Assembly (NCBI RefSeq): GCF_034661235.1 | Contig: NZ_CP141059.1 | Location: 2,231,501-2,295,500, forward strand | DNA: 64,000 bases | DNA from: Nocardioides bizhenqiangii | GTDB taxonomy: Bacteria > Actinomycetota > Actinomycetes > Propionibacteriales > Nocardioidaceae | Direction: 5' to 3' | Shown here: piece by piece, positions 1 to 64,000 of the stretch | Numbering within the stretch: the stretch's first letter is position 1 | Layout of the letters: each line of letters begins with the position of its first letter | Program-made: the position numbers and the translations under genes | Notes under the pieces: generated by a model | The model's database searches: none | What the model saw: the letters and a program-made list of their open reading frames with translations, nothing else | What the model was told of the DNA's origin: nothing

Positions 1-3820
<3,820 letters not shown>

Positions 3821-4011
3821 CACAAACCCCCAACACAACCAACAAACCACCGTTGGACGTGCCAGCCGGGGCGAATGCGCAAGACACAAACAACACCCCG
3901 TTATACACGGGTAGATACAACACCGACCACCGCAAACACGCGTCCACACAATCCAACCCCACCACCGGGAGACAACACCCAAACCCGGCTGGAACCCAAG
4001 GGGTTCATAAA

Positions 4012-4131
4012 GTTACGGCGGCCACAGCGACAGGGAAACACCCGGACCCATCCCGAACCCGGAAGTTAAGCCTGCCAGCGCCGATGGTACTGCAACCGAG
4101 AGGCTGTGGGAGAGTAGGACGCCGCCGGACA
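4012..4131 (+). rRNA. rrf: 5S ribosomal RNA
   Basis: About 120 nt, with the 5' strand GTTACGGCGG pairing to the 3' CCGCCGG segment (helix I), the internal CCCGGACCCATCCCGAACCCGG block and the GGGAGAGTAGGACG segment typical of 5S. It follows 23S after about 190 nt of A/C-rich spacer holding the distal arm of the 23S stem and no visible gene. Confidence 0.95.
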
Positions 4132-4140
4132 TACCATTGC

Positions 4141-4180
4141 CAACGGGCGACCAGTTATCTGGTCGCCCGTTGTGCTTTTT
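4141..4180 (+). terminator. rRNA operon terminator
   Basis: A perfect 14-bp stem (CAACGGGCGACCAG / CTGGTCGCCCGTTG) with the four-base loop TTAT is followed by TGCTTTTT. This is a textbook intrinsic terminator ten bases after 5S, and the only one in the window with a clear U-tract. Confidence 0.95.
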
Positions 4181-4250
4181 CGGCCCGCATTCCACTTTGC
4201 GGGCTCCTCACGTTCGACGCTGCTCTTCTTCGCGTACCCGCTCAGTTCGG

Positions 4251-4832
4251 TCAACGGCGCACCCGATAGCGCAGGTGCAGCACCCGGCTCCCTTGAATCA
4301 CCACGTCCGGATCCTCCAACAGGTGCTGCGCGTCGACGGAGCCGAAGTAGCGCTTGCCGGACCCGAAGACGACGGGCGCAACGTCCATGCGCACCTCGTC
4401 GACCAGACCCGCGGCAAGCACCTGGCCACCGACGTCGCCAGCGGCGACCTCGACAACGCGGTCACCCGCAAGCTCTTGCGCCTTGGCCAGGGCTGCCTCG
4501 ATGCTGTCGACGAAGTGGAACGGCGCCTCCGGGTCCCAGCCCTCGGGCGCCGGCCGATGCGTCACGACGACCGCGTGGTCGACCCCACTCGGCGGCGTCC
4601 CGTCCCAGCCGTCCGTCAGGTCGAAGACGTGGCGGCCGGCGATCGTCACCCCGATCTGGTCCCAATAGGGCCGGATGTGGTCGTAGGACGTCTGCGACAC
4701 CTTCAGTACGCCGCTGTCGTCCAGCGGCACATCACCGCTGACCAACCACTCGAACAGCGGACCGGGGTCGTCGTTCTCAGCCGCAATGAAGCCATCCATT
4801 GAGACCGACGCATTCATGACCACGTTCCCCAT
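4251..4832 (-). CDS. Dihydrofolate reductase family protein (RibD C-terminal type)
   Basis: A 193-aa protein of the DHFR/RibD C-terminal superfamily. The N-terminal NASVSMDGFIAA motif is the NADPH-fold signature seen in the small YyaP/YwjB-like reductases; GGDV-like glycines (VAAGDVGGQVL) and a C-terminal hydrophobic strand follow. The substrate is unknown; these proteins are usually annotated as general reductases and are not proven folate enzymes. The ATG is supported by a strong Shine-Dalgarno (AGAGGAGGAA, 4 nt spacing). It lies 64 bp downstream of an AraC-type regulator on the same strand, which may control it. Confidence 0.85.
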   Translation of the reverse strand: MGNVVMNASVSMDGFIAAENDDPGPLFEWLVSGDVPLDDSGVLKVSQTSYDHIRPYWDQIGVTIAGRHVFDLTDGWDGTPPSGVDHAVVVTHRPAPEGWDPEAPFHFVDSIEAALAKAQELAGDRVVEVAAGDVGGQVLAAGLVDEVRMDVAPVVFGSGKRYFGSVDAQHLLEDPDVVIQGSRVLHLRYRVRR

Positions 4833-4896
4833 GGGTTCCTCCTCTGTTTGGAGTCCCAAGTCTTGCGTGTAGGTGAGTGGTCGCTCTTGTAAGAAA

Positions 4897-5763
4897 TCAA
4901 TCGGCCGGCAGTGGCCAGCCGTCCAGCACGTGGCCGGGATGATCGCGCAGGAATCGCCGTCGGACTTCGACGTACCGGGTCGGCGTGAGCCCGGTGAACT
5001 CCCGGAACTCGTGGACGAAGTGGGCCTGGTCGGAGTATCCCGCGCGGGCGGCGACGTCGGCCCAGTCGATCGGTGCAGCGACGTCGATCGCCAACACGGT
5101 GGACGTGAAGCGGTAGCTGCGAGCCAGCCGTTTCGGCGTGACACCGATGACCGCCTTGAACCGCCTCGCCACGTAGGTGCTGCTGGCGCGGCCTGCCACG
5201 CCGAGGTCGCTGATCGGCACCGCTCCGCCGGTCGCCGCGATGGCACTGCTCGTTTGACGTACGAGGTCCAGGCCGTCGATCTCCCGCAGCCGTCGCGTCA
5301 GCTCATCTTCGAGCAGCGTCAGCATCTCGTGCGGTGCGTCCGCTGTGGTCAGCCGGTCTCGCAGCTCGGCAATCGCCGCCTGGCCCCAAATCTGCGCCAC
5401 CGTCGCCGGCCGGTCGCACAGGTCGGCCGCGGGCATCGGCAGGAACGGGGCCAGCCCCCACGGCTTGAAGTGCACGCCGACGGACCGGGTCCGGGGTGGG
5501 TAGCTGAATTCCCACGCGCGAGTGGGTGTCGTGACGACGCAGCCATCGACGTATTCCGCCGCCTCGACAGCCGTGCCGGCGCGGATGAGGAACGGCATTC
5601 CGACGTTGACGATGAGCAACGGCGCTGGCGCCGCCGGCAGAATCAGCCGGGAGTACGGCGGGGCGCCCTCCAGGTAGTACAGGTCGTCGATCAGGCCTTC
5701 CAGCGGCGGTCGCGGCACTCTGGACACATACTCCACGCCCACATCATCGCCCGCGGCCCGCAT
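4897..5763 (-). CDS. AraC-family transcriptional regulator
   Basis: 288 aa. The N-terminal ~150 residues form a cupin-like sensor resembling the DUF6597 type found in AraC regulators (HFKPWGLAPFL, CVVTTPTRAWEF). The C-terminal ~100 residues are a double helix-turn-helix: SDLGVAGRASSTYVARRFK is the first and DVAARAGYSDQAHFVHEF the second, with the GYSDQ-HF pattern typical of AraC. ATG was chosen; a GTG seven codons later (VGVEYVSRV) is an alternative, and neither has a good ribosome site. It is read toward the DHFR-like gene, so regulation of that gene or itself is the simplest guess. Confidence 0.88.
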   Translation of the reverse strand: MRAAGDDVGVEYVSRVPRPPLEGLIDDLYYLEGAPPYSRLILPAAPAPLLIVNVGMPFLIRAGTAVEAAEYVDGCVVTTPTRAWEFSYPPRTRSVGVHFKPWGLAPFLPMPAADLCDRPATVAQIWGQAAIAELRDRLTTADAPHEMLTLLEDELTRRLREIDGLDLVRQTSSAIAATGGAVPISDLGVAGRASSTYVARRFKAVIGVTPKRLARSYRFTSTVLAIDVAAPIDWADVAARAGYSDQAHFVHEFREFTGLTPTRYVEVRRRFLRDHPGHVLDGWPLPAD

Positions 5764-5914
5764 GGGATGCCGAGCCCCGCCACACCCCACTTCGTGAAGA
5801 GCCACTTCGCGTCCACAGGTCCCGCGCGGCGTCGTGATCATCCACAGGTGGGCGGGCGCGCTCGGCCCGCTTGTCGGAAGTGCTCCGTTTGCTGGTTGGC
5901 GAAGGAGGTGCCGG

Positions 5915-6289
5915 ATGAGCACGAAGAAGAAGGCCGTCAACGGCCAAGGACGAGCAAACGAGGTGCGGCTCGCGGGCACGGTGTCGGGTGAGCCCGAGCG
6001 CCGCGTGCTGCCGAGTGGCGACGAGCTGTGCGTGGTGCGCGTCGTCGTGCCGCGGGTGACAGTGCGGGCGCGGCCGGACGGTGGGCGCGGGCAGAGCGTC
6101 GACGTCCTCGACTGCTGCGCGTGGGAGGCGCGGCCTCGCCGCGCGGTCGGCGGGTGGCGCCCGGGCGACCAGGTGGAGGTGAACGGCGCGCTGCGCCGAC
6201 GCTTCTTCCGCGCCGGTGGCGTGACGGCGTCGAGAGTGGAGGTCGAGATCAGCTCGGCGCGGCTGGTTCGTCGCGCAGAGACCGGATGA
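5915..6289 (+). CDS. Single-stranded DNA-binding protein paralogue (short)
   Basis: 124-aa OB-fold protein. NEVRLAGTVSGEPERR and the later LDCCAWE and GDQVEVNGALRRR segments follow the order of bacterial SSB. It lacks the disordered linker and acidic C-terminal tip (DDDIPF type) through which the main SSB recruits partners, so it is probably an accessory paralogue, perhaps for competence or repair. A strong Shine-Dalgarno (GAAGGAGGTG) sits 4 nt before the ATG. Its 3' end overlaps the end of the convergent DUF1015 gene by 41 bp. Confidence 0.8.
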   Translation: MSTKKKAVNGQGRANEVRLAGTVSGEPERRVLPSGDELCVVRVVVPRVTVRARPDGGRGQSVDVLDCCAWEARPRRAVGGWRPGDQVEVNGALRRRFFRAGGVTASRVEVEISSARLVRRAETG

Positions 6290-7388
6290 GGACCCCGAGG
6301 CTGGGCTTGGGCTGAAACGATGTCGCCTTCTCGGGGAGCAGCCGGTCGGCCTCGGCGATGCGCTGGACGAGGTCCACCGCCGGCGCCGGCATCAGCACCG
6401 CGATGCTCGACCGGGGATGAGCGTTCGCGAGCGCGTCGTCGACCGTGTGGTGGTAACCGATGCTGGACGGCCCGTGGGGGAGCGCCGGCACCAGCTGGCG
6501 GTGCAGGAGCTCCACGGCCGCGCGATCGGGCGGTACGGCGAGGTCGACGACGACCCACTCGGTGCCGTCGGTGGCGGCGAGCGTGCTCGGTCCGAGGGCA
6601 GCCACTGCTTCGGGTTGGGAGCGGGTGGTGCACCTCATGCCCAGGCTCTCGGCCGCACTGCGGACGTCGTCAAGGGATGTGCCGGCCAGGCTGCGGTGGA
6701 TCGGCCCGAGGAAGAGCGGCGTCGCGGTCTGGTCGACCAGCATCGCCAGCCCCTGGTCGCACGGGCCGCCCGGCTCGCGCCGCTGGAGACGCAGGTAGGC
6801 GGCGTACCGGTGGTGGCCGTCGGCGATCAGCGCCCGGGTGTGGCGCAGCTCGTCAGCGACGTCGGCGAGCACCGCCGGCTCCCGGATCGCCCAGATGCGG
6901 TGCTGCTGCTCGGACCGGTCGGTGAACTGGTGGTCCGGCGCCGCCTCGAGCACGCCACCCGTGAGCTCGCGCAGCCGCGGCGTGCCGCTGTGGACGAGGA
7001 GGATCGGTGCCGGGTTGAGCCCCATCTCCGACATCCGGTCGGCGAGGTCGTCGGCCTGCGCCGGGTGGATGCCCTCGTGCGGCAGCACCGCGCGATCCTC
7101 GGCGCGGGTGGCCCGTCGCGAGACGTCAAGGGCGCCGACGAGCCCGCGGATGGTCATGCCGCCCGCGGTGTACTCGTGGAGGTAGAGCGCGGGGTCGCGG
7201 TCGCGGCGGACGAGGCCGCGCGTCTGCCACCGCACCAACCGGGCGGCCACCCCGCGGTACGGACGGGCGAACGCCCGGCCGGTCGACGGATCCCCGACCC
7301 GGTGCGGCGCGAGCATCAGACCCGGAAACGGCAGGAGCCTGAGCGGACCGGCGACGTAAGGCGGCGTCACCACCTGTCCGGAGTCCAT
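6249..7388 (-). CDS. DUF1015 family protein
   Basis: 379-aa cytoplasmic protein matching the DUF1015 family, which has no settled biochemical role. Visible family features are the internal YLHEY, the LIADGHHRYAAYLR motif near residue 190, the MLVDQ strand and the SSIGYHHTVDDAL segment. There are no membrane segments. The ATG is immediately preceded by TACGAT with 6 nt spacing, so the mRNA is probably leaderless. It is divergent from the HAD phosphatase gene (47 bp between starts). Confidence 0.85.
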   Translation of the reverse strand: MDSGQVVTPPYVAGPLRLLPFPGLMLAPHRVGDPSTGRAFARPYRGVAARLVRWQTRGLVRRDRDPALYLHEYTAGGMTIRGLVGALDVSRRATRAEDRAVLPHEGIHPAQADDLADRMSEMGLNPAPILLVHSGTPRLRELTGGVLEAAPDHQFTDRSEQQHRIWAIREPAVLADVADELRHTRALIADGHHRYAAYLRLQRREPGGPCDQGLAMLVDQTATPLFLGPIHRSLAGTSLDDVRSAAESLGMRCTTRSQPEAVAALGPSTLAATDGTEWVVVDLAVPPDRAAVELLHRQLVPALPHGPSSIGYHHTVDDALANAHPRSSIAVLMPAPAVDLVQRIAEADRLLPEKATSFQPKPSLGVLIRSLRDEPAAPS

Positions 7389-7394
7389 CAGGGC

Positions 7395-7400
7395 ATCGTA
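7395..7400 (-). promoter_or_regulatory. -10 hexamer of the DUF1015 gene
   Basis: TACGAT on the minus strand with 6 nt to the ATG places the likely transcription start at the start codon. No convincing -35 element was seen. Confidence 0.55.
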
Positions 7401-7435
7401 CGGAGGAATGCAGGAGGACCTGAGAGGCTGACCCC

Positions 7436-8449
7436 GTGTTGGCCGCATCGACCGATCCTCTGACCGTCGCCTACGACCTGGCGATGCTCGACCTCGACGG
7501 AGTCGTCTACGTCGGCCGCGACCCGGTGCCGGGCGCCGCGGAGCACCTGCGCGCGGCGCGGGCGACCGGCATGCGGTCGGCGTTCATCACCAACAACGCG
7601 GCGCGGCCGCCTGAGACGGTGGCAGCGCACCTCAGCGAGCTCGGCGTGCCGGCCGACGCGGAAGACGTCGTCACGTCGGCGCAGGCCGCCGCGCACCTGC
7701 TGCTCGAGCGCTTCGGTTCCGGAGCCCGGGTGGTGCGGCTCGGCGGCCCCGGGCTCGAGGCCGCGCTGCTGGAGGCCGGGCTGGTGCCCGTGGCGGCCGA
7801 GGACGACGCGGTCGCCGTCGTCAGCGGCTACGGGCCGGAGGTGTTGTGGCGCGACGTCATGCGGATCGGGGTGCGGGTGCGCGACGGCCTGCCGTGGCTG
7901 GCCAGCAACGCCGACCTGACCATCCCCACGGAGTTCGGCGTGGCCCCGGGACACGGTGTGCTGGTGGAGACCCTCGCGAGGTTCACCGGCGTCACGCCGG
8001 TGGTGGCGGGCAAGCCGGAGCGACCATTGCTCGACGAGACGATGCGCCGCGTGGGTGGCGAGCGGCCGCTGATGGTGGGGGACCGGCTCGACACCGACAT
8101 CGAAGGTGCCCACAACGCGGAGGTGGACTCGCTGTTGGTGATGACCGGGGTCACCGGGATCGCCGAGCTCGTGTCCGCGCGGCGTGAGCACCGTCCGACG
8201 TACCTCTCCGCGGACCTCGGCGGGCTGCTGGCCCCGCACCCGTCGCCGGTTGCGGACGGGAGCGGCTGGACCGTCGGCGACTGGCATGCGGTCGTGGAGG
8301 AGGGGCGCCTCAGCGTGGTCGGCGGAGGGTCGGTGGACGACTGGTGGCGGGCAGTCGCGGCGGCCGGCTGGGCACACCTGGACGCCACCGGGACGGTGGC
8401 CGACATCACGGCGCTGAGGATCCCTGATGCGGCCACGGTCGGGCGGTAG
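7436..8449 (+). CDS. HAD-IIA family phosphatase (glycerol 3-phosphate phosphatase type)
   Basis: 337 aa. HAD motif I is MLDLDGVVYVG near residue 20 (nucleophile Asp and acid/base Asp), motif II is FITNNAARPP, motif III is the Lys in VAGKPE, and motif IV is MVGDRLDTDIEGA. The type IIA cap lies between motifs II and III. The M. tuberculosis protein at the same position beside tlyA (Rv1692) is a glycerol 3-phosphate phosphatase, which suggests a role in glycerophospholipid turnover. The C-terminal ~80 residues are a less conserved extension. GTG start; GAGGCT lies 6 nt upstream. Confidence 0.9.
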   Translation: MLAASTDPLTVAYDLAMLDLDGVVYVGRDPVPGAAEHLRAARATGMRSAFITNNAARPPETVAAHLSELGVPADAEDVVTSAQAAAHLLLERFGSGARVVRLGGPGLEAALLEAGLVPVAAEDDAVAVVSGYGPEVLWRDVMRIGVRVRDGLPWLASNADLTIPTEFGVAPGHGVLVETLARFTGVTPVVAGKPERPLLDETMRRVGGERPLMVGDRLDTDIEGAHNAEVDSLLVMTGVTGIAELVSARREHRPTYLSADLGGLLAPHPSPVADGSGWTVGDWHAVVEEGRLSVVGGGSVDDWWRAVAAAGWAHLDATGTVADITALRIPDAATVGR

Positions 8450-8452
8450 TCT
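8447..8452 (+). promoter_or_regulatory. -10 hexamer of the 58-aa gene
   Basis: TAGTCT with 6 nt to the ATG. Its first three bases are also the stop codon of the upstream HAD gene. Confidence 0.6.
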
Positions 8453-8458
8453 CGCCGC

Positions 8459-8635
8459 ATGACCGAGGAACCTGTGGTCGCGGACAGCATTCCGGCGCCG
8501 ACCGGCATCGACTCGATCGACACCGTGCTCGACCTCGTGGCCGGCCTCGACGCCCGTCCGCTCGAGGAGCACGCGGCGGCGTTCGAGACCGCTCACCAGC
8601 AATTGCGACAGGCCTTGGACGAATCGCCGGAGTAG
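8459..8635 (+). CDS. Conserved 58-aa actinobacterial protein beside tlyA
   Basis: A short reading frame starting MTEEPVVADSIPAP and ending QALDESPE. It is acidic, predicted mostly helical (LEEHAAAFETAHQQLRQAL), with no membrane segment and no Cys. M. tuberculosis has a protein of about the same size (Rv1693) at the same place between the HAD phosphatase and tlyA, which supports it as a real gene. Function is unknown; the helix suggests a small partner protein. The start is supported by the leaderless-type -10 box. Confidence 0.82.
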   Translation: MTEEPVVADSIPAPTGIDSIDTVLDLVAGLDARPLEEHAAAFETAHQQLRQALDESPE

Positions 8636-8650
8636 TCGGGGTGTGACCTG

Positions 8651-9472
8651 ATGCCGCCGCGCCGACTCCGGCTCGACGCAGAGCTCGTCCGTCGTGGGCT
8701 GGCACCGTCCCGGGAGCGGGCCGCCCAGCTGATCGCGGACGGCAGGGTGCGCGTGTCCGGTACGACCGCGTCGAAGCCGGCGACCGGCGTCACCACGGAC
8801 GTCGCGATCGTGGTCACCGAGGGTGAGCACGGTCCGGACTTCGTGTCCCGCGGCGCGCACAAACTACTGGGCGCGCTGGCCGCGTTCGGACCAGGTGGGC
8901 TGGAGGTGACCGGGCGACGCTGCCTCGACGCCGGTGCCTCGACCGGTGGGTTCACCGACGTGCTGCTACGTGCGGGGGCGGCCGAGGTGGTCGCGGTCGA
9001 CGTCGGCTACGGCCAGCTCGACTGGTCGCTGCAACGGGATCCGCGGGTGGTCGTCCACGACCGGCAGAACGTTCGGGCGCTGACGACCGACGTCATCGGT
9101 GGGGCGGTGGACCTGGTCGTCGCCGACCTCTCCTTCATCTCGCTCGCGCTCGTGCTGGAGGCACTGCTCGGGGTGACCCGGCCGGAGGGCGACGTGGTGC
9201 TGATGGTCAAGCCCCAGTTCGAGGTGGGGAAGGACAGGGTGGGCAAGGGCGGCGTGGTCCGTGACCCGGCACTGCGCACCGAGGCAGTGCTCGGCGTCGC
9301 GGCGGCGTCGGACGAGCGGGGCTGGGGCGCCCACGGAGTGACGGTGAGCCCGCTCCCAGGGCCTTCCGGCAACGTCGAGTTCTTCCTGTGGCTACGGCGC
9401 GGGCCGGCGACCGTGACGGAGGACGAGATCGCCACGGTCGTCCACCGCGGCACCGGCTCCGACGCACCATGA
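8651..9472 (+). CDS. tlyA: TlyA family rRNA 2'-O-methyltransferase
   Basis: 273 aa. The N-terminal S4 RNA-binding domain (RLDAELVRRGLAPSRERA, residues ~5-65) precedes an RrmJ/FtsJ-type methyltransferase: SAM motif LDAGASTGGFTDVLL near residue 97, and candidate K-D-K-E catalytic residues in RGAHKL, DLSFIS, MVKPQFE and NVEFFLW. Mycobacterial TlyA methylates 16S C1409 and 23S C1920 and sets capreomycin sensitivity. The length matches the family. It stands between the 58-aa gene and nadK, as in mycobacteria. Confidence 0.95.
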   Translation: MPPRRLRLDAELVRRGLAPSRERAAQLIADGRVRVSGTTASKPATGVTTDVAIVVTEGEHGPDFVSRGAHKLLGALAAFGPGGLEVTGRRCLDAGASTGGFTDVLLRAGAAEVVAVDVGYGQLDWSLQRDPRVVVHDRQNVRALTTDVIGGAVDLVVADLSFISLALVLEALLGVTRPEGDVVLMVKPQFEVGKDRVGKGGVVRDPALRTEAVLGVAAASDERGWGAHGVTVSPLPGPSGNVEFFLWLRRGPATVTEDEIATVVHRGTGSDAP

Positions 9473-9485
9473 CGGTGGGATAGGT

Positions 9486-9491
9486 CAGACT
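9486..9491 (+). promoter_or_regulatory. -10-like hexamer of nadK
   Basis: CAGACT with exactly 6 nt to the GTG start, the same geometry as the other leaderless starts here. The first base departs from the TANNNT pattern. Confidence 0.45.
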
Positions 9492-9497
9492 GATCCC

Positions 9498-10484
9498 GTG
9501 ACGACGTCCACCGGGCCGGCCGGCTACGACACGACGACCCCTCGCCGGGTGCTCGTGCTCGCCCACACCAGGCGCAGCGACGCCCGTGACGTGGCGCGTG
9601 CGTTCGTCAAGGAGCTCAGCGCGCACGGGATCGTGGTCCGGCTGCTGCGGTCGGAGGCGGCCGACCTCGAGGTCGAGCCCACCGCCTACGACCCGGCCGT
9701 CGAGCTCACCGACTCCGAGACGGACGCCAGCCGCGGCTGCGAGCTCACTGTCGTGATCGGAGGCGACGGGAGCATCCTGCGGGCGGCCGAGGTCACCCAC
9801 AAGCGGCTGACCCCGGTGCTGGGCGTCAACCTCGGACACGTCGGCTTCCTGGCCGAGGCCGAGCACGAGGACGTGGCGGCCACCATCGAAGCGATCGTGG
9901 ACCAGCGCTACACGACCGAGGACCGGCTGACGCTCGACGTCCGGGCCTACCTCGACGGCCAGCTGGTCTACTCGACGTTCGCCGTCAACGAGGCGAGCGT
10001 CGAGAAGGCCGCACGGGAACGGATGCTGGAGGTCGTGGTCGAGATCGACGACCGGCCGCTCTCGCGGTGGGGCTGCGACGGCGTCGTGTGCGCCACGCCC
10101 ACCGGTTCCACGGCCTACAACTTCAGCGCCGGCGGCCCGATCGTCTGGCCCCAGGTCGAGGCGCTCTGCATCGTCCCGCTCAGCGCGCACGCCCTCTTCG
10201 CGCGGCCGATGGTGGTCGCGCCGTCGTCGGTGATCGCGATCGAGGTCCTGGCCGGCAACCAGGGCGCGGGTGTCCTCTGGTGCGACGGGCGACGAAACTT
10301 CGACCTGCCGCCGGGTGCCCGGATCGAGGTCAGCCGCGGACTGCGCCCGGTCCGCCTGGTGCGCCTCCACCAGGCGCCGTTCGCCGACCGGCTGGTGGCG
10401 AAGTTCGGGCTGTCGGTCGAGGGCTGGCGCGGCAGCGCGGAGCGGCGTCGCGAGCACCGCACGACAGGCGACGAGCCTCGGTGA
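9498..10484 (+). CDS. nadK: NAD kinase
   Basis: 328 aa. It phosphorylates NAD to NADP. Diagnostic motifs are GGDGSILRAAE near residue 93, LGVNLGHVGFL, the NEASVEK segment and the long glycine-rich CDGVVCATPTGSTAYN / SAGGPI region that binds the dinucleotide. It is somewhat longer than the E. coli enzyme because of N- and C-terminal tails. GTG start. The gene order tlyA-nadK-recN is standard in Actinobacteria. The 160 bp between its stop and recN shows no small gene or SOS box. Confidence 0.96.
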   Translation: MTTSTGPAGYDTTTPRRVLVLAHTRRSDARDVARAFVKELSAHGIVVRLLRSEAADLEVEPTAYDPAVELTDSETDASRGCELTVVIGGDGSILRAAEVTHKRLTPVLGVNLGHVGFLAEAEHEDVAATIEAIVDQRYTTEDRLTLDVRAYLDGQLVYSTFAVNEASVEKAARERMLEVVVEIDDRPLSRWGCDGVVCATPTGSTAYNFSAGGPIVWPQVEALCIVPLSAHALFARPMVVAPSSVIAIEVLAGNQGAGVLWCDGRRNFDLPPGARIEVSRGLRPVRLVRLHQAPFADRLVAKFGLSVEGWRGSAERRREHRTTGDEPR

Positions 10485-10644
10485 TCACCCCCGGAGGTTC
10501 GCCAACAGTCCCCGCGGCCCAGGCACGCACCTCGCTGCGTTGGCGACGCTTGGTAGACGACTCGGTATGCCGGCGCGCCGCCGCCTTGCGATGCACGCAC
10601 CTGGACCACGGCTACCGCCACCGACCCCCCGGGGGTGACCACCG

Positions 10645-12393
10645 ATGATCGAAGAGCTCCGGATCAGCTCGCTGGGCGTCATCGAGTCGTCCACCCTCGA
10701 GCTGGGTCCCGGGTTCACGGTCGTGACCGGCGAGACCGGCGCCGGGAAGACCATGGTCGTCACCGCCCTCGGGCTGCTGCTCGGCGGTCGCGCCGACAGC
10801 GGTGCCGTCCGCGCCGGCGCCCGGCAGGCCCGGGTGGAGGGCGTCGTCAGCGCCGACCGGCTCGAGGGTCTCGCGTCCGCCGTCGAGGACGCGGGCGGCG
10901 AGGTCGAGGACCACACGGTCGTGCTGGCGCGCAACGTCAGCGCCGAGGGCCGGTCGCGCGCCTACGTCGGCGGTGCCGGCGTCCCCGTGGCGACGCTGGC
11001 CGAGCTCGCCGAGCCGCTCGTCGCCGTCCACGGGCAGTCCGACCAGCACCGGCTGCTCAAGGCCAGCACCCAACGCGCCGCGCTCGACGTCTTCGCCGGT
11101 ACGGCCGCCGCCGGCCCGCTCGAGCACTACCAGCAGCTCTACGAGCGGCTGGTCGCGACCGAGCGCGAGCTGGCCGAGGTCGTGGCCACCGCCAGGGAGC
11201 GCGCCCGCGAGGCGGACCTCCTCAGGTTCGGGGTCGACGAGATCGAAGCCGTCGCACCGCGACCGGGGGAGGACCACGAGCTGGCCGCCGAGGAAGCCCG
11301 GCTCGGTCACGCCGACACCCTGCGCACGGCAGCCGAGCAGGCGCGCGAGGCGCTGTCCAGCGATCACGACGCGCCCGACGCGCTCGGCGCCGTGGCTGCT
11401 GCCCGCGGTCAGCTCGACAGCGTCCGCGAGCACGACCCCGAGGCTGGTGAGCTCGCCGACCGGGTCGCCGAGGTCACCTATCTGCTGTCCGATCTCGCCG
11501 CCGACGTGGCGTCCTACGCCTCGGGCATCGACACCGACCCGGCCCGGCTCGCGGGCGTCTCCGAGCGCCGGGCATCCCTGGTGGCGCTCACCCGCAAGTA
11601 CGGCGACAGCGTCGACGCGGTGCTCGCCTGGGCAGAGCAGGCCACCCGCCGGCTGCTCGAGCTCGACGCGACCGACGAGACCATCGAGCGGCTGGCGGCG
11701 GAGCGGGTGACCCTGAGGAGCGCGCTCGCGGAGGCAGCGGCCATCCTCACCGCCGCCCGGCGCGAGGCTGCCGAACGCCTCTCCACCGCGGTGACCGAGG
11801 AGCTGGCCCTGCTGGCGATGCCGGACGCCCGGATGGAGATCCAGGTCCGGGAGCGCGAGACCCCGGCGCCCCCGGACGCCGGCAACCCGCCGGCCGACGC
11901 GCTGCTCGTCGGTGACCACTGGGTCAGGTTCCACAGCCACGGGGTCGACGAGGTCGAGTTCCTGCTGGCCGCCAACACCGGGTCCGAGCTGCGCCCGTTG
12001 CACAAGGGCGCGTCCGGCGGTGAGCTGTCCCGCGTGATGCTGGCGGTCGAGGTCTGCCTGGCCGACACCCATCCGGTGCCGACGTTCGTCTTCGACGAGG
12101 TCGATGCCGGCGTCGGCGGGGCCGCCGCCGTCGAGATCGGCCGCCGCCTCGCCGCCCTCGCCGAGCACGCGCAGGTCCTGGTCGTCACCCACCTGCCGCA
12201 GGTGGCCGCGTTCGCCGATCGCCACGTCGTGGTCGAGAAGTCCTCCGACGGCACGGTCACCAGCTCCGGGCTCACGACCCTCGACGACGCGGGCCGCGAG
12301 CAGGAGCTGTCCCGGATGCTCGCGGGGATGGCCGGATCCGACTCCGCACTCGCCCACGCCCGCGAGCTGCTCCAGATGGCCCGATCCTCCTGA
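10645..12393 (+). CDS. recN: DNA repair protein RecN
   Basis: 582-aa SMC-like ATPase for double-strand break repair. Walker A is GETGAGKT near residue 30; a long Ala/Glu/Arg-rich coiled-coil region separates it from the ABC signature KGASGGELSRVMLA (~residue 455) and Walker B TFVFDEVDAGVGG (~residue 485). The H-loop segment VVTHLPQVAAFA follows. The length fits the family. No LexA box could be found upstream, unlike imuA' and the HNH/dnaE2 unit in this window. Confidence 0.96.
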   Translation: MIEELRISSLGVIESSTLELGPGFTVVTGETGAGKTMVVTALGLLLGGRADSGAVRAGARQARVEGVVSADRLEGLASAVEDAGGEVEDHTVVLARNVSAEGRSRAYVGGAGVPVATLAELAEPLVAVHGQSDQHRLLKASTQRAALDVFAGTAAAGPLEHYQQLYERLVATERELAEVVATARERAREADLLRFGVDEIEAVAPRPGEDHELAAEEARLGHADTLRTAAEQAREALSSDHDAPDALGAVAAARGQLDSVREHDPEAGELADRVAEVTYLLSDLAADVASYASGIDTDPARLAGVSERRASLVALTRKYGDSVDAVLAWAEQATRRLLELDATDETIERLAAERVTLRSALAEAAAILTAARREAAERLSTAVTEELALLAMPDARMEIQVRERETPAPPDAGNPPADALLVGDHWVRFHSHGVDEVEFLLAANTGSELRPLHKGASGGELSRVMLAVEVCLADTHPVPTFVFDEVDAGVGGAAAVEIGRRLAALAEHAQVLVVTHLPQVAAFADRHVVVEKSSDGTVTSSGLTTLDDAGREQELSRMLAGMAGSDSALAHARELLQMARSS

Positions 12394-12398
12394 TCTGA

Positions 12399-14718
<2,320 letters not shown>

Positions 14719-14722
<4 letters not shown>

Positions 14723-15834
14723 GAGTCGGCGTACCGAAGGAAGTCAAGAACCACGAGTACCGGGTCGCGATCACGCCCATCGGCGTGAACGAGCTGGTGG
14801 CCCACGGTCACGAGGTCTTCATCGAGGCGGGTGCGGGAGCCGGGTCCGGCATCCCCGACGAGGAGTACGCCGCGGCGGGGGCGTCGCTGCTGCCCTCGGC
14901 CGACGAGGTCTGGGGCACCGCCGAGATGGTGCTCAAGGTGAAGGAGCCGATCGCGGAGGAGTACCACCGGATGCGTCCGGGGCTGGTGCTCTTCACCTAC
15001 CTCCACCTCGCTGCCGACAAGCCGCTCACCGAGGAGCTGATCAAGCGCGAGGTGACCGCGATCGCCTACGAGACGGTGCAGCTTCCCTCCGGCGGTCTGC
15101 CTTTGCTCTACCCGATGTCGGAGGTCGCCGGCTGCCTGGCCCCGCAGGTCGGCGCGCACTCGCTGCTCAAGGCCCAGGGAGGGCGTGGGGTGCTGCTCGG
15201 CGGCGTGGGCGGCGTCGCCAACGCCAAGGTGGTCGTGATCGGCGCCGGTGTGGCCGGCCAGAACGCCGCCAACATCGCGCTCGGCATGGGGGCGGACGTC
15301 ACCCTGCTCGACACCGACCTCGACAAGCTGCGGATGTCGTTCTGGCGCTACAACAACCGGGTCCACGGGCTCGCGTCGTCGAAGCTGGCCATCGAGGAGC
15401 AGGTCAAGCAGGCCGACCTGGTGATCGGCGCGGTGCTGATCCCCGGCGCGGCGGCACCCAAGCTGGTCTCCAACGCCCTGGTGGCGCAGATGAAGCCGGG
15501 CTCGGTGCTGGTCGACATCGCGGTCGACCAGGGCGGCTGCTTCGAGGACACCCGTCCCACGACGCACGCCGACCCGACGTTCCCGGTGCACAACTCGATC
15601 TTCTACTGCGTCGCGAACATGCCGGGAGCCGTGCCCAACACATCGACCTACGCACTCACCAACGCGACCCTGCCGTATGCCGTCGCGCTCGCGGACAAGG
15701 GCTGGCAGCAGGCCTGCCGCGGCGACCACAGCCTGGCGCTCGGCCTCAACACCCACGGCGGCAGGCTCACCAACGCTCCGGTCGGCGAAGCGGTCGGGAT
15801 CGAGTCGGTCGAGCTCGCCGAAGCCCTGGCCTGA
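14719..15834 (+). CDS. ald: Alanine dehydrogenase
   Basis: 371 aa; reversible NAD-dependent deamination of L-alanine to pyruvate and ammonium. Family features include [16 protein letters not shown] at the start, the pyruvate-binding region with Lys in LKVKEP and His in FTYLHLA, and the Rossmann motif [17 protein letters not shown] near residue 170. The length is the same as the crystallised mycobacterial enzyme. The GTG start overlaps the Nudix stop by 4 bp. Confidence 0.96.
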
Positions 15835-15847
15835 TGACTCCACCGAC

Positions 15848-16810
15848 ATGACGGTGAGCCCAGGTACGGCGGGGACGACCGGGACCATCGACCGGGCGAT
15901 CCGGACCTATCTCGACCACCTGAGCATCGAGAAGGGCCTCGCTGCGAACACCCTCTCGTCGTACCGGCGGGACCTGCGGCGCTACCGCGAGTTCCTGGAC
16001 GAGAAGGGGATCGCAGGGCTCGACGACATCGCCGAGGCGACGGTCATCGAGTTCCTGGTGCGGCTCCGGGAGGGCGACGCGGTGCACCCGCCGCTCAGCG
16101 CGTCGTCGGCCGCGCGGACGGTGGTGGCGGTGCGCGGCCTCCACAGGTTCGCGGTCGCCGACGGTCTCTCCAACCTCGATCCCGCGGCAGCCGTGAAGCC
16201 GCCCAGCCCGGCCAAGCGGCTGCCCAAGGCACTCCCGCTCGCCGACGTCGAGGCGATCCTGGAGGCGGCGGGCGCACCCGGCACGCCGCTCGCCCTGCGC
16301 GACCGGGCGCTGCTGGAGGTGCTCTACGGGACCGGCGCGAGGATCAGCGAGGCAGTGGGTCTCGATGTCGACGACGTCGACACCGAGGCAGGCGCCGAAG
16401 GCACCGTCCTCCTGCGCGGCAAGGGTGGCAAGGAACGGATGGTCCCCGTCGGGTCCTACGCCCTGGAAGCGGTCTCGGTCTACCTGGTCCGTAGCCGCCC
16501 GGCGCTGCTGGACGGCAAGGGCACTCCGGCGCTCTTCCTCAACGCCCGCGGCGGGCGACTCTCCCGGCAATCGGCCTGGGCGGTGCTGGTGAAGGCGGCG
16601 GAGCGAGCAGGCGTCACCAAGGACGTGTCGCCGCACACCCTGCGGCACTCGTTCGCGACCCACCTGCTCGACGGCGGCGCCGACGTACGCGTGGTCCAGG
16701 AGCTGCTCGGGCACGCGTCGGTCACCACCACTCAGGTGTACACGCTGGTCACGGTCGACAACCTGCGCGAGGTCTTCGCCACCGCGCACCCCCGGGCAAG
16801 AAATGGGTGA
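15848..16810 (+). CDS. xerD: Tyrosine recombinase XerD
   Basis: 320 aa; resolves chromosome dimers at dif with XerC. The N-terminal SAM-like core-binding domain ([19 protein letters not shown]) is followed by the catalytic domain with Arg in [12 protein letters not shown], Lys in GKGGKER, the [12 protein letters not shown] box, [11 protein letters not shown] and the nucleophile Tyr in QVYT. The position between ald and the ParA/Scp genes matches other Actinobacteria, favouring XerD over a phage integrase. Confidence 0.94.
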
Positions 16811-19340
16811 CGGCACCGACCCGATGAGCTCCGCCTACGACCGGGTGCTCGCCCATGCCGTCGAACGTGGGCTCGAGCTCTACCCGCACCAGGAGGAGGC
16901 GGTCCTCGAGCTCCTCGCCGGCAACAACGTGATCCTGGCGACGCCGACCGGGTCGGGGAAGTCACTGGTCGCCCTGGCAGCCCACATGGCGGCTCTCGCC
17001 GACGACCGGGTCTCGTTCTACACGGCCCCGATCAAGGCGCTGGTCAGCGAGAAGTTCTTCGACCTGTGCGAGGTCTTCGGTGCCGACGACGTCGGGATGC
17101 TCACCGGCGACGTGTCCGTCAACCCGGACGCGCCCATCATCTGCTGCACCGCCGAGGTGCTGGCCAACATCGCCCTGCGCGAGGGCGAGCGGGCCGACGT
17201 CGGGCTGGTCGTCATGGACGAGTTCCACTTCTACGGCGAGCCCGGCCGCGGGTGGGCCTGGCAGGTGCCGCTCATCGAGCTGCCGCACGCCCAGCACCTG
17301 CTGATGTCGGCGACGCTGGGCGACGTCACCGAGCTCGCCGCCGACATCACCCGGCGCAACGAACGGGAAACCGCGGTCGTCGACGACGCGGTGCGACCGG
17401 TGCCGCTGACCTTCTCCTGGTCGGTGACGCCGCTGGACGAGACTCTCGAAGAGCTGGTGACGACGGGCCAGGGACCGGTCTACGTCGTCCACTTCTCCCA
17501 GGCCGACGCGGTCGCACAGGCCTCCGGGTTGGCCGGGAAGTCGATCTTCGACGCCCGGCGTGAGGCGAAGGAGGCGATTGCCGAACGGCTCGGGGACGTG
17601 CGGTTCGCCGCCGGCTTCGGCAAGACCCTGTCCAAGCTGCTGCGCAGGGGGATCGGGGTCCACCACGCCGGGATGCTGCCCCGCTACCGACGGCTGGTCG
17701 AGCAGCTCGCCCAGGCCGGCCTGCTCACCGTCATCTGCGGCACCGACACCCTCGGCGTCGGCATCAACGTGCCGATCCGCACGGTCCTGTTCAGCGGCCT
17801 CGCGAAGTACGACGGACAGCGGCAACGCGTGCTCAAGTCCCGGGAGTTCCTCCAGATCGCGGGGCGCGCCGGACGGGCCGGCTTCGACACCGCGGGCTAC
17901 GTGGTCGTGCAGGCGCCGGAGCACGTGATCGACAACGAGCGCGCCAAGGCGAAGGCAGCAGCCAAGAACGCGGCGATGAGCGAGGAGAAGCGCGCCAAGC
18001 GCGGCTCCAAGGCGCAGCTCAAGAAACCACCGCCCGGCACCGTCGTGTGGACCGAGCAGACCTTCGACAAGCTGGTGTCCGGCCGTCCGGAGCCGCTCAA
18101 GTCGCAGATGAAGGTCGACAACGCGATGCTCGTCAACGTGATCGCCCGCGAGGAGGACGCGTTCCCGGTGCTGCGCCGGCTCACGATGGACAACCACGAG
18201 GACCGGCGCAGCCAGCTGCGGCTCGCCCGGCGGGCGGTGCGGCTCACGAAGAGCCTGCTGGCGTCCGACGTGCTGACCCGCCTCGACGAGGTCGACCGGT
18301 TCGGCCGGCGCTACGTCCTGACCGAGGCGCTGCCGGTCGACTTCGCGCTCAACCAGCCGCTGTCCCACTTCGCCCTCGCGGCGCTCGACGTTCTCGACCC
18401 TGATTCCGAGACGTTCACCCTCGACGTGGTCTCGGTGGTCGAGGCGGTGCTGGAGGCGCCGCGGCCGCTCCTCTACGCCCAGCAGCACGCCGCGCGGGGC
18501 GAGGCGATCGGTGCGCTCAAGGCCGAAGGGGTCGACTACGACGAGCGGATGGCCCTGATCGAGGACGTGACCTGGCCCCGACCGCTCGCCGAGCTGCTCG
18601 AGCCGCTCTACGAGACCTACCGGGAGCGGCACCCTTGGCTCTCGCCCGACGCCCTCGCGCCGAAGTCGGTCGTGCGCGAGATGTGGGAGCAGGGCATGGG
18701 CTTCACCGACCTGGTCGGCCGCTACCAGGTCGCCCGGTCCGAGGGCCTCGTGCTGCGCTACCTGACCGACGCCTACCGAGGGCTGCGGCAGACGGTGCCG
18801 GCGTCGCACCGCACCGAGGAGCTGGCGCTGCTCGAGGACTGGCTGGGGGAGACGGTGCGCCAGGTCGACTCCTCGCTGCTCGACGAGTGGGAGGCGCTCT
18901 CCGACCCCGACCACGCCGCGCGTGAGGTGCTCGACCACGCACCGCCTCCGCCGCCGCGACCGCTCAGCCAGCAGGGCCGGGTGTTCGACGTGATGGTGCG
19001 CAACGCGATGTGGCGCCGGGTGGACCTGGTGTCCCGCGACGACCTCGACGGGCTGGAGGCGCTCGAGACAGCGCAACCCGGCGGCGAGATGAGCCGCGAC
19101 GACTGGGACCGCGCGATCGGGTCCTACTACGACGAGCACGACCGGGTGCTGACCGACGGCGACGCCCGCGGGCCCGACCTGCTGGCGGTCGAGCGGGGAA
19201 GCTCCACCTGGCGGGTCACGCAGACCATCCACGACCCGGCCTACCACCACGACTGGGTGATCGAGGCCGAGGTGGACCTCGCCGCGTCCGACGCGGCCGG
19301 CGAGGCCGTCGTACGAACGCTCGGGATGCGCCGACTCTAG
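16803..19340 (+). CDS. DEAD/DEAH-box RNA helicase with DUF3516 C-terminus
   Basis: 845 aa. The superfamily 2 helicase core has motif I TPTGSGKS (~residue 47), motif [11 protein letters not shown], motif [11 protein letters not shown] and motif [14 protein letters not shown], close to the Ski2-like group. An Ala/Lys-rich linker ([20 protein letters not shown]) leads into the actinobacterial DUF3516 region, roughly the last 400 residues. It probably acts in RNA turnover or ribosome maturation; the substrate is not known. The start overlaps xerD by 8 bp; an in-frame ATG seven codons later ([10 protein letters not shown]) is the alternative. Confidence 0.9.
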
Positions 19341-19475
19341 GAGTCCGATCCTTGCCAGCGTGTCTCCCCAAAGTCGCCGTGTCGACATTGTTGACTGGAG
19401 CCACGATCAGTTCAGGGCGGTGGGGAAGCCGCCCGTGACAGGACCGAGGTGACGCGGAGTCATGGAGATTTGGCG

Positions 19476-20483
19476 ATGATGGGCGGTTTCAACTCAGGAT
19501 CCAGCGCTCCGGACATGCCACCTCGGGCAAGAGTCCCCGAGAGGAACGACGTGTCCGACCTGCTTCCCTTCGCACGGCCCGAGATGGGCGCCGAGGTACA
19601 GGTGGTGCCCAGCACCACGACCGAGCCGGTCGCGGACGGCACCCCGCTCGGCCCCACCGGCCGGCCGATGCCGGTGCTGCCCGACCCCAAGCCGCTCACC
19701 GAGCACGGGCCCGCCCGCGTCATCTCGATGTGCAACCAGAAGGGCGGGGTCGGCAAGACCACCACCACGATCAACCTCGGCGCGGCGCTGGCGGAGTTCG
19801 GCCGCCGCGTGCTGCTGGTCGACTTCGACCCGCAGGGGTCGCTCTCGGTGGGTCTCGGCCTCAACCCGCACGAGATGGAGAAGACGGTCTACAACCTGCT
19901 GCTGGACCGCACGACGCGTCTCGAGGACGTCGTGGTGCCGTCCGGCGTGCCGGGGATGCACCTGCTCCCGTCCAACATCGACCTCTCGGCCGCCGAGGTG
20001 CAGCTGGTGCACGAGGTGGCCCGCGAGCAGACCCTGCAACGGGTGCTCGCGCCGGCGATCGCCGCCTACGACGTCATCCTCATCGACTGCCAGCCCTCGC
20101 TCGGCCTGCTGACCGTCAACGCCCTCACGGCGTCCGACGGCGTGATCGTGCCGCTGGAGTGCGAGTACTTCGCCCTGCGCGGCGTCGCGCTGCTCAAGAA
20201 CACCATCGACAAGGTCCAGGAGCGGCTCAACCCCAAGCTCGAGATCGACGGCGTGCTCGGCACCATGTTCGACGGCCGCACCCTGCACGGGCGCGAGGTC
20301 CTCGAGCGGCTGGTCCAGGCCTGGGGCGACCAGGTCTTCCACACCGTCATCCGACGGACGGTGAAGTTCAGCGACTCCACCGTCGCGGGCGAGCCGATCA
20401 CGTCCTACGCCTCCGAGTCGGCGGGTGCCGAGGCCTATCGGCAGCTGGCGAGGGAGGTGGCGCTGCGGTGTCTCGACGTGTGA
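19476..20483 (+). CDS. ParA family ATPase next to scpAB
   Basis: 335 aa with this start. Deviant Walker A is NQKGGVGKTTTTINL (~residue 88), Walker A' is VDFDPQGSL and Walker B is VILIDCQPSLG. A disordered ~75-residue N-terminal tail precedes the ATPase. The chosen ATG has GGAG 8 nt upstream; an earlier GTG (19449) and other starts are possible. M. tuberculosis has a ParA-like gene (Rv1708) in the same place before scpA. It is likely to work with condensin ScpAB or with the overlapping small gene in chromosome organisation rather than being the oriC-linked ParA. Confidence 0.9.
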   Translation: MMGGFNSGSSAPDMPPRARVPERNDVSDLLPFARPEMGAEVQVVPSTTTEPVADGTPLGPTGRPMPVLPDPKPLTEHGPARVISMCNQKGGVGKTTTTINLGAALAEFGRRVLLVDFDPQGSLSVGLGLNPHEMEKTVYNLLLDRTTRLEDVVVPSGVPGMHLLPSNIDLSAAEVQLVHEVAREQTLQRVLAPAIAAYDVILIDCQPSLGLLTVNALTASDGVIVPLECEYFALRGVALLKNTIDKVQERLNPKLEIDGVLGTMFDGRTLHGREVLERLVQAWGDQVFHTVIRRTVKFSDSTVAGEPITSYASESAGAEAYRQLAREVALRCLDV

Positions 20484-20842
20484 CCCTGCCGACCGCCGAC
20501 GACCTCTTCCGACCCACAGCAGACACTCCGGACAGCCCCGAGGCTCGCGCGTCGGAGGCGCCGAAGAAGAAGGCGCCGGTGCGCGCCGTACCGGACGCCC
20601 CCGAGGAGCAAGCGGCCGAGAAGCGTCCGTCCGGGCGGATCAGGCACGACGAGAAGATGACGGTCTACGTCACCTCCGAGGAGCTGATGGAGATCGAGCA
20701 GGTCCGGTTGCAGCTCCGCGGCCGGCTGGGCCTGGCCGTCGACCGCGGCCGCCTGGTGCGCGAGGCCGTGAGCCTGGTGCTGGCGGACTTCGAGGCTCAC
20801 GGGGAGGACTCCGCGCTGGTCAGGCGACTGCGTGGGGAATAA
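20468..20842 (+). CDS. Predicted ribbon-helix-helix partner of ParA
   Basis: 124 aa, GTG start overlapping parA by 16 bp. The N-terminal half is disordered and rich in Ala, Pro, Glu and Lys. The C-terminal half reads as one strand and two helices (KMTVYVTSEELMEIEQV then RGRLVREAVSLVLADFE), the layout of MetJ/Arc-type ribbon-helix-helix DNA-binding proteins such as ParG and Omega. I do not recognise a named family, so the fold is an inference from the strand-helix-helix pattern. Overlap with parA suggests a DNA-binding partner for that ATPase. Confidence 0.7.
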   Translation: MSRRVTLPTADDLFRPTADTPDSPEARASEAPKKKAPVRAVPDAPEEQAAEKRPSGRIRHDEKMTVYVTSEELMEIEQVRLQLRGRLGLAVDRGRLVREAVSLVLADFEAHGEDSALVRRLRGE

Positions 20843-20843
20843 T
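20838..20843 (+). promoter_or_regulatory. -10 hexamer of scpA
   Basis: AATAAT, 6 nt before the GTG at 20850. It argues for this GTG over the in-frame GTG at 20832. Confidence 0.5.
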
Positions 20844-20849
20844 GCCTCG

Positions 20850-21707
20850 GTGACGGCTGACCATCGAGGTGACGAGCACCCCTTCGAGGTGCGACTCGAC
20901 AACTTCGAGGGACCGTTCGACCTGCTGCTCAGCCTGATCTCCAAGCACAAGCTCGACGTCACCGAGATCGCCCTGTCGCAGGTCACCGACGAGTTCATCG
21001 CCCACACGAAGCGTCTGACGGGCGACGACAGCGTCGACCTCGAGGAGACGACGTCGTTCCTGCTGGTCGCCGCGACCCTGCTCGACCTCAAGGCGGCTCG
21101 TCTGCTCCCTCAGGGCGACGTCGAGGACGAGGAGGACCTCGCCCTGCTCGAGGCGCGCGACCTGCTCTTCGCCCGGCTGATGCAGTACAAGGCCTACAAG
21201 CAGATCGCCGGCGTGCTCGAGGAGCGGCTGGTTGGTGAGTCCCGGCGCTTCCCGCGGGCGGTCGGGCTGGAGGAGCGGTTCGCCACCCTGCTGCCCGAGG
21301 TGCTCATCGGCATCGGCCTCGAGCAGTTCGCGGGCCTCGCCGCCCGGGCGCTGGAGCCGAAGCCCGAGCTGGAGGTGAGCCTCCACCACATCCACGCTCC
21401 GGCAGTCAGCGTCCGCGAGCAGGCGGCGATCGTGATGGAGCGGCTGCAGCGCAGTGGCACCATGACGTTCCGGGCACTGTGCGGCGACTCGCCCGACACG
21501 TTGACCACCGTCGCCCGGTTCCTGTCGCTGCTCGAGCTGTTCCGCGAGGGAGCGGTGGCGTTCGAGCAGGTCACCGCCCTCGGCGAGCTCAGCGTCCGCT
21601 GGACGGGTGGCGACGACGCAAGCATCGACGAGATCGACGAGTTCGAGGGAGTGCCGGCGGGCGAAGCGACGCCGGACGAGACGCCTCCAGAGGGAGAAGA
21701 CCAGTGA
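20850..21707 (+). CDS. scpA: Segregation and condensation protein A
   Basis: 285-aa kleisin of the Smc-ScpAB condensin. FEVRLDNFEGPFDLLLSLI at the N-terminus is the family signature (the Smc-neck-binding helices). A helical middle with ATLLDLKAARLLPQ follows, and the C-terminal winged helix (TFRALCGDSPDTLTTVARF) binds the Smc head. An acidic tail ends the protein. It overlaps scpB by 4 bp (GTGA), so the two subunits are coupled. Confidence 0.94.
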   Translation: MTADHRGDEHPFEVRLDNFEGPFDLLLSLISKHKLDVTEIALSQVTDEFIAHTKRLTGDDSVDLEETTSFLLVAATLLDLKAARLLPQGDVEDEEDLALLEARDLLFARLMQYKAYKQIAGVLEERLVGESRRFPRAVGLEERFATLLPEVLIGIGLEQFAGLAARALEPKPELEVSLHHIHAPAVSVREQAAIVMERLQRSGTMTFRALCGDSPDTLTTVARFLSLLELFREGAVAFEQVTALGELSVRWTGGDDASIDEIDEFEGVPAGEATPDETPPEGEDQ

Positions 21708-22330
21708 CCGACGAAGTTCTCGCCATCCCCGTTGCCGACCTGCGCCCGGCGCTCGAGGCGGTCCTCATGGTCGCCGACGAGCCCCTCGACCAGCGCGCCC
21801 TGGCCTCCGCGGTCGGCTATCCCGAGGGCGAGGTGGCTGCGGCGCTCGCTGCGCTCGCCGCTGAGTACGACGAGCAGCGACGCGGCTTCGAGCTGCGCAA
21901 CGTCGCGGGCGGCTGGCGGTTCTACACCCGCGAGGAGTACGCCGCGGTCGTGGAGGCGTTCGTGCTCGACGGCCAGCAGGCCCGTCTCACCCAGGCGGCA
22001 CTCGAGACCCTGGCCGTCGTGGCGTACCAGCAGCCGGTCTCGCGGGCGCGGGTGTCGGCGATCCGCGGCGTCAACGTCGACGGCGTGATGCGGACCCTGG
22101 TCAACCGCGGGCTGGTCGAGGAGGCCGGGCAGGACGGCGAGCACGGCGCCACGCTCTACCGCACCACGTCGTACTTCCTCGAGCGGATCGGCGTGGTCTC
22201 CCTCGACGAGCTGCCGGAGCTGGCTCCCTACCTCCCCGAGATGGCGGACATGGAGGAAGAGCTCGCGACGACCGCGCAGCGCGAGGCCGCGCCCGAAGCC
22301 CCCGAGCCACCCGCCGAAGGCGCTCCGTGA
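21704..22330 (+). CDS. scpB: Segregation and condensation protein B
   Basis: 208 aa. Two winged helices: an N-terminal one (LRPALEAVLMVADEPLDQ) and a second containing AALETLAVVAYQQPVSRARV and IRGVNVDG, both typical of ScpB, the dimeric partner of ScpA. AGGGAGAAG lies just upstream of the GTG. A Glu/Ala/Pro-rich tail overlaps the start of rluB. Confidence 0.95.
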   Translation: MTDEVLAIPVADLRPALEAVLMVADEPLDQRALASAVGYPEGEVAAALAALAAEYDEQRRGFELRNVAGGWRFYTREEYAAVVEAFVLDGQQARLTQAALETLAVVAYQQPVSRARVSAIRGVNVDGVMRTLVNRGLVEEAGQDGEHGATLYRTTSYFLERIGVVSLDELPELAPYLPEMADMEEELATTAQREAAPEAPEPPAEGAP

Positions 22331-23079
22331 CGCGAGAGATCGAGACCGACGACGAAGGTCTGGTCCGCCTGCAGAAGCTGCTGGCCCAGTCCGGCGTCGC
22401 CTCCCGCCGCAAGTGCGAGGAGCTGATGCTCGCCGGCGAGGTCGAGGTCGACGACGAGGTCGTCACCCGCCTCGGCACCAAGGTCGACCCGCGGACCGCC
22501 GTCATCAAGGTCTCCGGGCACCGGCTGCCGCCCATCAGTGACCACGTCTACCTCGTGCTCAACAAGCCCCGGGGCGTGGTCTCGACGATGTCCGACCCGG
22601 AGGGCAGGAAGACCCTGTCCGACGTGGTCGGGGATCGTCCCGAACGCCTCTTCCACGTGGGACGCCTCGACACCGACACGTCGGGGCTGCTGCTGCTGAC
22701 CAACGATGGCGACTTCGCCCACCGGATGGCGCACCCGTCGTACGAGGTCGAGAAGACCTACGTCGCCGAGGTCGAAGGACGGCTCAGCCGCGGCACTCTC
22801 GCCGACCTGCTGGCCGGGGTCACCCTCGACGACGGCCCGGTGCAGGTACGCCGGGCGCGGGTGATCGACGCCGCGGCCGACAAGTCGATCGTGGAGCTGG
22901 TCATCCACGAGGGTCGCAACCGGATCGTGCGCCGACTGCTCGACCAGGTCGGCCATCCGGTCCGCAAGCTGACCCGCACCCGGTTCGGGCCGGTCGAGCT
23001 CGGGTCGCTGCAGTACGGGTCGACCCGCGAGCTCACGAACGACGAGCTCGGCGAGCTGCTGGACCTGGTCGGTCTTTAG
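22327..23079 (+). CDS. rluB: Pseudouridine synthase RluB/RsuA family
   Basis: 250 aa. An S4 RNA-binding domain (RLQKLLAQSGVASRRKCEELM) precedes a RsuA/RluB-type synthase with the catalytic Asp in VGRLDTDTSGLLLL. LVIHEGRNRIVRRLLDQVG is the family C-terminal motif. It is probably a 23S rRNA pseudouridine synthase (U2605 in E. coli RluB); which position it modifies here cannot be read from sequence. It is the last gene of the overlapping scpA-scpB-rluB set. Confidence 0.93.
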   Translation: MTREIETDDEGLVRLQKLLAQSGVASRRKCEELMLAGEVEVDDEVVTRLGTKVDPRTAVIKVSGHRLPPISDHVYLVLNKPRGVVSTMSDPEGRKTLSDVVGDRPERLFHVGRLDTDTSGLLLLTNDGDFAHRMAHPSYEVEKTYVAEVEGRLSRGTLADLLAGVTLDDGPVQVRRARVIDAAADKSIVELVIHEGRNRIVRRLLDQVGHPVRKLTRTRFGPVELGSLQYGSTRELTNDELGELLDLVGL

Positions 23080-23107
23080 GCCATCCGCCGGCAGCTACCG
23101 TGGAGGC

Positions 23108-23932
23108 GTGATCCCGGCCCCTCCGGTCCCGCGTGCGCTCGCGCCGTACGTCGTCGCGCGGGTGGCCTACGACGTGGACTTCGGTGCGCCCGGCGTGCAC
23201 CGCGGCCTGCCCGGGACCTCGCTGACGTTCGTGCTGCCCCTCGACGATCCGTTGCGGGTCTCCTGGGGCGGTCGGTCGGACACCCTCCACTCCGCGTGGA
23301 CGTCGCTGGCCGGCCTGCACGCCGCACCGGCCGCGGTCCACCACGACGGGCTCCAGCGCGGCATCCAGCTGGCGCTGACCGTGGCTGGCGCCCGAGCGGT
23401 CCTCGGCGTGCCGGCAGCGGCTCTCGCCGGGAGCCTCACCGATGTCGACGAGGCCGTGGTCCCTCGGCCGCTGCGGGAGCTGTCGGGTCGGTTGCACGAC
23501 GCGGTCACCTGGGAGCAGCGGATCGCCGTCGTCGACCGCACCCTGGCGACCCTCGTCGCGAGTGCGGACGGGCCCGGTCCGCGCGCCGAGGTGGGCCGCG
23601 CGCTGGCGCGGCTGACCCGCGGCGCCCGGGTCGGTGACGTCGCCGAAGAAGTGGGTTACAGCCGGCGCCGGCTGTCGACCCTGGTGCGGGACGAGTGCGG
23701 CGTGACCCCCAAGGAGTTCCAGCGGGTGGCGCGCTTCCAGATGGCCCGCGGCCTGCTCGGACGTCGCCCCCTCGCCGAGGTCGCCGCCCGGTGCGGCTAC
23801 AGCGACCAGGCGCACCTCAGCCGGGAGTGGGCGGCCCTCGCGGGGTGCTCGCCGACGACCTGGCTGCGCGAGGAGTTCCCGTTCGTTCAAGACCGGGACC
23901 CTGCCGCCGAGGCACCCTCGGAGCATGACTGA
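23108..23932 (+). CDS. AraC-family transcriptional regulator
   Basis: 274 aa. The C-terminal double HTH is clear: GDVAEEVGYSRRRLSTLVRDE and EVAARCGYSDQAHLSREWAAL. The N-terminal ~150 residues are a divergent sensor domain. Its 3' end overlaps the VOC gene by 8 bp, so the pair is co-expressed and the VOC protein may be its target. TACCGT lies 6 nt before the GTG, but GGAGG between them could equally be a ribosome site. This pair breaks the otherwise conserved order rluB-tyrA-cmk. Confidence 0.88.
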   Translation: MIPAPPVPRALAPYVVARVAYDVDFGAPGVHRGLPGTSLTFVLPLDDPLRVSWGGRSDTLHSAWTSLAGLHAAPAAVHHDGLQRGIQLALTVAGARAVLGVPAAALAGSLTDVDEAVVPRPLRELSGRLHDAVTWEQRIAVVDRTLATLVASADGPGPRAEVGRALARLTRGARVGDVAEEVGYSRRRLSTLVRDECGVTPKEFQRVARFQMARGLLGRRPLAEVAARCGYSDQAHLSREWAALAGCSPTTWLREEFPFVQDRDPAAEAPSEHD

Positions 23933-24326
23933 GACAACCGACAAGACCACTGCCGGGTCGGTCAGGATGTGGCCGGCACTGACCTTCCGTGACGTCGACA
24001 CGATGATCGACTGGCTGCGAGCCGTCGGCTTCACCGAGCACTCGACCTACCGCAACGAGGCCGGCGAGGTCGAGCACGCGGAGTGGCTGTGGCCCGAGGG
24101 CGGCGGCATCATGTTCGGCTCCGACACGACCGGGATCGTGCGCAACGCGGGCGGATCGGCCATCTACCTGATCACCCGAGATCCCGACGGGGCGTTCGAG
24201 CGGGCGCTCTCCGCGGGGGCGAGCGTCTCCCGGGCGCTGGAGGACAACGACTATGGCGGCCGCGGCGGCAGCGTGCTCGACCCCGAGGGCAACCACTGGT
24301 CCTTCGGGTCCTACCAGCCTTCCTGA
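23925..24326 (+). CDS. VOC family protein (glyoxalase/bleomycin-resistance fold)
   Basis: 133 aa; a small vicinal-oxygen-chelate protein with two beta-alpha-beta-beta-beta modules. ALTFRDVDTMIDWLRAVGF starts the first and IYLITRDPDGAFERAL the second, and the C-terminal VLDPEGNHWSFGSY motif is typical. It could be a dioxygenase-like enzyme or a binding protein; the substrate is unknown. It is coupled to the AraC regulator. Confidence 0.85.
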   Translation: MTETTDKTTAGSVRMWPALTFRDVDTMIDWLRAVGFTEHSTYRNEAGEVEHAEWLWPEGGGIMFGSDTTGIVRNAGGSAIYLITRDPDGAFERALSAGASVSRALEDNDYGGRGGSVLDPEGNHWSFGSYQPS

Positions 24327-24338
24327 GGGCGGGACCAC

Positions 24339-24344
24339 TAGCCT
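24339..24344 (+). promoter_or_regulatory. -10 hexamer of tyrA
   Basis: TAGCCT with 6 nt to the GTG, in the 24-bp gap after the VOC gene. Confidence 0.6.
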
Positions 24345-24350
24345 TGCCGC

Positions 24351-25421
24351 GTGTCTGATCTCCTACCCGGTCCGGTCGAGGTCGTCGGCGCCGGGCTGGT
24401 CGGCACCTCGATCGCGCTGGCCTGCCAGCGGGCAGGCATCGATGTGCTCCTGTCCGACACCTCGGCCGAGCACCTGCGCACCGCGTCCGGGCTGGGCGCG
24501 GGTCGTCCGAAGGCGCCGGGCGACGTGGCCGCGCTGGTCGTGGTCGCGGTGCCACCGGACCACCTCGGCGAGGCCATCGCCGCCGCGCTCGACACGGCCG
24601 GCGAGGACACGGTCGTCACCGACGTCGGCAGCGTGAAGGCGGCGCCGTTGGAGGCAGTGGCCGGCCACCCGGCCGCCTCGCGGTACGTCGGCAGCCACCC
24701 GATGGCGGGCAGCGAGCGGTCCGGGCCGCTCGCGGCGTCGGCCGACCTGTTCACGGGGCGCCCGTGGGCGATCTGCCGGCACGACGGTGCCTCCGCCACG
24801 GCGGTACGGCGGGTCGCCGCCCTGGTCGAGGTCTGCGGCGCGGTGCCGGTCATGCTGACGCCGGCCGAGCACGACAAGGCCGTGGCGCGGACGTCCCACG
24901 TGCCTCACCTCCTCGCGTCCCTGGTCGCCGGGACCCTCACCGGCGCCGCGCCCGAGCACCTGGCGCTCACCGGCCAGGGCGTCCGCGACGTGACCCGGGT
25001 GGCGGCCGGCGACCCGACGCTCTACAGCCAGATCATCGGCGGCAACAGCAAGGCCGTCGCCGGGCTGCTGCGCGAGGTCCGCGACCGGCTCGACCTGGCG
25101 CTCGCCGCCGTCGCCGACGGCGACCGGGCCGGCCTCGAGTCCCTGCTCGCGCACGGGCTCGCCGGCACCCGGGCGATCCCGGGCAAGCACGGCGGCCCGG
25201 TCCAGGCCGTCTCGGCGGTCCACGTCGCGGTACCCGACCATCCGGGCGAGCTGGCGCGGCTGTTCGCCGACGTCGGCGCCAGCGGCGTCAACATCGAGGA
25301 CGTGCGGATCGACCACGACCCGGGCCGCCCCGTGGGCCTGGTCGAGCTCGACGTCGCGGAGGGCCGTGCGGAGCACCTGCTGGCCGCGCTGGAATCGAAG
25401 GGTTGGGTGACTCACCGGTAG
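24351..25421 (+). CDS. tyrA: Prephenate dehydrogenase with ACT domain
   Basis: 356 aa; tyrosine biosynthesis. The NAD-binding motif VVGAGLVGTSIALAC opens the protein, followed by TDVGSVK and SHPMAGSERSGP, both diagnostic of the prephenate/arogenate dehydrogenase family. The C-terminal ~75 residues (AVHVAVPDHPGELARLFADV) form an ACT domain, probably for tyrosine feedback. Whether it prefers prephenate or arogenate is unclear. The next gene is cmk, as in Streptomyces. Confidence 0.94.
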   Translation: MSDLLPGPVEVVGAGLVGTSIALACQRAGIDVLLSDTSAEHLRTASGLGAGRPKAPGDVAALVVVAVPPDHLGEAIAAALDTAGEDTVVTDVGSVKAAPLEAVAGHPAASRYVGSHPMAGSERSGPLAASADLFTGRPWAICRHDGASATAVRRVAALVEVCGAVPVMLTPAEHDKAVARTSHVPHLLASLVAGTLTGAAPEHLALTGQGVRDVTRVAAGDPTLYSQIIGGNSKAVAGLLREVRDRLDLALAAVADGDRAGLESLLAHGLAGTRAIPGKHGGPVQAVSAVHVAVPDHPGELARLFADVGASGVNIEDVRIDHDPGRPVGLVELDVAEGRAEHLLAALESKGWVTHR

Positions 25422-25424
25422 CAT
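25419..25424 (+). promoter_or_regulatory. -10 hexamer of cmk
   Basis: TAGCAT, 8 nt before the GTG. Its first three bases are the tyrA stop codon. Confidence 0.5.
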
Positions 25425-25432
25425 GGTCGCCT

Positions 25433-26110
25433 GTGAATGCAGGTGATCTCAGCTCGCTCGTCGTGGCCGTCGACGGTACGTCGGGCTCGGGCAAGTCGAG
25501 CACCTGCCGGGCGGTCGCCGAGCGGCTCGGCCTCCGCTATCTCGACACCGGCGCCATGTACCGCGCGGTGGCGTGGTGGATGCTGCAGCACGACGTCAAC
25601 ATCTACGACATCCAGGAAGTGACCGCGCACGCGGACGGCCCGAGGCTCGAGTCAGGCACCGACCCGCGCCGGCCGACGATCACGCTCGACGGCGTCGACG
25701 TGTCCGCCGAGATCCGCAGCGACGCCGTCAACGCGGCGGTCTCGCCGGTGAGCACGGTGCCGGCGGTCCGCGCGCGGCTGGTGGAGCAGCAGCGGGAGAT
25801 CATCGGCGACGGCGGCATCGTGGTCGAGGGCCGCGACATCGGGTCGGTCGTCTGGCCGGCCGCCGGGCTCAAGGTCTTCCTCACCGCCGACCCGGATGCC
25901 CGCGCCGCGCGGCGTGCCGCCGAGGCCGGCACCACCGACGTCACCGCGACCCAGGAGTCCCTGCTCAACCGCGACCGGATCGATTCCGGCCGGGCGGTGG
26001 CGCCGCTGACGATGGCGGACGGCGCCGTCCACATCGACACCACCGAGCTGACCCTCGAGGAGGTCGTCGACGTCGTCGTCGGCCTCGCGACGGCACCGGC
26101 GGAGGCATGA
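25433..26110 (+). CDS. cmk: Cytidylate kinase
   Basis: 225 aa; phosphorylates CMP and dCMP. P-loop VDGTSGSGKSSTCR, the LRYLDTGAMYRAVAW motif and VEGRDIGSVVWP are all diagnostic. GTG start. Its stop overlaps the acyltransferase ATG (ATGA), and the downstream genes plsC and der are also overlapped, giving a tight cmk-plsC-der unit. Confidence 0.96.
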   Translation: MNAGDLSSLVVAVDGTSGSGKSSTCRAVAERLGLRYLDTGAMYRAVAWWMLQHDVNIYDIQEVTAHADGPRLESGTDPRRPTITLDGVDVSAEIRSDAVNAAVSPVSTVPAVRARLVEQQREIIGDGGIVVEGRDIGSVVWPAAGLKVFLTADPDARAARRAAEAGTTDVTATQESLLNRDRIDSGRAVAPLTMADGAVHIDTTELTLEEVVDVVVGLATAPAEA

Positions 26111-26820
26111 CCCCCCACCAGGACCCGCCCCGCAGTGACACGGTCCCGCACCCGAGCCGGTGGCTGCTCCGCGGCGGGCGCCCGGCAGCGCGGTGGATCA
26201 TCCGGCGGTGGTACGACGTCCGCGTCCAGCACCCCGAGCGTTTCCCCCGGCGCGGGCCGGCCGTGGTGACCGCCAACCACATCGGGATCATCGACGGGCC
26301 GCTGATGGCGATCTTCGCCCCGCGGCCGGTGCATGCGCTGACCAAGATCGAGATGTTCGACGGGAGGCTCGGCCGGTTCCTGACGCTCACGGGTCAGATC
26401 CCGCTGGACCGGTTCTCTGCCGATCCGCTCGCCGTGCGGATGGCCCTGCGCGTGCTGCGCGAGGGCGGCGCCGTCGGGGTCTTCCCGGAGGGCACGCGGG
26501 GCAACGGCGAGCTCGACACGTTCCGGCGCGGTGCTGCCTACCTGTCGATGGTGACAGGTGCGCCCGTCGTACCCCTGACCTTCATCGGCAGCCGGGAGCC
26601 CGGCGGCCACACCAACTCCATCCCGCCGAGGCGGGCCCGGATCGACATCGTGGTCGGGCAGCCGATCCCGGTGGCCGCCGTACCGTGGCCACGGCTGCGG
26701 ACCGACGTCGCCGCGCTGACCGATGACCTGCACCAACGGATGCTGACCGGGTTGAAGGACGCGCTGGCCGAGACCGGCCGCGTCCTGCCCGGACCCTTAC
26801 CCCCAGGAGAAGCCGCATGA
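26107..26820 (+). CDS. plsC: 1-acyl-sn-glycerol-3-phosphate acyltransferase
   Basis: 237 aa. The acyltransferase catalytic motif H-x4-D is present as [11 protein letters not shown], and the substrate-binding motif as [11 protein letters not shown]. It would make phosphatidic acid at the membrane. No strong transmembrane helix is visible. It overlaps cmk and der by 4 bp each. Which of several bacterial acyltransferase roles it fills cannot be decided here. Confidence 0.9.
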
Positions 26821-28157
26821 GTGAGCCTGCGATCGACACCGGACCCGTACCGGTCCTTGCCGTCGTCGGACGGCCGAACGTCGGCAAGTCCACGCTCGTC
26901 AACCGGATCCTGGGACGCCGCGAGGCGGTCGTCGAGGACGTCCCGGGCGTGACCCGCGACCGGGTCTCCTACGACGCCGAGTGGAACGGCCGGGCCTTCA
27001 CCGTGGTCGACACCGGCGGCTGGGACCCGGACGCACGCGGCCTGGCAGAGCGGATCGCCGCCCAGGCCGAGATCGCGGTCTCGCTCGCCGACGCGACGAT
27101 GTTCGTCGTCGACGCGACGGTCGGCATCACCGACGCCGACGAGGAGGTCGTCAAGATCCTCCGCCGGTCGGGCAAGCCGGTGGTGCTCGCCGCCAACAAG
27201 GTCGACGACGAGCGCGCCGAGGCCGAGGCATACGGCTTGTGGAACCTCGGCCTCGGCGAGCCGCACGTCGTCTCGGCGCTGCACGGTCGCGGCTCGGGCG
27301 ACCTGCTGGACGCCGTGCTCGCCGTGCTGCCGGAGCCGCCGCCCGTCGCCGACAGGGAGTACGGCGGTCCGCGCCGGGTCGCCATCGTCGGCCGTCCCAA
27401 CGTCGGCAAGTCCTCGCTGCTCAACAAGCTGGCGGGGGAGGAGCGGGTCGTCGTCGACAACGTGGCCGGCACCACCGTCGACCCGGTCGACGAGCTGGTC
27501 GAGCTGGGTGGCCGGACCTGGCGGTTCGTCGACACCGCCGGCATCCGGAAGCGGATCAAGGAGGCGTCCGGGCACGAGTACTACGCGTGGCTGCGGACGT
27601 CGACCGCGATCGAGCGCGCCGAGGTGTGCGTGCTGGTGCTCGACGCCCAGGAGTCGATCGCCGAGCAGGACGTGCGGATCCTCCAGGCGGTGCGCGAGTC
27701 GGGCCGGGCGCTGGTGATCGCGTTCAACAAGTGGGACATGGTCGACGCCGAGCGTCGCTACTACCTGACCCGGGAGATCGAGCGCGACCTGGTGCAGGTC
27801 CAGTGGGCGCCGCGGATCAACATCACCGCCCGCACCGGCTGGCACGTCGACCGCCTGGTGCCGGCGCTCGACAAGGCGCTCGAGGGGTGGGAGACGCGGA
27901 TCGGGACCGGGGCGCTCAACTCGTTCCTCGGGCGGCTGGTGGCCGAGCACCCGCACCCGGTGCGGAGCGGCAAGCAGCCGAAGGTGCTGTTCGGCACCCA
28001 GGCGGCATCGGCGCCACCGACGTTCGTGCTCTTCACCTCGGGCAAGCTGGATGCCGGCTACGAGCGGTTCATCGAGCGCCGGCTGCGGGAGGAGTTCGGG
28101 TTCGTCGGGACCCCGATCGTGCTGCAGGTGCGGCCGCGGGAGAAGCGCAAGCGCTAG
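26817..28157 (+). CDS. der: Ribosome biogenesis GTPase Der
   Basis: 446 aa. Two tandem GTPase domains: [18 protein letters not shown] and NKVDD in the first; [20 protein letters not shown] and NKWDMVD in the second. A C-terminal KH-like domain follows. It is an essential 50S subunit assembly factor. The length is typical. Confidence 0.97.
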
Positions 28158-28162
28158 CCCCC

Positions 28163-28191
28163 TTGATTTGTTCGAACAAGTGTTCGAACAT
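28163..28191 (+). promoter_or_regulatory. SOS promoter of imuA'-imuB with LexA box
   Basis: A perfect LexA palindrome TCGAAC-AAGT-GTTCGA occupies 28172-28187. It lies between a -35-like TTGATT (28163-28168) and a -10-like GAACAT (28186-28191) spaced 17 bp apart, and 6 nt remain before the GTG start. LexA binding would cover the promoter spacer and -10. The box matches the known actinobacterial SOS consensus; the -10 is weak by itself. Confidence 0.9.
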
Positions 28192-28197
28192 GGGGAG

Positions 28198-28773
28198 GTG
28201 AGTGCCCAGGTCGTCGAGCTCCAGCAGCGGATCGAGGCGCTCCAGGGTGCACCGACCCGGCTGACGGTCCCGGTGCACCCGGCGCTGGAGGGTCTGGTGC
28301 AGCTGCGGACCGGGGCGAGCTATGCCGTCGACTCGGCGTCGCTGGCCCTCGCACTGGCTGCCGGAGCCTCGCGCTCGGGGGAGTGGGTGGGTTTCGCCGG
28401 CTGGGGCGACTTCGGTGCTGAGGCAGCGTGCCAGTGGGGCATCGACCTGCGGCGGACGGTGCTGGTGCCCGAGCCCGGCGAGCTCTGGCTCGAGGTGGCG
28501 GCTGCGCTCGTCGACGTGCTCAAGGTCGTCGTGCTCAAGCCGACCACGCTGGTCGACCCCAAGTCGGCGTCGGTGCTTGACGCCCGGCTCCGTGCCCGGT
28601 CCTCCACCCTGGTCGTCTGGGGTGACTGGCCACGGGTCGAGGCCCGCCTGAGCGCCGAGCGGGTCGAGTGGGACGGCGTCGGTCGCGGTCGCGGCCGGCT
28701 CAGGCACCGCGACATCCGGCTCGCGCTCCAGCGCGGGACCCGTCGCGACACGCGCGACGTACGACTCCCATGA
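28198..28773 (+). CDS. imuA': ImuA' mutagenesis accessory protein
   Basis: 191 aa, recognised from its SOS box, its position directly before imuB, and a RecA-like middle region (GEWVGFAGWGDFGAEAAC, TVLVPEPGELWLEV, STLVVWGDWPRV) without a canonical Walker A. In mycobacteria ImuA', ImuB and DnaE2 form the mutasome for SOS-induced translesion synthesis. The GTG start is set by the promoter geometry; GGGGAG directly abuts it, too close for a normal ribosome site, so the message is probably leaderless. Confidence 0.85.
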   Translation: MSAQVVELQQRIEALQGAPTRLTVPVHPALEGLVQLRTGASYAVDSASLALALAAGASRSGEWVGFAGWGDFGAEAACQWGIDLRRTVLVPEPGELWLEVAAALVDVLKVVVLKPTTLVDPKSASVLDARLRARSSTLVVWGDWPRVEARLSAERVEWDGVGRGRGRLRHRDIRLALQRGTRRDTRDVRLP

Positions 28774-28807
28774 GGGTCATGGTCGCCCCATGAGAGTCAT
28801 GGTGGCA
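28768..28807 (+). repeat. Tandem duplication of the imuB start region
   Basis: Two adjacent 20-bp copies (28768-28787 and 28788-28807) match at 17 of 20 positions. Each contains an ATG. The first copy reads MRVMVAP then stop; the second is the real imuB start, MRVMVAW. Because 20 is not a multiple of three, the first copy is out of frame with imuB and forms a seven-codon mini reading frame whose ATGA overlaps the imuA' stop. Confidence 0.85.
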
Positions 28808-30409
28808 TGGTGCCCCGACTGGTCGGTCACCGCCGGGCTGTTCGAGCTCGCCGAGGCAGGTGACGCCGGTCCGGTCAGTGACCAGCCGGCCGCCGTGCTC
28901 AGCAACAACGTGGTCGAGGTGTGCAACGCGGCCGCCAGGGCGGAGGGCGTACGACGCGGCCAGCGGCGTCGTGATGCCCAGGCGAGGTGCCCGGAGCTCG
29001 TGCTGCTCCCCGCCAACCCTGAGCGGGACGCGCGCTACTTCGAGCCGGTGCTGGCCACGGTCGAGGAGCTGCGGCCCGGAGTTGCCCCGATCCGGCCGGG
29101 ACTGCTCGCGGTGCCCGCCCCGGGTCTCTACTTCGGAGGTGAGCCCCATGCCGCCGCTCTCGTTGCCCAGCACCTGGTCGAGACCGGTGTGTGGGACTGC
29201 CGGATCGGGGTCGCCGACGACCTGTTCACGGCCGAGCAGGCCGCCCGTCAGGCGATGGTCCAGGACTGTGTGGTGGTGCCCCCCGGGACGTCGGCGATCT
29301 TCCTGCAGGCGCTCCCGGTGCAGGTGCTGGCCAACGACAGCAACGAGGCAGAGGGACGCGAGCTGGCCGATCTCCTCCGCCGGTTGGGACTGACGACGCT
29401 CGGTGACTTCAGCCGGCTCTCGGCGTCGGAGGTGAGCAACCGGTTCGGCGGCTTCGGACTGAGCGTGTGGCAGCGGGCGCAGGGTGTCGCGCCGACCGCG
29501 CTCGGGTCCCGGACACCACCGCCGGAGCTGGCGTGCGAGATCGGCTTCGAGCCGCCGCTGGAGTCGGCGGAGGCGGTCTGCTTCAGCGTCCGGACCACCG
29601 CCGAGCGGTTCGTGCAGGGGCTGGCCGGGCGCCAGCTGGTCGCCGTCGCCGTCCGCATCGAGGCGGAGGCCGACGGTGTCGTGACGTCGGCACGCACCTG
29701 GCTGCATCCACGCTGCTTCACCTCACGCGACCTCGTCGACCGCGTGCACTGGCAGCTGCAAGCCGGCACAGCGGGATCCGGGCTGCGTTCCCGGCGCGAT
29801 CCGGGGTCGGTGCGGGCAGCGATCGAGCGGGTGCGCTTCCTCCCCGAGACGGTCGAGCCGGCCGCCGACCATGCCGACGGCCTGTGGGGCGGCGGTGCCG
29901 ACGAGCAGGTGACGCGAGGGGTGGCGCGGGTGCAGGCGATGATCGGTTTCGACGCGGTGCGGACACCGGTGCTGCAGGGTGGCCGGAGCGCCGCAGACCG
30001 GCAGGCGACGATCCCGTGGGGCGAGCGTCCCGTCGGGTTGCGGCCCGTGGACCAACCGTGGCCGGGGCGGATCCCCGGTCCCGCTCCGGCGCGGGTCTTC
30101 TCCACCCCCCTCGCAGCCGACGTCGTCGACGAGGCGGGGCGGACCGTCGCGGTGACCGAGCGGGGGGTGGTGACCGGTGAGCCGTGGCGCTACCGGATCG
30201 ATGCGTCGCCCGATGTCGCCGTACGACGCTGGACCCCCGTCGGCTCCTGGGCAGGTCCGTGGCCTGTCGACGACACCTGGTGGCAGCAGGGCGACCGCTC
30301 CACAGATCGCGGCCGATCCGCTCGCTTCCAGGTCGTGGGCGTCGACGGCCGGGCCTGGCTGCTGGTGTGGCGCAGGGAGGGATGGCAGGTCGAGGCGGGC
30401 TACGACTAG
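28790..30409 (+). CDS. imuB: ImuB, Y-family polymerase-like mutasome hub
   Basis: 539 aa. It has the overall layout of DinB-type polymerases (palm residues ~1-170, HhH fingers-like LGLTTLGDFSRLSASEVSNRF, little-finger region near 270-350) but lacks the catalytic acids: the first motif reads VAWCPDW in place of the DMDAFF type and the SIDE motif position is PGLYFGGEP. This loss is characteristic of ImuB, which recruits DnaE2 and the sliding clamp. The C-terminal ~180 residues are a family-specific tail. Cotranscribed with imuA'. Confidence 0.92.
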   Translation: MRVMVAWCPDWSVTAGLFELAEAGDAGPVSDQPAAVLSNNVVEVCNAAARAEGVRRGQRRRDAQARCPELVLLPANPERDARYFEPVLATVEELRPGVAPIRPGLLAVPAPGLYFGGEPHAAALVAQHLVETGVWDCRIGVADDLFTAEQAARQAMVQDCVVVPPGTSAIFLQALPVQVLANDSNEAEGRELADLLRRLGLTTLGDFSRLSASEVSNRFGGFGLSVWQRAQGVAPTALGSRTPPPELACEIGFEPPLESAEAVCFSVRTTAERFVQGLAGRQLVAVAVRIEAEADGVVTSARTWLHPRCFTSRDLVDRVHWQLQAGTAGSGLRSRRDPGSVRAAIERVRFLPETVEPAADHADGLWGGGADEQVTRGVARVQAMIGFDAVRTPVLQGGRSAADRQATIPWGERPVGLRPVDQPWPGRIPGPAPARVFSTPLAADVVDEAGRTVAVTERGVVTGEPWRYRIDASPDVAVRRWTPVGSWAGPWPVDDTWWQQGDRSTDRGRSARFQVVGVDGRAWLLVWRREGWQVEAGYD

Positions 30410-30460
30410 CCATATTTGCCCGAGCGTGCCGCAGTTGACGCGGTCACTGGTTACGGCTGC

Positions 30461-30490
30461 TTGGCGGCTTACGGTGATGGCGTCTACTCT
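30461..30490 (+). promoter_or_regulatory. Candidate promoter of the 188-aa gene
   Basis: TTGGCG (30461-30466) and TACTCT (30485-30490) are 18 bp apart, in the 107-bp gap after imuB. A leader of about 20 nt with a ribosome site would remain. Confidence 0.45.
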
Positions 30491-30516
30491 GCGAGACAAC
30501 TCCCAGGGAGGCGCCC

Positions 30517-31083
30517 ATGCCACCGAAGACACCGTCCGTGGACCTCACCATCGTGACGAAGAACCTCAGGGCCCTCCAGGGTGCCCTCGAGCACAGTCTC
30601 ACCATCCAGCGGACGCGGCTGCAGGAGATCGTCGACGACCTGGTCTCCCGCGGCTCCCTGAGCCGGGCCGAGGCTGACGGTTTCGTCAACCAGCTCCTGA
30701 GCAGCAGCAAGGACTACTCGCAGGCCCTGCTGCAGGTGCTGGACTCGGTGACGGCCGAGACCCGCAAGACCATCGGGGCGGGCGTCGTGCCGGTGATGGC
30801 GACGGCCGGCAAGACCGCCGGCAGGATCGCCGACACGGTGCGGCAGGTGGCCAAGTCCTCCCACCGGGCACCCCACGCCGCCACCAGGCCCGGGTCCGAC
30901 CGCACGGGCGGTGCGACCAATCCCCTCCCTGACTACGACGACCTGACCGTCGCCGAGATCAAGCCGCGTCTGACCGGCCTGAGCCCCTCCGAGCTCCGCA
31001 AGGTCCGCGAGGTCGAGAAGGCCGGCAAGGCTCGCAAGAGCGTGCTGAGTCGGATCGATCAGCTGCTCCTGCTCAGGTCCTGA
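30517..31083 (+). CDS. Hypothetical phasin-like helical protein
   Basis: 188 aa, AGGGAGG upstream of the ATG. Residues ~5-110 are strongly helical and amphipathic (NLRALQGALEHSLTIQRTRL, FVNQLLSSSKDYSQALLQVL), resembling polyhydroxyalkanoate phasins in composition. A Pro/Gly-rich linker leads to a C-terminal helix pair (DLTVAEIKPRLTGLSPSELR) of a type seen in small actinobacterial proteins. No signal peptide or Cys. I do not recognise a named family; a granule-binding or scaffolding role is only a guess. Confidence 0.7.
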   Translation: MPPKTPSVDLTIVTKNLRALQGALEHSLTIQRTRLQEIVDDLVSRGSLSRAEADGFVNQLLSSSKDYSQALLQVLDSVTAETRKTIGAGVVPVMATAGKTAGRIADTVRQVAKSSHRAPHAATRPGSDRTGGATNPLPDYDDLTVAEIKPRLTGLSPSELRKVREVEKAGKARKSVLSRIDQLLLLRS

Positions 31084-31109
31084 CTACACGCGGGCTGCAG
31101 AATGGCCAT

Positions 31110-31955
31110 GTGAACCTGCATGTGGTGCTCTGGCCCATCCACGACTGGCCGGCGATGGCCGACACCTGGCGGCGCGCGGAGGAGCTGGGCTTCGTCGGTG
31201 GCTGGGTCTACGACCACCTCGCCTGGCGCGGTCACACGCCCTGGGACGACGCCTATGCGAGCCTGGCTGCGGCCGCGGCTGTCACGTCCCGCATCCGGCT
31301 CGGCACCCTGGTGACCTCGCCCAACTTCCGGACTCCCGTGCCGACCGCCTCGGCGATCCGCACGATCGACCGGATCTCCGGTGGCCGGCTGACCCTCGGC
31401 ATCGGTGCCGGCGGCAGTGCGCACACCTCCGACGGCGACGTGCTCGACCGCGACTGGACGAAGCGGGAGCGGGCGAACCGGTTCGAGGAGTGGGTGTCCC
31501 ATCTCGATGCGCTGCTGACCGGGGAGTCGGTCTCGGCGGCGGGGGAGTACTGGTCGATCCGCGACGTCACCGTGGCGCCAGGCCTGGTGCAGCAGCGGCC
31601 GCCGTTCTGGATCGCGGCCGGCGGCCCGAGGGGCATGCGGCTCGCGGCACGGCTCGGTCAGGGGTGGGTGGTCAACCCGGTCACCGACGACCCTGCCGAG
31701 GAGGTGCGCGGCCAGGTGGCGCGGATGGAAGGGATCTGCTCGGACGCGGGTCGCGACTTCTCGGCGATGCCGCGGTTGCTGCTGACCGGCTTCACCGGCG
31801 AGCCGTGGCTGGCGTCCGCGGCGGCATACGACGACCTGGCCGGCCGCTATGCCGAGCTCGGGATCACCGACGTGGCGATCCACTGGCCGCGCCCGGGCTC
31901 CGAGTGGGACGCGGACACGGCGGTCTTCGAGGCGATCGCGGCCAAGGTGCGTTGA
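31110..31955 (+). CDS. LLM-class (probably F420-dependent) oxidoreductase
   Basis: 281 aa; luciferase-like TIM barrel. WRRAEELGFVGGWVYDHL, SRIRLGTLVTSPNFR and RISGGRLTLGIGAGGS are the standard strands and flavin-binding segments of the group. Actinobacterial members commonly use F420, but FMN cannot be excluded. Substrate unknown. CAGAAT lies 6 nt before the GTG, which suggests a leaderless start. It converges on the acyl-CoA ligase with 34 bp between stops. Confidence 0.87.
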   Translation: MNLHVVLWPIHDWPAMADTWRRAEELGFVGGWVYDHLAWRGHTPWDDAYASLAAAAAVTSRIRLGTLVTSPNFRTPVPTASAIRTIDRISGGRLTLGIGAGGSAHTSDGDVLDRDWTKRERANRFEEWVSHLDALLTGESVSAAGEYWSIRDVTVAPGLVQQRPPFWIAAGGPRGMRLAARLGQGWVVNPVTDDPAEEVRGQVARMEGICSDAGRDFSAMPRLLLTGFTGEPWLASAAAYDDLAGRYAELGITDVAIHWPRPGSEWDADTAVFEAIAAKVR

Positions 31956-31989
31956 CCAGCACGAGCGCTGGCGCCGGCGTGCCGCTCGC

Positions 31990-33579
31990 TCACCCTCGCT
32001 CCTCGTAGGACGTGCCCCGCTCCTGGCGGACCCACAGGACACCCTCGCCACCGTCGACGCCCTGCGCGACCAGCTCGCGCTTGATCACCTTGTTGGTGGC
32101 GGTCGCCGGCAGGGTGGCGGTGAGCCGCACGTAGCGCGGCCAGGCCTTGGGGGAGAGGTCGGCCTGGGCCGCCAGGAACCGCTCGAGCTCCCCGGGGGTC
32201 AGCTCCGACTCGTCGCGGAGCACGATCGCAGCCATCACCTGGTCACCCACGTTGGGGTCCGGGACGGCGTAGACAGCGACCCGGCTGACGGCCGGCAGGC
32301 GCTGGAGCACCCGCTCGATCGGTCCCGCCGCGAGGTTCTCGCCGTCGACGCGCATCCAGTCGGCGGTACGACCCGCGAGGTAGACCCAGCCCTCGGCGTC
32401 GCGGTAGGCGAGGTCGCCCGACCAGTACATGCCGTGGCGCATCCGCTCCTGGTTGGCGGCGGGGTCGTTGTAGTAGCCGGAGAAGTAGCCGGCGCCGGTG
32501 GTGTTGACCAGCTCGCCGATCGCCTCGTCGGCGTTGAGCAACGCGCCGTTCTCGTCGAACTCCGCGCGCGGGCACTCCTCGAGGGTCTCGCTGTTGAAGA
32601 CCGCGACCTCCTCGCCACCCCGGCCGATAGAGCCGGGCGGCGTGCCCTCGTCGCGGGTGATGATGATCGCCAGCTCGGTGGACCCGAAGCCGTCGACCAC
32701 CCGGCAGTCGAACCGCCGGCTGAACTCCTCGATGTCGCGGTCGCTGGCCTCGTTGCCGAACGCGATGCGCAGCGGGTTGTCGGCGTCGTCGGCCTTCTCC
32801 GGCGTGGCGAGGACGTAGGCCAGCGGCTTGCCGACGTAGTTCATGTACGTCGCGCAGTACCGCCGGATGTCGTCGAGGAAGCCGGACGCGCTGAACCGGG
32901 CGGGGACCATCGCCGCGCCGCTGCAGGCCGCCGGGGCCCAACCCGCGGCCACGGCGTTGGAGTGGAAGAGCGGCATGGAGATGTAGCAGACGTCGGCCGC
33001 GGTGAGGCCGACCTTCTCAGCGAGGTGCAGGCCGGAGAAGAGGGGGAAGAGGTGGGTCACCTGGACCGCCTTCGGGTCGCCGCTCGTCCCGGAGGTGAAG
33101 ATCATCATGAACGTGTCCATCGCCTCGACCTCGCGGAGCGGCGTCAGCGCGCCGGCCGCGCCCAGCAGATCGGACCACTCGGCGGAGTCGGTGTTGATGA
33201 CCCGGACGTCCGCGGCAGCGAGATCGTCGGTGATGGTCTCCACGAGAGACAGGTGCTCGTCGTCGGTGAGCAGCACCTGGCACTCCGCCCGCAGGATGTC
33301 AGCGGAGAGCCCGGCTCCGCGTCGGGTCGTGTTGACCCCGCACAGGACATAGCCGCCGAGAGCTGCGGCGGCCATGGAGCGCAGCATCTGCGGACTGTTG
33401 GCCAGCACGGCACCGACGTGCACGGGCCGCTCGCGGTCGACCAGTTCGAGCAGGGCGGCGGCCTCGGTGCCGCCCACGGCCACGTAGTCGCGCCAGGACG
33501 TCACCTGGTCCTCGTGGATGATCGCCGGCTGGTCGTCGTCAGCCCGCTCGCGCAGGAGCTGCTGCATGGTCTCGGGCAT
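31990..33579 (-). CDS. Fatty-acyl-CoA synthetase (AMP-forming)
   Basis: 529 aa; activates a carboxylic acid through an acyl-adenylate. ANL signatures are MIFTSGTSGDPKAV (P-loop), DGFGSTE, WSGDLAYRDAEGW and the GRTADWMRVDGEN hinge, with the C-terminal catalytic Lys in TNKVIKREL. Chain-length preference is unknown. It is the last gene of the monooxygenase operon, 23 bp after the hydrolase, and would activate an acid produced by that pathway. Confidence 0.9.
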   Translation of the reverse strand: MPETMQQLLRERADDDQPAIIHEDQVTSWRDYVAVGGTEAAALLELVDRERPVHVGAVLANSPQMLRSMAAAALGGYVLCGVNTTRRGAGLSADILRAECQVLLTDDEHLSLVETITDDLAAADVRVINTDSAEWSDLLGAAGALTPLREVEAMDTFMMIFTSGTSGDPKAVQVTHLFPLFSGLHLAEKVGLTAADVCYISMPLFHSNAVAAGWAPAACSGAAMVPARFSASGFLDDIRRYCATYMNYVGKPLAYVLATPEKADDADNPLRIAFGNEASDRDIEEFSRRFDCRVVDGFGSTELAIIITRDEGTPPGSIGRGGEEVAVFNSETLEECPRAEFDENGALLNADEAIGELVNTTGAGYFSGYYNDPAANQERMRHGMYWSGDLAYRDAEGWVYLAGRTADWMRVDGENLAAGPIERVLQRLPAVSRVAVYAVPDPNVGDQVMAAIVLRDESELTPGELERFLAAQADLSPKAWPRYVRLTATLPATATNKVIKRELVAQGVDGGEGVLWVRQERGTSYEERG

Positions 33580-33602
33580 GGCGTCCTCGGGTCGGATGGT
33601 CG

Positions 33603-34526
33603 TCAGGGGGTGGAAGCGGGCGCGGGTGCGAGCTTGCGCTGCAGGAAGTGGACGGCGTGGGCCACTGCCGGCCGGTGCCAGTCCTTGCCCGGCCACACGT
33701 CGAAGTGGTCGCAGGGGTAGTGGCGCACCTCGGCGCGGGCGGCAAAGGCGACCTTCGCCGCCGCCTGCGGCGGTGCGCTGCGGTCGAGGTCGGCGATCTG
33801 GACGAGCACGGGGCAGCGGACCTGGCGCGCATTCCTGCCCACCCGGGCCTTCCCGAGCTCCATTACGACACTGGCGTCGACCTCGTTGCGCCAGGTCGGA
33901 CCGGCGATCGAGAGGTAGTCCTCGAGCGCGCCGGGCAGCGTGAACGCTCCTCGCTCGCCGGGACGCGCGACCACCGGGATCATCACCGGGTCGGCGCCCA
34001 CCGCCGCCGACACCCGGCTCCGTAGGCCGGTGCCGGTCGAGCGGAGCAGCTGCGACGGTGGATGGTGCTGGAGCGCGTGCCGGGCCGCGGCGAACCCGTC
34101 GACGAGCGGGGTCATGGCCACGACGGCGGCCACGTCGGCACGGAGCGCGGCGGCCTCGAGCACGTGCCCGCCCGCCATCGACACACCCCATAGCGCCAGC
34201 CGTGCCGGGTCGGCGCGCGGCAGGTGAGCGGCGGCGTCGAGGGCCGCGAGGTAGTCCTCGACCTGTGCCCGGACCGAGACCACCTGGCGCGGCCGGCCCT
34301 CGCTGGCCCCGAACCCGCGGTAGTCGAAGGCGAGGACGTCGATCCCCGCGGCCGCGAACGCCTCGGCGAACGGCGCGAGACCGGAGTCCTTGGTGCCCGC
34401 CATGCCATGGGCCATCACGACCACCGGGCGGCCCGCGTGCGTCGTCAGGCCGTCGTGCTCGGCGGCGAAGTGCCAGGCCTCGCAGGTGACTCCGCCTGAC
34501 GTGAAGGTCAGGGTGTCCGGTCTCAT
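33603..34526 (-). CDS. Alpha/beta hydrolase
   Basis: 307 aa. Oxyanion-region VVVMAHGMAGTKDSGL, nucleophile elbow LWGVSMAGGH (GxSxG with Ser), acidic residue in QIADLDRSAPP and His in PCDHFDVW. The LAFDYRGFGASEG segment places it with dienelactone-hydrolase/YcjY-like esterases. No signal peptide. ATGA overlap with the TetR gene upstream. It may open the ester or lactone formed by the monooxygenase. Confidence 0.88.
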   Translation of the reverse strand: MRPDTLTFTSGGVTCEAWHFAAEHDGLTTHAGRPVVVMAHGMAGTKDSGLAPFAEAFAAAGIDVLAFDYRGFGASEGRPRQVVSVRAQVEDYLAALDAAAHLPRADPARLALWGVSMAGGHVLEAAALRADVAAVVAMTPLVDGFAAARHALQHHPPSQLLRSTGTGLRSRVSAAVGADPVMIPVVARPGERGAFTLPGALEDYLSIAGPTWRNEVDASVVMELGKARVGRNARQVRCPVLVQIADLDRSAPPQAAAKVAFAARAEVRHYPCDHFDVWPGKDWHRPAVAHAVHFLQRKLAPAPASTP

Positions 34527-35176
34527 GCCGTGCTCTCCCTGCGCTCGACGCCGGCGCCGTAGATGGTGCGCAGCCAGATGAACGCGAGGGCGTCGATGTG
34601 CTGCTCGCGCGGCGGTCCGGAGCCCAAGGAGTGCCGCTCGAGGGCGTGGTCGTTGAGGTCGAGGAGCACCGCAGCGACAGAGGCGGCGTCCGGGCCCTCC
34701 GACGCCCGGCCTGCCGCGCGCTCGGTCTCGATCATCCCGGCGATCACACCGGCGAAGTCGGCGCGACCGGCGTCCCACATCTTCCGGACCGTGGCGCTCG
34801 ACGAACGCGCCTCGAGCAGTGCCCGGTAGGTGTGCGGGCTGGTGTCGACGGAGTCGAAGAGCATGGTGATCGCGGTGCGGATCCGCTCCGCAGAGTCGCC
34901 CTCCGCCTTGACCAGCAGCTCGTTGGCATCGCCCGCGGCGTCGTACAGGTCCTGCATCAGCGCCATGACCGCGAGCGCCTTGCTCTCGAAGTAGAAGTAG
35001 AACGCCGAGCGGGTCACCCCGGCCCGCCTCGAGATCTCGGCGACGTTGATCTCCTCGAGCGACCGCTCGCGGAGCAGCTCGTCGAAGGCCTGCAGCAACG
35101 CCTCGCGCCGGGCGTCGCCGCGGTTGGGGTTGCGCCGGTCGACCAGCCGGTCCCAGGCCCCGGCGGCGCTGCTCAT
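34523..35176 (-). CDS. TetR-family regulator of the monooxygenase operon
   Basis: 217 aa. The N-terminal HTH reads INVAEISRRAGVTRSAFYFYFESK (in parts), classical TetR. The C-terminal ligand domain resembles the EthR-like TetR_C group (MWDAGRADFAGVIAGMIETE). It lies inside the operon, overlapping the monooxygenase stop and the hydrolase start, so it is likely an autorepressor acting on the palindromes upstream of the monooxygenase, as EthR does for ethA in M. tuberculosis. Confidence 0.9.
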   Translation of the reverse strand: MSSAAGAWDRLVDRRNPNRGDARREALLQAFDELLRERSLEEINVAEISRRAGVTRSAFYFYFESKALAVMALMQDLYDAAGDANELLVKAEGDSAERIRTAITMLFDSVDTSPHTYRALLEARSSSATVRKMWDAGRADFAGVIAGMIETERAAGRASEGPDAASVAAVLLDLNDHALERHSLGSGPPREQHIDALAFIWLRTIYGAGVERRESTA

Positions 35177-36498
35177 CGGCGGCCCGCCAGGATCCGCCTG
35201 CGCCCCGCCGGTATCTCCCGCGCCCGGATGTCGTGCTCGTAGATGAAGTAATCGACCTGCTGGGTGTGCCGCGGGGTCTTCAGCACGTGGCCGATGTACT
35301 TCGCCTCGTCCTCCTTGATGACCCGCTCCATCTCGGCAACGTCGGGCAGCGCGTAGGCCCCCACGAGGTGGGCGGCGAGGAGCCGGGCCTGCGACTCGAC
35401 GAACGGGAACAGCGTCGGCGTCGCCTGCGCAAAACCGACGAAGGTGAGGTCGTCGATGCCGGGCTTGTACATCCGCTTGTAGAGCGGCAGGTGGTTGTCC
35501 GGCGCGCTGATGAAATCGGGGTCGAAGAACGGGAAGGTGATGTTGTAGCCGGTCGCCCACACGATGATGTCGAAGTCGTCGCTGGTGCCGTCCTCGAAGT
35601 GCACCGTGGAGCCGTCGAGCCTTGTGACGTTGGGCTTCGGCACGACGTCGCCCGAGCCGAGCCGCAGCGGCAGCTCGACCGACTGCGTGGGATGAGCCTC
35701 GAAGAACTTGTGGTTGGGGGTGGGCAGTCCGTAGAGCGTGCCGTTGGAGCCGTTCATCGGCTGGGCCATCTGCATGATCTTGCGCTGCCAGGAGAGCGGG
35801 AGGTACGGCGTGGTGCGGTACATCGTGTCCGCCGGCCGCCCGTAGACGTACTTCGGCACGATCCAGGCGCCGGAGCGGGTCGAGAGGGTCACCTCGGTCT
35901 GCAGGGCCTTCGACGACAGCTCGACCGCGATGTCGGCAGCGCTGTTGCCGAGCCCGACGACGAGGATCCGGGCTCCGAAGAAGTCGAACGGCGTCCGGGG
36001 GTCGATGTAGTGGTGGGAGTGCAGCGTGCGCCCGGTGAACTCGCCCGGGAAGTCGGGATAGCGCGGGTCCCAGTGGTGGCCGTTGGCGACGACGAGGTGG
36101 TCGAACCGTCGTACGGCGCCCGCCTGGTCGGTGATCTCCCAGCCACCTCCGTCGAGGCGACGGGCGTGCTGGACGCCGTTCTGGAACTCGATGTTGCGGT
36201 TGAGGTCGAACGCCTCGGCGTACGACTCGAGGTAGTCCTTGATCTGCGTGTGGTGCGGGAAGTCCGGGTAGTCCTCGGGCATCGGGAAGTCGCGGAAGGA
36301 CAGCCGGTCCTTCGACGTGTCGATGTGCAACGAGCGGTAGGCGCTGCTGTGCCCGTTCGGGTTGCCGAACGCCCAGTTGCCACCGATCCGGTCCGATGCC
36401 TCGAAGCAGGTGTAGGCGATGCCGTAGTCGGTGAGCATCTTCCCGCTGGTGAGGCCGCTGATGCCGGCGCCGATGACAGCGGTGGTGGGACCGGACAT
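35173..36498 (-). CDS. Flavin-containing monooxygenase (class B)
   Basis: 441 aa. FAD motif VIGAGISGL at residues ~8-16, NADPH motif VVGLGNSAADIA at ~180-191, and the fingerprint FxGxxxHxxxY (FTGRTLHSHHY, ~154-164), where Tyr at the end is the FMO form rather than the Trp/Asp typical of Baeyer-Villiger enzymes. It would hydroxylate or insert oxygen into an unknown substrate. First gene of a coupled operon with TetR, esterase and acyl-CoA ligase. A strong promoter/operator precedes it with 7 nt between -10 and ATG. Confidence 0.92.
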   Translation of the reverse strand: MSGPTTAVIGAGISGLTSGKMLTDYGIAYTCFEASDRIGGNWAFGNPNGHSSAYRSLHIDTSKDRLSFRDFPMPEDYPDFPHHTQIKDYLESYAEAFDLNRNIEFQNGVQHARRLDGGGWEITDQAGAVRRFDHLVVANGHHWDPRYPDFPGEFTGRTLHSHHYIDPRTPFDFFGARILVVGLGNSAADIAVELSSKALQTEVTLSTRSGAWIVPKYVYGRPADTMYRTTPYLPLSWQRKIMQMAQPMNGSNGTLYGLPTPNHKFFEAHPTQSVELPLRLGSGDVVPKPNVTRLDGSTVHFEDGTSDDFDIIVWATGYNITFPFFDPDFISAPDNHLPLYKRMYKPGIDDLTFVGFAQATPTLFPFVESQARLLAAHLVGAYALPDVAEMERVIKEDEAKYIGHVLKTPRHTQQVDYFIYEHDIRAREIPAGRRRILAGRR

Positions 36499-36505
36499 GT
36501 GCTGG

Positions 36506-36554
36506 ACCGTACGGTCGGACTTGACACGTGTCAACGAAACCTGACAGATGTCTA
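36506..36554 (-). promoter_or_regulatory. Monooxygenase promoter with paired TetR-type operator
   Basis: On the minus strand: -35 TTGACA (36529-36534), 17-bp spacer, -10 TACGGT (36506-36511), then 7 nt to the ATG. The -35 lies inside a perfect 14-bp palindrome TTGACACGTGTCAA (36521-36534). A second, near-identical dyad TGACA-GA-TGTCT (36542-36553) is centred 20 bp away. Two helically phased copies of TGACANNTGTCA suggest cooperative binding of two repressor dimers, most simply the TetR protein of this operon. Confidence 0.8.
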
Positions 36555-37250
36555 GCCAGGCGGCGGCTCCCACACCGCGGCGTCGTGCGCGAAGACGACG
36601 CGCCTCGGGTCGAAGGCGAGCAGCCGCTCGACCCAAGCCGGAGCGGTCGGCAGCGGCTCGGAGTGGCCGAGCGCGCGGGCCTGCGCAGCCAGGACGTCGG
36701 CGGTCCAGGCCGATGCGGTGTCGTGCGACTGACCTGCGAGGACGACCGAGCCGTCCTCGCACTCGACGACGAGCGACTGGTGCCCGTCCACGTGCCCGGG
36801 GGTCGGGATCACGTGCAGACCGGGTAGGACCTCGGTCTCGCCGCCGAGCTCCTGGTAGTTGCTGCCCGGGTGGTCGATCAGGCGGTCGATCGTGTAGTCG
36901 CCAGCGCGGGCCGTCGCCAGCTCCGCACCCTGGGCGAGGATCGGCGTGTGGCCCAGGAGCGGGTTGCCGCCGCAGTGGTCGAAGTGGAGGTGGCAGTTCG
37001 CGACCAGCGCCAGGTCGGCGAGGTCGACGCCCGCGGTGGACAGCGCGTGGGGGAGTGCGACACGCTGCGGGCGGTACCAGGCGTCGGTCTCCTCGTCGCC
37101 CTCGCCGATCCCCGTGTCGAGCAGCACGAGGCCGTGCTCGTGGTGGACGAGGTACCCGTAGACCGCCTCGATCCTGGGTCCGGCTCCGGTCTCCTCGGGT
37201 GGCCGGACGAACGTCCCCAGCGTGATCCGACGTACGTCGTCGATGCGCAC
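36552..37250 (-). CDS. MBL-fold metallohydrolase (lactonase-like)
   Basis: 232 aa. The metal-binding HxHxDH motif is CHLHFDHCGG (~residue 87), the next His is in PTPGHVDGHQSL, then the Asp/His region GQSHDT and a late FAHD. This pattern and length are close to AHL-lactonase-like members, but the substrate is unproven. GTG start overlapping the stop of the small acidic gene by 1 bp, so translation is coupled. Its 3' end runs 3 bp into the second operator of the next operon. Confidence 0.86.
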   Translation of the reverse strand: MRIDDVRRITLGTFVRPPEETGAGPRIEAVYGYLVHHEHGLVLLDTGIGEGDEETDAWYRPQRVALPHALSTAGVDLADLALVANCHLHFDHCGGNPLLGHTPILAQGAELATARAGDYTIDRLIDHPGSNYQELGGETEVLPGLHVIPTPGHVDGHQSLVVECEDGSVVLAGQSHDTASAWTADVLAAQARALGHSEPLPTAPAWVERLLAFDPRRVVFAHDAAVWEPPPG

Positions 37251-37501
37251 TACGCCGGTTCGCTCTCCGCTTCCTTCTCGTCGCCGCCCTTGGTGGCCTC
37301 GGTCTCGGTGTCCTCGGACTCCTTCGTCTCCTCGGGCGCATCGTTGGTCTCGGGGTTCCGCATCGGGTCGAGGTCGCGCGGTATCCGCGAGGTCGGCCCG
37401 TCGCCACCGACCCCGGGCACTGCGTGCGGCCCGCCCGGAGACGGGTCCGGCGGTTCGGCCTTCGGCTCCGGACGTCTGATCGGCTTCGAGCTGTGGTTCA
37501 T
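37250..37501 (-). CDS. Small disordered acidic protein
   Basis: 83 aa, starting MNHSSKPIRRPEPKAEPP. The second half is almost only Glu, Asp, Thr, Ser, Ala and Lys (ETKESEDTETEATKGGDEKE), so disordered. AGGGAGAA precedes the ATG. It overlaps the phosphotransferase stop (ATGA) and the MBL start (TAGTG), which makes it a real middle gene of a three-gene unit. I do not recognise it. Confidence 0.7.
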   Translation of the reverse strand: MNHSSKPIRRPEPKAEPPDPSPGGPHAVPGVGGDGPTSRIPRDLDPMRNPETNDAPEETKESEDTETEATKGGDEKEAESEPA

Positions 37502-38520
37502 GTCGTTCTCCCTCTTCTCGCCCGCTCGGGCTCCGGAAGGGAGGTATCCCGCGGAGTCCGGTTCATCCGGGCACTGGCGCGCTGGCTTGCTGCGCCCTCA
37601 GGCCCGGGAGAGCACCGCGTGGAGAGCACCGCGTGGACGACCGGACGCGCACGGTCGACGTGCGTGACGAGGCTCCCCATCAACCGGTTCCGAGAGGCGA
37701 TCAGGCCCGTCGGCCCGAGGCGGTAGAGCAGCGCCCTGATGAGGAGCTGGTCCCAGTCGTCGCCGGTCTGCCAATCGTCGAGGGCTGACAGAGGTGCGCC
37801 GGCGAAGGTCACGGCATCGGTGACCGCGATGGCATTGGCCATGCCGGCCGGACGGAAGTACGGCGGCCAGTCGATGACCGCGAGAGGCCGGTCGGCCGCC
37901 GCCAGCACGTTGGGTCGGATGTCGCCGTGGATCGGCTGCTCCGGGGCGGTCACCGGGCGCCTCGCGGCGAGCAGGTCCTCGATCAGCTCGAGGGTCTCCG
38001 GATCCGACGGGGGGTCGGCCGACTCCCACGCGAACCGGTCGCCGTACGCCCACGGGTCGTTGCGGTCGTCCATGAACGACGGCCGCGGCAGGTCCCGCAG
38101 GCATTCGTGGAAGGCGTCACTGGCCTCCTTCACCCGGTCCAGCTCACTGGTGAGGTCCAGGTCTCGGCCCGGCACGAAGACATGCGCGCCCCAGCCGTCG
38201 ACCGACCAGTCGTCGAGCATGCCTCGCGGCGCCACCGGCTCCGGGACGCGCACGTCGGCGCTGGCCCAGGCTGCGAACACCGCGCAGACCCAGTTGTGCT
38301 CCGGCACGCAACCCACCGGCTTGAGGACGAGCCGTCCGTCGGTCCAGTTGAACCCGGCCCCGCCCGGGAACCGCCGCAGCTCCCGCACGTCGACGCCGAA
38401 CGCGGTGACAGCGCCTGCCGTCGGCCCTTGCCGGCGCCTGGCCAGGTCGGCGTCGTCGAACAGGCGGACCGAGTCGGGCGATCGGAGGGTGGCAGTGCTG
38501 CTCGATTGCTCGTCGGACAT
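37498..38520 (-). CDS. Aminoglycoside/choline phosphotransferase-like kinase
   Basis: 340 aa. Brenner-type catalytic motif PIHGDIRPNVLAA (~residue 215) with the metal-binding Asp in AVIDWPPYF. The N-lobe is divergent (RLVLKPVGCVPEHNWV carries the likely ATP Lys). The region is common in Actinobacteria for small-molecule kinases; resistance is not implied. The tail of ~40 residues is Arg/Pro-rich. The start is supported by TACGGT 6 nt upstream. First gene of the unit with the small acidic protein and MBL hydrolase. Confidence 0.8.
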   Translation of the reverse strand: MSDEQSSSTATLRSPDSVRLFDDADLARRRQGPTAGAVTAFGVDVRELRRFPGGAGFNWTDGRLVLKPVGCVPEHNWVCAVFAAWASADVRVPEPVAPRGMLDDWSVDGWGAHVFVPGRDLDLTSELDRVKEASDAFHECLRDLPRPSFMDDRNDPWAYGDRFAWESADPPSDPETLELIEDLLAARRPVTAPEQPIHGDIRPNVLAAADRPLAVIDWPPYFRPAGMANAIAVTDAVTFAGAPLSALDDWQTGDDWDQLLIRALLYRLGPTGLIASRNRLMGSLVTHVDRARPVVHAVLSTRCSPGPEGAASQRASARMNRTPRDTSLPEPERARRGRTT

Positions 38521-38526
38521 CCGGCA

Positions 38527-38532
38527 ACCGTA
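38527..38532 (-). promoter_or_regulatory. -10 hexamer of the phosphotransferase gene
   Basis: TACGGT on the minus strand with 6 nt to the ATG; the same hexamer as the monooxygenase promoter. Confidence 0.5.
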
Positions 38533-38656
38533 GGCGAACGTCGTCAGATGACGTCGTACGTGAGGTGCGTCGCTGTCGAGGTGGTGCTGATGCAAGGCCG
38601 CACAGCCCGCGCTGTTGTACACCGACCGGGACGTGGTCGTTGGAACGAGTGCGGGG

Positions 38657-38809
38657 TCAGGAGGGATCCGTCGGCGGCTGGACCTCCGGCTCGGTGGGCG
38701 GCACCCCGGGATCCTCGCCCGGCTCGGGCTGGGTCGTCGAGATCGGACTCGGGTCGCCGCTCGGCACGACCTCGGGGTCGGGATCCGGTTCGGACGGCGT
38801 CGTGGTCAT
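38657..38809 (-). CDS. Possible small proline-rich protein
   Basis: 50 codons from ATG: MTTTPSEPDPDPEVVPSGDP and onward, ending PPTDPS. Nearly all Pro, Glu, Asp, Thr and Ser. Such short acidic Pro-rich proteins occur in Nocardioidaceae, but there is no ribosome site and composition alone does not prove coding. The remaining sequence between 38533 and 38985 shows nothing else I can support. Confidence 0.4.
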   Translation of the reverse strand: MTTTPSEPDPDPEVVPSGDPSPISTTQPEPGEDPGVPPTEPEVQPPTDPS

Positions 38810-38985
38810 GCGAGGTCGGTACCCGAGGGGCCGGGCCGCACACCGTGGTCGCCCGAGAGCCCGAACGCTCGGCCTCCGACGCGCGCGGAGACCGGTGCCG
38901 CCAGCACGGAGGGCGGCAGTGACGACGGCACAGCCAGCATGGCTGAGGACCCGACCAGGCCGTCCGCGATCGTCGAGCAGGTGTA

Positions 38986-39567
38986 TCACTGCGCGGTCGG
39001 CAGGGTCGGCAGGGTCGGCAGGGTCGGGTGGTCGGTGGGGTAGATGCCGATGGCGAACCCGTACATGGTTTCGCCGGACCTGGGCATCCGGTCGAACTCA
39101 TCAACCAGCTTGGCCATCCGGTCCCAGAACTGAGAGGCCTGATCTTCCGAGATGCGCGCATGCCGGATGAAGCCCCAGAGCTTTCCCTGAGCGAACGCCT
39201 CCACGGACTCGCGTGCTGCAACCTCGAAGTCGTTGAAGTCGCCCGGAATCTCCTCGCCAGCGGGTGATGGCTCGGCTGCCACGTGGAACATGCGCGCGGT
39301 GCGTCCGTAGAAGCGCTCCTCGATCGCCCGCACCTTCCGCGTGCGCACCACCTGGAGCAGGCCGTTCCGGGTGAGCACGTCCACGTGGTGCGCGACCGTG
39401 CTCTTGGGGCGCCCGATTGCGGCCGCGAGCTCGGTAACGGTCGCGGCCCGCTCGTGGAGGAGCTGCAGGATCGTCGTACGGAGCGGGTGACCGATGGCCT
39501 TCACCTGGTCGGCGGCGGTGAGCGCCATTCGATCAGCGAGCTCGTAGTCCGGGGGGTTGTCGGCCAC
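38986..39567 (-). CDS. ArsR-like helix-turn-helix regulator
   Basis: 193 aa. A winged helix near the N-terminus: VKAIGHPLRTTILQLLHERA, TVTELAAAIGRPKSTVAHHV and NGLLQVVRTRKVRAIEERFY, the ArsR order. The C-terminal ~110 residues are a family-specific domain and end in a PTL repeat. No metal-binding Cys pair. GTG start set by TAGTCT 8 nt upstream. It is divergent from a small hydrolase gene and likely regulates it and itself. Confidence 0.87.
   Translation of the reverse strand: MADNPPDYELADRMALTAADQVKAIGHPLRTTILQLLHERAATVTELAAAIGRPKSTVAHHVDVLTRNGLLQVVRTRKVRAIEERFYGRTARMFHVAAEPSPAGEEIPGDFNDFEVAARESVEAFAQGKLWGFIRHARISEDQASQFWDRMAKLVDEFDRMPRSGETMYGFAIGIYPTDHPTLPTLPTLPTAQ
38995..39028 (+). repeat. 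9-bp tandem repeat at the 3' end of the ArsR-like gene
   Basis: The unit GGGTCGGCA occurs about three and a half times in tandem. On the minus strand it encodes the Pro-Thr-Leu repeats just before the stop. Such a tract can gain or lose whole codons by slippage without a frameshift. Confidence 0.75.
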
Positions 39568-39575
39568 AGCGGACC

Positions 39576-39581
39576 AGACTA
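39576..39581 (-). promoter_or_regulatory. -10 hexamer of the ArsR-like gene
   Basis: TAGTCT on the minus strand, 8 nt before the GTG. Just beyond it two CGAAC copies about 17 bp apart lie between the divergent starts and could be an operator. Confidence 0.5.
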
Positions 39582-39634
39582 ACATCATCGAACGATCCAA
39601 AAGATTCGAACATTGAGCGAAGGAAGCCGCCGAG

Positions 39635-40204
39635 ATGACCGAAGTGTTGATGTATCACCACATCCAGGGACTTACCGACGGAGTTCAGGCCTTCGCCGAC
39701 GACCTGCGACAGGCCGAGCACACCGTGCACACTCCCGACCTCTTCGACGGCCGCACGTTCGGCAGCATCGAGGAGGGTTTCGGATACGCGCGCCAGGTGG
39801 GGTTCGACGCGATCCGGGAGCGCGGCATCGCCGCGGCCGACGAGTTCGGGCCCGACCTCGTTTACGCTGGATTCTCCTTCGGCGTGACCATCGCCCAGCG
39901 GCTTGCGCAGACCCGGCCGGGTGCGCGCGGGGCACTGCTCATGTACTCCTGCATCCCGGTCGCAGAGTTCGGCGAGGCATGGCCGGCGGGGGTGCCGGTG
40001 CAGATCCACGGCAAGGAGGGGGACGAGTTCTTCGACGAAGACCTGCCGGCCGCACGCGAACTCGCCGGAGCAACGGCGGCCGCCGAGCTGTTCGTCTATC
40101 CCGGCGACCAGCACCTCTTCGCTGACTCCTCGCTCGACGCGTACGACCCGCAGGCGTCCTCGCTGCTTATGGAGCGGGTGCAGACGTTCCTCGCCTCCGT
40201 CTGA
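39635..40204 (+). CDS. Dienelactone hydrolase family protein
   Basis: 189 aa. The short alpha/beta hydrolase fold of the DLH group: HTPDLFDGRTF, nucleophile elbow YAGFSFGVTIA (Ser where classical dienelactone hydrolase has Cys), Asp in GKEGDEFFDE and His in PGDQHLFAD. GAAGGAAG lies upstream of the ATG. Substrate unknown. Divergent from the ArsR-like regulator. Confidence 0.87.
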   Translation: MTEVLMYHHIQGLTDGVQAFADDLRQAEHTVHTPDLFDGRTFGSIEEGFGYARQVGFDAIRERGIAAADEFGPDLVYAGFSFGVTIAQRLAQTRPGARGALLMYSCIPVAEFGEAWPAGVPVQIHGKEGDEFFDEDLPAARELAGATAAAELFVYPGDQHLFADSSLDAYDPQASSLLMERVQTFLASV

Positions 40205-40363
40205 CCGGCGCAACCCGACGCGCTGGCGCACGCCACGTCCTCATCCGGGAAGAGGAGCGCACGCAGGGCGGCAGGAGACGGCCAGAGCGACGATGTGTCC
40301 ATGTATCCCTGGTCAATGTGCTCGGAACTCATTCACAAGAATGTCCTAGAGGGTCCGAGGATC

Positions 40364-40392
40364 TTGCTGTTCGAACAGATGTTCGATAGAAT
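40364..40392 (+). promoter_or_regulatory. SOS promoter of the DUF222-HNH/dnaE2 unit with LexA box
   Basis: A perfect LexA palindrome TCGAAC-AGAT-GTTCGA (40371-40386) almost fills the 17-bp spacer between TTGCTG (-35, 40364-40369) and TAGAAT (-10, 40387-40392). Only 5 nt separate the -10 from the ATG, so the mRNA would be leaderless. It repeats the geometry of the imuA' promoter. Confidence 0.93.
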
Positions 40393-40397
40393 CAGGC

Positions 40398-41729
40398 ATG
40401 GCCCATCACCACCCGCTCCCAGCGGCACAGACAGCCGACCTGGCTGCCGCGCTGCAGGGTGGTGAGCTGCCGGACGACCCCTCCAGGCTGATCGACCTGA
40501 TCGGCGAGCTGGAGAGGTTGAAGTCGCTGGCGTGCGCGGTGCAAGCCGAAGCGGCGGTGGCGTACGACGCTGCTCGTCGCAGCGCCGAGTCCGCGCAGGG
40601 TGTCCCGTTGCGCCGGCAGGGCAGGGGAGTGGCGGCCGAGATCGCAATCGCCCGCCGTGAGTCGCCGCATCGCGGTCAGACGCTGCTCGGCCTGGCCAAG
40701 ATCCTCCATGCTGAGATGCCGCACACGCGGGAGCGGCTGGCCGACGGGACGCTGAGCGAGTTCCGCGCGATCCTGCTGGTGCGCGAGACCGCCTGCCTGA
40801 CGGCGGAGCACCGGACATTCGTCGACGAGGAGCTCTGCGCCGACCCGGCCGCTCTCGAGGGCGTCGGCACCCGTGAGCTGGTGGCGCGCGCGAAGCGGGC
40901 TGCCTACGAGATCGACCCGGCGTCCGTCGTACGACGTGCCCGCAACGCCGAGTCCGACCGCAACGTGACGGTGCGGCCGGCGCCGGACACGATGACCTAC
41001 CTGACCGGCCTGCTTCCCGTCGCCCGAGGCGTTGCTGTGCACGCAGCACTCGGCCGTGACGCGGATGCACTCCGGGCCCAGGGCGATCCCCGCGGTCGCG
41101 GACAGCTGATGGCCGACCTGCTCGTGGCGAGGGTGACCGGTGCCGAACTGGTGGATGACGCGCCGACGCCGGTGCCGGTGCTGGTCAACCTGACGATGTC
41201 GGACTCGACGCTGCTCGGTGGGCACGCACCTGGACAGGTCGGAGCGGACGGGGTGGCACCTGAGATCCTGCCGGCCGAGATCGCCAGGCTCCTCCTGACG
41301 CGGACGCTGAACGCGGAGGTCGGTGCCTGGATCCGCCAGCTCTACGTCGATCACACCGGCCGACTGCTCGGGATGACCAGCAAGCAGCGCTTCTTCGCCG
41401 ACGGGCTTGCCGACTTCCTCGGTCAGCGGGACCTCGGGATCTGCCGCACCCCGTTCTGCGACGCGCCGATCCGACACCGCGACCACGTCACCGCCGTCGA
41501 CCACGGCGGAGCGACCACTGCTGACAACGGGCAGGGGATGTGCGAGGCGTGCAACCACGCCAAGGAAGCGCCGGGGTGGCGCCAGACCACTGTCGACGGC
41601 CTCCGACATTCAGTGGAGACGATCACGCCCAGCGGCCACCGCTACCGAAGTACGGCGCCGCCACCAGTCGGCTGGCGTGAACCTCGCTGGGTCAAGGAAA
41701 GCCCCGGCGTCTACACCCTCGTCGCCTGA
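40398..41729 (+). CDS. DUF222 / HNH endonuclease domain protein (13E12 type)
   Basis: 443 aa. The N-terminal ~300 residues are the helical DUF222 domain (LIDLIGELERLKSLACAVQA, LPVARGVAVHAAL). The C-terminal HNH nuclease has ICRTPFCDAPIRHRDHV with the catalytic His, then DNGQGMCEACNHAKEAPGW with the Asn and His and the zinc Cys pair. This is the 13E12 repeat family of mycobacteria, several of which carry SOS boxes. Its biological role is unknown. dnaE2 follows after 8 bp, presumably on the same transcript. Confidence 0.9.
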   Translation: MAHHHPLPAAQTADLAAALQGGELPDDPSRLIDLIGELERLKSLACAVQAEAAVAYDAARRSAESAQGVPLRRQGRGVAAEIAIARRESPHRGQTLLGLAKILHAEMPHTRERLADGTLSEFRAILLVRETACLTAEHRTFVDEELCADPAALEGVGTRELVARAKRAAYEIDPASVVRRARNAESDRNVTVRPAPDTMTYLTGLLPVARGVAVHAALGRDADALRAQGDPRGRGQLMADLLVARVTGAELVDDAPTPVPVLVNLTMSDSTLLGGHAPGQVGADGVAPEILPAEIARLLLTRTLNAEVGAWIRQLYVDHTGRLLGMTSKQRFFADGLADFLGQRDLGICRTPFCDAPIRHRDHVTAVDHGGATTADNGQGMCEACNHAKEAPGWRQTTVDGLRHSVETITPSGHRYRSTAPPPVGWREPRWVKESPGVYTLVA

Positions 41730-41737
41730 CCACTGTC

Positions 41738-44700
41738 ATGGGCTGGAGCAACCCACCCGTCCCGTGGCGGGAGATCGAGCGCCGGTTGTCCGGGCGGGTG
41801 CCCGGGGTCGAGGACGCGCCGATCTCCCGGCGCAAGAGGCCCTCCGCAGAGCCGCTGGAGATCAGTCGTCCCGAGTCGGTCACGCCTTACGCCGAGCTGC
41901 ACTGCCACAGCCACTTCAGCTTCCTCGACGGTGCCAGCTCACCCACGGACCTGGTCACGGAAGCGGCGCGACTAGGTCTGAGCGCGCTCGCCATCACCGA
42001 CCACGACAACTTCGCCGGTGCGCCGCTCTTCGCCGAGGCGAGTGCTGCGTACGACCTCCCCAGCATCTACGGCGCCGAGCTCAGCCTCGGCCTGACCACT
42101 CCGCAGAACGGGATCCCGGACCCCGAGGGCACCCACCTGCTCGTCCTCGCCCGCGGCGTGGAGGGCTACCACCGACTGGCATCGGCCATGACAGAGGCAC
42201 ACCTGGCCGGTGACGAGAAGGGCAGACCTACCTATGCCCTCGACGACCTGGCGGACATCGGGCGCGGCCACTGGGTCGTCCTCACGGGCTGCCGCAAGGG
42301 GATGAGGTCGCCGGAGGCGATCGACGACCTGATCGACCGCTTCGGCCGCGACCACGTCGTCGTCGAGCTCAGCGGCCACGGCAAGCCCGGGGACGACGAG
42401 ACCAACTACCTCCTCGCCGCGATCGCCCGTGACCGACGGCTGCCCGTCGTCGCCACCGGCAACGTCCACCACTCGACGCCGGACAAGCGACGGCTTGCCA
42501 CCGCCATGGCCGCGATCCGTGCCCGGCGCAGCATCGCCGAGCTCGACGGCTGGCTGGATCTCTCCGGGTCGGCACACCTGCGCAGCGGTGCGGAGATGGA
42601 GCAGCTGTTCGGCCGCTACCCGGGTGCCATCAGCCACACTGTCACCCTCGCCGGTGAGCTCGCCTTCGACCTCCACAAGGCGTCGCCCCGGCTGCCCAAG
42701 CAGGGCATCCCCGAGGGAGAGACGCCGGGCTCCTGGCTGCGAATCCTCACCGAGCACGGCTTCCAGCAGAGGTATGCCGGCTCGCCGCTCGAGCGTGAGG
42801 CCAGGGCGCGGGTCGACGCCGAGCTCGAGGTGATCCTCCGCAAGGACTTCGCCGGCTACTTCGTGATCGTCCACGACATCGTCGCGTTCGCGAGGAGCCG
42901 GGGGATCCTGTGCCAGGGAAGGGGGTCCGCAGCGAGCTCAGCTGTGTGCTTCGCGCTCGGGATCACCGCGATCGACTCGGTCTACTACCGGCTGCCGTTC
43001 GAGCGGTTCATCTCCGAGCACCGCGAGGAGGAGCCCGACATCGACGTCGACTTCGACTCCGACCGACGGGAGGAGGTCATCCAGTGGGTCTACGAGACCT
43101 ACGGCCGGCACAACGCAGCACAGGTCTGCAACGTGGTGAGCTACCGCCCGCGGATGGCGATCCGCGACGCCGCCAAGGCGCTCGGCTTCTCGACCGGGCA
43201 GCAGGACGCGTGGTCGAAGTCGGTCGACGGATGGGCGAGCGCGGTCGAGACGGAGTCGGAGATACCGCGGCCGGTCGTGTCGCTCGCCGAGGAGCTCCTG
43301 TCCGCACCCCGGCACCTCGGCATCCACTCCGGCGGCATGGTGCTCACCGAACGCCCGATCGGCGAGGTCTGCCCGATCGAGCGCGCCCGGATGCCAGGAC
43401 GCACCGTCCTCCAGTGGGACAAGGACGGCTGCGAGTCGATGGGGCTGGTGAAGTTCGACCTGCTCGGTCTCGGCATGCTCGGCGCGCTCGACCACATGAT
43501 CCGGCTGATCGACGAGCACCTCGGCAAGCGCTGGGAGCTGGAGACGATCCCCAAGGAGGAGCCCGAGGTCTACGACATGCTCTGCCGCGCAGACTCGATC
43601 GGCGTCTTCCAGGTCGAGAGTCGTGCTCAGATCGGCACCCTCCCACGGCTCAAGCCCCGCAGCTTCTACGACCTTGCCATCGAGATCGCGCTGATCCGGC
43701 CGGGGCCGATCCAGGGCGGCGCCGTCCACCCCTACATCCGCCGCGCCACCGGCAAGGAGCCGGTCACCTACGACCATCCGTCGCTCGAGCCGGTGCTCGC
43801 GCGCACCCTCGGCGTACCGCTCTTCCAGGAGCAGCTGATGGCGATGGCGGTGACCCTCGGGGACTGCTCCCGTGACGACGCCGACCTGCTGCGGCGGGCG
43901 ATGGGTTCCAAGCGAGGGGTGGAGCGGATCGAGAGGGTCAAGGAGAAGCTGTACGCCGGCATGGCCCGTCGCGGCATCACCGGCGACCGGGCCGACGGCA
44001 TCTACGTGAAGATCCTGTCTTTCGCCAACTTCGGCTTCGCCGAGTCCCACGCACTCAGCTTCGCGCTGCTCGTCTATGCGTCGTCGTGGTTCAAGCTGCA
44101 CTACCCTGCTGCCTTCCTCGCCGGGCTCCTGCGCAACCAGCCGATGGGCTTCTACTCGCCGCAGTCACTGGTCGCCGATGCCCGGAGGCATGGTGTCGTC
44201 GTCCTCAGACCCGACATCCAGCTGTCCGCCGCCCAGTCAGACCTGGAGGAGACCACGCCAGTCGACGACCCGCTGCGGTACGACGGGGGACTGGCCGTGC
44301 GGCTCGGGCTGGACTCGGTGCGGGGCATCGGCTCGGAGCTGGCCGATCGGATCGTCGCCGAGCGGGAGGCGGCGCCGTACACCGACATCACCGACCTGTC
44401 GCGAAGAGCCGGGTTGACCTCCGCACAGCTCGAGTCGCTGGCGACGGCTGGTGCGTTCGACGGCTTCGGGCTCGACCGACGTCAGGCGCTGTGGATGTCC
44501 GGCTACGCCGAGACCGACGGCCAGCTGCCCGGCACCACCCCGGCGCCGCCCCCGCCGACGCTGCCGGTGATGAGCGACGAAGAACTCACCCTGGCCGACC
44601 TCTGGGCGACGAAGATCTCGCCCGAGCGGCACCCGATCGAGCACCTCCGGCCTGATCTCGAGGCCGCGGGGATCCTCCCCATCGCTGCTCTTTGGCAGAC

Positions 44701-45010
44701 GGACTCCGGGCGCCGGGTCCGGGTCGCCGGCCTGATCACCCACCGCCAGCGGCCGGGCACGGCGATGGGCATCACCTTCCTCAACCTGGAGGACGAGACA
44801 GGCATGCTCAACGTGATCTGCTCCCAGGGCGTGATGAGGGCACATCGTCAGGCTGCCCGCCACCGGGTCGCCGTCATCATCCGCGGGAAGCTGGAGCGCA
44901 GCGATGGCGTGGTCAATCTTGTTGCTGACCAGGTGGTCTCGCTCGACGTGCTGGTGCCCGGTGCCGGCTCGGCGCTCCAGGTCCGTCAGACGTCACGAGA
45001 CTTCCGCTGA
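41738..45010 (+). CDS. dnaE2: Error-prone DNA polymerase DnaE2
   Basis: 1090 aa. PHP domain at residues ~50-330 (ELHCHSHFSFLDGASSP), then the C-family palm with catalytic Asp residues D434, D436 and D438 in PDIDVDFDSDRREE, the fingers and HhH region, and a C-terminal OB fold (VRVAGLITHRQRPGT). The length and the HCHSHFSFLDG form are those of DnaE2 rather than replicative DnaE1. It is the polymerase of the ImuA'-ImuB-DnaE2 mutasome. It has no SOS box of its own and no clear ribosome site. Confidence 0.96.
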   Translation: MGWSNPPVPWREIERRLSGRVPGVEDAPISRRKRPSAEPLEISRPESVTPYAELHCHSHFSFLDGASSPTDLVTEAARLGLSALAITDHDNFAGAPLFAEASAAYDLPSIYGAELSLGLTTPQNGIPDPEGTHLLVLARGVEGYHRLASAMTEAHLAGDEKGRPTYALDDLADIGRGHWVVLTGCRKGMRSPEAIDDLIDRFGRDHVVVELSGHGKPGDDETNYLLAAIARDRRLPVVATGNVHHSTPDKRRLATAMAAIRARRSIAELDGWLDLSGSAHLRSGAEMEQLFGRYPGAISHTVTLAGELAFDLHKASPRLPKQGIPEGETPGSWLRILTEHGFQQRYAGSPLEREARARVDAELEVILRKDFAGYFVIVHDIVAFARSRGILCQGRGSAASSAVCFALGITAIDSVYYRLPFERFISEHREEEPDIDVDFDSDRREEVIQWVYETYGRHNAAQVCNVVSYRPRMAIRDAAKALGFSTGQQDAWSKSVDGWASAVETESEIPRPVVSLAEELLSAPRHLGIHSGGMVLTERPIGEVCPIERARMPGRTVLQWDKDGCESMGLVKFDLLGLGMLGALDHMIRLIDEHLGKRWELETIPKEEPEVYDMLCRADSIGVFQVESRAQIGTLPRLKPRSFYDLAIEIALIRPGPIQGGAVHPYIRRATGKEPVTYDHPSLEPVLARTLGVPLFQEQLMAMAVTLGDCSRDDADLLRRAMGSKRGVERIERVKEKLYAGMARRGITGDRADGIYVKILSFANFGFAESHALSFALLVYASSWFKLHYPAAFLAGLLRNQPMGFYSPQSLVADARRHGVVVLRPDIQLSAAQSDLEETTPVDDPLRYDGGLAVRLGLDSVRGIGSELADRIVAEREAAPYTDITDLSRRAGLTSAQLESLATAGAFDGFGLDRRQALWMSGYAETDGQLPGTTPAPPPPTLPVMSDEELTLADLWATKISPERHPIEHLRPDLEAAGILPIAALWQTDSGRRVRVAGLITHRQRPGTAMGITFLNLEDETGMLNVICSQGVMRAHRQAARHRVAVIIRGKLERSDGVVNLVADQVVSLDVLVPGAGSALQVRQTSRDFR

Positions 45011-45451
45011 CGGCTGTTCCAGGTGGTCGCAGGTGAAGTCGTCGCAGCTCACCTTCCACGTGCCGTCGACCAGCATCAGCTCGTAGACCGTCGTGATATT
45101 GGTGACGTCCGAGCCGACCACCGCGGTGGCGACGTCACCGGTGATCGTGATGTCGGAGACGAGCACGTCGTCCTCGTCGTACTGCGGCTCGACCCACGAC
45201 TGCATGTGCTCGTCGCACGCCTCCTCAGGGGTATCGGAGAGCAGTGCCTTCTCGAGGAGGTACTCCTCGGTGACCAGATCGCAGCTTGGGTCGAAGAAGC
45301 TCGCCACCAGGGCGTCGCGGACCGCTGCCTGGTCCGCAGGCAACGTCTCGCTCTCCTCCGCGGAGCTGTCCGACTCCTCGTCATCGCCGTCACCGCAAGC
45401 AGTCAGGAAGAACGGGAGGACCAGGACTGAGGCGATGAGCTTGCGCGTCAT
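44993..45451 (-). CDS. Small secreted lipoprotein
   Basis: 152 aa. Signal peptide MTRKLIASVLVLPFF ends in the lipobox LTAC, followed by an acidic linker (GDGDDEESDSSAEESE). The mature domain has four further Cys and an NTF2/DUF4878-like pattern (ITITGDVATAVV, VDGTWKVSCDD), probably a small cone fold. Its function is unknown. Its 3' end overlaps the dnaE2 3' end by 18 bp. Confidence 0.82.
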   Translation of the reverse strand: MTRKLIASVLVLPFFLTACGDGDDEESDSSAEESETLPADQAAVRDALVASFFDPSCDLVTEEYLLEKALLSDTPEEACDEHMQSWVEPQYDEDDVLVSDITITGDVATAVVGSDVTNITTVYELMLVDGTWKVSCDDFTCDHLEQPSAEVS

Positions 45452-45456
45452 GAAGC

Positions 45457-45462
45457 AGAGTA
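45457..45462 (-). promoter_or_regulatory. -10 hexamer of the lipoprotein gene
   Basis: TACTCT on the minus strand with 5 nt to the ATG. Confidence 0.5.
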
Positions 45463-45544
45463 AAGAGGATCGAGACCCTCCCTAGGACCGGAACCCCACG
45501 GAATCATTCTCGAGGCGGACCGGGATCCGACCTCAGGACGATTC

Positions 45545-46135
45545 TCAGGCAGACTCGAACCACGGGTTCCGCAGGTCGTAGAACGTTGCGTCCTTGAAGA
45601 ACTGCTCCAGCTCCCCGCGGACTTCCTCGGGCGGTTCCTTGCCCTCGCCGGCGCGGGCTGCCTCCTCGGTCGTGAACGCGACGGTCTCGGTGAACGTGCC
45701 GTCGGGCTCGAGCGCGAGCGAGCCACCGATGATCTCGGGTCGCAGGTCGCGGATCGCGCCGATGTTGGCGAGCATCGATTTGAGCCGCTCAGGGTCGTCG
45801 GTCTTGCCGCGGATGATCTGCACGAATCCCGCCTCGTCAGAGCCGCCGTCGAGGAACAAGGTGACGTCGTCGCAGTCGTGGAACTCAGCGGGCCCGTCCA
45901 GCAGCGCGGTCATCCGCTCCGCCCACGCGCCCTGCTGGGGCCGCTCGGAGTTCGCCGAGGCGGCATTCCGGGACTCGAAGCGGACCACGCCGATGAACTG
46001 GTCGTCGTCGGTGAAGCCGTAGGTGCCGCCGAGCCAGCCGGTGGCACCGGGCGCCAGGTCGCGACGCCACTCGTCGATGAGCGCACGGAGCTCGTCCTGC
46101 CGCGTGCACGTGCCCTGGATGATCTGGATGAACAT
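45545..46135 (-). CDS. Duplicated antibiotic-biosynthesis-monooxygenase-like protein
   Basis: 196 aa made of two similar halves, one beginning MFIQIIQGTCTRQDELRALI and the other GFVQIIRGKTDDPERLKSML (about residue 102). Each half matches the ferredoxin-like dimeric alpha/beta barrel pattern, so the protein probably folds as an intramolecular dimer. Neither a heme nor a flavin motif is visible, so enzyme activity is uncertain. TAGCGT precedes the ATG by 7 nt. Confidence 0.75.
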   Translation of the reverse strand: MFIQIIQGTCTRQDELRALIDEWRRDLAPGATGWLGGTYGFTDDDQFIGVVRFESRNAASANSERPQQGAWAERMTALLDGPAEFHDCDDVTLFLDGGSDEAGFVQIIRGKTDDPERLKSMLANIGAIRDLRPEIIGGSLALEPDGTFTETVAFTTEEAARAGEGKEPPEEVRGELEQFFKDATFYDLRNPWFESA

Positions 46136-46142
46136 GCGATTG

Positions 46143-46148
46143 ACGCTA
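46143..46148 (-). promoter_or_regulatory. -10 hexamer of the duplicated-domain gene
   Basis: TAGCGT on the minus strand, 7 nt before the ATG. Confidence 0.5.
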
Positions 46149-46184
46149 CGCCCGCCGACGGACCGCGGCCATAGCCAACCGGGA

Positions 46185-46808
46185 TTACGTCTGGCGGGAG
46201 CGTGCGGCCGAGCGCACCATGCCGCGCTCGTCGGGGTCGTCGGACCGGTTGAGCACGAGGTCGCCGGCCGTCATCGCCCGGGCCGCCTGGAGCGTGCGGT
46301 CGAGGAAAGCCGCCACGGAGTCGACGTCACCCATCTGCAGGGCGAGTCTGGCGGCGCTGATGCCCTGCACGACGTTCTCGGCGCGCAGCCGGTCGGTGAT
46401 GTCGACGCAGGTGCCCCTCAGCCGCACCGGGGTGCCGTCCTCGTCCTTCACCACCTCGCCGTTCGTGGCTAGATGACGCACCTCGCCGTCCGGCCGCACG
46501 ATCCGCTCCACCATCGACCAGGCACCGCCCGTCTCGTAGACCCGTCGGTGGGTGGCGGTCACGGCGTCCCGGTCGTCCGGGTGCACCATCGACAGGAATC
46601 GGTCGTACGACGCGTTGAACTCCTGCGGCTGGTAGCCGTAGATGCGGTAGAGCTGGTCGGACCAGGAGGACTCGTCGCTCTCGATGTGCCAGTCGAAGTC
46701 GCCCATGTTGGCGACCTGCTGAGCATCGTCGAATCGCGATCGAAGGTCGGCCAGCTGCTGACCGGTCTCCTCCAGTTCCTGGCGCAGCCGTTCGACATTC
46801 CGTTTCAT
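46185..46808 (-). CDS. Orphan PAS-domain protein
   Basis: 207 aa. A short coiled coil (VERLRQELEETGQQLADLRS) leads into one PAS_3-type sensor (DFDWHIESDESSWSDQLYRI, FLSMVHPDDRDAVTATH) with a PAC end (LRGTCVDITDRLRAEN) near residue 140. The last ~60 residues are helical and match no kinase, cyclase or ANTAR output that I know. It probably acts by partner binding. GAGGAGG stands 5 nt before the ATG. Confidence 0.82.
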   Translation of the reverse strand: MKRNVERLRQELEETGQQLADLRSRFDDAQQVANMGDFDWHIESDESSWSDQLYRIYGYQPQEFNASYDRFLSMVHPDDRDAVTATHRRVYETGGAWSMVERIVRPDGEVRHLATNGEVVKDEDGTPVRLRGTCVDITDRLRAENVVQGISAARLALQMGDVDSVAAFLDRTLQAARAMTAGDLVLNRSDDPDERGMVRSAARSRQT

Positions 46809-46992
46809 GTCGCCTCCTCATGACGGAACATAGGGCGGTCGCGAGGGCGCCGATAGGCGATCGGGCAAGGTCTGAGCGATCGATGCGGGACCTAGTACCT
46901 ACGGGCTACCGGGACCGGCACCGGGATTCGGGGGCGACAACACCCTGCGGTAGTGTTCCACCCGCTTCGGACGGCGGTCCCGGACGGAGCTT

Positions 46993-47069
<77 letters not shown>

Positions 47070-47074
47070 CTCGA

Positions 47075-47114
47075 ACCGGCTCTGACCCGCGGAAAACGCC
47101 GGGTCGGAGCCGGT
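47075..47114 (+). terminator. Hairpin terminator after tRNA-Pro
   Basis: A 15-bp stem (47075-47089 with 47100-47114, one G-T pair) and a 10-nt loop. There is no U-tract, as is common in actinobacterial terminators. Confidence 0.65.
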
Positions 47115-47141
47115 CTCACGGGCGACACCGATGACGCTGGC

Positions 47142-47147
47142 TATGCT
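47142..47147 (+). promoter_or_regulatory. -10 hexamer of the GlsB/YeaQ-like gene
   Basis: TATGCT with exactly 6 nt to the ATG. Confidence 0.6.
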
Positions 47148-47153
47148 CCGTGC

Positions 47154-47465
47154 ATGCTCATCATCGGCATCATCCTGTTCGGCATGCTCGTCGGCGCAGC
47201 TGCCCAGCTCATTCTCGGGACCGGGCGGGACGGGATCGACTGGGCGCGGGCGATCGTGGCCGGGCTGCTCGGCTCCTTCCTCGGCGGCCTGGTGGTGAGC
47301 CTGATCGCCGGCGACGGGGTGGAGCTGAGGCCGAGCGGGATCATCGGGTCGGTGGCCGGTGCCATCGTGATCTCCCTCGCTCAGCAGTGGTGGGACCGAC
47401 GTGGAGAGCCGACCGCCGCCGATCGCGCCGCTCAGCGGTCGGGGGACCCACGCAAGTCTCGCTAG
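47154..47465 (+). CDS. GlsB/YeaQ/YmgE family small membrane protein
   Basis: 103 aa. Three Gly-rich transmembrane helices (IILFGMLVGAAAQLILG, AGLLGSFLGGLVVSLIAG, SVAGAIVISLA) define this stress-associated family; the C-terminal ~30 residues are polar and cytoplasmic. Biochemical function is not established. The start follows from the -10 position. Confidence 0.88.
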   Translation: MLIIGIILFGMLVGAAAQLILGTGRDGIDWARAIVAGLLGSFLGGLVVSLIAGDGVELRPSGIIGSVAGAIVISLAQQWWDRRGEPTAADRAAQRSGDPRKSR

Positions 47466-47480
47466 ACGGTTGATCACGGC

Positions 47481-48377
47481 ATGACCAGGCAGGGACTCGT
47501 GATCGGCGCCGGGGGCGTCACGGGGCTGGCGTGGTCGAGCGCCACCCTGGCAGCGCTGGCGCGCACGGCCGACTGGGACCCCCGCGACGCCGACGTGCTG
47601 GTCGGGACCTCGCAAGGCTCCCTGCTGGCGGGGTTGCTCGCGAGCGGGGTGGGCACCGAAGAGCTGGTCCGCTGGTACCGCAAGGAGCTCCCGGACGCGC
47701 ATCCGCTGCTCGCCCGGCCCGCCCCACGGATTCGCGACGACGGTCGGCGTGGGAAGCGTCGGCCGGCGTCCCCGGCGCTGCTCGCCCGCGCGATCGGGCC
47801 CGGACGGATCAGCCCGGTCGCTGCGCTGTCCGGACTGCTCCCGGTGGGCGTCGGGTCGCTCGACGGCTTCCTCGCCCCGCTCGCCGCCCTCGTCGGCACC
47901 GACGGCTGGGTCGAGCACGACGCGACGTGGGTCACCGCCCTCGACTACGACACCGGACGGCGCGTGTGCTTCGGTGCGCCCGGGCAGCCGCGACCTCCCG
48001 TTCTCGAGGCGGTCCGCGCGTCCTGCACGGTCCCCGGCCAGTTCCCGCCGGTGCGTATCGACGGCCGTCGCTACATCGACGGTGGAGCGCACTCGACCAC
48101 GAACGCGGACCTCGCGGTCGACGCCCGGATCGACGAGGTCGTCGTGCTCGCGCCGATGGCGGGCGACGGCGGCGTCCTGCAGCGGGTGGCACGACGGCAG
48201 CTCACCGCCGAGTCCCGCCGGCTGACTGCCGCCGGTGTCACCGTGCGGGTGCTGACACCCACACGGGCCGACCGCGCCTTGATGGCCGCCCACCCACGGG
48301 ACCCGGCCCAGCGTTTCCGTATCTTCGAGGCCGCTCTGGAGAGTGGGCCGGGACGGGTCGCCGCGGCATACCGCTGA
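47481..48377 (+). CDS. Patatin-like phospholipase
   Basis: 298 aa. Oxyanion hole GLVIGAGGVTG at residues ~5-15, nucleophile Ser in VGTSQGSLLAG (G-x-S-x-G), and the catalytic Asp in YIDGGAHS (DGG). This Ser-Asp dyad is the patatin/RssA arrangement. No signal peptide. It begins 15 bp after the GlsB-like gene. Unlike the patatin gene further downstream it has no cyclic-nucleotide domain. Confidence 0.88.
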   Translation: MTRQGLVIGAGGVTGLAWSSATLAALARTADWDPRDADVLVGTSQGSLLAGLLASGVGTEELVRWYRKELPDAHPLLARPAPRIRDDGRRGKRRPASPALLARAIGPGRISPVAALSGLLPVGVGSLDGFLAPLAALVGTDGWVEHDATWVTALDYDTGRRVCFGAPGQPRPPVLEAVRASCTVPGQFPPVRIDGRRYIDGGAHSTTNADLAVDARIDEVVVLAPMAGDGGVLQRVARRQLTAESRRLTAAGVTVRVLTPTRADRALMAAHPRDPAQRFRIFEAALESGPGRVAAAYR

Positions 48378-48411
48378 CCTCCGCGCGCGTCCCCAGAACC
48401 GGTCGCCTGAC

Positions 48412-48448
48412 CTGGACAGGTGGCCAGCAAAGTCTGGACAGGTGGTCA
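48412..48448 (+). repeat. Pair of direct repeats upstream of the small membrane gene
   Basis: CTGGACAGGTGGCCA (48412-48426) and CTGGACAGGTGGTCA (48434-48448) differ at one base and are 22 bp apart, about two helical turns. It may be an operator, or the end of an eroded insertion sequence; some IS481-type ends have similar words, from memory only. Confidence 0.6.
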
Positions 48449-48517
48449 AAATGTCCTCAGTTCTGATGACAGACCCGCAGCGTCCGCCCTACTCTCCGAG
48501 CGGAGGGAGTTACAGAG

Positions 48518-48640
48518 ATGGGGAGTTCTTGGCAGATCCTGGCCGACATCGAGGCGCCCGTGGTGATCACGGTCGTGTCCGCTGTCGGCTTGCTGGTCTT
48601 CTGCGCCTGGGCGGTGTTGTTCCTCGACGACAACCGGTGA
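48518..48640 (+). CDS. Small single-pass membrane protein
   Basis: 40 aa. GGAGGGAG lies upstream of the ATG. The protein starts MGSSWQILADIEAP, has one transmembrane helix (VVITVVSAVGLLVFCAWAVL) and a short polar end LDDNR. Its stop overlaps the GTG of the lipoprotein gene (GTGA), showing translational coupling. I do not recognise it; it could anchor or assist the lipoprotein. Confidence 0.75.
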   Translation: MGSSWQILADIEAPVVITVVSAVGLLVFCAWAVLFLDDNR

Positions 48641-49605
48641 CGCGACTCGGAGCGTTCGCCCTGGCGGTGGCGCTTGGCGCCTGTACGGCCGGCGGGCCCG
48701 ATCGGTCCGCGGCCGAGCCGGAGCGCGCAGCGGCACCCGTTGCCGGGTGTCCGGCGTTCCCGGCCAACAATTGGTGGCACGCGGACATCTCCGACCTGCC
48801 CGTGCATCCGCGGAGCGCGGAGTGGCTGCAGCGGATGTCCCCGCGCAGCGACCTGCACCCTGACTTCGGTCCGTCGTTCGGGGAAGGACCGCCGTACGGC
48901 ATCCCGATCACGGTCGTCGCCGGTGACCACCGCAAGGTCCGCGTCCGCTTCACCTACGCCGGCGAGAGCGACCGGGTGCGCTACCCGCTCGGCCGAGACA
49001 CCCGCATCGAGGGCGGCCGCGGCAGCGACGGTGACCGGCACGCGATCATCGTGGACCGCGATCACTGCCGGCTCTACGAGACATGGGCGACCCGGGTCCG
49101 CGACGGACGCTGGCGCGCCGGGTCGGGCGCCGTGTGGAGCCTCCGGTCCAACCGGCTGCGGCCCGACGGCTGGACGTCGGCTGACGCCGCGGGTCTGCCG
49201 ATCCTGCCCGGACTGCTGAGGTGGCGCGAGGTCCGCGACGGCACCATCGACCACGCGATCCGCTTCACCACCGACGTGACCAGCACCCACCATCTCTGGC
49301 CGGCGCGTCACGACGCCGGGTCGCGGACGTCGCGGAGCTACCCGCCGATGGGGGCGCGGTTCCGGCTGGCGGCCGACTTCGACACCAGCGGTTACGGCCG
49401 CTACGCGCGCCGGGTGATCCGGGCGATGCAGACTTACGGCCTCGTCCTCGCCGACAACGGCAGTCCGTGGTTCTTCCAGGGCGAGCAGCACCGGAGGTGG
49501 CCAGCGCGGTTGATCGAGGAGCTCAAGCAGATCCCGGCAGACGAGTTCGTGGCCGTGGACACTTCCGGGCTCCAGGTCGACCCGGACAGCGCGGCTGTGA
49601 ATTGA
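48637..49605 (+). CDS. Secreted lipoprotein of unknown function
   Basis: 322 aa. Short signal peptide with lipobox LGAC (Cys ~15). The mature protein contains NNWWHADISDLPVHPRS, DFGPSFGEGPPYGIP and SNRLRPDGWTSADAAGLP and is rich in Trp, His and Arg. It reads as one globular extracytoplasmic domain with many aromatic residues, perhaps a carbohydrate-binding or hydrolytic fold, but I cannot name a family or active site. Coupled to the 40-aa membrane protein. The alternative upstream starts would destroy the signal peptide. Confidence 0.8.
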   Translation: MTRLGAFALAVALGACTAGGPDRSAAEPERAAAPVAGCPAFPANNWWHADISDLPVHPRSAEWLQRMSPRSDLHPDFGPSFGEGPPYGIPITVVAGDHRKVRVRFTYAGESDRVRYPLGRDTRIEGGRGSDGDRHAIIVDRDHCRLYETWATRVRDGRWRAGSGAVWSLRSNRLRPDGWTSADAAGLPILPGLLRWREVRDGTIDHAIRFTTDVTSTHHLWPARHDAGSRTSRSYPPMGARFRLAADFDTSGYGRYARRVIRAMQTYGLVLADNGSPWFFQGEQHRRWPARLIEELKQIPADEFVAVDTSGLQVDPDSAAVN

Positions 49606-49642
49606 TCCGGCCGTTATCTCCCGTTCGGCGGTGGTGAGGGGC

Positions 49643-49648
49643 CATTCT
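49643..49648 (+). promoter_or_regulatory. -10-like hexamer of the cNMP-aldehyde dehydrogenase operon
   Basis: CATTCT with 6 nt to the ATG, the leaderless spacing seen elsewhere. No CRP-type TGTGA-N6-TCACA site was found in the 49-bp gap. Confidence 0.4.
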
Positions 49649-49654
49649 GGGGGC

Positions 49655-51457
49655 ATGAGCCTGCCCGGATTCTTCGACGCTCTCTCCGCCGAGCACAGGG
49701 ACACCGTCGCCAAGCTGCTGACCGAGGTGGAGTTCGAACCCGGCACCACGATCTTCACCGAGGGCGACGAGGGCGATGCGGCGTACTTCATCGACGAGGG
49801 GGAGGTCCGCATCGAGCTCGAGCTGCCCGAGGTCGACACCGAGTCGGTGCTCCGCTACGAGGGTCCCGGCTCGACCCTGGGCGAGGTCGCCCTCCTCGAC
49901 CGGCTCCCGCGCTCCGCGACCGCGGTCGCGGACACACGGGTACAGGCCCGGACGATCACCACCGCGAGCCTCGACGAGCTCGCCGCCCGAGACCCCGGGG
50001 CCGCCCTCGGGGTGACTCAGGAGCTCGCACGGGACGCGACGGCCAAGCTGCGACGCCTGACCGAGCAGGCGTCCGACCTGATGTTCGCCGCTGCTCCGGA
50101 CCCGGTGGTCGACGAGCTAGTCAGCCGAGCGGCAGCCGCCCAGGCGCAGTTCGCGGACTGGCCCGAGGACCGTGTCGATGCGCTGCTCGGCCGACTGACC
50201 GCAGTCTTCCTCGAGCACGCGGCGCCCCTGGCCGAGGCGACGGTGGAGGAGACCCACGTCGGCAACGCCGCCGACAAGACGCTCAAGAACATGGTCGCGG
50301 CCCAAGGGGTCTACGACTCGCTGGTCGGGCAGGTCGGTGCCGGGCCGCTCGGCACCGACGACCTGACCCAGGTCACGGAGATCGCCGAGGCGGTCGGCGT
50401 GATCTTCGGTCTGGTGCCGGTCACCAACCCGGTGGCGACGGCGTACTTCAAGACCCTGGTCAGCCTCAAGTCGCGCAACGCGGTCATCCTCAGCTTCCAC
50501 CACGCCGTGCTGGGCGTCGGCAACCGCGTCGGCGAGCTGATCCACCAGGTGCTGAGCGAGGAGGGCGCGCCCGCGGACCTGGTGCTCTGGGTCAAGAAGC
50601 GGGGGAGCCGCAAGCTGACACAGCAGTTCATGAGCCACCCCGGCGTCGGTCTGGTCCTCGCGACCGGGGGCGCTGCGATGGTGCAGGCGGCCTACAGCTC
50701 GGGTACGCCGGCGCTCGGGGTCGGTCCCGGCAACGCTCCGTGCTGGATCGCCCCCGACGCCGATCTCGCCACGGCCGCGAGCTCGATCGTGATGTCCAAG
50801 TCGTTCGACAACGGTGTCATCTGCGGCGCCGAGCACAACCTGGTCGTCGACCGCTCGGTGCGCGACGACTTCGTCGCCCGGCTCGAGAGCCAGGGCGCCG
50901 CCGTCCTCACCCCGCAGGAGGCGGAGGCCTTCCTCGCGCTCGCGATCGACCCCGCGACCAACCGGTTCCGCAGCGAGACGGTCGGGCAGTCAGCCGCGAC
51001 CATCGCCGGGTTCACCGGTATCAGCCGGCCGTTCGAGATCAAGGTGATCGTGGTCCCGGCGACCTGGGACGGCGAGGACACCCCGCTGGCGGGCGAGAAG
51101 ATGACCCCGGTGCTGTCGCTCTTCGACGTCTCCGGGGACGACGAGGCGATCGCCTTCTCCCGCCGCCTCCTCGGGTTCATGGGTAGCGGGCACACATCGA
51201 TCGTGCACAGCGCCGACCCGGACCGGATCGCCCGGTTCGGCGCGGCGATGCCGACCAGCCGGATCCTGGCCAACTCGCCCGGGGCACATGGCGTCTTCGG
51301 CGTCACGACCGGCCTGGTGCCGTCCCTCACCCTCGGGTGCGGCACGTACGGGGGCAACTCGACCACCGACAACGTCAGCTTCAAGAACCTCCGCAACATC
51401 AAGCGCCTCGCCCGACTGGTCCAGCCCGGAGGTGGCAGTGCGGACAATCCGGGCTGA
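49655..51457 (+). CDS. Cyclic-nucleotide-binding domain fused to CoA-acylating aldehyde dehydrogenase
   Basis: 600 aa. Residues ~1-125 are a cNMP-binding domain (GTTIFTEGDEGDAAYFIDEG) with phosphate-binding cassette GEVALLDRLPRSAT: E77 and R86 conserved. Residues ~150-600 resemble the acetaldehyde dehydrogenase half of AdhE/EutE: VTNPVATAYFKTLVSLKSRN, GVGPGNAP, catalytic Cys in NGVICGAEHN, and TYGGNSTTDNVS near the end. It would interconvert an acyl-CoA and an aldehyde with NAD(H), gated by cyclic nucleotide. No DNA-binding HTH. It overlaps the next gene by 20 bp. Confidence 0.88.
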   Translation: MSLPGFFDALSAEHRDTVAKLLTEVEFEPGTTIFTEGDEGDAAYFIDEGEVRIELELPEVDTESVLRYEGPGSTLGEVALLDRLPRSATAVADTRVQARTITTASLDELAARDPGAALGVTQELARDATAKLRRLTEQASDLMFAAAPDPVVDELVSRAAAAQAQFADWPEDRVDALLGRLTAVFLEHAAPLAEATVEETHVGNAADKTLKNMVAAQGVYDSLVGQVGAGPLGTDDLTQVTEIAEAVGVIFGLVPVTNPVATAYFKTLVSLKSRNAVILSFHHAVLGVGNRVGELIHQVLSEEGAPADLVLWVKKRGSRKLTQQFMSHPGVGLVLATGGAAMVQAAYSSGTPALGVGPGNAPCWIAPDADLATAASSIVMSKSFDNGVICGAEHNLVVDRSVRDDFVARLESQGAAVLTPQEAEAFLALAIDPATNRFRSETVGQSAATIAGFTGISRPFEIKVIVVPATWDGEDTPLAGEKMTPVLSLFDVSGDDEAIAFSRRLLGFMGSGHTSIVHSADPDRIARFGAAMPTSRILANSPGAHGVFGVTTGLVPSLTLGCGTYGGNSTTDNVSFKNLRNIKRLARLVQPGGGSADNPG

Positions 51458-53246
51458 GCCGCGCCACGCGGTCGGCGCACTGGCGAGCTGCACGGTCTTC
51501 CAGGGCATGCCGCCGGAGCGCCTCGAGGAGCTCGCCCGGACGATGGAGTGGACGGTGCTCGACCGGGGGGAGGTGCTGATGCGCACCGGAGATCCGGGCG
51601 ACGACCTCTACGTCGTCGCCGGCGGGCGACTCAATGTCGCGGTCGCGGGCGCCGACGGCACCGAGACGATCGTCCGCGAGATCGGCCGCGGCTCCACGGT
51701 GGGGGAGGTGGCGCTGCTGACCGGATCACGGCGTACCGCCACCGTCCGGGCGGTGCGCGACACGCTCGTCGGCCGGCTGTCCCGCGCGTCGTTCGAGCAC
51801 CTGATGGAGGAGGATCCTCGCGGGGCGCTCGAGCTCACCCGGGTGGTGGCCGGCTGGCTGCTGCCCGGAAGTCCGCCCCGTCGCAACAGCGCGCCGGCAA
51901 CGGTCGCACTGGTTCCTGCCGCCGGCATCGACGCGCGGGAGGTGGCGGCCCGGATCGGGGCCGCCATCCCACTCCAGGCGCTCGACGCGCCGGCCGTGGA
52001 TCAGGCGGTCGGCGAAGGTGCCGCCCGGTCGCCGGCCGGCTCCCCGCACGAGCGCGCGCTCGCCGACTACCTGGACGCCGCCGAGGTCGAGCACTCACTC
52101 ATTCTGCTGACAGCCGATCCCGAGCCGGACTCGCCGTGGACCGAGCGCGTGCTCCGGCGGGCCGACCGGGTCCTGGTCGCCGCGCCAGGGGGAGTGCGTC
52201 CCGACCGGGTGACGCGCGCGCAGCTGATCCGGATCGCCCGGACGGCGCCGGAGGTCCCTCGCGAGCTGGTGTTCGTCCGCCAGTCCGGGCAGCCGGCGCC
52301 GGGGATCACTGCGCTCTGGCGCGAAGCCGGTGGCTTCACCCGCCAGTCGCATGTGCTGGCGGACGCCGACGCGGACTGGCAGCGGCTCGGTCGGCACCTG
52401 ACGGGCAGGGCAACCGGCCTGGTCCTCGGCGGCGGCGGCGCGCGGGGGTTCGCGCACATCGGCGTGCTGCGTGCGCTGATCGAGTCCGGCATCGAGATCG
52501 ACCGGGTGGGCGGGAGCAGCATGGGCGCGCTGGTCGGAGGCCTGTGGTCGATCGGGCTCGCTCCCGACGAGATCGTCGAGGCCAACCGTGAGATCTGGCA
52601 CGAGATCCGGCCGCTGAAGGGCTTCACGTTTCCCTTCGTCGCGCTGCACGGCTCGGGGCGCAGCCGGACGGCGATGCAGGGGTGCTTCGGTGACCGCCGG
52701 ATCGAGGACCAGGCCCGTGACTTCTTCTGCACGTCGACCAACCTGACCCGCAACCGGAGCATGGTCCACGCGAGCGGCCCGCTAGCACGCTACGTGCTGG
52801 CGAGCGTGTCGATCCCGGGCATCGTGGCCCCGGTCATCGACCGCGGCGAGCTGCTCGTGGACGGCGGCGTGCTCGACAACCTGCCGGTCGACCCGATGAG
52901 CAGCACCGGCGCGGGCACGATCTACGCGAGTGACGTCTCACCGCCGCGGACGTTCTCCGTCGGCCTGCACTGGGAGGACGCACCCGGGCTCATCGACGTC
53001 ATCCGCCATCGGGTTCGTCGCGGCGCGGGGACCGCATTCCCCAGCATCGTGCGGATCCTGGAGCGCACCGCGACCCTGGCCAGCGACCGCGCTGCCTCGA
53101 CCCAGCGGTTGCGCGACGACGTGCGCTTCATCGCGCCGCCGGTCGGGCCGTACGACACCCTGGACATGTCACGTCTGGACGAGATCGTCGAGGTCGGCTA
53201 CCGGTCGGCGCTCGAGGCGATCTCCCAGTGGTCGGAGGAGAAGTGA
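51438..53246 (+). CDS. Cyclic-nucleotide-binding patatin-like phospholipase (NTE type)
   Basis: 602 aa. N-terminal cNMP-binding domain (residues ~15-135) with cassette GEVALLTGSRRTAT retaining E90 and R99. A middle region (~145-315) has an NTE-like cryptic Rossmann pattern. The C-terminal patatin domain has VLGGGGARGFAHIGVL (oxyanion), GGSSMGALVGG (nucleophile Ser) and LVDGGVLDNLPVD (catalytic Asp). It is similar in layout to neuropathy-target-esterase-like lysophospholipases. GTG start chosen from GGAGG 5 nt upstream; another in-frame GTG lies two codons earlier. Confidence 0.9.
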   Translation: MRTIRAEPRHAVGALASCTVFQGMPPERLEELARTMEWTVLDRGEVLMRTGDPGDDLYVVAGGRLNVAVAGADGTETIVREIGRGSTVGEVALLTGSRRTATVRAVRDTLVGRLSRASFEHLMEEDPRGALELTRVVAGWLLPGSPPRRNSAPATVALVPAAGIDAREVAARIGAAIPLQALDAPAVDQAVGEGAARSPAGSPHERALADYLDAAEVEHSLILLTADPEPDSPWTERVLRRADRVLVAAPGGVRPDRVTRAQLIRIARTAPEVPRELVFVRQSGQPAPGITALWREAGGFTRQSHVLADADADWQRLGRHLTGRATGLVLGGGGARGFAHIGVLRALIESGIEIDRVGGSSMGALVGGLWSIGLAPDEIVEANREIWHEIRPLKGFTFPFVALHGSGRSRTAMQGCFGDRRIEDQARDFFCTSTNLTRNRSMVHASGPLARYVLASVSIPGIVAPVIDRGELLVDGGVLDNLPVDPMSSTGAGTIYASDVSPPRTFSVGLHWEDAPGLIDVIRHRVRRGAGTAFPSIVRILERTATLASDRAASTQRLRDDVRFIAPPVGPYDTLDMSRLDEIVEVGYRSALEAISQWSEEK

Positions 53247-54886
53247 TGACGGCAACCGTGCAGCGCCCGGTGCGGGTGGTGTGTCTCGGCGGCGGATGGA
53301 CCGCGATCTACCTGGCGCGCTCGCTGAAGAAGGCGATCAGGCGAGGCGACGTGGAGCTGACGATCGTCAGCCGCGACAACTTCCACACCTTCCATGGCTT
53401 CATCGCCGAGATGCTCACCGGCAAAGTGTCGCCGACCAACATCACCAGCCCGTCGCGGCGGTTGTTCCCGCCTGCCCGGTTCCACAACGCCGAGATCAAG
53501 TCCGTCGACGTCGAGCAGCAGACGGTGACCACCTCGCGGCTGCTGGACGGCAAGGAGAAGGTGCTGGAGTACGACCACCTCGTGGTCGCCCTGGGCTCGA
53601 TCGACGACCTCTCCCGCTATCCCGGGATCGCCCAGCACGCGTTCCAGCTCAAGACCTTCGCCGACAACTTCAAGGTGAGGAACCACCTGCTGGCCATGCT
53701 CGAGATGGCCGAGATCGAGACCGATCCGGTCGAGCGCCAGCGGCTGCTGACCTTCATCGTCGTCGGCGGCGGCTTCGGAGGCGTCGAGGTCGCCACCGAG
53801 CTGATGGACTACTTCCGGCGGCTGGCGAGCAAGGAGTACCCCGGGATCGACCCGGCCGAGCTCCGGGTGCTGCTGGTGCACTCGGGCGAGAGGATCCTGC
53901 CCGAGCTCGCCGCCCGGCAGCCGAAGCTCATCGGCTACGCCGAGCGGACCATCGCCAAGGGCGGGGTCGAGGTGCTCACCCGCACGCGCATCACCGCCGC
54001 GACCCGGGACGAGGCGATCCTCTCCGACGGCACCGTCGTCCAGACCCGTTCGATCATCAGCTCGTCGGGGACGTCGTTGTCGCCGCTGCTTGACCTGATG
54101 CCCTACGAGCGCGACGAGCGCGGGCGGATCATCACCGACGTGAACGTCCAGGTGCCCGGCACCGACAACGTGTGGGCGGCCGGCGACTGCGCCGCCGTAC
54201 CCCATCCGCAGGGTGGCACCTGCCCGGCCGTGGCCATCTATGCGATGTACGGCGGCCGCCAGATCGGCCGCAACATCGTCCGGCAGATCGAGGGGAAGCC
54301 CCTCAAGCCGTTCAAGTTCGCCGGGCTCGGCGACGCCTGCTCGCTGGGCCGCCGCAAGGCGGTCTCCCACCTGAAGGGCATGCGGTTCTACGGGTTGCCG
54401 GCCTGGATCCTGTGGCGCCTGTTCTTCTGGTGGTTCGTCCCCACCTGGGAGCGCAAGGCGGACATCGCGTTCGACTGGCTGATGGCGCCGTTCTTCGGCC
54501 GCGACATCGTGGGCGTGCGGGTCGCGACCCCGTTCGGCCTGCGCCGCGAGCACTACGAGACCGGACAGGCCGTGGTGCGCCAGGGCGAGGTGGGTCAGCA
54601 GATCTACGTGATCGCCAGTGGCACGGCCGACATCATCCGCGAGACGCCCGACGGCGACGTGCTGGTGACCACCTTGAGCGCGGGCGACCACTTCGGCGAG
54701 AAGGCGGTCTTCGAGCAGACCCGGCGGACCGCAACCGTGCGCGCGACCTCCGCGCTGGAGGTGCTGTCACTCGGGCAGACCGAGGCGCGCGCCCTCGCCG
54801 AGACCATCCAGACCTTCGGCGCGGCCGTCCGGGAGCTGCCGAACGAGCCCGAGCACAACCCAGCGCCGATCACCCCGGCTGGGTGA
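53246..54886 (+). CDS. NDH-2-like FAD oxidoreductase with C-terminal cyclic-nucleotide-binding domain
   Basis: 546 aa. FAD motif VCLGGGWTAIYLAR at ~13-25, NAD motif VVGGGFGGVEVATEL at ~172-186, and the second FAD site VWAAGDCAAVPHP at ~309. A hydrophobic segment AWILWRLFFWWFVPTW (~386-401) would attach it to the membrane, as in type II NADH dehydrogenases. Residues ~430-546 are a cNMP-binding domain with FGEKAVFEQTRRTAT, keeping E485 and R494. GGAGGAG precedes the ATG, which overlaps the patatin stop by 1 bp (TGATG). Quinone use is inferred. Confidence 0.88.
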   Translation: MTATVQRPVRVVCLGGGWTAIYLARSLKKAIRRGDVELTIVSRDNFHTFHGFIAEMLTGKVSPTNITSPSRRLFPPARFHNAEIKSVDVEQQTVTTSRLLDGKEKVLEYDHLVVALGSIDDLSRYPGIAQHAFQLKTFADNFKVRNHLLAMLEMAEIETDPVERQRLLTFIVVGGGFGGVEVATELMDYFRRLASKEYPGIDPAELRVLLVHSGERILPELAARQPKLIGYAERTIAKGGVEVLTRTRITAATRDEAILSDGTVVQTRSIISSSGTSLSPLLDLMPYERDERGRIITDVNVQVPGTDNVWAAGDCAAVPHPQGGTCPAVAIYAMYGGRQIGRNIVRQIEGKPLKPFKFAGLGDACSLGRRKAVSHLKGMRFYGLPAWILWRLFFWWFVPTWERKADIAFDWLMAPFFGRDIVGVRVATPFGLRREHYETGQAVVRQGEVGQQIYVIASGTADIIRETPDGDVLVTTLSAGDHFGEKAVFEQTRRTATVRATSALEVLSLGQTEARALAETIQTFGAAVRELPNEPEHNPAPITPAG

Positions 54887-55775
54887 ACCGGATCTTCGTC
54901 TCCCCGATAACCAGCTCGTCGCCGTCGACCAGCTCCTGCGCGATGGTGATCCGCTCGCCGTTGACCGTGGTGCCGTGGGTGGACTGGAGGTCGGTGAGCA
55001 CGAACCCGGCCGGCGTGCCGGTGATCGCGCAGTGGTGACGGCTCACCAGGTTGTCGTTGAGGACGAGGTCGTTGTCGGGCATCCGGCCGATCCGCAGGCC
55101 GTGCTCGTCGAGAGGCAGGGCCCGGCCGTCCTCCATCACCAGCTCAGCGGCGGAGACTGCGGCCGGCCGGTAGAGAGTGCGCGCCACCGCCGCCGCGGCC
55201 GCACCCGACGTGCCGAGCGACTTGATCCGGGGGAACGACGTCAGCATCCCCTCGGCACGGACCTGGAAGAGCCGCTCCTCCTCGGCCAGGTCCTTCAGGG
55301 GATGCGTGCCGAGGTCGGTGATCTCGAGTCCCCCCGGCCGGGTGGCGAAGTCCTCGACCACCGCCTGCGACACCACCACCTGGCCCCCGTTGGCGGTCCC
55401 CATGATCCGCGCCGCCCGGTGCACGTCGTACCCGACGAAGCTGCCGTCGTACGACGACACCACGCCGACGTGGATGCCGGTCCGGGACCGGATCGGGCGA
55501 CCGCCGGGCCAGGTCGCGGCGGTCAGCTCGCGCTGCGCCTGGATCGCGGCGGCGACCGCGTCGGGCACCGAGGGGAACACGACGAAGAACCCGTCACCGG
55601 CGGTGTCGACCTCGTGACCGTTGTGGTCCTTCCACGCCCGGCGGCAGGTCTCCCGGTGGAGCCGGAGGACGTCCTTCCACTGGTCGCCGAGCCGGTTGGC
55701 GTGCAGCGTCGAGCCCTCGATGTCCGAGAACAACATCGCCAGGCGCTGCTGGGACAGCTCGCTCACCTTCGACAT
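54870..55775 (-). CDS. Class III nucleotide cyclase fused to an FHA domain
   Basis: 301 aa. The cyclase domain (residues ~10-170) has the metal-binding Asp residues in LFSDIEGSTL and TAGDGFFVVF and the transition-state Arg in DVHRAARIMG. The usual substrate-recognition Lys before GD is replaced (EVDTAGD) and the Asn before the Arg is His, a variant form seen in many actinobacterial cyclases. An FHA domain (~225-301) with RIGRMPDND, SRHH and STHGTTVNG follows and would bind phosphothreonine. It converges on the cNMP-domain operon, overlapping its end by 17 bp. Confidence 0.9.
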   Translation of the reverse strand: MSKVSELSQQRLAMLFSDIEGSTLHANRLGDQWKDVLRLHRETCRRAWKDHNGHEVDTAGDGFFVVFPSVPDAVAAAIQAQRELTAATWPGGRPIRSRTGIHVGVVSSYDGSFVGYDVHRAARIMGTANGGQVVVSQAVVEDFATRPGGLEITDLGTHPLKDLAEEERLFQVRAEGMLTSFPRIKSLGTSGAAAAAVARTLYRPAAVSAAELVMEDGRALPLDEHGLRIGRMPDNDLVLNDNLVSRHHCAITGTPAGFVLTDLQSTHGTTVNGERITIAQELVDGDELVIGETKIRFTQPG

Positions 55776-55822
55776 CCTAGAGTTCGGTTCATGCGGGCCA
55801 CGCAGCAACGCATCGGGAAGGC

Positions 55823-56590
55823 ATGGAACAGATGGACAAGGTGGTAGCAAGTGCCGCGGAGGCGGTCGCGGACATTCCGGACGGGGCCACTGTGGCGGTG
55901 GGCGGTTTCGGGTTGTGCGGGATCCCGTCGGTCCTGATCGACGCTCTCCTGACGCAGGGTGCGACGGACCTGGAGGCGGTCTCCAACAACTGCGGCGTAG
56001 ACGAATGGGGCCTGGGGCGGTTGCTGTTCGCCCGCCGGCTACGCCGGATGGTGTCGTCGTACGTCGGAGAGAACAAGGAGTTCGCCCGGCAGTACCTCTC
56101 CGGTGAGCTGGAGGTGGAGCTGACCCCGCAGGGCACCTTGGCGGAGCGGATGCGCGCCGGAGGGTCGGGGATCCCGGCGTTCTTCACCGCAACCGGGGTC
56201 GGCACCCAGGTGGCGGACGGCGGCCTGCCGTGGCGGTACGACGACTCCGGGGCCGTGGTGGTGTCGTCACCCCCGAAGGAGGTGCGGTCATTCGGCGGCC
56301 GCGAGTACGTGCTGGAGGAGGCGATCGTCGCGGACTTCGGGATCGTGCGCGCCTGGAAGGGCGACCGGCACGGCAACCTGGTCTACCGGGACTCGGCGCG
56401 CAACTTCAACCCGTTGGCCGCGATGTGCGGCCGCATCACGATCGCCGAGGTGGAGGAGCTGGTGGAGCCGGGGGAGCTGGACCCGAACAACATCCACACC
56501 CCTGGGGTGTTCGTGCATCGGGTCGTTGCCCTGACGCCCGAGCAGGCTGCGGACAAGCGGATCGAGAAGAGGACGGTGACCACCCCGTGA
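55823..56590 (+). CDS. scoA: 3-oxoacid CoA-transferase subunit A
   Basis: 255 aa. It transfers CoA between an acyl-CoA (often succinyl-CoA) and a 3-oxoacid. [16 protein letters not shown] is the family I CoA-transferase N-terminal motif, followed by [13 protein letters not shown] and [17 protein letters not shown] at 55823 is used; the ATG three codons later (MDKVVA) is equally possible. It overlaps subunit B by 4 bp. Confidence 0.93.
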
Positions 56591-57225
56591 GCTGGACTCG
56601 CGAACAGATGGCGGCGCGGGCGGCGGCCGAGCTGACCGACGGCTCCTACGTGAACCTCGGGATCGGTCTGCCGACGCTCGTGCCGAACTACGTTCCCGAC
56701 GGCGTGGAGCTGATCCTCCAGTCGGAGAACGGCATCCTCGGTGTCGGTCCCTACCCGACCGAGGAGAACGTGCACCCGGACCTGATCAACGCCGGGAAGG
56801 AGACGGTCACGGTCAACCGCGGTGCGTCGTTCTTCGACTCCGCGACGTCGTTCGGCATGATCCGGGGCGGCAAGATCGATGCGGCGATCCTCGGGGCGAT
56901 GCAGGTGTCGGTGAGGGGTGACATCGCGAACTGGATGATCCCCGGGAAGATGGTCAAGGGAATGGGTGGCGCCATGGACCTGGTCCATGGCGCGAAGCGG
57001 GTGATCGTCCTGATGGAGCACACGGCGCGCGACGGTGGGTTCAAGATCGTCAACGAGTGCTCGCTGCCCTACACCGGCCTGCGGGTGGTCCAGCGGATCA
57101 TCACCGACCTCGGGGTGATCGACATCGAGCCGGACGGGCTGCACCTCGTCGAGCTTGCTCCCGGTGTCACCGTCGACGAGGTCCGTGCGGCAACGGAACC
57201 CCCGCTGATACTGCGACATCCATGA
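56587..57225 (+). CDS. scoB: 3-oxoacid CoA-transferase subunit B
   Basis: 212 aa. The catalytic Glu lies in [30 protein letters not shown] and [17 protein letters not shown] are also typical. It forms the active heteromer with subunit A. GTG start in a GTGA overlap. Its stop overlaps the first CNNM gene by 4 bp, which may be chance tight packing rather than functional linkage. Confidence 0.94.
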
Positions 57226-58574
57226 CGACAGCCCTGCTCCTCCTGGCACTCGCTCTCCTGCTGGTCCTGGCGTGCGGGATGTTCGTCGCCGCTGAGTTCG
57301 CCTTCGTCACCGTCGACCGCGGCCAGGTCGATCGGGCCGCCGCCGCGGGCGACACCACGGCCGCCGGCGTGCAGAGCGCGCTGCGGTCGCTGTCGACTCA
57401 GCTCTCCGGTGCCCAGGTCGGCATCACCGCCACCAACCTGGGCATCGGCTTCCTGGCGGAGCCGGCGATCGCCGACCTGCTCCGCGACCCGCTCGACGGG
57501 GCCGGTGTCTCGGACGGAGCGGTGGGGCCGATCGCGCTCACGACGAGCCTGGTCCTCAGCACCATCATCACCATGCTCATCGGCGAGCTGGTGCCGAAGA
57601 ACATCGCGCTCGCGCTCCCGATGGCGACCGCGCGCGCCACCCAACGGCCGATGCGCGCCTTCACCACGGCGATCCGGCTGCCGATCCGGGTCCTCAACGG
57701 CGCGGCCAACGCCATCGTCCGGTGGTTCGGGATCGAGCCCCAGGAGGAGCTGCGGTCGGCGCGCAGCTCGACCGAGCTGGCGTCGCTCATCCAGCGCAGT
57801 GCCGACGTGGGCACCCTCGACGCGGACACCGCCGAGCTGATGGAGAAGTCCGTCGTGTTCGGCACCCGCACCGCCGGCGAGATCATGACGCCTCGGGTCC
57901 GCACCCGCTCCCTGGAGGAGTCCGACCGCGCCAGCGCGGTCATCGAGCTCGCCCGCGAGACCGGGCACTCCCGGTTCCCGGTGCTCGACGACAACGACGT
58001 CGTCATCGGCACCGTGCACGTCAAGAACGCCGTCGCGCTGCCGGTGCCGGAGCGCGCGACGACACGGGTCAAGCACCTGATGGCCAAGCCGATCGTCGTC
58101 CCCGACAGCCTGCGGCTCGACCCGCTGATGGAGCTGCTGCGCAAGGACGGCTTCCAGATGGCCGTCGTGCTGGACGAGTACGGCGGTCACGCCGGCATCG
58201 TCACCCTCGAGGACGTGGTCGAGGAGATCGTCGGCGACATCGCCGACGAGCACGACCGGCTCGGCGCGCGGGGACGGCTCCGCCGCGACGGCAGCTGGTC
58301 GGTGTCCGGCCTGCTGCGGCCGGACGAGATCGAGGACCTCACCGGCATCGAGCTCCCCGAGGGTGAGGACTACGACACGGTGGCCGGGCTGGTCCTGAAG
58401 GGTCTGGGCAGGATCCCCACCGCAGGGGAGCAGGTCGTCGTACCCCTGACGGCGTCGCACGAGGACGACGACGACGCTCCCGCGCGCAACGCCGTACTGA
58501 CCGTGGAGTACATGGACGGGCTGAGGATCGACCGCGTGTCCCTCCGGGTCGAGGAGGTGGCCAGCGATGAGTAA
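57222..58574 (+). CDS. CNNM/CBS-domain membrane protein with CorC domain
   Basis: 450 aa. The N-terminal DUF21/CNNM domain has about four hydrophobic helices ([37 protein letters not shown]) with [13 protein letters not shown]. Two CBS repeats follow ([28 protein letters not shown]), then a CorC_HlyC domain ([15 protein letters not shown]). Such proteins are linked to magnesium or other cation export. It is followed by a paralogue in tandem. Confidence 0.92.
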
Positions 58575-59631
58575 CGCCGCCGCGCTCGTGCTGACCGTCG
58601 TGCTGCTGGCCGGCAACGCGTTCTTCGTCGGCACGGAGTTCGCCCTGATCTCCGCCCGGCGCAGCCAGATCGAGCCCCGCGCCCAGGCCGGGTCGCGGCT
58701 GGCCCGGACCACGCTGCGCGCGCTCGGCCAGATGCCGCACATGATCGCCGGCATCCAGCTGGGCGTGACGGTGTGCTCGCTGGTGCTCGGCGCCATCTCC
58801 GAGCCTGCCATCGCCCACCTGCTCGAGCCGATGTTCGAGGCGGCGCACCTCCCGCACGACCTGCTGCACCCCCTCGCCTTCACGATCGCGTTGAGCATCG
58901 TGGCGTTCCTGCACGTGGTGCTCGGCGAGATGGTGCCGAAGAACATCGCGCTCGCCGGCCCCGACCGGGCCGTGCTGCTGCTGGCGCCACCGATGCTCGC
59001 GCTGGTGACCCTGCTCAGGCCGGTCATCGTCGCCCTCGACGCGATGGCGAAGGCGATCCTGCGGCTCCTGCGCGTGGAGCCGAAGGACGAGATGAGCTCC
59101 ACCTTCACCCGGGAGGAGGTCGCCGCGCTGGTCGAGGAGTCGCGCGGCGAGGGACTGCTCGCCAAGGACGAGTACGACCGACTGGCCGGGGCGCTGGGCT
59201 TCACCGAGAAGACCGTCGCTGGCGTCATGATGCGACCCGAGTCGCTCACGACGGTCCGGCGCGGCTCGACCGGTGCCGACGTCGAAGCGGTCTGCGCCAC
59301 CACCGGTTTCAGCCGGTTCCCGGTGATCGACGACACCGCCGAGGGCTCGGGGCAGCTGGTCGGCTATCTCCACATCAAGGACGTCCTCGAGCCCGACGAG
59401 GAACGACGAAGCCGGCCGATCGCCGACCGTTGGGTCCGCCCGTTCGCGACCGTGGGGGAGGACGCGCTCCTGCACGACGTGCTCGAGCACCTGCAGCGGC
59501 GGGGCGCCCACATGGCTCGCGTCGTGAACGCCGCCGGGGAGACGCTCGGCGTCGCCGCCCTGGAGGACGTCATCGAGGAGCTGGTCGGGGAGATCCGGGA
59601 CGCCGCCCACTCCGACGAGGTCGGGACATGA
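58567..59631 (+). CDS. CNNM/CBS-domain membrane protein lacking CorC domain
   Basis: 354 aa, the second of a tandem pair, overlapping the first by 8 bp. It repeats the DUF21 helices (ALVLTVVLLAGNAFFVGTEF, AFTIALSIVAFLHVVLGEMV) and the two CBS repeats (VAGVMMRPESLTTV, VRPFATVGEDALLHD), but ends at EDVIEELVGEIRD, so it has no CorC_HlyC domain. The pair may form a heteromer. Confidence 0.9.
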   Translation: MSNAAALVLTVVLLAGNAFFVGTEFALISARRSQIEPRAQAGSRLARTTLRALGQMPHMIAGIQLGVTVCSLVLGAISEPAIAHLLEPMFEAAHLPHDLLHPLAFTIALSIVAFLHVVLGEMVPKNIALAGPDRAVLLLAPPMLALVTLLRPVIVALDAMAKAILRLLRVEPKDEMSSTFTREEVAALVEESRGEGLLAKDEYDRLAGALGFTEKTVAGVMMRPESLTTVRRGSTGADVEAVCATTGFSRFPVIDDTAEGSGQLVGYLHIKDVLEPDEERRSRPIADRWVRPFATVGEDALLHDVLEHLQRRGAHMARVVNAAGETLGVAALEDVIEELVGEIRDAAHSDEVGT

Positions 59632-59648
59632 CACCGGCCGGAGGAAAC

Positions 59649-59654
59649 TAGGGT
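59649..59654 (+). promoter_or_regulatory. -10 hexamer of the CDP-alcohol transferase gene
   Basis: TAGGGT, 7 nt before the GTG at 59662. Confidence 0.5.
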
Positions 59655-59661
59655 GTCGTCC

Positions 59662-60258
59662 GTGGCCGACCCGACGACGCGCGACGACGAGGGCTCGCGC
59701 GCCGTTTTCACCCTCCCCAACCTGCTGAGCGGCCTGCGTCTCGCCGGCGTCCCGCTCTTCCTCTGGCTGGTGCTCGGACCGGAGGAGGACGCGTGGGCGC
59801 TGGTGGTGCTCATGGTCTCCGGCGTGACGGACTTCCTCGACGGCTGGCTCGCCCGCAAGCTCAACCAGCAGTCAGCCCTGGGGCAGATCCTCGACCCCGT
59901 CGCCGACCGGCTCTACATCCTCGCCGTCGTCATCGGGCTCGCACTGCGCGACATCATCCCGTGGTGGCTCGCGGTGTCCCTCCCGCTGCGCGACCTGCTG
60001 CTGTGGGGGCTGGTGCCGTTGCTGCGGACCCGTGGCTACAGCGCGCTGCCCGTCCACTTCCTCGGCAAGGCCGCCACGTTCAACCTGCTCTACGCGTTCC
60101 CGCTGCTCCTGCTCGGCGACGGTGACGGCACGGTCGCGACCCTGGCCCAGCTGTTCGGGTGGGCGCTCGCACTGTGGGGGATCGGGCTGTACTGGTGGGC
60201 CGGAGTCCTGTACGCCTGGCAGGTGCGCAAGCTCCTCGCGACCACGGAGCGGCGCTGA
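59662..60258 (+). CDS. pgsA2: CDP-alcohol phosphatidyltransferase (PgsA2-like)
   Basis: 198 aa integral membrane enzyme. The CDP-alcohol motif D-G-x2-A-R-x8-G-x3-D-x3-D is complete (DGWLARKL, then GQILDPVADR). Four or more hydrophobic helices. By synteny with Rv1822 (annotated pgsA2) it may be a phosphatidylglycerophosphate or cardiolipin synthase; the acceptor is not determined by sequence. GTG chosen by the -10 position; another GTG lies three codons upstream. Confidence 0.9.
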   Translation: MADPTTRDDEGSRAVFTLPNLLSGLRLAGVPLFLWLVLGPEEDAWALVVLMVSGVTDFLDGWLARKLNQQSALGQILDPVADRLYILAVVIGLALRDIIPWWLAVSLPLRDLLLWGLVPLLRTRGYSALPVHFLGKAATFNLLYAFPLLLLGDGDGTVATLAQLFGWALALWGIGLYWWAGVLYAWQVRKLLATTERR

Positions 60259-61130
60259 TGACCGACGGCGCGCAGGACCCGTCCACGCGGATGCGCACAC
60301 CGCTCCTCACGCTGATCACTGCCGAGGCGCTGGAGCGGGACTACCAGATGGTCGCCCAGCGGCGGATCGCGCGCGGCGACCAGCCGGGCGGCCGGGACCG
60401 GATCTCCGGCCGGGCCGGAGTGGTCGCGGTCGTCGCGGCGTTCGGCGTGCTGCTGACGATCGCCGCCGTGCAGACGAACGCGAACGCGGACATCGACAAC
60501 GCCAGCAGGGAGTCGCTGATCGAGCGGATCGAGGCCCGCCGCAGCGCGGTGCAGGACCTGCAGCGACAGATCGCGGACCTCCGCGAGCGCAACGCCCGGG
60601 GCGAGGATGCCCTCCTCGACCTCGGCGACGAGGTCAACGACGTCGAGGCCGAGGCCACCGCGCTCGGAGCAGCCACCGGCTTCACGCCGGTGACCGGCCA
60701 AGGCATCCGGATCGAGCTCGACAACGCTGCCAACAGCGACCCCGACACCGAGCACATCCGCGACTCCGACTTCGCCCTTCTCGTCAACGCGCTCTGGACG
60801 GCCGGCGCGGAGGCGATCGCGATCAACGGGCAGCGGATCTCGTCGCGCACCGCCATCCGCAACTCCGGCACCGCGATCGAGGTGAACTCCTCGGGCATCG
60901 CTCCGCCGTACCTCGTGCAGGCCGTCGGCAACAACGACGCGCTCCTGGCCCGGCTCGTCGAGACCAGCAGCGGCGCGGCGTTCTCGGTGCTGGCGGGCGA
61001 CTACGGCTGGCTCTACGAGACGGACAATGTGGACGACATGCGGATACCGGCTGCGCCGCTGCGGCTCCGGCAGCTACGGTCGGCCTCGCTGGCGACGGAC
61101 AGCGGGAGACAGCCGGAAGGAGACGGGTAG
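60258..61130 (+). CDS. DUF881 membrane-anchored protein (first copy)
   Basis: 290 aa. One N-terminal transmembrane helix (VVAVVAAFGVLLTIAAV), a coiled coil (ARRSAVQDLQRQIADLRERN) and the extracytoplasmic DUF881 domain (VTGQGIRIELDNA, ALWTAGAEAIAINGQRI). The function is unknown but the DUF881-sbp-DUF881 set is conserved near gcvH in Actinobacteria. The ATG overlaps the stop before it (TGATG). Confidence 0.9.
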   Translation: MTDGAQDPSTRMRTPLLTLITAEALERDYQMVAQRRIARGDQPGGRDRISGRAGVVAVVAAFGVLLTIAAVQTNANADIDNASRESLIERIEARRSAVQDLQRQIADLRERNARGEDALLDLGDEVNDVEAEATALGAATGFTPVTGQGIRIELDNAANSDPDTEHIRDSDFALLVNALWTAGAEAIAINGQRISSRTAIRNSGTAIEVNSSGIAPPYLVQAVGNNDALLARLVETSSGAAFSVLAGDYGWLYETDNVDDMRIPAAPLRLRQLRSASLATDSGRQPEGDG

Positions 61131-61132
61131 AC

Positions 61133-61465
61133 GTGATCGCGGTTCTCGGTCTGCTGGTCGGTGTCCTGCTCGGGTTCGTGCTCCAGCCCGACGTGCCGCT
61201 CGGGCTGGAGCCGTACCTCCCGATCGCGGTCGTCGCCGCTCTCGACGCCGTCTTCGGCGCCCTGCGCGCCTACCTCGACGGCATCTTCGACGACAAGGTC
61301 TTCGTCGTCTCCTTCATCAGCAACGTCGTCATCGCCTCCGGCATCGTCTACCTCGGCGACCGGCTGGGCGTCGGTGGTCAGCTGTCCACCGGCGTCATCG
61401 TCGTGCTCGGCATCCGGATCTTCACCAACGTCGCCGCGATCCGGAGGCACGTGTTCCATGCCTGA
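61133..61465 (+). CDS. sbp: Small basic protein (Sbp, DUF1290)
   Basis: 110 aa with three transmembrane helices (VLGLLVGVLLGFVLQ, IAVVAALDAVFGALRA, FISNVVIASGIVYLG) and the end FTNVAAIRRHVFHA. It matches the Sbp/DUF1290 family found beside division and DUF881 genes in Firmicutes and Actinobacteria. Its role is unknown. GGAAGGAG precedes the GTG. It overlaps the second DUF881 gene by 8 bp. Confidence 0.9.
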   Translation: MIAVLGLLVGVLLGFVLQPDVPLGLEPYLPIAVVAALDAVFGALRAYLDGIFDDKVFVVSFISNVVIASGIVYLGDRLGVGGQLSTGVIVVLGIRIFTNVAAIRRHVFHA

Positions 61466-62231
61466 CGATCCCGACGCGACACCGCCAGCCGATCCGGCCC
61501 CGAGCCCTGACGACGGGCCCCGGCAGCGGATCATCACCGGCCTGCGCACGCCGTCGCGCAGCCAGATCGTGGTCGGCCTGCTGCTCGGCGTGCTCGGCTT
61601 CGCCGCGGTGACCCAGGTCCGGGTCAACGAGACCGACGACACCTTCTCCGGGCTGCGGGAGCAGGAGCTCATCGACATCCTGTCGGCGCTCGCCGGCACC
61701 CGGCAGCGCGCCGAGGACGAGATCGAGGAGCTGGAGGACACGCGAGACCAGCTGCGCAACGACACCAGCCGGCGTCAGGCGGCCCTCGACCAGGCGCAGG
61801 AGGACGTCGACGAGCTCAACATCCTGGCCGGGCTGGTGCCGGTCACCGGGCCGGGGATCCGGATCACGATCGTCGAGGAGACCGGCCGGGTCAGCCTGTC
61901 GTCGCTCCTCGACACGATCCAGGAGCTGCGCACCGTGGGAGCCGAGGCGATGCAGCTCAACGGCACCGTGCGGATCGTCGCCGAGACCTCGTTCGAGGAG
62001 ACGGAGGGCGGGTTCCTGGTCGACGGCGAGCTGGTCGAGGCGCCGTACGTCCTCGACGTCATCGGCGAGCCGTCCGTGCTGGCCCCGGCGCTGGAGTTCC
62101 TGCTCGGTCCGAAGGCCCAGCTGATGGAGGACGGCGCCACGCTGGAGGTCGACGAGCTGACCTCTATCGACATCGAAGCCGTGCACGAGCCCGACGATCC
62201 TGACTTCTCCGCGCCCGACCCCGATGAGTAG
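61458..62231 (+). CDS. DUF881 membrane-anchored protein (second copy)
   Basis: 257 aa, paralogous in layout to the first copy: a Pro/Asp-rich cytoplasmic tail, one transmembrane helix (QIVVGLLLGVLGFAAVTQV), a coiled coil (RAEDEIEELEDTRDQLRN) and the DUF881 domain (VTGPGIRITIVEE, TVGAEAMQLNGTVRI). The pair brackets sbp and may form one envelope complex with it. A Pro/Asp-rich tail (PDDPDFSAPDPDE) ends the protein. Confidence 0.9.
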   Translation: MPDDPDATPPADPAPSPDDGPRQRIITGLRTPSRSQIVVGLLLGVLGFAAVTQVRVNETDDTFSGLREQELIDILSALAGTRQRAEDEIEELEDTRDQLRNDTSRRQAALDQAQEDVDELNILAGLVPVTGPGIRITIVEETGRVSLSSLLDTIQELRTVGAEAMQLNGTVRIVAETSFEETEGGFLVDGELVEAPYVLDVIGEPSVLAPALEFLLGPKAQLMEDGATLEVDELTSIDIEAVHEPDDPDFSAPDPDE

Positions 62232-62234
62232 CCT
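62229..62234 (+). promoter_or_regulatory. -10 hexamer of gcvH
   Basis: TAGCCT with 7 nt to the ATG at 62242. Its first three bases are the stop of the DUF881 gene. It supports this ATG over the in-frame ATG at 62224. Confidence 0.6.
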
Positions 62235-62241
62235 TCGCCCC

Positions 62242-62628
62242 ATGACGCCTGACGACCTCAAGTACACGATCGAGCACGAGTGGCTGCGCACGCCGGGGGA
62301 GCAGCCCGGCTCGGTCCGGGTGGGCATCACCGACTATGCCCAGGACGCCCTCGGCGACATCGTCTACGTCTCGCTCCCCGAGGTCGGCGTCACCCTCGCC
62401 GCCGGCAGCGCCTGCGGCGAGCTCGAGTCGACCAAGTCGGTGAGTGACGTCTATGCGCCGGTCGGTGGCGAGGTGGTCGCCCGCAACGAGGCCCTCGACG
62501 CCACGCCCGAGCTGGTCAACAGCGACCCGTACGGCGACGGCTGGCTGTTCGAGATCGTGCCCGCCGATGCCGCGGAGCTCGACCAGCTCCTCGACGCGGG
62601 CGCGTACGAGGCACAGATCGGCAATTGA
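62242..62628 (+). CDS. gcvH: Glycine cleavage system H protein
   Basis: 128 aa. It carries the lipoyl arm; the modified Lys is in GELESTKSVSDVYAP (~residue 65). YTIEHEWLR and GITDYAQDALGDIVYVSLP are diagnostic. No gcvT or gcvP is nearby; the neighbour garA, whose product controls glutamate metabolism in mycobacteria, is the usual partner locus. Confidence 0.97.
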   Translation: MTPDDLKYTIEHEWLRTPGEQPGSVRVGITDYAQDALGDIVYVSLPEVGVTLAAGSACGELESTKSVSDVYAPVGGEVVARNEALDATPELVNSDPYGDGWLFEIVPADAAELDQLLDAGAYEAQIGN

Positions 62629-62697
62629 CCAATCGATCGGTGTAGGTTCGAACCATCGACCTCTACCTCACCCTGAGGGAACGCCCGAGGAGAACTG

Positions 62698-63207
62698 ATG
62701 CCCTTCTGCACCGCTTGCGGTCGGCAGAACCCGGACGACGCCCGGTTCTGCTCCCAGTGCGGGACCCGCCTGGTCGCACCGGAGCCGACCATCGATCCGA
62801 CTGACGCCACCGCGACCATCAGCTTCACCGGCGGCGACAAGGTCGAGACCTCCGACCGGCAGCTCAGCCCGGTCGACGCGGCCGCGGTCGACGCGCTGCC
62901 CGTGGGCTCCGCGCTCCTCGTCGTCCAGAAGGGTCCGGGTGCCGGCAGCCGGTTCCTCCTCGACCAGGACGTCGTCAACGCCGGCCGTCACCCCGACAGC
63001 GAGATCTTCCTCGACGACGTCACCGTGTCCCGCCGGCATGCGGTCTTCAACCGCGCCGGTGACGGCTACACCGTGAGCGACGTCGGAAGCCTCAACGGCA
63101 CCTACGTCAACCGCGACCGCATCGAGACGATCGCGCTCAAGGACAGCGACGAGGTCCAGATCGGCAAGTACCGGTTGGTCTTCTTCGCCGGGCACGAGGA
63201 CGCCTGA
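62698..63207 (+). CDS. garA: FHA-domain regulator GarA/OdhI with N-terminal zinc ribbon
   Basis: 169 aa. The FHA core is close to mycobacterial GarA: VGSALLVVQKGPGAGSRFLL, AGRHPDSEIFLDDVTVSRRH and VGSLNGTYVNRD. Known GarA/OdhI inhibits 2-oxoglutarate dehydrogenase when unphosphorylated and is switched off by kinase phosphorylation of an N-terminal ETTS motif. Here the N-terminus is a zinc ribbon (CTACG, then CSQCG) and the ETTS position reads TDATATISF, so the phosphosite may differ. GAGGAG precedes the ATG. Confidence 0.93.
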   Translation: MPFCTACGRQNPDDARFCSQCGTRLVAPEPTIDPTDATATISFTGGDKVETSDRQLSPVDAAAVDALPVGSALLVVQKGPGAGSRFLLDQDVVNAGRHPDSEIFLDDVTVSRRHAVFNRAGDGYTVSDVGSLNGTYVNRDRIETIALKDSDEVQIGKYRLVFFAGHEDA

Positions 63208-63212
63208 ATCTC

Positions 63213-63944
63213 GTGGGGGTCCAGTCCGCCGACCGGCACGAGGCGCTTCTCAACATCGGCCAGGTCCTCGACCTGCTGCGCCCGGACTTCCCCGACATCA
63301 CGATCCCCAAGATCCGGTTCTGGGAGGGGGAGGGGCTGATCAAGCCCCAGCGCACGCCCGCCGGCTACCGCAAGTTCTCCGACCATGACGTGGAACGGCT
63401 GCGCTACGTCCTGCGGATGAAGCGCGACCACTACCTGCCGCTCGGGGTCATCCGGGAGCACCTCGACGCGATCGACCGCGGCCTCGAGCCGCCGCAGATC
63501 GACGAGGTCGTGCCGACCGTCCCCAGGATGGCGCTGGCCGCGGACGGTCTCCCCGCCGCCGAGTCGTTCCGGCGCACCGACAACTTCCGCCTGTCGCGCA
63601 AGGAGCTGGTGAAGATCGCTGAGATCGGCGACGACCTCCTGGGCCAGCTCGAGGAGTTCGGCCTGATCACTGCGCTGCCGACCGGCCACTACGACACCGA
63701 CGCGCTGGTGATCGCGCAGGCGGCGCGGCAGCTGGCGGACTTCGGCCTCGAGCCGCGCCACCTCCGGGCCTTCAAGACCGCCGCCGATCGCGAGGTCGGT
63801 CTGGTGGAGCAGGTCGTCGCCCCGGTCCGGCGCGGCCGCGACGCCTCGGCGTCCGCCCGCGCGGAGGAGGCGATCAGCGAGATCGCCGCGCTGTCCGTGC
63901 GGCTGCACGCGACGTTGGTCAAGGCCGGGCTGCGCCGCCTCTGA
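63213..63944 (+). CDS. ftsR: MerR-family regulator FtsR-like
   Basis: 243 aa. MerR HTH at the N-terminus (LLNIGQVLDLLRPDFPDITI, IRFWEGEGLIKPQRTPAGYR). The effector region is helical, with LEPRHLRAFKTAADREVGLV, and the protein is similar in layout to Rv1828 and to corynebacterial FtsR, an activator of ftsZ. GTG start 5 bp after garA. No Cys pair for metal sensing. Confidence 0.9.
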   Translation: MGVQSADRHEALLNIGQVLDLLRPDFPDITIPKIRFWEGEGLIKPQRTPAGYRKFSDHDVERLRYVLRMKRDHYLPLGVIREHLDAIDRGLEPPQIDEVVPTVPRMALAADGLPAAESFRRTDNFRLSRKELVKIAEIGDDLLGQLEEFGLITALPTGHYDTDALVIAQAARQLADFGLEPRHLRAFKTAADREVGLVEQVVAPVRRGRDASASARAEEAISEIAALSVRLHATLVKAGLRRL

Positions 63945-63974
63945 CGGTCTGTCTCCGACGCTTCACGTCCGGAG

Positions 63975-63980
63975 TACGCT
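63975..63980 (+). promoter_or_regulatory. -10 hexamer of the gene at the window edge
   Basis: TACGCT with 6 nt to the ATG at 63987. Confidence 0.5.
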
Positions 63981-63986
63981 GACTCC

Positions 63987-64000
63987 ATGCGCGAGGTCGA
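63987..64000 (+). CDS. Start of the next gene, probably bifunctional nuclease family
   Basis: Only the first codons (M-R-E-V) are in the window. The place after ftsR matches Rv1829, a DUF151 bifunctional nuclease family protein, and the start MREV suits it. The -10 box supports the start; the identity rests on gene order alone. Confidence 0.4.

What the first reader, a model, noticed from the sequence alone, without database searches (positions are those of the whole stretch)
49655..55775. Candidate undescribed system: three enzymes each with its own cyclic-nucleotide-binding domain, beside a cyclase-FHA gene
Consecutive overlapping genes encode a cNMP-domain aldehyde dehydrogenase, a cNMP-domain patatin lipase and an NDH-2-like oxidoreductase with a C-terminal cNMP domain. 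None has an HTH, so control would act on the enzymes. All three retain the Glu and Arg of the phosphate-binding cassette, so all should bind ligand. The adjacent convergent gene could make the ligand and, through FHA, respond to a Ser/Thr kinase. Together they would couple fatty acid release, acyl-CoA/aldehyde conversion and NADH oxidation to one second messenger. I know single examples of such fusions but no described operon with three.
Basis: partly seen in the sequence, partly recalled or inferred. Interest (0 to 1): 0.8.

Follow-up and report, generated by a model that had tools for sequence, protein, structure and literature searches.

The report
Shared messenger switch on three enzymes
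Three overlapping bacterial genes encode metabolic enzymes that each carry their own cyclic-nucleotide-binding domain, the same trio sits together in distant bacteria, and one second messenger would likely switch lipid breakdown, aldehyde conversion and NADH oxidation together.

Summary
Overlapping genes A (CNB + AdhE/EutE-type acylating aldehyde dehydrogenase), B (CNB + NTE-type patatin) and C (NDH-2-like flavoprotein + CNB) sit beside convergent D (class III cyclase-like domain + FHA). They hold 3 of the genome's 7 CNB matches. The set is not unique: among 12 genomes with a full CNB-ALDH of this family, 11 have an NDH-2-like gene in the cluster (10 with CNB) and 10 a CNB-patatin, in two actinobacterial classes and, by record titles, an Anaerolineae MAG and the alphaproteobacterium Albimonas. 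It is patchy (3 of 214 congeners). All 33 CNB domains of these clusters keep the phosphate-binding Gly-Glu and Arg. D accompanies the trio in the window and 3 of 3 congeners but lacks both ATP-specifying residues, so its product is uncertain. Other cyclases lie near NDH2-CNB genes at six further loci, which supports local ligand synthesis, though the control test is weak (Fisher p = 0.079). C lacks two NDH-2 motifs, so its acceptor is unknown. Best reading: a conserved module whose enzymes are predicted to be switched together by one cyclic nucleotide. Ligand, sign of control and substrates are untested. Ten paper searches found no described counterpart.

The parts
49655..51457 (+). Gene A: N-terminal CNB domain (about 49727-49993) + AdhE/EutE-type acylating aldehyde dehydrogenase; catalytic Cys390
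51432..53246 (+). Gene B: N-terminal CNB domain (about 51558-51815) + NTE P-loop-like region + patatin phospholipase (about 52419-52895)
   Evidence: Pfam PF00027 76.7, PF24179 39.9, PF01734 109.1 bits; GGGGARG 333, GGSSMG 360, VDGGV 476. An alternative GTG start lies at 51438
53228..54886 (+). Gene C: NDH-2-like FAD/NADH flavoprotein + C-terminal CNB domain (about 54548-54802); likely start ATG 53246
54870..55850 (-). Gene D: class III cyclase-like domain (about 55296-55751) + FHA domain (about 54903-55094); ATG start possible at 55775
   Evidence: Pfam PF00211 34.7 and PF00498 68.9 bits; nearest solved relative Ma1120, E 2e-18; orthologs 86-88% identical beside the trio in L178, L179, L180

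Best explanation
Three overlapping genes encode an acylating-aldehyde-dehydrogenase-like, a patatin-lipase-like and an NDH-2-like protein, each fused to its own cyclic-nucleotide-binding domain, and one cyclic nucleotide is predicted to bind all three and to switch lipid release, aldehyde/acyl-CoA conversion and NADH oxidation together. Shown: the fusions, their overlap, intact phosphate-binding cassettes, intact catalytic Cys (A) and Ser/Asp motifs (B), and conservation of the trio in other classes and phyla. Inferred: B would free fatty acids from phospholipid; an acyl-CoA synthetase would activate them (AMP-binding enzymes lie in the Albimonas cluster); A would interconvert aldehyde and acyl-CoA with NAD(H), most likely in the oxidative direction; C would reoxidise NADH with an unknown acceptor. 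Inferred with less support: the ligand would come from a local cyclase (D here, other cyclases elsewhere), and D's FHA would let a phosphothreonine signal set its level or location. Because D lacks the Lys/Asp pair that selects ATP, the messenger in this genus may not be cAMP.
For: 3 of 7 genomic CNB matches are these neighbours. Of 12 genomes with a full CNB-ALDH, 11 have an NDH2-like gene in the cluster (10 with CNB) and 10 a CNB-patatin. PBC Gly-Glu and Arg kept in 33 of 33 CNB domains of these clusters. One cluster adds a CNB-acyl-CoA dehydrogenase/oxidase (L120) and one has two AMP-binding enzymes (L035), which fits acyl metabolism. Cyclases lie near NDH2-CNB at six further loci, and FHA is fused to NDH2-CNB at two. 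D is kept beside the trio in the window and 3 of 3 congeners.
Against: No binding or assay data. D lacks both ATP-specifying residues, and three of the six other cyclases (L122, L153, L154) lack the Lys too. No cyclase was seen in the fetched stretches of L119, L120/L177, L121, L176, L034, L033 or L035. Cyclase enrichment against the control is not significant (5 of 26 against 2 of 40 loci, p = 0.079). C lacks the NDH-2 quinone-site and WxxG motifs. The trio is rare: 3 of 214 congeners. L033 has A alone; distant CNB-ALDHs in L036, L038, L040 have no trio; a strong C match in G1305 and all weaker C matches have no full CNB-ALDH in the same genome except G453.
Confidence: 0.55

Rival explanations
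1. The trio is a cyclic-nucleotide-controlled redox or fermentation valve rather than a lipid pathway: A works on short acyl-CoA/aldehyde as AdhE and EutE do, C balances NADH, and B remodels membrane phospholipid separately.
For: A's nearest solved relatives are short-chain acylating dehydrogenases and AdhE; C is NADH-linked by family; NTE-type patatins are phospholipases (recalled).
Against: CNB-acyl-CoA dehydrogenase/oxidase in L120 and AMP-binding enzymes in L035 point to acyl chains.
Confidence: 0.25
2. The enzymes read a global cyclic nucleotide made by other cyclases; D is a degenerate cyclase that acts only as an FHA scaffold or pseudo-enzyme.
For: No cyclase seen near several clusters; D's substrate residues are not those of an adenylyl cyclase.
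Against: D stays beside the trio in the window and 3 of 3 congeners, while the CoA-transferase gene on D's other side was not matched in two of those three stretches; metal Asp residues and the transition-state Arg are kept in 4 of 4.
Confidence: 0.3
3. The CNB domains here sense another small molecule or serve only assembly; there is no common messenger, and clustering reflects joint transfer of unrelated fusions.
For: Non-cNMP ligands of CNB folds are known (CooA haem; passages of PMC2246266); patchy distribution.
Against: Canonical PBC in 33 of 33; the same three enzyme types in changing gene order across classes and phyla.
Confidence: 0.15

Closest known systems
Mycobacterial acetyltransferase Pat (CNB + acetyltransferase; PDB 4ava, 4oll; role recalled)
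   Same: A bacterial enzyme with its own N-terminal CNB domain; appears among solved CNB relatives of B
   Different: Single enzyme, protein acetylation; no cluster of CNB enzymes
Neuropathy target esterase / CNB-patatin family
   Same: CNB + NTE P-loop-like region + patatin, as in B; 118 of the 120 best relatives of B listed carry the CNB
   Different: Known as a stand-alone lipase (recalled); here tied to A and C
[quoted passage not shown]
   Same: Fold, FAD and NADH motifs; EF-hand NDH-2s show a precedent for second-messenger control (passages of PMC5299459)
   Different: C has a C-terminal CNB and lacks AQxAxQ and the Trp of WxxG
AdhE / EutE acylating aldehyde dehydrogenases
   Same: Enzyme half and catalytic Cys of A
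   Different: N-terminal CNB, no alcohol dehydrogenase half
Bact_Pyrredox CNB family (PMC2246266, section 6)
   Same: Pyridine-nucleotide oxidoreductase joined to C-terminal CNB
   Different: That family has tandem CNBs and a GEMGLISGRRRGATVRA-type PBC; C has one CNB with GEKAVFEQTRRTATVRA
Ma1120 class III cyclase
   Same: Closest solved relative of D's cyclase domain
   Different: D has Asp and Ser where Ma1120 has Lys101 and Asp157, and carries an FHA domain

Membership tests
Canonical cNMP-binding CNB domain | PBC Gly-Glu and Arg | tested here: met
   A, B and C, and 33 of 33 CNB domains of the 12 clusters
Canonical cNMP-binding CNB domain | beta2-beta3 loop Gly that goes with the Arg (passages of PMC2246266) | tested here: met
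   Window domains read GDEGDAAY, GDPGDDLY, GEVGQQIY; four rows elsewhere differ at this Gly (A and B of L119, A and B of L035)
Canonical cNMP-binding CNB domain | Binds a cyclic nucleotide | not testable with these tools
   Needs purified protein
CoA-acylating aldehyde dehydrogenase (AdhE/EutE type) | Catalytic Cys in the family motif and full-length homology | tested here: met
   Cys390 invariant in 17 of 17; aligns with AdhE 152-588, E 8e-90
AdhE (bifunctional) | C-terminal alcohol dehydrogenase half; curated NCBIfam cut-off | tested here: not met
   A ends after the ALDH domain; 439 bits against cut-off 951
NTE-type patatin | CNB, NTE P-loop-like region, oxyanion GGGGxRG-type motif, GxSxG, DGG | tested here: met
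   (patatin motif definitions recalled)
NDH-2 | Fold and FAD/NADH motifs (GxGxxG/A, YD, GD, GxGxxGxE) | tested here: met
NDH-2 | Quinone-site motif AQxAxQ (or AQxAxR, APxAxQ) | tested here: not met
   AIYAMY at the aligned place
NDH-2 | WxxG near NADH | tested here: not met
   Ser at the Trp place; no Trp there in the 17 aligned relatives
Class III adenylyl cyclase (D) | Two metal Asp and transition-state Arg | tested here: met
   Kept in 4 of 4 orthologs
Class III adenylyl cyclase (D) | ATP-specifying Lys and Asp | tested here: not met
   Asp and Ser in 4 of 4 (residues from passages of PMC4215837); His at the usual Asn place
Class III adenylyl cyclase (D) | Makes a cyclic nucleotide | not testable with these tools
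   Needs an assay
Bact_Pyrredox CNB family (PMC2246266) | Tandem CNB domains after the oxidoreductase | tested here: not met
   One PF00027 stretch in C
FHA phosphothreonine reader (D) | FHA domain above Pfam cut-off | tested here: met
   PF00498 68.9 bits, cut-off 20.7; what it binds was not tested

The most novel reading that the evidence does not exclude
A second-messenger system that works without transcription: one cyclic nucleotide, possibly not cAMP, made by a local and swappable cyclase under phosphothreonine control, sets a whole small pathway because every enzyme of it (lipase, aldehyde/acyl-CoA enzyme, NADH oxidoreductase, in one lineage an acyl-CoA dehydrogenase) carries its own copy of the receptor; the module spread across phyla and gains enzymes as they acquire the same domain.
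Probability: 0.38. Interest if true: 0.85.

Novelty: new variant of a known kind. Interest (0 to 1): 0.7.

Why it matters
Bacterial cyclic nucleotides are known mainly through CRP-type regulators, with few directly controlled enzymes (recalled). A conserved cluster in which every enzyme has its own receptor domain would be a small metabolic pathway tuned directly by a second messenger, and would give concrete targets for the many CNB domains without DNA-binding partners. It also makes testable whether cyclase-like domains with altered substrate residues still make a signal.

Tried and rejected
Rejected: 'three unrelated fusions side by side in one genome'. The first relatives search suggested it (0 of 57 other genomes matched A's CNB half; most matches to C stop before its CNB, though one in G041 spans 8-523 of 552 at 33% with a stop inside and was not followed up), but the protein search and the wider genome searches overturned it. 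Rejected: calling C an NDH-2 without qualification, and D an adenylyl cyclase.

Led nowhere or weak: the genome-contig scan with A1 was swamped by plain AdhE-type hits; of 80 loci kept, 7 (L033-L038, L040) match from before residue 20, so the CNB half too, and I analysed 6 of these (not L037). The Alphaproteobacteria sample gave 0 of 385 at E <= 1e-130; the Albimonas genome itself does not pass there because its NDH2 lacks the CNB. The plasmid hit in Embleya gave an ALDH match and no CNB. The AlphaFold models rest on 17 sequences (mean pLDDT 76.2 and 68.0, pTM 0.59 and 0.57), too weak to place the CNB against the active site; the structural match lists were filled by the enzyme domains, so the CNB fold was not tested by them. 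Distance correlations between A, B and C mostly reflect species relatedness, and the set meant as one per genus still held two genomes of one genus, so I do not use them. Poisson adjacency (5 of 26 within 3.5 kb, expected 0.47 at the control rate, P 1.3e-4; 0.029 at an upper rate) was framed after seeing the data; first used 3 kb, which L154 misses by 43 bp, so its count of 5 was wrong there. L153 and L154 look closely related, so the 5 may be 4 independent cases.

Paper searches: (ten). Seen: listings; passages of PMC4215837 and PMC5299459; passages and section 6 of PMC2246266. Only open-licence PMC papers are held.

Full report
What is there. A (49655-51457), B (51432-53246) and C (53228-54886) lie on the plus strand and overlap; D (54870-55850) converges on C. 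Pfam gives CNB + aldehyde dehydrogenase for A, CNB + NTE P-loop + patatin for B, Pyr_redox_2 + NDH2_C + CNB for C, and Guanylate_cyc + FHA for D. The genome (4.55 Mb, one contig) has 7 matches to the CNB family, 3 of them here. The organism is probably a Nocardioides: the named relatives nearest to A and C are from that genus (85-88% identity), and the contig lengths of three congeners with the cluster equal those listed for N. silvaticus, N. immobilis and N. pelophilus.

What the enzymes are. A's enzyme half matches AdhE, EutE-type and succinyl-CoA-type dehydrogenases, with the catalytic Cys invariant in 17 of 17 aligned sequences. B has the patatin motifs. C has the NDH-2 fold and FAD/NADH motifs but AIYAMY where NDH-2 has AQxAxQ, and Ser for the Trp of WxxG (motifs from passages of PMC5299459), so its electron acceptor is open.

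Protein families. Of the 120 best relatives listed, 118 for A carry both CNB and ALDH, 119 for C carry the CNB and 118 for B carry the CNB. Source names put A or C relatives in Actinomycetota, Alphaproteobacteria, Thermomicrobiales, Gemmatimonadota and Vicinamibacterales. Read by eye, at least 20 contig lengths are exactly equal between the A and C lists, which points to shared contigs. Further fusions: CNB-ALDH-SDR (P0084) and ketopantoate-reductase-like + NDH2 + CNB (P0188 and five others of about 911 aa).

Conservation of the cluster. Twelve genomes hold a full-length CNB-ALDH of this family. The window and three congeners (L178, L179, L180) have A-B-C-D in the same order. L119 has C-A-B; L121, L122 and L176 have B-C-A; L120 has C-A on one strand, a CNB-acyl-CoA dehydrogenase/oxidase on the other, then a CNB-patatin. 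L034 (Anaerolineae MAG, 3.6-kb contig) has C-A and is cut at both ends. L035 (Albimonas isolate, 331-kb contig) has A, an AMP-binding enzyme, an NDH-2-like protein without CNB, a CNB-patatin and another AMP-binding enzyme. L033 (Acidobacteria MAG) has A alone; that genome has a more distant NDH2-CNB elsewhere. So 11 of 12 have an NDH2-like gene in the cluster (10 with CNB) and 10 of 12 a CNB-patatin. Seven of the twelve were found through A (three, one, three): 6 of these 7 have the NDH2-like gene (5 with CNB) and 5 of 7 the CNB-patatin. Four were found through strong matches to C (over 780 bits), and all four have A and B. A further strong C match, G1305 (697 bits), has no full CNB-ALDH. Distant CNB-ALDHs of Bermanella and Oleispira (L036, L038, L040) have no trio and their genomes no NDH2-CNB match at E <= 1e-60.

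Distribution is patchy: 3 of 214 other congeners for A and 5 of 395 other actinobacterial genomes for C, one of them (G083) of the second kind. This second NDH2-CNB subfamily (35-42% identity in its enzyme part) accounts for 9 of 250 other genomes in the sample around G454 and, around G453, for G453 and 9 of 246 others.

Ligand side. All 33 CNB domains of the 12 clusters keep PBC Gly-Glu and Arg. D is closest to Ma1120 among solved structures. It keeps the metal Asp residues and the Arg but has Asp for Lys101, Ser for Asp157 and His for Ala164, in 4 of 4 orthologs. In Ma1120, changing Lys101 and Asp157 together lowers adenylyl and raises guanylyl cyclase activity (passages of PMC4215837), so D's acidic-plus-small pair could favour GTP; this is a guess.

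Cyclases near NDH2-CNB elsewhere: GAF-cyclase next to the patatin in L122; FHA-GAF-cyclase divergent by 239 bp in L162; cyclase at 588 bp in L159; response-regulator cyclases in L153 and L154 (these two look related); cyclase-kinase-PASTA in L123, whose NDH2-CNB carries two FHA domains; L147 has FHA-NDH2-CNB but no cyclase seen. L123 has the ATP-selecting Lys and Asp, L159 and L162 have the Lys, L122, L153 and L154 do not. Control: with a profile built only from the genus, L123 and Ma1120, 5 of 26 NDH2-CNB loci (406 kb) against 2 of 40 control stretches (780 kb) on the same contigs as the clusters had a cyclase; Fisher p = 0.079. The four loci used to build the profile were left out of the 26. 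The association is suggestive, not proven.

How it likely works. Inference from families: B releases fatty acids, they are activated to acyl-CoA, A interconverts acyl-CoA and aldehyde with NAD(H), C reoxidises NADH. A cyclic nucleotide would set all of them through their own CNB domains, with no DNA-binding step. D, or in other lineages another cyclase, would supply it, and FHA would connect to Ser/Thr phosphorylation. The order of reactions, direction of A, acceptor of C and sign of control are untested.

Known or new. Single CNB-enzyme fusions are known: Pat, NTE (both recalled), and the tandem-CNB Bact_Pyrredox family in PMC2246266. Ten searches of the held papers returned nothing on a multi-enzyme CNB cluster; subscription journals are mostly not held. 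I rate it a new variant of a known kind.

Noticed in passing
L120:10546-13992 (+): A 1148-aa acyl-CoA dehydrogenase/oxidase with its own N-terminal CNB domain lies between the NDH2-CNB/CNB-ALDH pair and the CNB-patatin.
   Followed up: partly
L123:4454-10850: A cyclase-Ser/Thr kinase-PASTA protein is divergent from a CNB protein of 529 aa and an NDH2-CNB with two C-terminal FHA domains: cyclase, kinase, FHA and CNB in one place.
   Followed up: partly
L154:5783-6853, L164:7560-8438, L161:3591-4133, L123:6730-8319: Extra CNB proteins next to second-subfamily NDH2-CNB genes; Pfam names no partner domain in them.
   Followed up: partly
P0188, P0191, P0198, P0222, P0232, P0240: Triple fusions of about 911 aa: ketopantoate-reductase-like + NDH2-like + CNB (domains of P0188 checked).
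   Followed up: partly
window 46185-46808 (-): A 207-aa PAS protein whose relative in L178 (18256-19501) goes on into a response-regulator domain; the window copy looks shorter.
   Followed up: partly
window 62698-63207 (+): A second FHA protein in the window, with an N-terminal Cys-rich stretch resembling a zinc ribbon.
   Followed up: no
window 48343-49605 (+): An upstream gene with no Pfam match that is kept beside the trio in three congeners, 73-84% identical.
   Followed up: partly
L036:4942-7392 and 9959-11719: In a Bermanella MAG a distant CNB-ALDH lies near a Na+/H+ exchanger with its own CNB domain.
   Followed up: no
L192:13796-14965: One of the two control cyclase hits, a short ORF, itself lies about 300 bp from a 140-aa CNB ORF.
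   Followed up: no
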